NCBI GenBank assembly: GCA_002722215.1 | Contig: PBKX01000004.1 | Location: forward strand, 1 to 35,275 | DNA: 35,275 nucleotides | Direction: 5' to 3' | DNA from: Flavobacteriales bacterium | GTDB lineage: Bacteria > Bacteroidota > Bacteroidia > Flavobacteriales > TMED113 | Part shown: positions 1-35,275 of the stretch, one piece after another | Layout of the letters: every line of letters begins with the position of its first letter | How positions within the stretch are numbered: position 1 is the first letter of the stretch | Notes under the pieces: model-generated | The model's input: the letters and a program-made list of their open reading frames with translations, nothing else | Databases searched by the model: none | What the model was told of the DNA's origin: nothing | Made by a program: the position numbers and the translations under genes

Positions 1-929
1 CTGGACCAGATAATTTTAATAGCACTAACTATATAATCAATAATCTTGTTGCAGGGACATATAATTGTATGATTACTGATTCATTAGAATGTCCAAAAAT
101 AATTTCTATTATAGTTAATGAGCCTCCTCCATTAGAAATAGAATTAATAAATGTTGATAACTTAGACTGTTATGATAATGCGGGAGTTGCTCTAGATGTC
201 TCTGGTGGAATAGGAACATTGGAAGGAACCATCAATACTAGTTGGGGCGAAAATAGTGATTTTACATGGAACAATCCAGGACAGTGGTATTTAGAAGAAA
301 ATAATTTTAATCAATGGGAGGGATTAATTAATCTCACTGTTGTTGATGAAAATGGTTGCTCAACATCACTAAACAATATATTGGTAGAAAGTTGGAATGA
401 CCCAATTGCTAATTTTTCAACATCTACTTATGAAACAGGTTTGTTAGAAACTATTGAATTATTTGACTTGTCTTCACAAGATGCTCAAATCATAAGTTGG
501 CAATGGGATTTTGGTGATGGTAATATGATGAATGAACAAAACCCAATACATTTTTATGACAATCCAGGACAATATAATATATGCCTGATTATAGAGGATG
601 AAAATGGTTGTCAATCCGAAAAATGTAAACTAATTAATATATATAATAATGTTTATGTCTATATTCCAACTGGTTTCACAATCAATGATGACAATATTAA
701 TGAAACTTTTCTTCCGAGTGTAAATGGTATTGTGAAAGAATCATATGAAATGTTGATTTATGATCGATGGGGAGGAGTCGTTTTTTCTACAAATAATTAT
801 CAAGAAGGTTGGGATGGCACTTATAATGGCAAAGTACTTGAAAGTGGGATTTACTCATATAAAATATCTTATTTAACACCTAATAGCAAGCAAGAAGAAC
901 ATAAAGGTAGAATCACTTTGATAAAATAA
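1..929 (+). CDS. Partial secreted adhesin-like protein with PKD domain and type B T9SS sorting domain
   Basis: The frame is open from base 3 with no start, so this is the last 308 codons of a longer gene cut by the window edge. The first residues (LVAGTYNCMITDSLECP) look like the end of a SprB-type repeat. A PKD-like domain follows (WQWDFGDG, then NPIHFYDNPGQYNICLII). The end is a gliding-motility-associated, type B T9SS C-terminal domain: VYIPTGFTINDDNINETF, then YDRWGGVVF, GWDGTYNG, SGIYSYKI and a final GRITLIK. In this family the domain directs export through the outer membrane by the type IX system and surface attachment. The full protein is probably a large surface adhesin or gliding-related protein, but its N-terminal function cannot be seen. 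The family call is confident; the role is inferred. Confidence 0.9.
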   Translation, partial: GPDNFNSTNYIINNLVAGTYNCMITDSLECPKIISIIVNEPPPLEIELINVDNLDCYDNAGVALDVSGGIGTLEGTINTSWGENSDFTWNNPGQWYLEENNFNQWEGLINLTVVDENGCSTSLNNILVESWNDPIANFSTSTYETGLLETIELFDLSSQDAQIISWQWDFGDGNMMNEQNPIHFYDNPGQYNICLIIEDENGCQSEKCKLINIYNNVYVYIPTGFTINDDNINETFLPSVNGIVKESYEMLIYDRWGGVVFSTNNYQEGWDGTYNGKVLESGIYSYKISYLTPNSKQEEHKGRITLIK

Positions 930-1159
930 AGCCTGCACAAAAGGTTTAAAGAAATTCAAAAAAAAACGGTAACCTAGTTGTAATAATTCGGTAATTCTGT
1001 AATCTAAATTGACCAGACCCGCCCTAGCTATTACAAACAAAAAGTAAATTATATTAGTGTTAATTTCTCAAACATATTCCTGTACGGGAATAATCAATTT
1101 AATGATTATTTAATTTTTAAACAAATAAAATTTATTATTGCAGAATAAAAATAATATTC
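930..1159. other. Non-coding stretch with two small hairpins
   Basis: There is no convincing gene here. Two inverted repeats stand close together: TATTCC/GGAATA (1075-1080 with 1087-1092, 6-nt loop) and AATAATCA/TGATTATT (1089-1096 with 1103-1110, 6-nt loop). They overlap, so only one can form at a time. The second is followed by a T-rich run and could end transcription of the upstream surface-protein gene, but it lies about 160 nt past the stop codon and is AT-only in its outer part. The piece near 1010-1033 (gaccagacccgccctagc) is richer in GC than its surroundings; I cannot assign it to a known RNA. Confidence 0.35.
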
Positions 1160-1306
1160 ATGAGTAACGAAGACAAAATAAATGAACTGGTTGATCTATT
1201 AAATTATATTAAAGAACATCTCGATAACGACTGTTGCCAAACATTAATGGATGCGGATAGTATATCAGTTAAAATAGAACAAACATTAAAAGCAATAAAT
1301 TTATAA
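1160..1306 (+). CDS. Possible small protein, 48 residues
   Basis: An ATG at 1160 opens a 48-codon frame ending in TAA at 1304-1306. The product (starts MSNEDKINELVDLLNYIKEH) is charged, predicted mostly helical, and has a CC pair at residues 25-26. It has no signal peptide or membrane segment. Support for it being real: an A-rich stretch before the ATG, like other starts here; an amphipathic-looking composition; and a hairpin right at its end (1303-1332) shared with the convergent TPR gene. Against it: short length and no recognised family. I assign no function. Confidence 0.45.
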   Translation: MSNEDKINELVDLLNYIKEHLDNDCCQTLMDADSISVKIEQTLKAINL

Positions 1307-1332
1307 TGTGACTATATAAACTCTCACATTAT
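1303..1332. terminator. Hairpin between convergent 3' ends
   Basis: ATAATGTGA (1303-1311) pairs perfectly with TCACATTAT (1324-1332), giving a 9-bp stem and a 12-nt loop. It begins within the stop of the small plus-strand ORF and ends two bases before the stop of the minus-strand TPR gene, which suits a bidirectional terminator. There is no long T-run, so the assignment is moderate. Confidence 0.4.
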
Positions 1333-1333
1333 C

Positions 1334-2545
1334 TTATTGAGACAAATGAGAAGGCAGAATAGTTTCTTGACCTAATTTAATTGCGTCTAAATACCTTTTC
1401 ATAGCAATACTCTCTTGATCCATCTCTAACTGATAATAGATTTGTTTTAAAGTTTGAATAATAATCTCATCTTTAGGCTGCAGAACAAAAACCTTTTCTA
1501 AATTTGGTAATGCTTGAAGACGTAATTCTTTTATTCGCTTAGATAAATTATCATATTTTTTCTGAGATGCATTAATAGGTAAATTATTCTTTTTTTCGAT
1601 AAAAATATTAGCTTCATCTAGATATATTGCAGCTAAATTATTATAAGCGTCAACATACTTATCATCTAATTGAATTGCATTATTATAGGAATCTATTGCT
1701 TTAGGAATATTACTTAAACTGCTATAAGTAGAACCCAACACAAAATGTAAGTCTGGATTCATTGAGTCTGTTTTTACAGCATTATCTAAACTCTTTAATA
1801 ATGATTCATTGTCACCAGTAGAAATATAATAATTTACCTCTTTAAAAATAATATCTTTTGATTGAGGAATAGATGATCTTGCATTTTTAATTGCATCTAA
1901 TTCTTGATCTAGATCACCTATCTGAGAATAGCCTTCAATTAGTAGTCTATGATATTTTTCTTCTAACATATTAATTTGAATCAATTGAGATGCCCAAAAG
2001 ACCACTTTTTCATAATTTTCATCTAAAGAAGCCATTACTGCAGCATTATACATATTCAATGTGTCTTGTTTTTGAATTGGATCAGCCCCATTTATAGTAA
2101 TGATTTTTTCAAATTTTAATTCTGAATCCTTATAATTTTTAGCTTCATTATCTTTATATGCAGCATCTTGATATAAATTAATACATCTATTCAATTGAAT
2201 TAAAGATTTTTTAGAATGAGAACCGGAAAGATTAGCATCAGATACAAACGCATTAATTGCAATATCCAAATCAGAAAAATCTGGATCACCATCAGCATTA
2301 AACCAGACTTTCTCAAACACACTTAAATAAATTTTACCAAGATAATGGTAGTATTTAGACATTTTCTTTGCCTTTAAGCTTGAGCCTGATTCAATTTTTA
2401 CAGTTGCATTATCAATAGCTTCCTTAGCTGATACAAGATCTCTTTTATTGTCTAATGCAATAATTGCACTAGTCAAATCTTGATTTTGAGAGAATAAACT
2501 ACAAGAACAAAAGATTAGAAAACCAAACAACTTTTTATTCATCAT
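1334..2545 (-). CDS. Exported tetratricopeptide repeat protein
   Basis: A 403-residue protein with an N-terminal signal sequence (KKLFGFLIFCSCSLFSQ), so it is probably periplasmic or membrane-associated; Cys residues at 13 and 15 leave a lipoprotein form possible. Most of the chain is predicted alpha-helical. The clearest TPR units lie at about residues 265-310 (HFVLGSTYSSLSNIPKAIDS and the following VDAYNNLAAIYLDEA), with weaker ones before. There are two adjacent ATG codons (2543-2545 and 2540-2542); either could be used. It lies 32 nt downstream of gyrA on the same strand and is probably co-transcribed; a TPR gene after gyrA is, as I recall, common in Bacteroidota. TPRs bind partner proteins; the partner here is unknown. 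Confidence 0.85.
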   Translation of the reverse strand: MMNKKLFGFLIFCSCSLFSQNQDLTSAIIALDNKRDLVSAKEAIDNATVKIESGSSLKAKKMSKYYHYLGKIYLSVFEKVWFNADGDPDFSDLDIAINAFVSDANLSGSHSKKSLIQLNRCINLYQDAAYKDNEAKNYKDSELKFEKIITINGADPIQKQDTLNMYNAAVMASLDENYEKVVFWASQLIQINMLEEKYHRLLIEGYSQIGDLDQELDAIKNARSSIPQSKDIIFKEVNYYISTGDNESLLKSLDNAVKTDSMNPDLHFVLGSTYSSLSNIPKAIDSYNNAIQLDDKYVDAYNNLAAIYLDEANIFIEKKNNLPINASQKKYDNLSKRIKELRLQALPNLEKVFVLQPKDEIIIQTLKQIYYQLEMDQESIAMKRYLDAIKLGQETILPSHLSQ

Positions 2546-2577
2546 ATTATTTTTTAAAAAATTTATACATTATTATC

Positions 2578-5121
2578 TTAACTATCAGAAGAATTTAAAT
2601 CATCTATTTTAGATTGATTACCATCTACATCTTCGTTATTAACTGAGTCTTCAATATTTTCACCAGAAACATCATCTTCATTTTGATCAATTTCAACCTT
2701 AGCAACTGAGGAAATTTGATCATTCTCTTTTAAATTTATTAATTTTACACCTTGTGTAGCACGCCCCATAACACGCATAGACTCAACATTCATTCTAATC
2801 ATAACTCCACTTTTATTAATAATCATTAAACCATCTTCATCAACAACATTTTTGATAGCAATTAATTTTCCTGTTTTTTCTGTAATATTAATTGTTTTTA
2901 CACCTTTTCCACCTCTATTAGTGATTCTATATGAATCAAGATCTGATCGTTTACCATAACCATTTTCTGAAACAACTAAAACATGTGATTCTAAATTATT
3001 AACACAAATCATACCTACCACCTTATCCTGATTATTAGCTAACATAATTCCCCTAACACCAGAAGCACCTCTACCCATAGCTCGAACTTTAGACTCATGG
3101 AATCTAATAGCTTTCCCAGAATTTGCCGCAATCATAACATCACTATTACCATCAGTTAATCTTGCTTCTAATAGGCTGTCACCTTCTCTAATACCAATGG
3201 CATTAATGCCATTTTGTCTAGGTCTTGAATAAGCTTCAAGAGAAGTTTTTTTAACAACACCTTTCTCTGTACACATAATAACATAATGTGTATTCAGATA
3301 ATTTTCATCTTTTAAATTTTTGACATTTAAATATGCCATCACCTTGTCATCGGATGGAAGATTAATTAAGTTTTGTATTGCTCTTCCTTTAGATGTTTTG
3401 GATCCTTCTGGTATTTGATATACCCTCATCCAAAAACACTTACCTGCTTGAGTAAAAAACAACATATAATTATGATTAGTAGCAACGAAAATATGTTCAA
3501 TAAAGTCATCATCTCTAGTCGTCACACCTCTATGTCCAACTCCCCCTCTATTTTGAATACGATACTCTGATAATGGGGTTCTTTTTATATATCCAAAATG
3601 AGAAATGGTAATAACTACCTTTTCATCTGGTATCATATCCTCTATGGTTAAGTCTCCACCAGCATAATCAATTTCTGTTTTTCTTTCATCTCCATACTTC
3701 TCTCTCATCTCCAGAACTTCATCTTTGATTAAGTTCATTCTCATAGATCTATTTTCTAATAATTCATTTAAATGCTTAATGGTTTGCATTAAGTCAGCAT
3801 GTTCATCTTTTAATTTATTAACCTCTAATCCTGTAAGCTTTTGTAATCTTAAATCTAAAATTGCTTTACTTTGAATTTCAGATAAGTCAAATTTAGATAT
3901 CAGACCATTTTTGGCTTCTTCGGGGTTCTTAGAACCTCTAATTAAAGCAATAACCTCATCAAGATTATCTAACGCAATTAATAAACCCTCTAAAATATGA
4001 GCCCGTTTTTCAGCTTGTTTCAACTCATACTTTGTCCTTCTCACAACAACATCGTGTCGATGAGAAATAAAATGCTCAACTAGTTGTTTGACATTTAATA
4101 ACATTGGACGCCCCTTCACTAAAGCAATATTGTTAACACTAAATGAAGTTTGAAGTTGTGTATATTTATATAATTGATTTAAAACAATATTTGGAATCGC
4201 ATCTCTCTTTAAAACATATACAATACGCATCCCATTTCTATCAGATTCATCTCTAATATCAGAAATCCCATCAAGTTTTTTAGCGTTTACTAAATCAGCT
4301 GTTTTAGCAATCATATCTGCTTTATTCACTTGATACGGTAATTCATTAACAATAATTAAATCTTTATTATTTTTTTCTTCAAAAGAGACTTTAGCTCTCA
4401 TGACTACTCTACCTCTACCTGTCTCCAAAGCATCTTTTACTCCAGAATAACCATAAATCAATCCACCGGTAGGAAAGTCAGGAGCTTTAATAAATTGTAT
4501 TAATTCTGAAATTGAAATTTCCGGATTATCAATACAAGCACATACACCATCTATAACCTCTGTTAGGTTATGTGGAGGCATATTAGTTGCCATACCGACA
4601 GCAATACCTGAAGCACCATTGATCAATAGATTAGGAATACGCGTTGGCAAAACTGTTGGCTCTTGTAATGTGTCATCAAAATTTAATTGAAAGTCTACTG
4701 TGTCTTTATCAATGTCTGACAACATCTCTTCACTAACCTTCCTTAATCTTGCCTCAGTATATCTCATGGCTGCAGGACTATCACCATCAATAGATCCAAA
4801 ATTACCTTGACCATCTACCAATTGATACCTTAAAGACCAAGCTTGAGCCATACGCACCATAGAATCATAAACAGAAGTATCCCCATGTGGATGATATTTA
4901 CCCAGTACCTCTCCTACTATCCTAGCAGATTTTTTATAGGAACTAGTTGCACGAACACCTAATTCATACATCCCAAAAAGAACTCTTCTATGTACAGGTT
5001 TAAATCCATCACGAACATCAGGCAATGCTCTTGAAACAATAACACTCATTGAATAATCAATGTAGGAAGACTTCATTTCTTCCTCTATATTAATTTTTAT
5101 AATTTTTTCTCTGTCAGACAT
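2578..5121 (-). CDS. gyrA: DNA gyrase subunit A
   Basis: This is the breakage-reunion subunit of DNA gyrase, which with GyrB introduces negative supercoils in an ATP-dependent way. The 847-residue length fits. The N-terminal winged-helix/tower region has the catalytic tyrosine in RYTEARL (Tyr121) and the quinolone-interaction segment [10 protein letters not shown]. In that segment the residue matching E. coli Ser83 is Thr82, and the Asp87 equivalent is kept (Asp86). The C-terminal beta-propeller carries a GyrA-box-like QNRGGVG (about residue 520) and a later NRGGKG (about 735). The last 40 or so residues are a strongly acidic tail. It is transcribed divergently from clpC and is followed closely by a TPR gene. 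The start [10 protein letters not shown] matches the usual N-terminus of the family. Confidence 0.98.
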
Positions 5122-5289
5122 GTTATAAATACTTATTTTTTAGTTAAATACAAGATAATGTTATTCTAGATATTTTTAGACATAAAAATTAAAGTTTTTT
5201 AAAAAAAATAATAATGATATCAAATCAATAAAAAAAGAAAATAATATTATTTATATTTGAAATGTACCACTAGGTTTAAATTAAAAAAA
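5122..5289. promoter_or_regulatory. Divergent gyrA/clpC intergenic region with clpC -7 element
   Basis: The 168 bp between the two divergent genes is very AT-rich. On the plus strand TATATTTG at 5252-5259 matches the Bacteroidota -7 consensus TAnnTTTG and lies 30 nt before the ATG at 5290, giving a predicted leader of about 25 nt. No convincing -33 TTTG is seen. On the minus strand toward gyrA the best candidate is a degenerate TATCTTG about 28 nt before the ATG. No other operator is evident. Confidence 0.55.
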
Positions 5290-7830
5290 ATGGAAGAGAA
5301 TTTTTCTGCTAACATAAAAGATGTTATTGGGTTTAGTCGAGATGAGGCTTTAAGACTCTCAAATAACTACATAGGAACCGAGCACTTTATTCTAGGCATC
5401 ATTAAATTAAAAAGCTCTGGGGCCATAAAGCTGTTAAATTTTTTAGACATTAATACGCAAGATCTTCAAAAAGAAATTGAGAAATTTGCAATAAGTAAAG
5501 CAAATACTGAAGCAGTTATATCAAAAACACAAATCCCTTTAAAAAAAGAAGCCGAAAAAGCTTTAAAAACAACTTTCTTAGAGGCTCGCGTGTTTAATTC
5601 TGGTATGATTGGCACAACCCATTTATTATTATGTATACTGAGAAACAATGAGGACCCTACAACAAAATTTTTAAATAGACATAAAGTTACATACGAAAAA
5701 ATTAAAGAAGCTTTCTTAAATCAAGAAAATGTGGACCATGATTTTGATGATGATAGTGAATATCCAAAAAAAGAAAGCGAGCAAATAAAATCTTCTATTT
5801 CAGAGCATGATGATGAATCGTATCATTCTAAAGATGAAAGGAAACAATCTAGACCTACTAAAAAAAATAAATCTAATACACCGGTACTAGATAATTTTGG
5901 CCGTGATTTAACAAAATATGCTGAAGAAGGTAAATTAGATCCTGTAATTGGTAGAGCAAAAGAAATTGAAAGAGTCTCACAAATTTTATCAAGAAGAAAA
6001 AAAAATAACCCCTTATTAATAGGAGAACCAGGTGTCGGAAAATCAGCAATTGCAGAAGGACTGGCGATAAGAATCATAAAAAAGAAAGTCTCAAGAGTAT
6101 TGTTCAATAAAAGAATTGTCGCTCTTGATTTAGCTTCATTAGTTGCAGGAACAAAATATAGAGGACAGTTTGAAGAAAGAATGAAAGCTGTAATGAACGA
6201 ATTAGAAAAAAATGAGGATATCATACTATTTATTGATGAGATCCATACTATTGTCGGGGCTGGTGGATCTACAGGGTCTTTAGACGCCTCTAATATGTTT
6301 AAACCTGCATTAGCAAGGGGCGACTTGCAATGTATAGGAGCGACAACTCTAGATGAGTATAGACAACATATTGAAAAAGATGGGGCATTAGAAAGGAGAT
6401 TTCAAAAAGTAATTATAGAACCCACATCACCAGATGAAACAATTCAAATATTAAACAATATAAAAGAAAGATACGAAGAACATCATAATGTTATATACTC
6501 TGAAGATGCTATACAAGCATGTGTAACATTAACAAATAGATATATCAGTGACAGATTTCTACCGGATAAAGCTATTGATGCACTTGATGAAGCTGGCTCT
6601 AGGGTACATATCACAAATATTAATGTTCCAAGAGTTATTACTGATTTAGAAGACAAATTAAATAACATACAAAAAGAAAAAAAACAAGTTGTTAAAAAAC
6701 AAAGATATGAAGAGGCTGCAAAATTAAGAGACCATGAAAAAGAAACTGAATCAATTCTGTTAGAAGAACAAATTAAGTGGGAAAATCAAATGAAGGAAAA
6801 CCGGGAAACAGTCACAGAAGAAAATGTATCTGAGGTTATATCTATGATGACAGGCATACCTGTTAAAAGAATTGCTCAAACTGAAAGTCTGCGATTATCA
6901 AAGATGGAAGATGATTTAAAAACTAAAATTATTGGTCAGGAAGAAGCAGTGAAAAAAATAGTAAAAGCCATTCAAAGAAATAGAGCTGGATTAAAAGATC
7001 CAAATAAACCAATTGGTTCTTTTATTTTTCTTGGACCAACAGGAGTGGGAAAAACACAACTCGCGAAAGAATTAGCAGTCTATTTATTTGACTCTGAGAA
7101 TAGTTTAATTAGAGTTGACATGAGTGAATATATGGAGAAATTTGCGATATCTAGATTAGTTGGAGCTCCACCAGGATATGTTGGGTATGAAGAAGGAGGG
7201 CAATTAACAGAAAAAGTAAGAAGGAAACCATACTCTATTATATTGTTAGATGAGATTGAAAAAGCTCATCCAGATGTTTTTAACTTGTTACTACAAGCAA
7301 TGGATGACGGAATCATGACAGATGGACTTGGAAGAAGAATTGATTTTAAAAATACCATTATCATTATGACATCAAATGTAGGAACAAGAAAATTGAAAGA
7401 TTTAGGGAAAGGAGTTGGATTTACCACAAATGCTAGGAAAGAAAATCTCAGCAATCATACAAAAAGTGTCATAGATGCATCATTACAAAGAACTTTTGCT
7501 CCAGAATTTTTGAATCGATTAGATGATGTTATATTATTTAACCATTTAAATAAAAATGACATCTATGAAATTATCGAAATAGAATTAAAAAAATTAATTA
7601 ATAGAATCAAAGAATTAAATTACAACATCACACTAACAAAAAAAGTGAAAGAATATATTTGTGAAAAAGGATTTGATGAAAAATTTGGAGCGAGACCACT
7701 AAAAAGAGTAATTCAGAAAAATATTGAAGATTTACTCGCTGAAGAAATTATTACAAATAAACTCAAAGAAGGAGATCATCTCAAGATTGACATGAAAGAA
7801 AATAAAATTATTGTTAAGAAGAAAAAATAG
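5290..7830 (+). CDS. clpC: ClpC-type AAA+ unfoldase, ATP-binding subunit of Clp protease
   Basis: A Hsp100 ATPase that unfolds substrates and, in this family, feeds them to ClpP. In order it shows: two Clp-N repeats (about 1-145); a charged linker; AAA module 1 with Walker A GEPGVGKS (245-252) and Walker B LFIDEIH; a UVR-type segment (QRYEEAAKLRDHE, about 475-490), which marks ClpC rather than ClpB; and AAA module 2 with Walker A GPTGVGKT (582-589), pore loop GYVGYEEGG and Walker B ILLDEIEKAHPD. A longer frame opens with TTG at 5257, but that codon is the end of a TATATTTG promoter element, and the family N-terminus begins at MEENFS. I therefore start at ATG 5290 (846 residues). It is divergent from gyrA and meets fabI tail to tail with no gap. 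No clpP lies nearby. Confidence 0.95.
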   Translation: MEENFSANIKDVIGFSRDEALRLSNNYIGTEHFILGIIKLKSSGAIKLLNFLDINTQDLQKEIEKFAISKANTEAVISKTQIPLKKEAEKALKTTFLEARVFNSGMIGTTHLLLCILRNNEDPTTKFLNRHKVTYEKIKEAFLNQENVDHDFDDDSEYPKKESEQIKSSISEHDDESYHSKDERKQSRPTKKNKSNTPVLDNFGRDLTKYAEEGKLDPVIGRAKEIERVSQILSRRKKNNPLLIGEPGVGKSAIAEGLAIRIIKKKVSRVLFNKRIVALDLASLVAGTKYRGQFEERMKAVMNELEKNEDIILFIDEIHTIVGAGGSTGSLDASNMFKPALARGDLQCIGATTLDEYRQHIEKDGALERRFQKVIIEPTSPDETIQILNNIKERYEEHHNVIYSEDAIQACVTLTNRYISDRFLPDKAIDALDEAGSRVHITNINVPRVITDLEDKLNNIQKEKKQVVKKQRYEEAAKLRDHEKETESILLEEQIKWENQMKENRETVTEENVSEVISMMTGIPVKRIAQTESLRLSKMEDDLKTKIIGQEEAVKKIVKAIQRNRAGLKDPNKPIGSFIFLGPTGVGKTQLAKELAVYLFDSENSLIRVDMSEYMEKFAISRLVGAPPGYVGYEEGGQLTEKVRRKPYSIILLDEIEKAHPDVFNLLLQAMDDGIMTDGLGRRIDFKNTIIIMTSNVGTRKLKDLGKGVGFTTNARKENLSNHTKSVIDASLQRTFAPEFLNRLDDVILFNHLNKNDIYEIIEIELKKLINRIKELNYNITLTKKVKEYICEKGFDEKFGARPLKRVIQKNIEDLLAEEIITNKLKEGDHLKIDMKENKIIVKKKK

Positions 7831-7842
7831 CTATTTTTTCTT
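7819..7842. terminator. Perfect palindrome joining the 3' ends of clpC and fabI
   Basis: AAGAAAAAATAG followed directly by CTATTTTTTCTT is a perfect 24-nt inverted repeat centred on 7830/7831, the exact junction of the two convergent genes. Each half encodes the last three Lys codons and the TAG stop of one gene. A transcript from either side would form about a 10-bp stem closing on an AGCU loop, with a U-rich descending arm, so it could act as a bidirectional terminator. Weak AU pairing makes the efficiency uncertain. Confidence 0.5.
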
Positions 7843-8649
7843 GCCTAATATATCAATTAATTCTTTTGAAACCCCCGTATTTGAAAATCCTCCATCATGA
7901 AATAAATTTTGCATAGTAACTAACTTAGTGTAATCTGAAAATAGAGTAATACAATATTTTGCACAATCTTCAGCACTAGCATTACCTAGTGGTGACATCT
8001 TATCAGCGTATTCAAAAAATCCGTCAAAACCTGCAACACCACTACCAGCCGTGGTCATTGTTGGAGATTGAGAAATGGTATTAATCCTAACATGATTATG
8101 CTTACCATAATGATACCCAAAACTTCTTGCAATGGATTCCAAATAAGATTTATTTTCTGCCATATCATTATAGTCGGGAAATGTTCTTTGAGCTGCAATA
8201 TAGGTCAATGCTAAAACCGAACCAAAATCATTTATCGCATCCAGCTGAAACGCTACTTGTAACATCTTATGAAAAGAGATAGCAGAAACATCCAATCCTT
8301 TTATTAAAAAATCATAATTTAAATTAGTATAATCACGTTTTTTTCTAACATTAACAGACATCCCAATCGAGTGTAAAACAAAATCTATTTTTCCATCAAA
8401 ATCTTGCATAGCAGTCAAAAATAAATTCTCTAAATCTGAAACAGATGTCGCATCAGCAGCTATCACTTTACTATTACATTTTGTAGCTAGCTCATTAATT
8501 GAGCCCATTCTTAATGCAATTGGTGCATTGGTTAAAATAATTTTAGCACCATTAGCAACAGCTTCTTCCGCCACTTTCCATGCAATTGACTTACTATCTA
8601 AAGCTCCAAATATAATTCCCTTTTTACCTTTTAATAATTTATGTGACAT
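7831..8649 (-). CDS. fabI: Enoyl-[acyl-carrier-protein] reductase (FabI type)
   Basis: This short-chain dehydrogenase/reductase catalyses the last step of each type II fatty-acid elongation cycle, reducing enoyl-ACP with NAD(P)H. At 272 residues it fits FabI. The N-terminal nucleotide-binding fold starts GKKGIIFGALDSKSIAW, the FabI form of the glycine motif. The active site has Tyr150 (LTYIAAQR), Tyr160 and Lys167 in DYNDMAENKS, matching the Tyr-(6)-Lys arrangement of E. coli FabI. SQSPTMTTAGSG corresponds to the substrate-binding-loop region. It is the last gene of a minus-strand cluster, 24 nt after recN. It ends exactly where clpC ends. The symbol rests on motif agreement. Confidence 0.95.
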   Translation of the reverse strand: MSHKLLKGKKGIIFGALDSKSIAWKVAEEAVANGAKIILTNAPIALRMGSINELATKCNSKVIAADATSVSDLENLFLTAMQDFDGKIDFVLHSIGMSVNVRKKRDYTNLNYDFLIKGLDVSAISFHKMLQVAFQLDAINDFGSVLALTYIAAQRTFPDYNDMAENKSYLESIARSFGYHYGKHNHVRINTISQSPTMTTAGSGVAGFDGFFEYADKMSPLGNASAEDCAKYCITLFSDYTKLVTMQNLFHDGGFSNTGVSKELIDILGKKK

Positions 8650-8673
8650 TATATCTTTATTTTTTTCAAATAT

Positions 8674-10335
8674 CTAGCATTTTTTTGCATTAGCAATAGC
8701 CTCGTCATTTAGTTCATCTCCGCTTAACATTCTAGCAATTTCTTGCACTTGACCTTCGGAACTTAACTTACTGATTTTTGTGGTTGTTATATTATTGTTA
8801 TTATATTTTAAGACCCGATAATGAGAATCTCCTAAAGAAGCTATCTGAGGAAGATGAGTAATACATAAAACCTGTCCTTTTTTTGACATTTTTTTTAATA
8901 CACGTCCTATTTTTCGACCAATTTCTCCAGATACACCAGAGTCAATTTCATCAAAAATAATAGTTGAAAATTGACTGATATTAAATAAATTTTTTTTTAA
9001 ACATAACATTAAACGTGAAATTTCTCCACCAGATGCCACATCACCTATAGGTTTTAATTCATAACCTTGATTTGATGAAAATAATAAATTCACTTTATCA
9101 AGACCATATGGAGACAATTGACTTTGATTCAAAAAATTAAATTTAATATTTGCGTTTTTGATACCTAAATCTGCTAAGTCAACAATTATGACATTAGTCA
9201 ATTCAATAGCACTTTTTTTTCTAAAAACTGTTAACTTATGAGCTATATGAAATAATTTTTTTTCTAAACTCTGAATTTGAATCTCAATTTTGTTGATCTC
9301 TTTGGAAATACTGTTAAATAATTTTAACTCTTCTTTCATTTCACTTAACTTATTCAGTATTTCGTTTATCCCAAATAGATTTAGTTTTTTTTCTAACCGA
9401 TTAATGGCATCAAAACGGTCTTGAATCAATATCAGTCTATTAGGATCTAAATTTAGACTCTGATTTATAGAATGAAACTCCATCATAATGTCATTCATAT
9501 CTATTGAATTAACCTTTACTCGTTTCAATAAATCTGAGATTACTGAGTCATATTGCTGTATACTTTCTAATTTAGAAATAACAATATGTAAATTACTCAT
9601 AATAGAATTATCAATATCTTCAAAAATAGATGTGACATCTGAAATCGCCCCTTTAATCTCATTAAGATTATTCATTTTCTTATACTCTAATTCTATTTCA
9701 TCTTTTTCTCCAATTTGAAGATTTAAATTTTCAATCTCTACAATAAGTGCTTCTTTGTGCGTAATATCTAAATCTGTTCGTGAAAGCAATCTTTTTTTAG
9801 ATTCAAGAGTGATTTCCAAAGTATGAAGCTCATTAAATACATCCCTATACTCTGAATATATGTTTTCAAATTCTGGGAATTTGTTTTTTGAGAATGCATC
9901 TATTACTTGAAGTTGAAAAGTATCATCACGCAATAATAAATTCTCATGTTGAGAATGTATATCAACTAGAAAAAAGCCTAGATTTTTTAAAAGATCTAAT
10001 TTGACAGGAGTATCATTAATAAAAGCCCTAGATAACCCAGAAAAAGAAAATTCTCTTCTAATAATTAATGTCTTATCATATTCAAGTTCATGTGATAGAA
10101 ATAAATCTTTAAGATGTAAATTTGAGATATTAAACACACCTTCAATAATTGATTTTTTCGTTTTATCTTTAAAATTTATCGATTCAAATCGATGGCCTAA
10201 TAATAAATTCAATGCTCCTAAGATAATAGATTTACCAGCTCCCGTTTCACCAGTAATAGTTGTAAAACCTCCTGCGAAATCTATTTCAAGATTATCAATA
10301 ATTGCATAATTACGTATAAGTAGTTGAGTGATCAT
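8674..10335 (-). CDS. recN: DNA repair protein RecN
   Basis: RecN is an SMC-like ATPase acting early in repair of double-strand breaks. The N-terminal ATPase half has Walker A GETGAGKS (29-36). A long helical coiled-coil region with many Lys, Glu and Leu residues fills about residues 150-380. The C-terminal half carries the ABC signature ASGGEISR, Walker B TIIFDEIDSGVSG and the switch His in CITHLPQIASLGD. The length of 553 residues is normal. The ending EAIANAKKC is slightly shorter than the usual family tail but keeps the ARMLSG and EEAIANA-like segments. The gene begins 8 nt after the DUF4835 gene and ends 24 nt before fabI. No SOS-type operator is visible at its start, which lies within the operon. 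Confidence 0.96.
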   Translation of the reverse strand: MITQLLIRNYAIIDNLEIDFAGGFTTITGETGAGKSIILGALNLLLGHRFESINFKDKTKKSIIEGVFNISNLHLKDLFLSHELEYDKTLIIRREFSFSGLSRAFINDTPVKLDLLKNLGFFLVDIHSQHENLLLRDDTFQLQVIDAFSKNKFPEFENIYSEYRDVFNELHTLEITLESKKRLLSRTDLDITHKEALIVEIENLNLQIGEKDEIELEYKKMNNLNEIKGAISDVTSIFEDIDNSIMSNLHIVISKLESIQQYDSVISDLLKRVKVNSIDMNDIMMEFHSINQSLNLDPNRLILIQDRFDAINRLEKKLNLFGINEILNKLSEMKEELKLFNSISKEINKIEIQIQSLEKKLFHIAHKLTVFRKKSAIELTNVIIVDLADLGIKNANIKFNFLNQSQLSPYGLDKVNLLFSSNQGYELKPIGDVASGGEISRLMLCLKKNLFNISQFSTIIFDEIDSGVSGEIGRKIGRVLKKMSKKGQVLCITHLPQIASLGDSHYRVLKYNNNNITTTKISKLSSEGQVQEIARMLSGDELNDEAIANAKKC

Positions 10336-10343
10336 ATATTAAA

Positions 10344-11237
10344 CTACTGAGCACTTAATATTTTTTTCCATTTTTCAATATCATTGGGAGACATTTCACT
10401 AAGTAGATTCACCAATTCATCTCCTTGCATTATATTTCCTTGAGAAAAAATATTGACAATTTCATCTGTTTTTGTATCAAAAAAAATTTGAAATAAATAA
10501 CCTCGTTGTCTTTGATTCCATCCAGTTCTTAATGCAAGAATACTTTCAGCAATATACTCTCTTACAAAATCTGGTTTTTCTGTAAAATTATCTAATCCTT
10601 CCCTATGATATTGATAATAAAAATCGCGCATAACTTCAAAATCTGTACTTAAAAGATTTTCTATCAACCAATAGCGATTATCTAACCCTTCAAATGATTT
10701 CCATCCAGTTGCATTATTATCATTTTGTGCATTAGACACAATTTTCTCTGCCTTTTTAAAAAAGGCATCACCACCATTTGCAGAAAAAGTATCATAATCC
10801 ATTCCAATAATTAAATACGCATAATATGCTAAAACCGAGGTTAAATTAGACAAGTGAGTACTCTCATTAAACTCAAGTGTTTGAAACTCAACATAGCGAA
10901 ATCTAAATTGATCATCAAAAATATTTAATATTGGACTATTATATAAAGTTTTAAAAACTGGTCGAGATGACTGTACGGATATAGAACCTGAATACTCATC
11001 TGTTGATAATTGCTGGTTTAATCTAATTAAGATGGTACAGTCTATACGTTCTTCATTCTCAAACATATCATTTGTCCAGCTAGTATTATTCATAAATTCA
11101 TAAATACTTTGACGCATAGAGTTAAACATTTCTTTATTTGGACTAGGAATAGAACTATAATTAACACTGACCTTGCAATTCAACTCTTGACTGATTAAAG
11201 TTATCGGAAATAAAAAACAAATAATTAAAGCTTTCAT
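10344..11237 (-). CDS. porD: DUF4835 family exported protein (PorD-type T9SS component)
   Basis: A 297-residue protein with a short signal peptide (MKALIICFLFPITLISQ) followed by the family-typical ELNCKVSVNYSSI. Other family features visible are ERIDCTILIRL, FRYVEFQTLEFNES, SVLAYYAYLIIGMDYDTFS, GGDAFFKKAEKIVSNAQ and ENLLSTDFEVMRDFYYQYHR. DUF4835 proteins are conserved next to coaBC and recN in Bacteroidota. From memory, current annotation names this family PorD, a type IX secretion component; the mechanism is not something I can see here. The window's T9SS cargo supports that reading. The ATG overlaps the coaBC stop as ATGA (11234-11237), so translation is probably coupled. The family call is strong and the PorD name is moderate. 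Confidence 0.85.
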   Translation of the reverse strand: MKALIICFLFPITLISQELNCKVSVNYSSIPSPNKEMFNSMRQSIYEFMNNTSWTNDMFENEERIDCTILIRLNQQLSTDEYSGSISVQSSRPVFKTLYNSPILNIFDDQFRFRYVEFQTLEFNESTHLSNLTSVLAYYAYLIIGMDYDTFSANGGDAFFKKAEKIVSNAQNDNNATGWKSFEGLDNRYWLIENLLSTDFEVMRDFYYQYHREGLDNFTEKPDFVREYIAESILALRTGWNQRQRGYLFQIFFDTKTDEIVNIFSQGNIMQGDELVNLLSEMSPNDIEKWKKILSAQ

Positions 11238-12478
11238 TTTAATATCTTATTTATGGAATTATAATACTTATTCTTAAATAATATCTCATCTAAGATAATT
11301 TTAGCTACTTTACTTTTTTCCATTAAGGGGAATTCTTGAATCGATAAATCTTGATCAATCAATTTAATTTGATTTGTATTATAACCAAAACAAGTTTTTT
11401 TATTTCTCAAAGAATTTAAAACAATTAAATCCATATTTTTTCTTTTCATTTTTTCAATTGCATTCCTCTCTTCATTTTCTGTCTCCAATGCAAATCCAAC
11501 TAAAAATTGATTCTTTTTACTCTGACCTAACATTGCAACAATATCTCTATTGGCTATAGTTTTTATTGTTATTGTTTTTTGTTTAATCTTCTCTTTTTCA
11601 ATTTTAATAGGTTTAAAGTCAGAGACAGCCGCTGAAAAAATTGCCACATCACAATTTTTAAATTTTTTTTCAGAGAGGTCAAACAATTCATCAGCAGTCT
11701 CAATATTACAGACTGTTATATTAGGGTGATTTACTGTTTCTGAAGATGGACCCAGAATTAAATCTACAGTAGCCCCATAATACGCGGCTTGTCTAGCTAA
11801 TTCGCAACCCATTTTACCAGAAGAAAAATTACCAATAAAACGAACAGGATCTATTTTTTCATATGTAGGTCCAGCGGTAATGAAAATTTTCTTACCAAAG
11901 AATGGCATCAGTTTAGAAAAAAAGTTTTCTAGCTTAATTAAAATATTATGTATATCACACATTCTGCCTAAACCATGTAAACCACTAGCTAATTCTCCAT
12001 TATCAACATCTAAAATAGTTATGCCTCTTTTTCGAAGTGTTTCGATATTTTTTTTCGTTGCACTATTTAAATACATATCTCGATCCATAGCTGGGGCACA
12101 AAATATAGGACAAGTTGACGACAAAAATGTAGCTAGTAAAATATTATCACAACTGCCCGTAGCCATTTTGGAAAGAGTATTTGCTGTAGCTGGGGCAATT
12201 AAAAATAAATCAGCCCAAAGACCTAATTCTACGTGATTATTCCATTTTGATTTTTCTGAATCAATAAAATCTATAGTAATATCATGTTTGGATACAGTGG
12301 AAAGAGTTAAAGGTGTTACAAACTGAGCAGCGTCTCTAGTTAATACGACTCTCACCTCAGCACCCTTTTTAATAAAAGATCTGACTAATTCCGGTATTTT
12401 ATAGGCTGCAATACTACCAGAAACTCCTACTAGTATTTTTTTACCAAATAAAGTGGAAAAAGATTTTCTTTTTTTCAT
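11234..12478 (-). CDS. coaBC: Bifunctional phosphopantothenoylcysteine decarboxylase / phosphopantothenate-cysteine ligase
   Basis: This enzyme joins cysteine to 4-phosphopantothenate and decarboxylates the product to 4-phosphopantetheine in coenzyme A synthesis. The N-terminal flavoprotein CoaC domain (about 10-185) has the catalytic His82 in NNHVELG, the FMN-binding GVSGSIAAYK and a PxMNxxM-like motif APAMDRDMY. The flap motif reads ELASGLHGLGRM, with Ser where E. coli CoaC has its Cys; I believe this is usual in Bacteroidota. The C-terminal CoaB domain (about 195-414) starts KIFITAGPTYEKIDPVRFI and has NFSSGKMG and SAAVSDFKP. The 414-residue length fits. It lies between rpoZ (63-nt gap) and the DUF4835 gene (4-nt overlap). 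Confidence 0.95.
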   Translation of the reverse strand: MKKRKSFSTLFGKKILVGVSGSIAAYKIPELVRSFIKKGAEVRVVLTRDAAQFVTPLTLSTVSKHDITIDFIDSEKSKWNNHVELGLWADLFLIAPATANTLSKMATGSCDNILLATFLSSTCPIFCAPAMDRDMYLNSATKKNIETLRKRGITILDVDNGELASGLHGLGRMCDIHNILIKLENFFSKLMPFFGKKIFITAGPTYEKIDPVRFIGNFSSGKMGCELARQAAYYGATVDLILGPSSETVNHPNITVCNIETADELFDLSEKKFKNCDVAIFSAAVSDFKPIKIEKEKIKQKTITIKTIANRDIVAMLGQSKKNQFLVGFALETENEERNAIEKMKRKNMDLIVLNSLRNKKTCFGYNTNQIKLIDQDLSIQEFPLMEKSKVAKIILDEILFKNKYYNSINKILK

Positions 12479-12541
12479 ATAACCAGAATCTACAAAAGAT
12501 GCTACTATTAGGTCTAATAAACTTCTCTTGTTATCAAATAT

Positions 12542-12976
12542 TTATGAATTAGGAGCTGACTCTTCCTTTTTAGATTCTTCAAGGACTGTGTCCTTATCAA
12601 CTTCTTCTGATAATTCATCTAATAAATCATCTTCTTCCTCCAACTGAATATCTTCTTCCTTAACCTTTTCTCTAATATATATATTATCTTCTAGCAGTTC
12701 CTGAATAGCAATTAACGTGGGTTTTGGTAGTCTTTCATAAAATCTAGATATTTCAGTTTGTTCTTGATTCTCAAAAACTTCTTCTAAAGTATCAGAAGGA
12801 GTAGCAAACTCATCTAGTTTAGCTATTAACTCATCTTTAATTTCAACACCAATTTGATTCGATCTTGTCTTTAAAACATTAATTAATTCATAGACATTAC
12901 CACCAACACTATCCGCTAATTCTTTAAGATCACGAGATATCGTTGTTCTCGCAGCATTTGTTTTTTTATAATCCAT
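12542..12976 (-). CDS. rpoZ: DNA-directed RNA polymerase omega subunit, Bacteroidota form with acidic C-terminal extension
   Basis: The first 105 or so residues match the Bacteroidota omega family: MDYKKTNAARTTISRDL, YELINVLKTRSNQIG, LIAKLDEFATPSDTLEE and ISRFYERLPKPTLIAIQELL. Omega helps fold and assemble the beta-prime subunit of RNA polymerase. The protein is 144 residues, longer than the roughly 105-110 I expect. The extra part (about 107-144) is almost entirely Glu/Asp/Ser/Lys and is probably disordered. The start codon overlaps the end of bamD by 11 nt, which suggests translational coupling. The family call is solid. Whether the tail is lineage-typical is unknown. Confidence 0.9.
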   Translation of the reverse strand: MDYKKTNAARTTISRDLKELADSVGGNVYELINVLKTRSNQIGVEIKDELIAKLDEFATPSDTLEEVFENQEQTEISRFYERLPKPTLIAIQELLEDNIYIREKVKEEDIQLEEEDDLLDELSEEVDKDTVLEESKKEESAPNS

Positions 12977-13751
12977 TTTCTATTTCTTTTAATTTTTCAT
13001 AAATAGACTTCGTATCTTCTTTATACTTCCCTAACGGAAAAGCTAATAAAAAATTATCACATGCAAATATAGCTTCTTTTATTCTTTGTTTCTTTTTTTC
13101 TTCTATACTATTTTTTCCTAACTCATAATAAGCCTGTAATTGAATGAAACTTAATTCCTCTACAAGTTTTGTTTCTGGAAAGCGATTTAGAAAATCATCA
13201 ACTGCATAAATAGCAGACTGAAACTTACCTGTTTCATAATAAGATTTAACAATTTCAAAATCTTTTTTTTCAATTTTTTGATTTAATTTAAGTATTAATT
13301 CATTCGCGCGAATAACCCTGTCACTATTAGAGTAATTAGATACAAATAATTGTAATTTTTCTATTGCTTCATATGTTTTTGATTGATCTAAATTATAACG
13401 AGGAGATTGTAAATAATAACAATATGCGGACATAAATTCCATTTCTTCTCGTTTTTGAGATTCTGGAAATTTTAAATTAAAATTATTAAAATGATAGGCA
13501 GAAGACACATAATCTTTAACATGAAAATTGCTATATATATAGTGATAATAAACATCTTTTGATCTATTTCGATCGCTAAATGCAGTTAAAACTTGCTCAA
13601 ACAAGGATAATGACCTTGAATAATCTTCATTATTGTAATATGTGAGTGCTTGAGTATATTTAAATTCTGGGTCATCACTCTTGAGAATTTTTTGGTAATC
13701 ACTACAAGAAAAAATCAATAAAATACACACTAAGGATACAAGAAATCTCAT
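12966..13751 (-). CDS. bamD: Outer membrane protein assembly factor BamD (lipoprotein)
   Basis: BamD is a TPR lipoprotein on the inner face of the outer membrane that works with BamA to insert beta-barrel proteins. From the ATG at 13751 the protein has a lipoprotein signal (MRFLVSLVCILLIFSC, lipidated Cys16) followed by SDYQKILKSDDPEFKY, typical of the Bacteroidota family, and then several TPR helices (for example YNNEDYSRSLSLFEQVLTAF). A longer frame opens at a GTG at 13787, but it would put 12 extra residues before the signal peptide, so I reject it. At 261 residues the length is normal. It heads the cluster rpoZ-coaBC-DUF4835-recN-fabI and is divergent from the SPT-like gene. Confidence 0.92.
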   Translation of the reverse strand: MRFLVSLVCILLIFSCSDYQKILKSDDPEFKYTQALTYYNNEDYSRSLSLFEQVLTAFSDRNRSKDVYYHYIYSNFHVKDYVSSAYHFNNFNLKFPESQKREEMEFMSAYCYYLQSPRYNLDQSKTYEAIEKLQLFVSNYSNSDRVIRANELILKLNQKIEKKDFEIVKSYYETGKFQSAIYAVDDFLNRFPETKLVEELSFIQLQAYYELGKNSIEEKKKQRIKEAIFACDNFLLAFPLGKYKEDTKSIYEKLKEIENGL

Positions 13752-13836
13752 ACAACAAATATAATACAAATAGATAATAGTAATCACTCAATTATTATTA
13801 AAATCGTATTTTTGCGATTATTTGAGAAAGTTGCTT
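13752..13836. promoter_or_regulatory. Divergent promoters for bamD cluster and SPT-like gene
   Basis: On the plus strand TATTTTTG (13807-13814) is a TAnnTTTG -7 element 22 nt before the ATG at 13837, and supports that start over a TTG at 13822. On the minus strand there are two candidates for bamD: TATATTTG (complement of 13756-13763), a perfect match but only 4 nt from the ATG, so it would give a nearly leaderless message; and TCTATTTG (complement of 13767-13774), one mismatch but 15 nt away. No -33 element is clear for either direction. Confidence 0.5.
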
Positions 13837-15078
13837 ATGGATTTATTTGAGAAAATAAAAAAAAATAGAGGGCCTTTAGGTCAACACGCGAAAGATGCTC
13901 ACGGATATTTTACATTTCCAAAATTAGAAGGAGAAATAGCAAGTAAGATGATCTTTAATCAAAAAGAAGTGATCTGTTGGAGTATTAATAATTATCTAGG
14001 ATTATCTAATCACCCTGAAGTCCGAAAGGTTGATGCTGATGCTACTAAAAAGTTTGGACTTGGAATACCGATGGGCTCACGAATGATGTCTGGTAATACT
14101 ATTTATCATGAGCAATTGGAAGATGAATTGTCTAAATTTTGTCAAAAAGAAGACACAATATTATTAAACTTTGGTTATCAGGGTATGCATTCAGCTATTG
14201 ATGCGCTAGTTGATAGAAAAGATGTAATAGTATATGACTCCGAATCACATGCATGCATATTAGATGGCGTAAGGCTTCATCTTGGCAAAAGGTACCAATA
14301 CCCTCATAATGACATTATAAAGCTTAAAAAACAGCTTGAAAGGGCAACTCAAATTATTAATGAAACTGGTGGATCCATACTTCTTATTACAGAAGGTGTG
14401 TTTGGTATGGCTGGAGACCTAGGCAAACTAAAGGAAATATGTGCACTAAAAAAAGAATTCTCATTTAGATTGTTTGTAGATGATGCTCATGGAATTGGTA
14501 CTATGGGAGAAAATGGAATTGGAACAGGAGAATACTTAGGTGTACAAGATGATATAGATATTTATTTTGGAACTTTCGCAAAAAGTTTTGCTAGTATCGG
14601 TGCTTTCATTAGTTCTAAAAAAGATGTTATTGAATACCTAAAATATAATACTCGATCACAAATTTTTGCAAAATCTCTACCCCTACCTCTAGTAATAGGT
14701 GCACTCAAAAGACTAGAAATAATCAAAAAAGACCATTCTCTAAGAGAAAAATTATGGTTAATCACTAACCAATTACAAACTGGACTTAAAGAAAATGGTT
14801 TTAATTTAGGATTGACCGAAAGCTGTGTCACCCCTGTTTTTCTATCTGGTGGGGTTGGCGAAGCAACTAATTTAACTGTCGATCTAAGAGAAAATTATGG
14901 AGTTTTTTGTTCTATAGTAACATATCCTGTTGTGCCAAAAGGTACAATTATGTTAAGGCTTATTCCAACAGCGACACATACAGAGGAAGATGTAGAAAAA
15001 ACAATTTATGCATTTAAAGAGGTTAAAGAAAAATTATTTTCAGGTAAATATATATCTGATAAAATTGCTGAAGTTTAA
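13837..15078 (+). CDS. Alpha-oxoamine synthase, serine palmitoyltransferase-like (PLP-dependent)
   Basis: This belongs to the family that condenses an amino acid with an acyl thioester and loses CO2 (serine palmitoyltransferase, KBL, AONS). At 413 residues it is full length. PLP residues are visible: the Schiff-base Lys249 in GTFAKSFAS, Asp216 and His218 in VDDAHGIG, and a ring-stacking His in DSESHACILDG. YPVVPKGTIMLRLIPTATHTEED is a C-terminal family motif. The N-terminus MDLFEKIKKNRGPLG and overall likeness place it with the Bacteroidota SPT-type enzymes that make sphingolipid bases or, with cysteate, sulfonolipid (capnine) bases. Amino-acid choice cannot be read from sequence. ATG 13837 is preferred to TTG 13822. 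It ends in a 4-nt overlap with the convergent gene. Confidence 0.88.
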   Translation: MDLFEKIKKNRGPLGQHAKDAHGYFTFPKLEGEIASKMIFNQKEVICWSINNYLGLSNHPEVRKVDADATKKFGLGIPMGSRMMSGNTIYHEQLEDELSKFCQKEDTILLNFGYQGMHSAIDALVDRKDVIVYDSESHACILDGVRLHLGKRYQYPHNDIIKLKKQLERATQIINETGGSILLITEGVFGMAGDLGKLKEICALKKEFSFRLFVDDAHGIGTMGENGIGTGEYLGVQDDIDIYFGTFAKSFASIGAFISSKKDVIEYLKYNTRSQIFAKSLPLPLVIGALKRLEIIKKDHSLREKLWLITNQLQTGLKENGFNLGLTESCVTPVFLSGGVGEATNLTVDLRENYGVFCSIVTYPVVPKGTIMLRLIPTATHTEEDVEKTIYAFKEVKEKLFSGKYISDKIAEV

Positions 15079-15758
15079 AATCTATAAAACTTCGAGACAG
15101 TTTGATCACTATGAATTTGAAAAATAAATCCAGCACTATTACTTAAACCAATATCTCTTCCATATAAATCAACTTCTTGCACTATATCTTGCAAGTTTTT
15201 TTGTTCCGACAAGTGCACCAGTGCACACCCAATAGTAATATCAAAAAAATCATCTGAATTGATTTCAAAGCTAATTGATTGAATAGAGGCCATTCCATTC
15301 GTACCATATGTGTTGGAAAATGGAGTATCTGTGGACATGGTTAAAAAAGATTGATCATATACACCAATTTGATTACCATTTGCGTAAACACATAATTTAA
15401 AAAAATAAGATTCACCACTAAAAAAGCCATCTTTTTCGGGTGTTGTAGTATCATCACCCCAAGCTGATAATGCCATACTTGCAGCACTATTCCAAGCAAC
15501 ATATCCAGCACACGACAATTCACCAACATCATCGGTGTAAAAAACACCTATTTGAGCTTCACAAGCTATGCTAGAAATACCAACAGATTCCCCTGTTTCT
15601 TCTGAGATTATTAGAAAAGAATTAAAATTATCTTCTAATATTGCAATTGTTGCATTACTAGCAGTATTTGGGAACTCCCAAATGTCACAATCATTCACTT
15701 GTGAAAATGACACAAGACTAAAATAAACAACTATGATTTTCAATAATAAACTTTTCAT
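15075..15758 (-). CDS. Secreted protein with short T9SS-type C-terminal motif
   Basis: A 227-residue protein with a signal peptide (MKSLLLKIIVVYFSLVSFSQ). The middle (about 35-150) resembles a module found repeatedly in large flavobacterial surface proteins: IGVFYTDDVGELSCAGYVAW, then SAWGDDTTTPEKDGF and ESYFFKLCVYANG. The function of that module is unknown to me. The end (LYGRDIGLSNSAGFIFQIHS, then a basic YRF terminus) resembles the compact type A T9SS tail in which a D-x-x-GR-x-I turn leads to a G-x-x-x-x-I-x-x-D strand and a short basic end. It is probably exported by T9SS. It begins 12 nt after the lysyl oxidase fusion gene, so the two are likely co-transcribed. Several Cys residues fit a secreted, disulfide-containing protein. 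Confidence 0.75.
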   Translation of the reverse strand: MKSLLLKIIVVYFSLVSFSQVNDCDIWEFPNTASNATIAILEDNFNSFLIISEETGESVGISSIACEAQIGVFYTDDVGELSCAGYVAWNSAASMALSAWGDDTTTPEKDGFFSGESYFFKLCVYANGNQIGVYDQSFLTMSTDTPFSNTYGTNGMASIQSISFEINSDDFFDITIGCALVHLSEQKNLQDIVQEVDLYGRDIGLSNSAGFIFQIHSDQTVSKFYRF

Positions 15759-15770
15759 AATGATAAAAAA

Positions 15771-18700
15771 TTATTTTTCTATTACCATATGTTTGACAAA
15801 TGAAACTTGATCAATACTAACTTTGACTAAATATATTCCATTGACATAGTGACTAACATCTAATTGTTTGTACATTTTTTTTACATAAAAATTGTCAGAC
15901 CATATAGTCTGTCCTAACATATTACTTATCTCAATATTTATGTCTGATATATGATCTAACTCTAATTTTAAGTCGATTAAATTAGAAGCCGGATTTGGAT
16001 ACATAATAAATGAATGACCAATATCATTATCAATACTGACGTTAGATATACAATCTTCCGTATTATTAAGTGCAATCACATTTTCATAATCTTGATTAAC
16101 TACATCTATAATAGTTTCAATACAAGCATTCTCTTCTATACTAGAATAATAAATTCTACACAGAGGTGCAGGATCATAATTTTTAATAATTAGAGAGTCT
16201 TCATATGAAACACCTAACACCATACCATTTCCAGTGGAAAAAGATGGAGTAATTGGATAATTTTCAACTAAATTTTCAACCGAAGTAATAGATATATTTC
16301 CCATAATAAACTGATATCCCAATACTTCATTATCTGGATTTAGAATATGAATATCTACATACCCTTCTTCTAAATTTAATTCTCCAATACTAAACTGAAC
16401 AGTATCATTCGGATTTGTTATTGACATACCAAATTCACACGGCTCAGATTGATTATCTCGAGTTACATCTTCTTCATTTTCAATACAATTAACAAGAAGT
16501 GCTATATCAGAAACTGTAATTTCACCATCCATATCTAAATCATTACAAGAAGTAGCATTCCAATCAGATGAAATAATATCCGAAGCATATATCTGCATAT
16601 CCGAGATATCTAAAAATGAATCTAAATTAACATCCCCTGAAATAGATTCTCCACCACAAATACCATTGCAATCGTATTGAGCATTTCCAAATTCCACCCC
16701 ACTACAATCAGTATAAACAGGACACACTGATAATCCATAAGGAGTTTCATCCAAATCATTTATGACTCCATCTCCATCTGCATCTTCATCACTGCTATTC
16801 ATAATACCATCACCATCAACATCTGGGTCATTAATATTCTCAATGCCATCACTATCAATATCTACTGCCATATAGTAACCTCTAGAACCATCGTCATTTG
16901 TAAAAACTCCAATACATGTTTGCTCCCAATTATTTTCATAACTAAGCTCAATATTACCTATCGCATCTGGATCTTGATCCCAATTTGTTCTCACTACAAA
17001 TGTGTATTCTCCATCAGCAACATCGGTAATATCTATCCACTGGCACGAAAGACCAGATCCATAAATATCACCACAACCTGTTGATATCCCCATAACACTA
17101 CATCCATAGGTGTATGTCCCTGGCGGGACCCCATATTCATCATCTCCCCCACATTCTAAATCCATGACACAAAAACCATTTTTAAAACCAACCGGAATTA
17201 GTTGCCCAGTGGAATCAAATAATACATATTCTGCATAACCTTTATAATGCCAATGATTATGACACATATCCCATTCAAATTGATTTGTCTCTTCATTATC
17301 ATTAACTGATCCAATGAAATAATCTTGATTACCTACATTTTTAATGTGTGTAGAAAACCTTATTATTGATCGTGTTCCATAACCAGTTAAACAGCCTTCT
17401 TCTATTGCACAACCATCTTCATTTTCATAAATCTGTAAATACATGCTAGATTCAAAAGGCATAACTAAAAGATCTGGCCCATTAATACAATCTGGATCAC
17501 CAGGGTAAATACATGAATTATCATCATTTTCTGCTATGGGATTATAATTACAGGCTGTTTCGTCTGTACATCCAGATATAGGGCCTATATAATCTAATTC
17601 CCAGTCAATACTTTCACAATCCCCTTTAATTCTAATATAATATGTATCCCCTGCCGACATTAAAGGATAAATTTGAGATTGTAAACCACATAAATCATCA
17701 TTATAATAAATAGTTCCATCATTATAATCAGATGGGACTAGTCCTGTACAATAATCATAAACATAAACAATAGTATTACAATCGGATTCACACGTATTAA
17801 TATCATATTGTCCATTGACTTCAGCTGTAAATACATACCAATAATCATCTGATTCAGTTGTATAATTACCAAGCCCAACTTCAATCGCCGTATTACAATC
17901 ATATCCAGGCGGGCAATTCATCGTAATTGAACTGTTATATTGAAAATCTGGATTTTCTAATACAAGATTTTCCTCATAATAAACTTCAACACCACCACTT
18001 GAATATATCCCATCACCATAACTATCATAAACAGTGAAAATATAACAACCATCATCAGGAAGACAGTATTGAAAAGGATAAGCTACATAAGCTTCTTCAA
18101 AGACAGGGTCCTCAGAAGCCCAAATAATACCTTGATTATCATTTAATGTAAAGGATGTTTCCCCAGGATATGGATCTGTGCTAATTAAAATATCAATTTG
18201 TATTTCATTTAATGAACATTCCAGATCATATAGACAGGAGCCGTCATCAAAAGTAGCTTCTGGATTAAAATTAATTACACCTTCATCAGTACATCCATAA
18301 ATGTCAAGTTCATCACATATAGTATTTGCATTTAAATCATTAATACAATTACCAGTACAATCATAATACTCAGCTGGATAGATACAGAAAGACTCATAAA
18401 TAGCTGTGCCATCATAATTACAAGCTGTATCATCCATACAACCATATAAATCACAATCTTCAGATGCTATGATGAAATTTTCAGCTCCACCATAGCCAGA
18501 AGGAGACTCGCCATTATTATTTGCAAGAACAACTCCCCCATCACAAATACTAACTGAGTATGTCCCCCCTGAATTCCACCCATCTCCATAAGAATCATAA
18601 GCATTAAAAATATATGTCTGATTCTCATCTAAACAAGCATAACTCGTATAAAGACCCCAATCTATATAAAATGTGTTAAGAGCTGGGCTATTAGCAACAA

Positions 18701-19421
18701 GAATACTATCTGAACTCTGGATATCCCAAGTAATTTCACTAGCCCAATTGCCTATCATAATATCAATCATAACTAGTTGCTCCCCATCTACACATTCTGT
18801 AGGATACTCACAAGAGTCTGGGGCTGAAATATCATTATCTTCACTATAGTTTATAGCTGAAACATCCATACATCCAATAGTATATTCACAACTACCATCA
18901 TCTTCTAAACATTCTGCACAAAAATTTTCTGCTTCTGGGTCTATACAACCAAACACATTACAATATAATGTTAATGCAAAATCACCTTCATTCGTGCCAT
19001 AGCCACTGACATATATATAGTATGTATAATCTGAGTCAGCATAAAATGAAACTTGTGAATGCAAATAAGTGCTTTCACAAACATAACCATCATCATTCCC
19101 CGTTACACATGAAATGTTAAAACCATCATCTTGAAAAACATGAAGTTTTGTATCATACGAAGAATCACACATTCTTAACATAAGATCAGAGTCATTTCCG
19201 TCCAAATAATACCAAACTCCTGGAGACGCATCTACAGATGTACCACAATCATTTAATCCCCATTCTGTTAATTGTTCTTGGTCAGAAGAATAACCGGTGG
19301 TTGTGGACTCTATAGATATGTCACATGTAATTTCTAAAGCATTGGATATATCATCATTATCTTGAGAAAAAGACAAAAAATTGCAACAAAAAAAGCATAA
19401 AGGAATAAAAATGTATTTCAT
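15771..19421 (-). CDS. Secreted multidomain protein with lysyl oxidase domain and type A T9SS sorting domain
   Basis: A 1216-residue secreted protein (signal peptide KYIFIPLCFFCCNFLSFSQ). In order: a PPC-like domain (about 22-150); GCxDxxAxNYxPxAxxDDGSCxY repeats near 157, 183, 326, 375 and 617; two YDSYGDG modules (about 274 and 465); a second PPC-like domain (about 508-612); a lysyl oxidase domain (about 645-850); TSP3-like Asp-rich calcium repeats (about 853-891); a dockerin-like pair (about 925-980); and a type A sorting domain starting YPNPASNLIDL. The lysyl oxidase part has the copper motif HNHWH (721-725), Lys747 in GFKNGFC and Tyr787 in DIYGSGLSCQWIDITD, the pair that would form the LTQ cofactor. 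Predicted activity is oxidative deamination of peptidyl lysine or amines outside the cell. A TTG at 19436 is rejected as start. Confidence 0.85.
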   Translation of the reverse strand: MKYIFIPLCFFCCNFLSFSQDNDDISNALEITCDISIESTTTGYSSDQEQLTEWGLNDCGTSVDASPGVWYYLDGNDSDLMLRMCDSSYDTKLHVFQDDGFNISCVTGNDDGYVCESTYLHSQVSFYADSDYTYYIYVSGYGTNEGDFALTLYCNVFGCIDPEAENFCAECLEDDGSCEYTIGCMDVSAINYSEDNDISAPDSCEYPTECVDGEQLVMIDIMIGNWASEITWDIQSSDSILVANSPALNTFYIDWGLYTSYACLDENQTYIFNAYDSYGDGWNSGGTYSVSICDGGVVLANNNGESPSGYGGAENFIIASEDCDLYGCMDDTACNYDGTAIYESFCIYPAEYYDCTGNCINDLNANTICDELDIYGCTDEGVINFNPEATFDDGSCLYDLECSLNEIQIDILISTDPYPGETSFTLNDNQGIIWASEDPVFEEAYVAYPFQYCLPDDGCYIFTVYDSYGDGIYSSGGVEVYYEENLVLENPDFQYNSSITMNCPPGYDCNTAIEVGLGNYTTESDDYWYVFTAEVNGQYDINTCESDCNTIVYVYDYCTGLVPSDYNDGTIYYNDDLCGLQSQIYPLMSAGDTYYIRIKGDCESIDWELDYIGPISGCTDETACNYNPIAENDDNSCIYPGDPDCINGPDLLVMPFESSMYLQIYENEDGCAIEEGCLTGYGTRSIIRFSTHIKNVGNQDYFIGSVNDNEETNQFEWDMCHNHWHYKGYAEYVLFDSTGQLIPVGFKNGFCVMDLECGGDDEYGVPPGTYTYGCSVMGISTGCGDIYGSGLSCQWIDITDVADGEYTFVVRTNWDQDPDAIGNIELSYENNWEQTCIGVFTNDDGSRGYYMAVDIDSDGIENINDPDVDGDGIMNSSDEDADGDGVINDLDETPYGLSVCPVYTDCSGVEFGNAQYDCNGICGGESISGDVNLDSFLDISDMQIYASDIISSDWNATSCNDLDMDGEITVSDIALLVNCIENEEDVTRDNQSEPCEFGMSITNPNDTVQFSIGELNLEEGYVDIHILNPDNEVLGYQFIMGNISITSVENLVENYPITPSFSTGNGMVLGVSYEDSLIIKNYDPAPLCRIYYSSIEENACIETIIDVVNQDYENVIALNNTEDCISNVSIDNDIGHSFIMYPNPASNLIDLKLELDHISDINIEISNMLGQTIWSDNFYVKKMYKQLDVSHYVNGIYLVKVSIDQVSFVKHMVIEK

Positions 19422-19551
19422 AATAAACAAATTCAAGTAATAGATATCAAATATACTGAATTCCTATAGTAAAATTTATTAATTGTTGCTAAAACAAAGA
19501 AGATCATATCATATATTTTTATAAATTTGAACAAATTCAATAATACATCAA
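19422..19551. promoter_or_regulatory. Divergent promoter region, lysyl oxidase gene / DUF6580 gene
   Basis: Two TAnnTTTG -7 elements point outward. On the minus strand TATATTTG (complement of 19448-19455) lies 26 nt before the ATG at 19421 of the lysyl oxidase fusion gene. On the plus strand TAAATTTG (19522-19529) lies 22 nt before the ATG at 19552. No firm -33 boxes are seen. The spacing matches other promoters in the window. Confidence 0.6.
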
Positions 19552-20076
19552 ATGTTAAGTAAACAAAATACATTAGCCATTGTCTTTATTTTTGTTGGTT
19601 TTTTTAGTCGTGTTCTTCCTCATTTTGAGAATTTTACTGCCATATACGCAATTGCACTATTTTCAGGGGCATTTTTACAAAATAAAAGACTTGCCCTACT
19701 TTTACCTATTGGTATTATGATGAGCTCTGATTTAATATTAGGATTCTCACCATATCTACCAACATATATGAGTTTTATCGCGATTGTTTTTGTTGGACGT
19801 TTACTGCAAAAAAAACAAAAAATTGAACATATTATCTTAGGAGGAATATCTGCTAGTTTACTTTTTTTTATGATTACTAATTTATTTGTTTGGATAAACT
19901 CATCCCCAGCAGATGGGATATTTTATTGCCCAAAGACCCTAGTAGGTTTAATTAAATGCTACACACAAGCTATTCCTTTCTTTTGGAACACATTATGTGC
20001 AACGATGTTATATTCAACAATCCTATTTTATTCATTCAGGGTAATCAATTCGAAATTATTTAAAACAGTAAAATGA
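19552..20076 (+). CDS. DUF6580-type integral membrane protein, possible transporter
   Basis: A 174-residue hydrophobic protein with about five or six predicted membrane segments (for example TLAIVFIFVGFFSRVLP, YAIALFSGAFL, LALLLPIGIMMSSDLILGF). Family features include the N-terminal FSRVLPHFENFTAIYAIALF and the PIGIMMSSDLILGF stretch, which I associate with the DUF6580 putative transport family, distantly like S-components of ECF transporters. No substrate can be read. Its stop overlaps the start of the lysine-dehydrogenase-like gene by 4 nt (20073-20076), so both are translated together and may share a pathway. A promoter element lies 22 nt before the ATG. Confidence 0.75.
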   Translation: MLSKQNTLAIVFIFVGFFSRVLPHFENFTAIYAIALFSGAFLQNKRLALLLPIGIMMSSDLILGFSPYLPTYMSFIAIVFVGRLLQKKQKIEHIILGGISASLLFFMITNLFVWINSSPADGIFYCPKTLVGLIKCYTQAIPFFWNTLCATMLYSTILFYSFRVINSKLFKTVK

Positions 20077-21188
20077 CAGAAATATTAGTACTTGGCGGAG
20101 GAAGAGTAGGTAGTGCAATTGCATATGATTTATCTAAAGACTATTCTGTCACTGTAGCAGATATCAATCAAGAAACATTAACAGTTCTTGCTGAAAAATA
20201 TAAACAAAAAACTATTTATGCGGATTTTTCAAATCTAATTGATTTAAAAAAAATACTAAAAGAATATGACTTAATTATTTCTGCCGTACCAGGGTTCATT
20301 GGATTTAAAGTATTAAAAACAATTATTGAGAGCAAAAAAAATGTAGTTGATATATCCTTCTTCCCAGAAAACGCACTTGATTTACATGATTTAGCAGAAA
20401 AAAATAATGTTACTGCTTTAGTAGATTTTGGTGTCGCTCCAGGACTAGGTAATATACTATTTGGTCATTATGACACTTTAATGAACATCGATAAATATAC
20501 ATGTTATGTTGGCGGATTACCAAAGATTAAAGAGAAGCCATTTGAATATAAAGCGCCCTTTTCTCCTATTGATGTGATTGAAGAATATACTCGTCCTGCT
20601 AGATTATTTCAAAATGGCAACATTATAGTGAAAGAACCATTAACAGAAATTGAGTTAATTAAATTTAATACATGTGAAGATTTAGAAGCGTTTAACACAG
20701 ATGGTTTACGCAGTTTATTATATACTATGTCACATGTACCTTACATGAAAGAAAAAACACTCCGATATCCAGGCCATGCAAAAAAAATACAGTTTTTAAA
20801 AGATGGGGGATTCTTTTCATATAATGAGAAAACAATCAATGGTGTGAATTACCGTCCTCTTGAAATCACTGCCGACATACTTAAAGAAAACTGGTTTTTG
20901 AAAGAAAACGAAGAAGAATTTACAGTAATGAGAATTATATTAGAAAATAAAAATCAAAATATAACAATTGATTTATATGATGAATATGACAAACATACTA
21001 ACATTACATCTATGGCGAGAACAACAGGTTACACATGTACAGCTGGCGCAAATCTACTGACAAATAACTTGTTTAAAAATAAAGGTATATTTCCACCTGA
21101 ACTAATAGGAAAAGATAGAAAATGCTATGACTTTATTATGAAGCACCTCAATCAACGCAATATTCATTTAAATACAAATAAAAATTAA
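20073..21188 (+). CDS. Saccharopine dehydrogenase family protein, lysine 6-dehydrogenase-like
   Basis: A 371-residue Rossmann-fold oxidoreductase. The N-terminal dinucleotide motif is EILVLGGGRVGSAIAYDL, followed by an acidic residue suited to NAD binding (VTVADINQ). Later features are LVDFGVAPGLGNILFGHYD, CYVGGLPKIKEKPFEYK, TLRYPGHAKKIQFL and TSMARTTGYTCTAGANLL. This order and the GGxP-x-x-x-x-P-x-EY and RYxGHA motifs agree with characterised bacterial L-lysine 6-dehydrogenases, which deaminate lysine to allysine (cyclising to piperideine-6-carboxylate). Saccharopine-forming activity is an alternative within the superfamily. It overlaps the DUF6580 gene by 4 nt. A related enzyme lies on the other strand at 23603-24865. 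Confidence 0.82.
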   Translation: MTEILVLGGGRVGSAIAYDLSKDYSVTVADINQETLTVLAEKYKQKTIYADFSNLIDLKKILKEYDLIISAVPGFIGFKVLKTIIESKKNVVDISFFPENALDLHDLAEKNNVTALVDFGVAPGLGNILFGHYDTLMNIDKYTCYVGGLPKIKEKPFEYKAPFSPIDVIEEYTRPARLFQNGNIIVKEPLTEIELIKFNTCEDLEAFNTDGLRSLLYTMSHVPYMKEKTLRYPGHAKKIQFLKDGGFFSYNEKTINGVNYRPLEITADILKENWFLKENEEEFTVMRIILENKNQNITIDLYDEYDKHTNITSMARTTGYTCTAGANLLTNNLFKNKGIFPPELIGKDRKCYDFIMKHLNQRNIHLNTNKN

Positions 21189-21190
21189 AT

Positions 21191-21213
21191 AATATAAATT
21201 TCATTTATATTTG
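21191..21213 (+). promoter_or_regulatory. AT hairpin overlapping -7 element before Cys-rich gene
   Basis: AATATAAAT (21191-21199) and ATTTATATT (21203-21211) form a 9-bp inverted repeat with a 3-nt TTC loop, starting 3 nt after the upstream stop. Its right arm overlaps TATATTTG (21206-21213), a TAnnTTTG -7 element 39 nt before the ATG at 21253. It could be a weak terminator, an operator, or just AT-rich chance. Confidence 0.4.
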
Positions 21214-21252
21214 TATTCCTAAATTTATAGCACTTATAAAAGAAAAAATTAT

Positions 21253-21516
21253 ATGTCTGAAAAAGTAAAATCAAATTGTTCAACATCTAGTAATTGTTAT
21301 GCCATTATTGCATTATGTGTAGCATTTCTTACCCTTGGTCTTTTAATTGGGAACTGGGTTGGAAAATGTCAAAAATCAACAAAATGCAATAAATCAAAAA
21401 CGTGCCAGCCTTATTCTCTTGATGCAAAAAGTGGGAGTACGTGTACATGGTCAAAAACAGAAAAATCAGAAAAACAATGCACAACTAAGGGAGAAAAAAC
21501 TTGTTGTAAAAAATAA
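21253..21516 (+). CDS. Small Cys- and Lys-rich single-pass membrane protein
   Basis: An 87-residue protein of unknown family. Residues 15-37 (CYAIIALCVAFLTLGLLIGN) form one membrane helix. The roughly 50 residues after it are hydrophilic and rich in Lys, Ser and Thr, with seven of the ten Cys residues (39, 45, 51, 64, 76, 84, 85), the last two adjacent near the C-terminus. There is no CxxC motif and no lipobox. It lies between the lysine-dehydrogenase-like gene and DPP III with its own candidate promoter. The clear start, promoter and codon pattern make a real gene likely. Metal binding or disulfide crosslinking are only possibilities. Confidence 0.65.
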   Translation: MSEKVKSNCSTSSNCYAIIALCVAFLTLGLLIGNWVGKCQKSTKCNKSKTCQPYSLDAKSGSTCTWSKTEKSEKQCTTKGEKTCCKK

Positions 21517-21545
21517 TATTAATTAACACATTAAAATATTCAAAA

Positions 21546-23600
21546 GTGAAAATCCAAAAAATAACCATCTACTGTATAATATTCTTCTTATTCACATCTT
21601 GCAACACTAATAAAACTGCTACTCAAGATGATTTTCAATATCTAACAGAACAATTTGCAGATTTAAAAATGATCCGCTACAAAGTCCCTGGTTTTGAAAA
21701 TTTAGACTTAAGACAAAAAAAATTAATCTATTTTTTATCTCAAGCTTCACTGAGTGGTCGAGACATAATATTTGATCAAAACTATAGGCATAACTTAAGA
21801 GTAAGAAGAACTCTAGAAACTATTGTTGCTAATTATCCCGGTGACAGACAAACAGAGGATTTTGCATCATTCATGGAATATACTAAACGCGTATGGTTCT
21901 CAGGGGGAATACACCACCATTATGCGTCTAAAAAGATGAAACCGAAATTCTCATCTGAATACTTTGTTAATGAATTGATTTATCTAACTGAATCTTCAGA
22001 AGAATATGCTTTTCCACTTATAGAAGGCGAGGATAAAATGGACCTTGCAAGAGAACTAGATGAAATTATCTTTAACCAAGAAATAGACGCCAAACGAGTA
22101 AATCGAGATGCAGGTATCGACATAATAATAGGGTCAGCAAATAATTATTATGGGCCTAATGTCACGCAAGAAGAAGCTAATATATTTTATAAAAAAGATA
22201 TTGAAGATAAAGCACCAGAATATGGTCTTAATTCTAAATTAGCTAAAGATGATGATAATAATTTATATGAAAAAACATATAAAATAGGTGGAATGTATAG
22301 TGATGCTATTGAACAAATAATTTATTGGATAGAAAAAGCAAAAGATGTTGCTGAAAATGAAGATCAAAAAAAATCATTTGAATTACTAATTGAATACTAT
22401 AAAACTGGGGACATATCTAAGTGGGATGATTATTGTGTACAATGGGTACAAACATTAACAGACATAGACTGGATTAATGGTTTTGTAGAAGTATATGGGG
22501 ATGCAGCCGGAAGAAAAGGAGCGTATGAATCTATTGTTCAAATAAAAGATATGGAGGCGTCTAAAACAACAGAAGTAATTAATGAATATGTCCAATGGTT
22601 TGAAGACAATTCAAGTATTATGGATGAACATAAAAAAGAAAATGTTGTTGGAGTAAGCTATAAAGTAGTGACGGTAGCGATGGAGTCTGGAGATGCATCG
22701 CCCTCATCTCCAATTGGAGTTAATTTACCAAACAATAACTGGATCAGGACTGAAAAAGGATCAAAATCTGTAAGCTTAGGGAATCTTATTGCAGCATATG
22801 ATGGCGCAGCTACTGGATCCGGATTCTTAAAAGAGTTTTGCTATTCAGAAGAGGAAGTAGAAAGAGCAAAAAAGTATGGAGATATAGCTGATAAATTAGG
22901 CACATTACTTCATGAAGTAGTTGGACATGCATCTGGAAAAATCAATGAAGGTGTTGGTACTCCTAAAGAAACATTGAAAAATTATAAATCTACATTAGAA
23001 GAAGCGAGAGCAGATTTAGTTGCACTATATTATATTATAAATGAGAAACTAGTTGAGATAGGACTAATGGAGTCTATTGAGTGTGGAAAAGCAGAATATG
23101 ATTCTTATATAAGAAATGGATTAATGCTTCAATTAAGAAGGATTGAATTAGGACAACATATTGAACAAGACCATATGCGAAATCGACAACTTGTATCAGC
23201 ATGGGCATATGAAAAAGGACTTTCTGAGAATGTAATTGAAAAAAAGATAAAAGATGGAAAAACATTTTTTGTGGTTAACAATTACAAAAAACTGCAAAAT
23301 ATTTTTGGAAAATTATTAAGAGAAATTCAAAGGATTACTTCAGAAGGTGATTTTGAAGCAGGGCAAGCACTAGTAGAAAATTATGGAGTAAAAGTTGATC
23401 AAAAAATTCACACAGAAGTTTTAGAGAGATCAAAACAATTTGATAGCGCACCATATGGTGGTTTTATTAATCCAAAATATTCATTGGCAAAAAATGAAAA
23501 GAATGAAATCACAGATGTTATAATCGAATATCCTGATGATTTTACCACGCAGATGATGGAATATGCTAAAACATATTCCTTTCTACCTCATAGAAACTAA
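21546..23600 (+). CDS. Dipeptidyl peptidase III family lipoprotein (M49 metallopeptidase)
   Basis: A zinc exopeptidase that removes dipeptides from the N-terminus of oligopeptides. The M49 zinc motif is HEVVGH (456-461), the six-residue HExxxH form that distinguishes DPP III from ordinary HExxH enzymes, and the second motif EEARAD (485-490) supplies the third zinc ligand. The length of 684 residues fits. The N-terminus is a lipoprotein signal ending LFTSC with Cys19, so the enzyme is anchored in the envelope, probably periplasmic. The start is a GTG at 21546; it is kept because the signal peptide begins there. It follows the Cys-rich gene by 29 nt. The gene ends 2 nt from the convergent saccharopine dehydrogenase gene. 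Its dipeptide products would feed amino-acid catabolism. Confidence 0.93.
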   Translation: MKIQKITIYCIIFFLFTSCNTNKTATQDDFQYLTEQFADLKMIRYKVPGFENLDLRQKKLIYFLSQASLSGRDIIFDQNYRHNLRVRRTLETIVANYPGDRQTEDFASFMEYTKRVWFSGGIHHHYASKKMKPKFSSEYFVNELIYLTESSEEYAFPLIEGEDKMDLARELDEIIFNQEIDAKRVNRDAGIDIIIGSANNYYGPNVTQEEANIFYKKDIEDKAPEYGLNSKLAKDDDNNLYEKTYKIGGMYSDAIEQIIYWIEKAKDVAENEDQKKSFELLIEYYKTGDISKWDDYCVQWVQTLTDIDWINGFVEVYGDAAGRKGAYESIVQIKDMEASKTTEVINEYVQWFEDNSSIMDEHKKENVVGVSYKVVTVAMESGDASPSSPIGVNLPNNNWIRTEKGSKSVSLGNLIAAYDGAATGSGFLKEFCYSEEEVERAKKYGDIADKLGTLLHEVVGHASGKINEGVGTPKETLKNYKSTLEEARADLVALYYIINEKLVEIGLMESIECGKAEYDSYIRNGLMLQLRRIELGQHIEQDHMRNRQLVSAWAYEKGLSENVIEKKIKDGKTFFVVNNYKKLQNIFGKLLREIQRITSEGDFEAGQALVENYGVKVDQKIHTEVLERSKQFDSAPYGGFINPKYSLAKNEKNEITDVIIEYPDDFTTQMMEYAKTYSFLPHRN

Positions 23601-23602
23601 AA

Positions 23603-24865
23603 TCAGCTAGTAAAAAAGGAAATTCCTTCATTGGATAATCCTTTTAGTATTGGCTTATAGATTTCTTGATAGATAGGTATTTTGACTCCTTTTAGTGATA
23701 TTTTATCTTGAAGCAACAGTTTACATGCAAAAAAAACTGGTAAGCCCACTGTTTTAGACATTGCTGTTTGAATACTATCATCCCCCTTCACAACCATAGA
23801 TAATTGCATTTTATGATCTTCATTGTTAAGGGTGTAATAAAATTTATGCTGCATAACAATCATATCTTTATCTAATTTATCTAAAGACCATTTTTTCTTT
23901 AATACTTCTAGTAAATAATCAGAAGGACTACGATAATTTATTTCCTTGTTTGTATGATGAAATAAATCAAGATAAGCCATTTTTTTATTTATTTTCTCAT
24001 TATTAAGCTCTGTTAAATAATCTAAAAATATATCTTCCGAAATTAACTTTGTACAAGTATCTTCTGAAGTCATGCCCAATTGAACAAATACATTCCAAGC
24101 CTCTGAAAAACCAACTTTTCTCAATGTACCTCTTACTATCGTATGAGCATCTAATAAGTTATATTTCTGTTGATAATGTAATGAATCTCTATTTGCATAA
24201 GATTCGAACTCCCCATAATGAGGTATAATAACGTTTTCAGTATGTGAAAAAACTTCATCATACCCAAACTCTTTTATCGAACCATTCTTTAGATAAGAGG
24301 CTCCTGAACTTCCAGCTAAAACTACATTTTTTGGATTCCAAGTAAATTTATAATTCCATGGATTATTATCCGATTCTGGGGCAATTAAACCACCACAAAA
24401 TGATTTAAATGTGTTAATGACAGCACCCTTTTCATGTAACGAGTCTATAATATCCATCGCAGAGATATGATCTATACCAGGATCTAATCCAATTTCATTT
24501 AAAATTAAAATATTAGATCTTTTAGCATCAGAGTCTAATTTTTGAATTTCATCAGACACATAAGATGCTGTGATGAGATTTTTTTTAAATTCCACACAAT
24601 CTTTTGCTACTAGAATATGAAATTTCGGAGGAAGCATAGAAATAACTAAATCGGATTTTGAAATCTCTCGCCTTCTTGATTCATTATTATTAATATCAAT
24701 TGATAGAAAACGACATTTATTTTGATTAACATAAGAGTTAACAAAAGCATTTGAGCACTGATCTGCAAGCACAATTTCAGCATTAAGTTCTTTGCGAGAA
24801 TTTATCAAATACTTGATTAATGTATGTGTTGATCTTCCAACACCCAATAACAGGACTGTTTTCAT
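23603..24865 (-). CDS. Saccharopine dehydrogenase (glutamate-forming)-like protein
   Basis: A 420-residue Rossmann-fold enzyme. The N-terminus KTVLLLGVGRSTHTLIKYL is the dinucleotide motif. GLDPGIDHISAMDIID, FKSFCGGLIAPESDNNPWNY, KFTWNPKNVVLAG and RGTLRKVGFSEAW match the glutamate-forming saccharopine dehydrogenase domain (Lys9 or the C-terminal half of AASS). That reaction links saccharopine with allysine plus glutamate. No lysine-ketoglutarate reductase partner is in the window. It is convergent with DPP III (2-nt gap) and divergent from the DUF4476-like gene. Substrate is inferred from family motifs, and other superfamily roles remain possible. Confidence 0.82.
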   Translation of the reverse strand: MKTVLLLGVGRSTHTLIKYLINSRKELNAEIVLADQCSNAFVNSYVNQNKCRFLSIDINNNESRRREISKSDLVISMLPPKFHILVAKDCVEFKKNLITASYVSDEIQKLDSDAKRSNILILNEIGLDPGIDHISAMDIIDSLHEKGAVINTFKSFCGGLIAPESDNNPWNYKFTWNPKNVVLAGSSGASYLKNGSIKEFGYDEVFSHTENVIIPHYGEFESYANRDSLHYQQKYNLLDAHTIVRGTLRKVGFSEAWNVFVQLGMTSEDTCTKLISEDIFLDYLTELNNEKINKKMAYLDLFHHTNKEINYRSPSDYLLEVLKKKWSLDKLDKDMIVMQHKFYYTLNNEDHKMQLSMVVKGDDSIQTAMSKTVGLPVFFACKLLLQDKISLKGVKIPIYQEIYKPILKGLSNEGISFFTS

Positions 24866-24953
24866 AATTTTTAAAAAAATAACAATTTTATTTGATAACT
24901 AACTAAAATAAATACATAAATTAGTCTATCTAAATTGTTTAAATCTAAATAAG

Positions 24954-25259
24954 ATGAAAAAACTAATTATTTATATGTTCTTCTTTCTATCTGTCCCCAC
25001 ATTTTTAATGGCAAATGATTGTAATTACTTAATGGATGACAATAGAATGATTAGTGTTATCCAACAAATGGAAAACCAAACAAATGATACAAGAAAGATG
25101 AACACTATTAAAGCATATCTTCAAAGACTTTGCATCAACACCAATCAAATGCTTACCATTATGGAAGTTTTTGAATCAGAACAGGTTAAATACGATTTTT
25201 TTATATATTCAAAGGAATTCATTACTGATTTAGAAAATTACAAGAAACTTATCAAATAA
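24954..25259 (+). CDS. Small exported protein with DUF4476-like region
   Basis: A 101-residue protein with a signal peptide (MKKLIIYMFFFLSVPTFLMA, cleavage before NDC). The mature part has a helical pattern, with CINTNQMLTIMEVFESEQVK followed by YDFFIYSKEF and DLENYKKLI, which resembles the DUF4476 domain of Bacteroidota (Q-V-x-x-I-M-x-x-F-x-x-E/D then aromatic residues). Two Cys residues in the mature part could pair. The role is unknown. It starts 34 nt before pckA's start region begins and may share its transcript. A degenerate -7-like TAAATTG lies at 24931-24937, 16 nt before the ATG. Confidence 0.65.
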   Translation: MKKLIIYMFFFLSVPTFLMANDCNYLMDDNRMISVIQQMENQTNDTRKMNTIKAYLQRLCINTNQMLTIMEVFESEQVKYDFFIYSKEFITDLENYKKLIK

Positions 25260-25293
25260 TAACAATACATAAGATAATTTAATCTTAAGTAAT

Positions 25294-26922
25294 ATGAATA
25301 CAATTGGAACACAATCACCGGTTGATATAATTAGTTTTATAGATGAACATAATAGTATCAATTGGAACGCAGGTCCTGAAGAACTAGTCCAAAGATCCAT
25401 GGAAATGAAAATGGGACAATTATCAAATAATAATGTTTTAGCGATTGACACAGGTAAATTTACAGGAAGATCACCTAAAGATCGATTCATTGTCAAAGAT
25501 GAAATCACAAAAAATGACATTGACTGGGGGGCTATTAATCAACCTATTAATGAAGTCAATTATCAAAAAATTAAATATGATTTGATTAAGTATCTAAAAA
25601 ATAAAAGTTTATTTGGCAGACATTGTTATGCTTGCGCTGAGCCAGAATATAAGCTGAATATTACATTAATTACTGAATACCCTTGGTCTAATTTATTTGG
25701 ATATAATATGTTTCTCAGGCCAAATACAAGTGAATTACAGTCATTTTTGCATGAATGGATCATTTTATGTGCACCTGAATTTAAAATTTCCAGTCCAGAA
25801 AAACATGGTATTAATCAAGAAAATTTTTCGATTTTAAATTTTAAAGAAAAAGTAATTATCATAGGAGGCACAGGTTATACCGGCGAAATCAAAAAAGGTA
25901 TTTTTTCTGTTTTAAATTATATCTTACCAAAATCAAGATCGGTTTTACCTATGCATTGCTCTGCAAATATCGGTTTTAAAAATGATACAGCTTTATTTTT
26001 TGGACTTTCAGGAACCGGAAAAACAACACTATCCGCGGATCCGCACAGAAAATTAATTGGAGATGATGAACATGGGTGGTCTCAAAATTCTATTTTTAAT
26101 TTTGAAGGTGGATGTTATGCGAAATGCATTAATCTATCTGCTGAAACAGAACCAGATATTTTTTCAGCGATCAAAAAAGGAGCTTTGTTAGAAAATATTT
26201 GTTTTAAAAAAAATAATGAAGTAGATTTTACGAATTGTTCAAAAACAGAAAATACAAGAGTAAGTTATCCTATATTTCACATAAATAATATTGCACTCCC
26301 ATCGACTGGGCCATCTCCAAAAAATATATTTTTTTTAACTGCTGACGCTTTTGGTGTCTTGCCTCCTATATCTAAGTTAACTAATGAACAAGCGATGTAC
26401 CATTTTATCTCTGGCTACACATCTAAAATTGCTGGAACAGAAGAAGGTATTGTGGAACCGGAAGCAACTTTTTCTGCATGTTTTGGCGCTCCATTTATGC
26501 CTCTTCACCCAACTGTATATGCAGAAATGTTAGGTAAAAAAATAGAAAAGGAACAAGTAAATGTATGGCTAATTAATACTGGCTGGTCTGGTGGTCCTTA
26601 TGGAACAGGAAACAGGATTAAATTAAAATACACAAGGTCTATGATTAGTTCAGCAATGAACTATGAGTTAAACGAAGAAGAATCTGAGACACACGACATA
26701 TTTGGCTTAAAAATGATAACAAAATGCCCTAATGTACCAGATCATATACTAAATCCAATAAATACGTGGGAAAACAAATTAGATTATACTAACAAAGCAA
26801 AAAAATTAGCCGATCTATTTCATGTTAATTTTAATCGTGTAATCCAATCAACCAATTCTAATCTCATGATTAAATCAAAAGAATTACAAAATATTATATT
26901 GGGAGGGCCATTAAGTAAATAA
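25294..26922 (+). CDS. pckA: Phosphoenolpyruvate carboxykinase (ATP)
   Basis: This enzyme converts oxaloacetate and ATP to phosphoenolpyruvate, ADP and CO2, the entry step of gluconeogenesis. At 542 residues it matches the ATP-dependent family. Visible motifs are TGKFTGRSPKDRF near the N-terminus, the PEPCK-specific region MHCSANIGF, the P-loop kinase-1a motif GLSGTGKTT (237-245), the kinase-2 motif LIGDDEHGW, and INTGWSGGPYGTGNRI toward the end. The start MNTIGTQSPVDI fits the family. It lies 34 nt after the DUF4476-like gene and 18 nt before rsmE. Given the amino-acid-degrading enzymes nearby, a role in making sugars from amino-acid carbon is plausible. Confidence 0.97.
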   Translation: MNTIGTQSPVDIISFIDEHNSINWNAGPEELVQRSMEMKMGQLSNNNVLAIDTGKFTGRSPKDRFIVKDEITKNDIDWGAINQPINEVNYQKIKYDLIKYLKNKSLFGRHCYACAEPEYKLNITLITEYPWSNLFGYNMFLRPNTSELQSFLHEWIILCAPEFKISSPEKHGINQENFSILNFKEKVIIIGGTGYTGEIKKGIFSVLNYILPKSRSVLPMHCSANIGFKNDTALFFGLSGTGKTTLSADPHRKLIGDDEHGWSQNSIFNFEGGCYAKCINLSAETEPDIFSAIKKGALLENICFKKNNEVDFTNCSKTENTRVSYPIFHINNIALPSTGPSPKNIFFLTADAFGVLPPISKLTNEQAMYHFISGYTSKIAGTEEGIVEPEATFSACFGAPFMPLHPTVYAEMLGKKIEKEQVNVWLINTGWSGGPYGTGNRIKLKYTRSMISSAMNYELNEEESETHDIFGLKMITKCPNVPDHILNPINTWENKLDYTNKAKKLADLFHVNFNRVIQSTNSNLMIKSKELQNIILGGPLSK

Positions 26923-26940
26923 TGAACTGAATTTATTAAT

Positions 26941-27636
26941 ATGGATCTTTTTTATGTTGAACACATATCAAATAAAAAATTATCAGTAAGTGAAAGTAAG
27001 CATTGTCTAACTGCATTAAGAAAAAAAGTAAACCAAAAAATACTTTTAACAGAGGGAAAGGGAATAACGTATAGTGCAATTATCGAAAGCATCCAAAATG
27101 GTCAGGTAATATATACAAATATTAAGTCCATATATACATATCTACGAAAACCGAAAATTCATATTGCTATTGCTCCAACAAAGAATAAAGCAAGATTTGA
27201 ATGGTTCCTTGAAAAAGCTACAGAAATTGGCGTGGACATCATTTCACCACTAATATGTCAATACTCTGAGAGAAATAAAATTAATGAAACTAGAGCTAAA
27301 AAAATTTTAATCTCCGCAATGAAACAATCTAAAAACCCTATACTACCAACACTTAATTCACCTATCTCATTTGAAGAAATGATGAAAAATCCTCCCAAAA
27401 ACTGTTATATTGCACATTGTCAAAACAGAAAAAAAATACCTTTCAAAAAGCTTTTAGTTAATTTAAAAAATCCACACACTATTTCTCTTTTTATTGGACC
27501 TGAAGGTGATTTTAGCGAAAAAGAACTTAATTTTGCAGAAAAAATCGGGTTTGTTTCAATAACATTAGGAGAACAAAGACTACGAACTGAAACAGCTGGT
27601 ATTGTAGGATGCAATATGATAAATTTATTATTATGA
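26941..27636 (+). CDS. rsmE: 16S rRNA (uracil-1498-N3)-methyltransferase
   Basis: RsmE is a SPOUT-fold enzyme that methylates N3 of U1498 in 16S rRNA using S-adenosylmethionine. The 231 residues match the family. The N-terminal PUA-like part begins MDLFYVEHI with HCLTALRKK. The SPOUT knot motifs are clear: FEWFLEKATEIGVDIISPL, IGPEGDFS (185-192) and LGEQRLRTETA (209-219). The gene starts 18 nt after pckA. Its stop overlaps the next start as ATGA (27633-27636), so rsmE, the DUF4159 gene and the AI-2E gene form one coupled unit. Confidence 0.96.
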   Translation: MDLFYVEHISNKKLSVSESKHCLTALRKKVNQKILLTEGKGITYSAIIESIQNGQVIYTNIKSIYTYLRKPKIHIAIAPTKNKARFEWFLEKATEIGVDIISPLICQYSERNKINETRAKKILISAMKQSKNPILPTLNSPISFEEMMKNPPKNCYIAHCQNRKKIPFKKLLVNLKNPHTISLFIGPEGDFSEKELNFAEKIGFVSITLGEQRLRTETAGIVGCNMINLLL

Positions 27637-28277
27637 AGTATATATTTATTTTTCTTATATCTAGTATTACTTTTTCACAAAATAGTTATGAAATAGCAGT
27701 TTTAAAATATAATGGAGGTGGTGACTGGTATGCAAACCCTACTGGATTAAAAAATTTAATTAGATTTTGCAATAATAATCTAAATATGAATATTCAAGAA
27801 AATTATGATGTAATTGAAGCAAGTAGTCAAAATCTTTTTGATTATCCTTTTATCTATATGACAGGCCATGGCAATGTCCTATTTAATCAGTCTGAAATCA
27901 GGAATCTAAGAAATTACCTAATGGGTGGCGGGTTCCTACATATAGACGACAACTATGGGATGGATAAATATATTCGAACCGAAATGAAAAAAGTATTTCC
28001 AGATTTAGAATTTATAGAAATTCCCAATAACCATGATATATATCATAATATATATGAATTTCCGAACGGATTACCTAAAATACATGAACACGATAACAAA
28101 CCAGCACAAGGTTTAGCATTAATATATAATAATAAAATTATATGCTTTTATTCTTATGAATCTGACTTGGGAGATGGATGGGAAGATCAGAACATACATA
28201 ATAACCCTGAATATCTGAGACAGAAAGCATTAAGAATGGGAGCCAATATTTTATGTTATTCCATGAATCGAATATAA
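27633..28277 (+). CDS. DUF4159 family exported protein
   Basis: From the ATG at 27633 the protein has 214 residues and starts with a signal peptide (MKYIFIFLISSITFSQ). An earlier ATG at 27609 would put eight residues inside rsmE before the signal sequence and is rejected. DUF4159 features are visible: IAVLKYNGGGDWYANPTGL, YPFIYMTGHGN, LRNYLMGGGFLHIDDNYG and later GQGLALIYN-like and DLGDGWED segments. The fold resembles a glutamine-amidotransferase-like domain in other DUF4159 proteins, but no catalytic triad is evident to me. It is exported, probably periplasmic. The function is unknown. The gene overlaps rsmE by 4 nt and the AI-2E gene by 1 nt (TAATG). Confidence 0.9.
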   Translation: MKYIFIFLISSITFSQNSYEIAVLKYNGGGDWYANPTGLKNLIRFCNNNLNMNIQENYDVIEASSQNLFDYPFIYMTGHGNVLFNQSEIRNLRNYLMGGGFLHIDDNYGMDKYIRTEMKKVFPDLEFIEIPNNHDIYHNIYEFPNGLPKIHEHDNKPAQGLALIYNNKIICFYSYESDLGDGWEDQNIHNNPEYLRQKALRMGANILCYSMNRI

Positions 28278-29329
28278 TGACAGACTCAATTAAAAATATT
28301 GCCATCCTACTATTAATTGGAATAGGTTTATTCTTATTAACAAAGATTCAACTATTAATTATATATCTATTTATTTCCCTAGTAATTTCAATTACTATTA
28401 ACCCATTATCTAACTGGCTTTGTGGTATTACTATATTGAAAAAATCTATCAATAAAACAATATCTACAATTCTTTGCTTATTCATTGTTTCAACTTTCAC
28501 CATCCTATTTGGATACATTTTATCTCCATTAATTATAGAAGAAATTCAAATTATTAGCTCAGTTCAAATAGAACAAATTCAAACATTTTTAAATATAGCT
28601 ACAACAGAAATAAATGAAAAGTTTGACTCTTTGAATCTTGATATTGAAGTAAACTTAATGGACTTATTAAATATCTTGAACATATCATCAATTACAGGAA
28701 TATTTCAATCTATGTTAGAGATTTTTGGAAATATTTTTATGGCTATTTGCTCTATTTTATTTATATCGTTTTTTTTAATTCGAGACAAGGAATTACTAAA
28801 AGATAAAGTGATCGACATTATGTCTTATGCCATTCCAAAATCAAAGCAAAAAATTAATACTATCATCTATTTTATAAGAAGATATTTCATTGGATTATGT
28901 ATACAAACAACTATATTATTTCTATTATTTGGAATTATTATGAGTATCCTTAAATTACCAAATCCATGGACATTAGCTGTATTTGCTGCAATTATAAATA
29001 TCATACCTTATTTTGGGCCATTAATTGGATTCACATTTACAAGTGTTATTGTAGGAACAATTTACTTGGATCAAAATATGATAAATTTAATTTTACCATT
29101 AATTATCAAATGTTTCTGTTTATTTGGACTGGTTCAATCAATAGATAATTTTTTAATACAACCTACCATCTATTCTAAAGCATTTAATGCACATCCTTTA
29201 GAAATATTTTTTGTGGCACTGTCAGCCGGTTTTATTGGCGGATTAATGTGGATGATAATTGCGATGCCTGTATATACAATTATAAGGATTATTTTTTCAG
29301 AATTATTAGGAAATATTCAGAAAGTCTAA
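28277..29329 (+). CDS. AI-2E/PerM family membrane transporter
   Basis: A 350-residue protein with about seven or eight membrane segments. The N-terminal pair is IAILLLIGIGLFLLTKIQ and LLIIYLFISLVISITINPL. A hydrophilic helical region follows (about 85-140), typical of the family. The C-terminal block has ALPNPWTLAV-like LKLPNPWTLAVFAAIINIIP, YFGPLIGF, DNFLIQPTIYSKA and AHPLEIFFVALSAGFIGG, all hallmarks of AI-2E/PerM proteins. Characterised members export AI-2 (TqsA) or exchange sodium and protons; the substrate here is unknown. ATG 28277 overlaps the preceding stop by one base and is preferred to an in-frame ATG at 28253. Its last 24 nt overlap the end of hutH on the other strand. Confidence 0.9.
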   Translation: MTDSIKNIAILLLIGIGLFLLTKIQLLIIYLFISLVISITINPLSNWLCGITILKKSINKTISTILCLFIVSTFTILFGYILSPLIIEEIQIISSVQIEQIQTFLNIATTEINEKFDSLNLDIEVNLMDLLNILNISSITGIFQSMLEIFGNIFMAICSILFISFFLIRDKELLKDKVIDIMSYAIPKSKQKINTIIYFIRRYFIGLCIQTTILFLLFGIIMSILKLPNPWTLAVFAAIINIIPYFGPLIGFTFTSVIVGTIYLDQNMINLILPLIIKCFCLFGLVQSIDNFLIQPTIYSKAFNAHPLEIFFVALSAGFIGGLMWMIIAMPVYTIIRIIFSELLGNIQKV

Positions 29330-30790
29330 AACATCAAATTTATCAATAAAATCGCGTGAACTATCTATTTCTTTATGAATTGGATAATTGTCTCCAGAAT
29401 GTGTAGAGAAATTAATTTTAGTGATGAATTTATTAATGATAGGAGAACTCTTTCCTTTACATGCTTTTTGAAGACGAATAGCATAAAGACTATTTAATAA
29501 TTCAATAGATAAAATAGTCTTTAAGTTTTCAAGGACTTTATATAATTTTAGAGCTGAATTAGCCCCCATACTAACATGATCTTCTTGGCCATTTGATGAG
29601 ACAATACTATCAATAGAGGATGGAGTACAATATTGTTTGTTTTGACTAACTATAGAGGCAGCCGTATATTGAGCAATCATTAACCCAGACTCTAAACCTG
29701 GATTTTCTGTTAAATAAACAGGTAAATTTCGCGCGCCAGATATCAATTGGAACACTCTTCTTTCTGATATATTACCAAGTTCAGAAAGAGCAATTGCTAG
29801 ATAGTCCATAGCCATAGCTAACGATTGGCCATGGAAATTACCACCAGATAAAATTTTATCTTGATTTGAAAAGATTAAAGGATTGTCTGTTACAGAATTT
29901 ATCTCAATTTGAAAAATTGAATCAACATGATTAATCACATCTAGTGATGCACCATGCACTTGTGGAATACATCTAAATGAATATGGATCCTGAACATGTT
30001 TCTTGTCCGATTGAAATGTTGGGCTTCCATTTAAAATTTTTAAAATTTCTTTAGCGGTATATTGTTGACCATAATGTGCTCTCACTTGAGAAACAAGTGG
30101 ATTAAAAGATTCATTTTTACATAAAAATGAGTCTAAGGAAATACATGCAATTAAATTAGCAAAATGATATAATTTTCTAGCTTCCACAATGCAATAAACG
30201 CCATATGCAGACATAAATTGAGTCCCATTTAAAAGTGCAAGCCCCTCTTTAAAAGATAATGTAATAGGTTTTTTATTAATTTTTTTATTTGCAGATTCTG
30301 ATATCAACATATCTGCAACAGCAGCAAGTGGAGCAAGGTCACCGGACGCACCTAAAGATCCTTGCTCACGAATTTTGGGTAATATATGCTGGTTATAGAA
30401 CATTACTAATCTATCAACAACCTTTATTCTAATCCCCGAATAACCAAAGCTTAGTGATCTTATTTTTAAAAGAACAATTATTTTGACAATTAATTCTGGA
30501 ATGTTTGGACCAGTACCACAATGATGAGATTTGACTAAATTCTTTTGAAGATCTTCAATTTCTAATGGATCAATTTTTTGATTACACAACGAGCCAAAAC
30601 CAGTATTTAGTCCATAAACAACTTCATTAGTATTAATAATTTTTTTTTCTAAATATTCTCTCGAGTTATTAATCTTCGAGATAGTTTTTTGAGACAAAAA
30701 TACTTCTTGATGTTGTATTGCTGATTTATAAATATCCAATAAGCTAACATCATCCCGTCCAATATCAAATTTATTGTTTCTGTACTTCAT
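29306..30790 (-). CDS. hutH: Histidine ammonia-lyase
   Basis: This enzyme removes ammonia from histidine to give urocanate, using an MIO cofactor formed from Ala-Ser-Gly. That triad is residues 148-150 in GSLGASGDLAPLA. The catalytic Tyr59 lies in VYGLNTGFG. Ser88-His89 (LVKSHHCGTG) is the HAL-type selectivity pair, and QEDHVSMGANSALK carries the Glu typical of HAL rather than tyrosine or phenylalanine ammonia-lyases. SVTDNPLIF and GGNFHGQSLAMAMDYL are also family motifs. The length of 494 residues is normal. The ATG overlaps the hisS stop (30787-30790). No hutU, hutI or hutG gene is in the window. The 3' end overlaps the AI-2E gene by 24 nt. Confidence 0.92.
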   Translation of the reverse strand: MKYRNNKFDIGRDDVSLLDIYKSAIQHQEVFLSQKTISKINNSREYLEKKIINTNEVVYGLNTGFGSLCNQKIDPLEIEDLQKNLVKSHHCGTGPNIPELIVKIIVLLKIRSLSFGYSGIRIKVVDRLVMFYNQHILPKIREQGSLGASGDLAPLAAVADMLISESANKKINKKPITLSFKEGLALLNGTQFMSAYGVYCIVEARKLYHFANLIACISLDSFLCKNESFNPLVSQVRAHYGQQYTAKEILKILNGSPTFQSDKKHVQDPYSFRCIPQVHGASLDVINHVDSIFQIEINSVTDNPLIFSNQDKILSGGNFHGQSLAMAMDYLAIALSELGNISERRVFQLISGARNLPVYLTENPGLESGLMIAQYTAASIVSQNKQYCTPSSIDSIVSSNGQEDHVSMGANSALKLYKVLENLKTILSIELLNSLYAIRLQKACKGKSSPIINKFITKINFSTHSGDNYPIHKEIDSSRDFIDKFDVLDFLNIS

Positions 30791-32136
30791 AATAAATTAA
30801 TGAATTCTTCAAGAGTTAGTGATTTTTGATTCCCATTGAACATATTTTTAACACTGAGTTTATTAGTCTTGATTTCATCCTCTCCAATCATAATTACAAA
30901 TTTAACCCCCCTTTTATTAGCATAATTCAATTGTTTGTTCATTTTGATGTCATCAGGGTATAACTCGGAAGAAATACCTAACTTTCGAAGTTTATAAATA
31001 TATGCTTGAGCAATTTGCGCTTCTTTTAAACCAAAATTAATAAATAGCACATCAAGACCATTATTCCAATCTTTTGGGAACAAGTCAAGTTCATCTAATA
31101 ATAAACATAAGCGCTCTAACCCAAAAGATATCCCTACTCCACTCAAATGTTTCGTGTTGAATTTTTCAGTTAGCTGATCATACCTGCCTCCTCCCAATAC
31201 GCTACCACCATTATTACTATTTAAAGATAATGCCTCAAATACTGATCCTGTATAATAATCTAAACCCCTGGCCAAAGATAGATCTAAATCTATATTTTGA
31301 TCAGGAGGAAGATTATCAAATATAAATTGTAGCTCCTCTAAGCCTATTTTTAAATTTTCATTAATAGCGAAACAAGATAAGATATGAGATTTTTTTTGCA
31401 TAAAAGAGCCTTTGAAGACAAATAAATTTTCAAGCAATAAAATCTCATTTTGAGAAAGCCCACAATCCAATAATAATTGTTGAATTTTTTTAAAATCAAG
31501 TTTATCTAATTTATCTATGATGGTACAAAATCTTGAAAAATCTAAAGCATTAGAAAAAGATTCAAATATCCCTTCCAATAACTTTCTATTACTTATCCTA
31601 ATGACCATGTTTTTTAAACCTAACGCATCAAATATCGCATATATTAAATTAATTAAGTCAATTTCTAACCATAATGATTTAGTACCAATAATATCAGCAT
31701 CGCATTGAATAAATTGTCGCAATCTTCCTTTTTGAGGACGATCTGCTCTAAATACAGGACCAATCTCATATCGTTTAAAAGGTAAATTAATAAATGACTG
31801 ATTCTCTGAAACAAATCTAGCAAAAGGAAGTGTTAAATCATATCTCATTGATTTATCGCTAATAATACTAGATAATTCATGAGATGTTAAACCTTTCACG
31901 TCCGTTTGAATCCGACTCAAATAATCTCCGCTTCTTAATACTTGAAAAATTAACTTATCTCCATCATCGCCATAACTACCAACAAGATTATCTCTTTTTT
32001 CCATTAAAGCAGTAGAGATTTGAGAAAATCCAAACAAAGAAAATTTTTCTTTCATTAAAGACAAAACATACTCTCTCCTATTGACTTGAATAGCATTAAA
32101 ATCAGGAAAGCCACTTAAAGAAAATTGTTTTTTCAT
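30787..32136 (-). CDS. hisS: Histidyl-tRNA synthetase
   Basis: This class II aminoacyl-tRNA synthetase charges tRNA-His. The 449 residues cover a complete enzyme. The motif 2 region is YEIGPVFRADRPQKGRLRQF then QCDADIIG; the HisRS-specific motif is LDLSLARGLDYYTGSVFEAL; GGGRYDQL and the motif 3 stretch SGVGISFGLERL follow; the C-terminal part is an anticodon-binding domain (DVLFINFGL onward, ending LEEFINLL). The N-terminus SLSGFPDFN is somewhat unlike the usual KGTRDF motif but keeps the F-P-D-F character. The start is the ATG at 32136, 25 nt after a -7 element. It is followed in a 4-nt overlap by hutH. Confidence 0.96.
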   Translation of the reverse strand: MKKQFSLSGFPDFNAIQVNRREYVLSLMKEKFSLFGFSQISTALMEKRDNLVGSYGDDGDKLIFQVLRSGDYLSRIQTDVKGLTSHELSSIISDKSMRYDLTLPFARFVSENQSFINLPFKRYEIGPVFRADRPQKGRLRQFIQCDADIIGTKSLWLEIDLINLIYAIFDALGLKNMVIRISNRKLLEGIFESFSNALDFSRFCTIIDKLDKLDFKKIQQLLLDCGLSQNEILLLENLFVFKGSFMQKKSHILSCFAINENLKIGLEELQFIFDNLPPDQNIDLDLSLARGLDYYTGSVFEALSLNSNNGGSVLGGGRYDQLTEKFNTKHLSGVGISFGLERLCLLLDELDLFPKDWNNGLDVLFINFGLKEAQIAQAYIYKLRKLGISSELYPDDIKMNKQLNYANKRGVKFVIMIGEDEIKTNKLSVKNMFNGNQKSLTLEEFINLL

Positions 32137-32225
32137 ACTTAATTCACAAATGAATCGATTACAAAAATAAATAATCTTGACTCGTTATTAGACATATATA
32201 TTAATTTTGTTACTAGAAATACATT
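32137..32225. promoter_or_regulatory. Divergent promoters for hisS-hutH and the secreted LolA-like gene
   Basis: On the minus strand TATTTTTG (complement of 32162-32169) matches TAnnTTTG, 25 nt before hisS. On the plus strand TAATTTTG (32202-32209) lies 16 nt before the ATG at 32226, with a TTG at 32177-32179 as a possible -33 element (22-bp spacer). The two promoters are packed into 89 bp. No operator or T-box-like leader is seen before hisS. Confidence 0.6.
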
Positions 32226-32975
32226 ATGATGAAAAAATATATATACATAATTATCATATTATTTTATTCAAATTTGTTAGCACAAAACAGTACGCCTTTA
32301 GAATTATCAGCCGATCTAACAGGGAATAAAATTATAGACTACTATTTAAAAGGTATTGGTGGAGAAAAAAAACTTAAAAAAATTAAAACCTTACAAAAGG
32401 TATTCAAATCACATATATTCAACACTCCAGATTTAGGGGCCACAGTAAAAGTATTATATAAAACACCTAACCTATATGCTTTTAAATTAGAAATACCTGA
32501 AATAGGAGAAATAGAATCAACAAAATATAATGGAGAAACCTGTATAGTCGAAAGAAATTACAATAATAAAAAAACTATTCGACAAATAGAAGGAGAGTTA
32601 TTAAGACAAAAAATATATGAATTTCATATGTTTCCTATCTTAGACTTAAAAAATAATAATACAGTATTTACATTAATTGGTATTATTGAAGAAGAACATC
32701 AAAAATTTTATCAAGTTAAAGTTGAAAGTGATATAACATCAACAGTTTTGTTATTCTTCCATATCGAGAATTTTTTACTTGCTAGTAAAAAAATAATTGA
32801 AAATAAGACAATACGAACCACTCAATTTACAGATTATAGAAAAATAAGCGGAATATGGTTCCCATTTACTGAAATCACTACAATTGAATTTAATGGGGAT
32901 ATTGGGCAAAAAACAATTAACAATATGATCGAAGTTAAATTTAATGAAACACTAACAATCGATCAATTTCAATAA
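32226..32975 (+). CDS. Exported protein resembling outer-membrane lipoprotein-sorting proteins
   Basis: A 249-residue protein with a signal peptide (MMKKYIYIIIILFYSNLLAQ). The mature start NKIIDYYLKGIGGEKKLKKIKTL matches the Bacteroidota pattern I-I-x-x-Y-L-x-A-x-G-G-x-x-x-L, which opens a LolA-like beta-sheet domain often labelled outer membrane lipoprotein-sorting protein. Beta-rich segments follow (VKVLYKTPNLYAFKLEIP, YKTPNLY, RTTQFTDYRKISGIWFPF), the last being the typical end of such domains. Its role is probably in carrying or binding lipid or lipoprotein in the periplasm, inferred from family only. The second Met is an alternative start. It stands alone and ends 3 nt before the strong terminator. 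Confidence 0.72.
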   Translation: MMKKYIYIIIILFYSNLLAQNSTPLELSADLTGNKIIDYYLKGIGGEKKLKKIKTLQKVFKSHIFNTPDLGATVKVLYKTPNLYAFKLEIPEIGEIESTKYNGETCIVERNYNNKKTIRQIEGELLRQKIYEFHMFPILDLKNNNTVFTLIGIIEEEHQKFYQVKVESDITSTVLLFFHIENFLLASKKIIENKTIRTTQFTDYRKISGIWFPFTEITTIEFNGDIGQKTINNMIEVKFNETLTIDQFQ

Positions 32976-33000
32976 AAAAGGGCCTCACGGCCCTTTTTTT
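32974..33000. terminator. Strong bidirectional intrinsic terminator
   Basis: A6-GGGCC-TCAC-GGCCC-T7: a GC stem of 5 bp (32980-32984 with 32989-32993) extended by six A-T pairs, with a TCAC loop and a clean T-run. It starts just at the end of the LolA-like gene and lies 20 nt from the convergent small gene, and the A-run gives a T-run on the other strand. It is the clearest rho-independent terminator in the window. Confidence 0.93.
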
Positions 33001-33020
33001 ACAATCAATAAATTTATTAT

Positions 33021-33215
33021 TTATGCCTTCTTTACCAACGGTAATCCCGTTCTAGCACTTTCGACAACCTTTTTACCAGCTGGTAAATCACATGCATTTG
33101 ATCTTTGATCTCCTGCAAAATAATAAATTGTTTGAGTTCTGCCACCTCTAAGAGTAACATCTTTTGAATGTAAATAGTAAGTTTTTCCTTTACTATTTTT
33201 GTGTGAATAAGCCAT
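33021..33215 (-). CDS. Small conserved protein, 64 residues
   Basis: A basic 64-residue protein with no signal peptide or membrane segment. Features: Y-x-H-x-N-x-K-G near the start (YSHKNSKGKTYYLH), then SKDVTLRGGRTQTIYYF, and an end with PAGKKVVESARTGLPLVKK. From memory, similar small proteins with the RGGRxQTIYYF and RTGLPxLKK signatures occur in quite distant bacteria, so this is a conserved family of unknown function. The shape (short beta strands with basic turns) would suit nucleic-acid binding, but that is only a guess. It has convergent orientation to the LolA-like gene with a shared terminator. Confidence 0.75.
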   Translation of the reverse strand: MAYSHKNSKGKTYYLHSKDVTLRGGRTQTIYYFAGDQRSNACDLPAGKKVVESARTGLPLVKKA

Positions 33216-33404
33216 AATACTTAAATTTTAGTTAAAGTTCGAACTGAATATAGTAATTATTCTCGAATTCTTATCTAAAAAGCAAGTTTTTTTTTGCTGA
33301 AAAAATACTTTTTATTGAATTTGGCCAAATTCTAGTAAAATTTGACTAAAAAAAATGATTTAAATAGATCAAAATATACTTAAATTGTAATAAATACAAA
33401 TAAT
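33216..33404. promoter_or_regulatory. Divergent intergenic region with a 16-bp palindrome
   Basis: GAATTTGGCCAAATTC (33317-33332) is a perfect palindrome. It supplies a TTTG on each strand. On the minus strand that TTTG is followed after 18 nt by TATTTTTT (complement of 33300-33307), one mismatch from a -7 element, a plausible promoter for the small 64-residue gene about 85 nt further on. No equally good -7 box is seen toward the plus-strand gene at 33405. A weak hairpin AGCAA/TTGCT lies at 33281-33298. The palindrome may be an operator. Confidence 0.4.
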
Positions 33405-34157
33405 ATGCAGTTCGAAAAAAAACTAATTAGTGATGGAAAATACTTATTTAAGTATAGGGGACAAATACCTATAATACTATTTTTAATTTCTATCCCAATT
33501 ATATCCGAAACAAGTTACTATAATATATATAATACTAATTTAGTTTTTTTGATTCAATGCTTAGGTGTAATAACAAGTGTAATAGGATTATTATTGAGAT
33601 ATTATACTGTGGGAACAACCGCTGAAGGAACATCAGGCAAAAATCGAAATAAACAAATTGCAAAACATCTAAATACTAAAGGAGCATATTCCGTTGTGAG
33701 AAATCCTTTATACCTAGGAAATTATATGATTTGGCTGGGACTTTCAATATTTTCAATTAGCTATATTCTTATCATTATTACAACTTTATTATTCACTATA
33801 CATTATGAACGTATTATACTATCTGAAGAAAATTTTCTGTTAGCTAAATTTAAAAAGAAATATGAAAAATTTGCTCAAGAAGTACCTATATTCTTTCCTA
33901 AATTTCAAAATTTCAAACACTCCAATATCCAGCTTTCAATTAAAAGAATATTAAAAGAAGAGCACTCACCAACTTTAACCACGATATTATCATTTATATA
34001 CATTGACATTCTCACAAAAACTATCGATGCTCCAAACTTTTTATTAAGTCCAACAAGTAACTTAGACTGGCAATGTTATATTTTAATTGTTGGAATAACT
34101 ATCTATGTTATAATATGTTTGAAATTATTTAAACGTTACACTCAATTATTAGATTGA
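33405..34157 (+). CDS. Isoprenylcysteine methyltransferase-type membrane protein (LmtA-like)
   Basis: A 250-residue membrane protein with segments at about 21-36, 46-66, 103-132 and 223-243. The ICMT/PEMT signature is clear: GAYSVVRNPLYLGNYMIWLG (RNPLY at 99-103) and HYERIILSEENFLLAKFKKK YEKF-type C-terminal residues (133-154), where the E-x-x-L-x-x-x-F-x-x-x-Y pattern binds S-adenosylmethionine in the family. TVGTTAEGTSGKNR before it resembles the Leptospira lipid A phosphate methyltransferase (LmtA) branch. It probably methylates a lipid or small hydrophobic substrate; which one is unknown. The C-terminal third (about 165-250) is longer than the core domain. Its last 16 nt overlap the convergent symporter gene. 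Confidence 0.78.
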   Translation: MQFEKKLISDGKYLFKYRGQIPIILFLISIPIISETSYYNIYNTNLVFLIQCLGVITSVIGLLLRYYTVGTTAEGTSGKNRNKQIAKHLNTKGAYSVVRNPLYLGNYMIWLGLSIFSISYILIIITTLLFTIHYERIILSEENFLLAKFKKKYEKFAQEVPIFFPKFQNFKHSNIQLSIKRILKEEHSPTLTTILSFIYIDILTKTIDAPNFLLSPTSNLDWQCYILIVGITIYVIICLKLFKRYTQLLD

Positions 34158-35275
34158 GAAAATAATATAGAAGATAAAGACAATAACAAAAATGTAATAC
34201 CCCCATTAACAATAATTAAATCGGGGCCAAAATTAAATCCATTAAAAATATACTCATCATAAACAGAAACCACATAAGATAAAATAGGTGATAAAATGAC
34301 TATAAAGGGGACATGAAAATCTATAATACGTCTCTTGGTAAATATACCAAACAAAAACAAGCCCAATAAGGGTCCATATGTATAACTAGCTACAAGAAAA
34401 AGGGTAGCTATAATATTGTTATCATTTAAATAATTAACTAATAGAATTACAATAAATAATAAAGCAGAAATAGATAGATGCACTATTTTCCTTTTTGAAA
34501 AGGAAGTAGATTTCAAATCATTAGAATCAAGCCCCAAAAAGTCTATGCAAAAAGAAGTAGTTAAAGAAGTTAGCGCTGAATCAGCACTAGAATATGCTGC
34601 TGACATCAAACCTAATAGAAATAAAATAAATACTAAAGGTCCTAAATCACCATACTGTATAACATCTACAAATAAATTGTCTCCGGAACTTGCAATACCA
34701 TAAACATCAGCATATTGATATAATAATGCGCCTAAATACAGAAAAAAGATATTTACAATTAACAATATAACACTAAACCAAACCATGTTTTTTTGAGCTA
34801 ATTTTAAATTTTTACACGATAAATTTTTCTGCATCATATCTTGATCTAATCCAGTCATAGCAATAGCAATAAAGACACCTGATAGAAAAGCACGAATAAT
34901 ATTATTACTATTATTAAATTCATCAAAAAGAAAAACTCGTAAACTTAAACTATTATTATGAATACTATCATATACAGATGTATATCCTAAATAATTATAT
35001 ATCGTATATATGCATATCAATAATGTTAACAACATAAAAGTAGTTTGAAGTGTATCAGTCCATATAATAGTTTTTATACCACCTTTATAAGTGTATAACC
35101 ATATTAATCCAATAGTAATTAGAGTAGTGATAAAAAAAGGGACTCCTATTTGATTAAATAATAATGATTGTAAAACTAATGCTACTAAATATAATCTCAA
35201 AGATGCACCTAATAATCGAGAGATAAAAAAATAACCGGCTCCACATTTATGTGCATAATAGCCAAAACGTGATTT
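34142..35275 (-). CDS. Sodium:solute symporter, partial (5' end beyond the window)
   Basis: The frame is open to the right edge; reading upstream of 35200 continues KSRFGYYAHKCGAGYFFISR then LLGASLRLYL, which is the sodium:solute symporter (SSS) family region ERFGxxSxKxGAxFFLLSRxLGAxLRLYL. So 377 codons of the C-terminal part are present and the N-terminus is missing; a TTG at 35198-35200 is an internal Leu. About nine or ten membrane segments are seen. Family motifs include GGIKTIIWTDTLQ, GLDQDMMQKNLSCKN, LMSAAYSSADSALTSLTTSF and SYTYGPLLGLFLFGIF. SSS proteins import sugars, amino acids or vitamins with sodium; the substrate is not evident. The 3' end overlaps the methyltransferase gene by 16 nt. 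Confidence 0.92.
   Translation of the reverse strand, partial: KSRFGYYAHKCGAGYFFISRLLGASLRLYLVALVLQSLLFNQIGVPFFITTLITIGLIWLYTYKGGIKTIIWTDTLQTTFMLLTLLICIYTIYNYLGYTSVYDSIHNNSLSLRVFLFDEFNNSNNIIRAFLSGVFIAIAMTGLDQDMMQKNLSCKNLKLAQKNMVWFSVILLIVNIFFLYLGALLYQYADVYGIASSGDNLFVDVIQYGDLGPLVFILFLLGLMSAAYSSADSALTSLTTSFCIDFLGLDSNDLKSTSFSKRKIVHLSISALLFIVILLVNYLNDNNIIATLFLVASYTYGPLLGLFLFGIFTKRRIIDFHVPFIVILSPILSYVVSVYDEYIFNGFNFGPDLIIVNGGITFLLLSLSSILFSQSNN

Follow-up and report, generated by a model that had tools for sequence, protein, structure and literature searches.

Within the window, by which we mean the whole stretch of 35,275 nucleotides of DNA from a marine Flavobacteriales bacterium that was analysed, lies a gene whose product we read, at a probability of roughly 0.6 and from sequence comparison together with structure models, as a lysyl oxidase (LOX) exported by the type IX secretion system (T9SS), held at the cell surface or released, and seated on a base formed by a dockerin and a cohesin. 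Animal lysyl oxidase is a copper enzyme that cross-links collagen, and the dockerin-cohesin "plug and socket" is known from bacterial cellulose-degrading machines. The role of the bacterial lysyl oxidases was called unexplained or cryptic both in a survey of 2015 (PMC4448552) and in an enzyme study of 2019 (PMC6452851). The open reading frame, given without a strand in the original prediction, is real and is read from the minus strand (Table 1).

Table 1. Position of the LOX gene and of its parts in the window, with the basis of each assignment
Feature	Position	Strand	Basis or remark
T9SS-exported lysyl oxidase gene (predicted), 1216 aa	15771..19421	-	ATG at 19421; upstream TTG at 19436 possible
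Signal-peptide-like N-terminus, residues 1-24	19350..19421	-	MKYIFIPLCFFCCNFLSFSQ-type start, read by eye from the sequence
First beta-rich Cys module, "PPC-like", residues 25-156	18954..19349	-	Sequence only; PPC assignment weak
First D-S-Y-G-D-G module, residues 207-325	18447..18803	-	By eye, resembles residues 401-505 as well as the N-terminal module of shorter relatives
Second D-S-Y-G-D-G module, residues 401-505	17907..18221	-	Common to relatives of about 800 aa; alignment of 58 sequences, architecture
Second PPC/galactose-binding-like module, residues 506-616	17574..17906	-	GBD_T9SS_assoc E 0.005 in the window protein, sub-threshold
Envelope of five GCxDxxAxNY-like repeats	17478..18953	-	Starts at residues 158, 183, 327, 376 and 617
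LOX catalytic domain, residues 649-838	16908..17477	-	PF01186, LOXL2 profile, fold match, conservation
HNHWH copper motif, His721/723/725	17247..17261	-	Aligned to His626/628/630 of LOXL2; 101/101 conserved
Lys747, predicted LTQ precursor	17181..17183	-	Aligned to Lys653 of LOXL2; 101/101
Tyr787, predicted LTQ precursor	17061..17063	-	Aligned to Tyr689 of LOXL2; 101/101
TSP3-like calcium repeats, residues 854-890	16752..16862	-	D-x-D-x-D-G motifs; model confidence low in this region
CxxYxDCxG...DCxGxCGG motif and putative type I dockerin, residues 900-985	16467..16724	-	Family profile retrieves PDB dockerins at E 4e-4; Dockerin_1 in 35/58 members; invariant Cys and Ca ligands
Predicted cohesin domain, residues 1002-1134	16020..16418	-	Fold matches from two models
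T9SS type A sorting tail, residues 1140-1216	15774..16004	-	PF18962 E 8.5e-13, TIGR04183 E 4.9e-10

The lysyl oxidase domain

The catalytic domain scores 90.9 bits against PF01186 (E 1.1e-25; Pfam cut-off 20.4), matches human LOXL2 by profile (E 7e-39), and its AlphaFold2 model superposes on the LOXL2 structure 5ZE3 with Z 18.8 at 2.4 Å over 189 residues. The predicted fold is that of LOX, with the three histidines sitting in the LOXL2 motif. The original prediction had named an HNHWH motif at residues 721-725, Lys747 and Tyr787 as residues of the LTQ cofactor and a QWIDITD motif; all are present, the last beginning at residue 794, and the spacings from first His to Lys and from Lys to Tyr are indeed 26 and 40 residues, compared with 28 and 35 in human LOX (His292/294/296, Lys320, Tyr355; PMC9659206). 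Close homologues keep the catalytic residues: none of the five varies in any of 101 distinct relatives, among them the divergent f15 and B groups, which were retrieved by the Pfam profile independently of the catalytic motif. The Lys-Tyr distance in the model was dropped as a test, since the two LTQ residues lie 16.6 Å apart in the crystal of the LOXL2 precursor itself (PMC9659206), which makes this distance a poor test.

Eight of the ten disulfide cysteines of LOXL2 align to invariant cysteines of the main LOX group, placing four of the five pairs at aligned positions, whereas the fifth, C732-C746, has no clear counterpart in the aligned window protein, where only C836 is found. The LOXL2 pairs include 573-625 and 579-695 (PMC9180022), and the B group has lost the equivalents of both pairs. 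Beyond the shared fold and catalytic residues, LOXL2 differs in carrying SRCR domains and no dockerin or cohesin, and in using the animal secretory pathway rather than T9SS. Within the family of the window genome, LOX is the best conserved module, with 80-92% identity; most other modules reach about 50-88%, and the tail 22-50%.

The presence of a LOX domain with a copper-binding HxHxH motif and both LTQ precursor residues is supported by sequence and model, and judging from the conserved residues the protein is very probably an active LOX-type amine oxidase. A precedent for such activity is HTU-LOX of the haloarchaeon Haloterrigena turkmenica, a prokaryotic LOX with identical catalytic residues that, refolded with Cu2+, gave an active amine oxidase sensitive to 3-aminopropionitrile (PMC6452851). 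In contrast to the window protein it is a simple archaeal protein with a signal peptide and an autoinhibitory stretch, lacking T9SS and with no dockerin or cohesin described. The likely function of the window enzyme, as far as its sequence tells, is the extracellular oxidation of peptidyl-lysine or primary amines.

The dockerin-cohesin module and its distribution

The "dockerin-like" pair of the original prediction was borne out at the level of the family, in which 35 of 58 relatives match Dockerin_1 (best 1.3e-7), the family profile ranks solved dockerins first, and the cysteines and Ca ligands of the region are invariant; in the window protein itself Dockerin_1 reaches E 0.05 only, below the cut-off. 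Directly after it we found a cohesin fold, absent from the original prediction. The model of this region matches a known cohesin with Z 11.5 at 2.8 Å over 123 residues, its further matches are nearly all cohesins, and a second, separate model reaches Z 9.2 to cohesins; in Pfam the region has no sequence-level match. The predicted dockerin-cohesin pair of 235 residues has a pTM of 0.86 and the predicted LOX-dockerin-cohesin a pTM of 0.79, both well above expectation for independently placed domains, which argues for packing in an indirect way.

With the type I pairs of cellulosomes (1OHZ, 2VN6, 6KGF) the module shares the cohesin fold and the Ca-loop repeats of the dockerin, yet there the halves sit on separate enzymes and scaffoldins, whereas here both stand in one chain behind LOX, with extra conserved cysteines. 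From the models, the dockerin probably packs intramolecularly against the cohesin of its own chain. If real, this one-chain clamp would turn a pair known chiefly for linking one protein to another to an uncommon purpose, and it could find a use in stable bacterial LOX for cross-linking proteins or materials. More tentatively, one may speculate that Bacteroidota evolved a class of their own of enzymes that oxidise or cross-link proteins outside the cell, with LOX inseparable from the clamp. In these the dockerin-cohesin pair would be a lock within the chain, structural or regulatory (in forming the cofactor, sensing Ca or keeping the enzyme latent), instead of a means to assemble separate proteins.

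LOX matches of some kind occur in 97 of 395 sampled Bacteroidia genomes, and in 67 of the 68 strong matches the dockerin-cohesin module lies directly downstream of LOX, the single exception being cut by a contig end. This LOX class is therefore tied to the module as an obligatory partner, and LOX-dockerin-cohesin is the standard architecture of a large Bacteroidota class of LOX rather than the rare fusion that the original prediction might suggest. In the family of the window genome all 12 genomes have a PF01186 match, and in 11 the LOX is full-length. A draw at phylum level gave 2 true matches in 385 against the 97 in 395 of the class draw, two figures that differ in drawn sets and queries and so yield no phylum-wide percentage. 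The class is large and well defined, its export route is predicted, and it has an anchor and, in Phaeodactylibacter luteus (L088), a carrier that can be cultured, all of which makes its function testable.

LOX in Bacteroidetes was published already in 2015 by Grau-Bove et al. (PMC4448552), for the same Pfam family and phylum but with mostly LOX-only architectures by Pfam scan; such a scan would have missed both modules, because the cohesin has no Pfam match and the dockerin lies below the cut-off. The LOX of Sorangium cellulosum (WP_012233967.1; PMC6452851) likewise joins LOX to a Cys-rich non-catalytic part, although its C-terminal Cys-rich domain is, by description, of another kind. A full-text literature search, with subscription papers outside its scope, returned no relevant paper on LOX combined with type IX secretion or with dockerin, and the LOX-dockerin-cohesin architecture and its T9SS link were not found in the literature searched.

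Export and possible roles

The proposed type IX sorting tail holds, at 48.8 bits for PF18962 (cut-off 27) and 39.3 bits for TIGR04183 (cut-off 23), and the genome encodes the translocon protein SprA (2580 bits) and 28 tail-bearing proteins. It is thus highly likely, by these sequence features, that the LOX protein is exported. After export, Tyr787 and Lys747 would become the LTQ cofactor through the action of O2 and Cu. The enzyme would then turn protein lysine side chains, or else other primary amines, into aldehydes and set free NH3 and H2O2. The dockerin would plug into the cohesin of the same chain, and the two would make a rigid, Ca-dependent support for the LOX domain; the Cys-rich modules and the Ca repeats may serve as spacers and binders. 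Least certain is the last step, in which the aldehydes might tether the cell or its matrix to outside lysine-bearing protein such as particles or algal or detrital protein; tethering or cross-linking as the purpose of LOX is plausible but somewhat short of an even chance.

Cross-linking of the cell's surface layer or of its extracellular matrix would be the classic role of LOX, known from animals (PMC4448552), and T9SS cargo on the same surface, as well as conservation of LOX in every genome of the family, speak for it. Yet the T9SS cargo bodies of this genome average 1.7% Lys, with several near 0 and the lowest at 0, against 9% in cytosolic proteins of the window, so that self cross-linking would find few target residues; the case for surface proteins of the cell itself, one target offered by the original prediction, is weakened accordingly and we regard this role as unlikely. 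In the mature LOX protein itself, 6 of 1112 residues are Lys. That the protein avoids lysine to protect itself from LOX was considered and rejected as a LOX-specific trait, the other T9SS cargo being equally Lys-poor, as is that of two LOX-negative relatives (1.5% and 2.6%); because of the latter, cargo composition gives no sign of a LOX partner. Comparably doubtful is a nutritional role, where the enzyme would take NH3 from the peptidyl-lysine and free amines that dissolved or particulate protein offers, and the peptide allysine would be taken up into the lysine catabolism encoded next door. The divergently transcribed neighbour (20073-21188) belongs to the saccharopine-dehydrogenase family, its best solved relative being PH1688 (3abi, E 1e-73), which we take to be an L-lysine 6-dehydrogenase, and it is followed by an M49 peptidase gene (21546-23600) and a saccharopine dehydrogenase gene (23603-24865; AASS, E 6e-66). 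The lysine-dehydrogenase-like gene lies between LOX and M49 in 9 of the 9 family loci having it, but not in 21 other Flavobacteriales loci. As the whole LOX neighbourhood, housekeeping genes too, is syntenic within the family, this adjacency may reflect nothing but shared descent; in other families the LOX loci have no lysine-catabolism neighbours, and we rejected these genes as proof of function while keeping the reading as a rival. HTU-LOX does accept many small amines (PMC6452851), although deamination would need neither surface anchoring nor binding modules.

The dockerin and cohesin could instead act between molecules, stringing LOX copies, or other proteins with a dockerin or cohesin, into an array on the cell surface that resembles a small cellulosome. 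Each copy carries both halves, making head-to-tail chains feasible, and LOX genes do occur in tandem (L080, L090, L092, L095 and L100); against this, the packing is predicted in cis with the pTM given above, and within its own genome the module matches nothing else, so that no further partner of that type came to light there, which leaves the array improbable. HTU-LOX also oxidises polymyxin and several aminoglycosides (PMC6452851), but a detoxifier of cationic peptides or aminoglycosides would leave the binding modules unexplained and no resistance genes were noted near LOX, so we give it little credence. Still less do we favour a catalytically dead binding module: the literature found reports no activity for any Bacteroidota LOX, yet the five catalytic residues are invariant and LOX conservation is the strongest of all modules.

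Accessory modules

The adjacent secreted ORF (15075-15758, 227 aa) was rejected as an obligatory partner or substrate of LOX, being missing in genera g4 and g7. As originally described, the protein is rich in Cys and Asp (60 and 137 of 1216 residues) and has calcium-binding modules, with D-x-D-x-D-G stretches at 854, 865 and 878 and, within the dockerin, at 961. The "PPC-like" domains fared less well, PPC (PF04151) being matched by 3 of 58 relatives with a best E of 0.0091; GBD_T9SS_assoc is matched by 10 of 58 (best E 0.0012). Five GCxDxxAxNY-like repeat starts do exist, though two or three are strict and the others degenerate, and the last copy (GCTDETACNYNP), at residue 617, is conserved beside LOX across the 58-sequence alignment.

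Lysyl oxidase domain and its catalytic residues

The protein encoded at 15771-19421 is a member of the lysyl oxidase (LOX) family, with which every feature tested agrees. The LOX domain proposed in the original prediction is real (PF01186, 90.9 bits; cut-off 20.4), and the positions given there were exact: HNHWH at 721-725, Lys747 and Tyr787, with spacings of 26 and 40. A profile built from 61 relatives matched human LOXL2 over 184 columns (E 7e-39), with the His, Lys and Tyr residues and eight Cys lining up, and residues 636-1137, modelled with AlphaFold2 (pLDDT 84.7, pTM 0.79), matched the LOXL2 structure 5ZE3 with a Z of 18.8 at 2.4 Å over 189 residues. The five catalytic residues were kept in 101/101 distinct LOX sequences, a count biased toward the His motif as many were retrieved by DNA patterns containing it; f15, another family, and the B group, a divergent second LOX type, were both retrieved by the Pfam profile alone and retain all five.

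The LOXL2 disulfide pairs 573-625, 579-695, 657-673 and 663-685 (PMC9180022) correspond to C671/C720, C677/C793, C751/C774 and C757/C783. Equivalents of the first two are absent as pairs in the B group, and this pairwise loss fits the LOXL2 connectivity in the window's LOX class. The B type, of about 690-970 aa (loci L012-L019 and L027-L030, e.g. L018:676-2958), has an insert between its Lys and Tyr segments; it is common in Bacteroidia as partial PF01186 matches (profile positions ~128-197), and the L018 copy carries a T9SS tail.

A dockerin-cohesin base coupled to LOX

Structure prediction gave a cohesin fold for residues 1002-1134, a feature absent from the original prediction; two separate models matched cohesins with Z 11.5 and Z 9.2, and cohesins formed most of the match list. 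The dockerin-like pair proposed there was borne out, since the family profile puts solved dockerins at the top (E 4e-4) and 35/58 relatives have a Dockerin_1 match. The 235-residue dockerin-cohesin pair was modelled with a pTM of 0.86, while by our estimate two unlinked domains of these sizes would give ~0.6, since good placement in its own frame would be limited to the larger domain; from this difference we infer that dockerin packs against cohesin. By the same argument, the pTM of the 636-1137 model (0.79) suggests that the LOX domain packs onto this base.

The module occurs once in the window's genome, which is small (1.43 Mb, 39 contigs, 81% complete). In the Bacteroidia sample, where 97/395 genomes had a LOX match, it follows LOX by 19-196 nt in 67/68 strong matches, the sole exception starting 5 nt from a contig end; the module without LOX was found in five places, one at a contig end and three weak. 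This near-constant adjacency and the rarity of the module alone show that LOX, dockerin and cohesin behave as a single unit in Bacteroidia. A 566-aa frame at G769:C6:22845-23540 holds the module, has no LOX match and adjoins a complete LOX gene; possibly, it is a duplicate that has decayed or been converted. Tandem LOX genes were seen within loci L080, L090, L092, L095 and L100. The f15 loci L023-L026 form a separate LOX branch with the module not directly behind LOX, which in L023 is followed by more GCxD repeats.

To a core of ~800 residues that is common to Saprospiraceae, Chitinophagales and other Flavobacteriales, the window's family adds further N-terminal repeats and calcium repeats. 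All 12 genomes of this family, uncultured Flavobacteriales whose public records include single-cell and TMED/NAT/SAT/SP metagenome assemblies, matched PF01186, 11 with full-length LOX and G007 with the B type only; they make up 12 of the 22 LOX-bearing genomes in the order-level sample of 395. In the tree, their LOX sequences group in a single clade (support 100), consistent with vertical descent, and the LOX domain is the most conserved module (80-92% identity) and the sorting tail the least (22-50%).

Bacteroidetes LOX was described in 2015, in a paper noting that prokaryotic LOX appeared mostly LOX-only by Pfam scan (PMC4448552). In the window protein only LOX and the sorting tail pass the Pfam cut-off; a survey of that type would therefore overlook the dockerin-cohesin base. 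Our literature search returned no paper connecting LOX with dockerin, and none relevantly with T9SS. The architecture is the new part of a protein whose family is already known.

Export, neighbourhood and proposed role

The N-terminus resembles a signal peptide in sequence, the sorting tail scores above the cut-off in both curated models, and the window's genome has sprA and T9SS-type tails on 28 proteins.

The LOX gene and its neighbours in the window
Feature	Position	Strand	Remarks
LOX gene	19421 (ATG) to 15771	minus	1216 residues; alternative start TTG 19436 possible
Secreted protein	15075-15758	minus	227 aa; 12 nt downstream of LOX gene
Cluster of DUF6580 and the three genes below	19552-24865		divergent from LOX
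Lysine-dehydrogenase-like protein	20073-21188		best PDB match PH1688/3abi
M49 peptidase	21546-23600		
Saccharopine dehydrogenase	23603-24865		

Following LOX chemistry (PMC10532419, PMC9659206), copper and O2 would build LTQ from Tyr787 and Lys747, and lysine or other primary amines would be turned into aldehydes, giving off NH3 and H2O2. HTU-LOX is an example of a prokaryotic LOX that is an active, 3-aminopropionitrile-sensitive amine oxidase of broad specificity (PMC6452851). The dockerin-cohesin base, presumably clamped in cis, may stiffen or gate the enzyme.

As for its purpose, the idea that the enzyme cross-links T9SS proteins of its own cell is weakened by how little lysine these contain: 1.7% on average, whereas the cytosolic proteins of the window have 9%. 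This scarcity is not LOX-specific. The protein may tether the cell to foreign protein, or it may be a nutritional deaminase. The latter would fit the products encoded within 20073-24865, whose enzyme types produce or consume free allysine or cleave peptides, and this lysine-catabolism-type cluster beside LOX is specific to the window's family; yet the whole region is syntenic in that family, and the functional link is therefore suggestive only.

The 227-aa secreted protein gave no match in a family search; genera g1, g2, g3 and g5 have it, and g4 and g7 are without it. In the small Flavobacteriales genomes G000 and G018/G031, T9SS cargo bodies are acidic and contain little Lys or Arg; several have zero Lys in about 490 residues. 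At loci L059 and L063 the LOX domain contains a single lysine, the one predicted to form LTQ, and the whole core of ~710 residues holds one or two.
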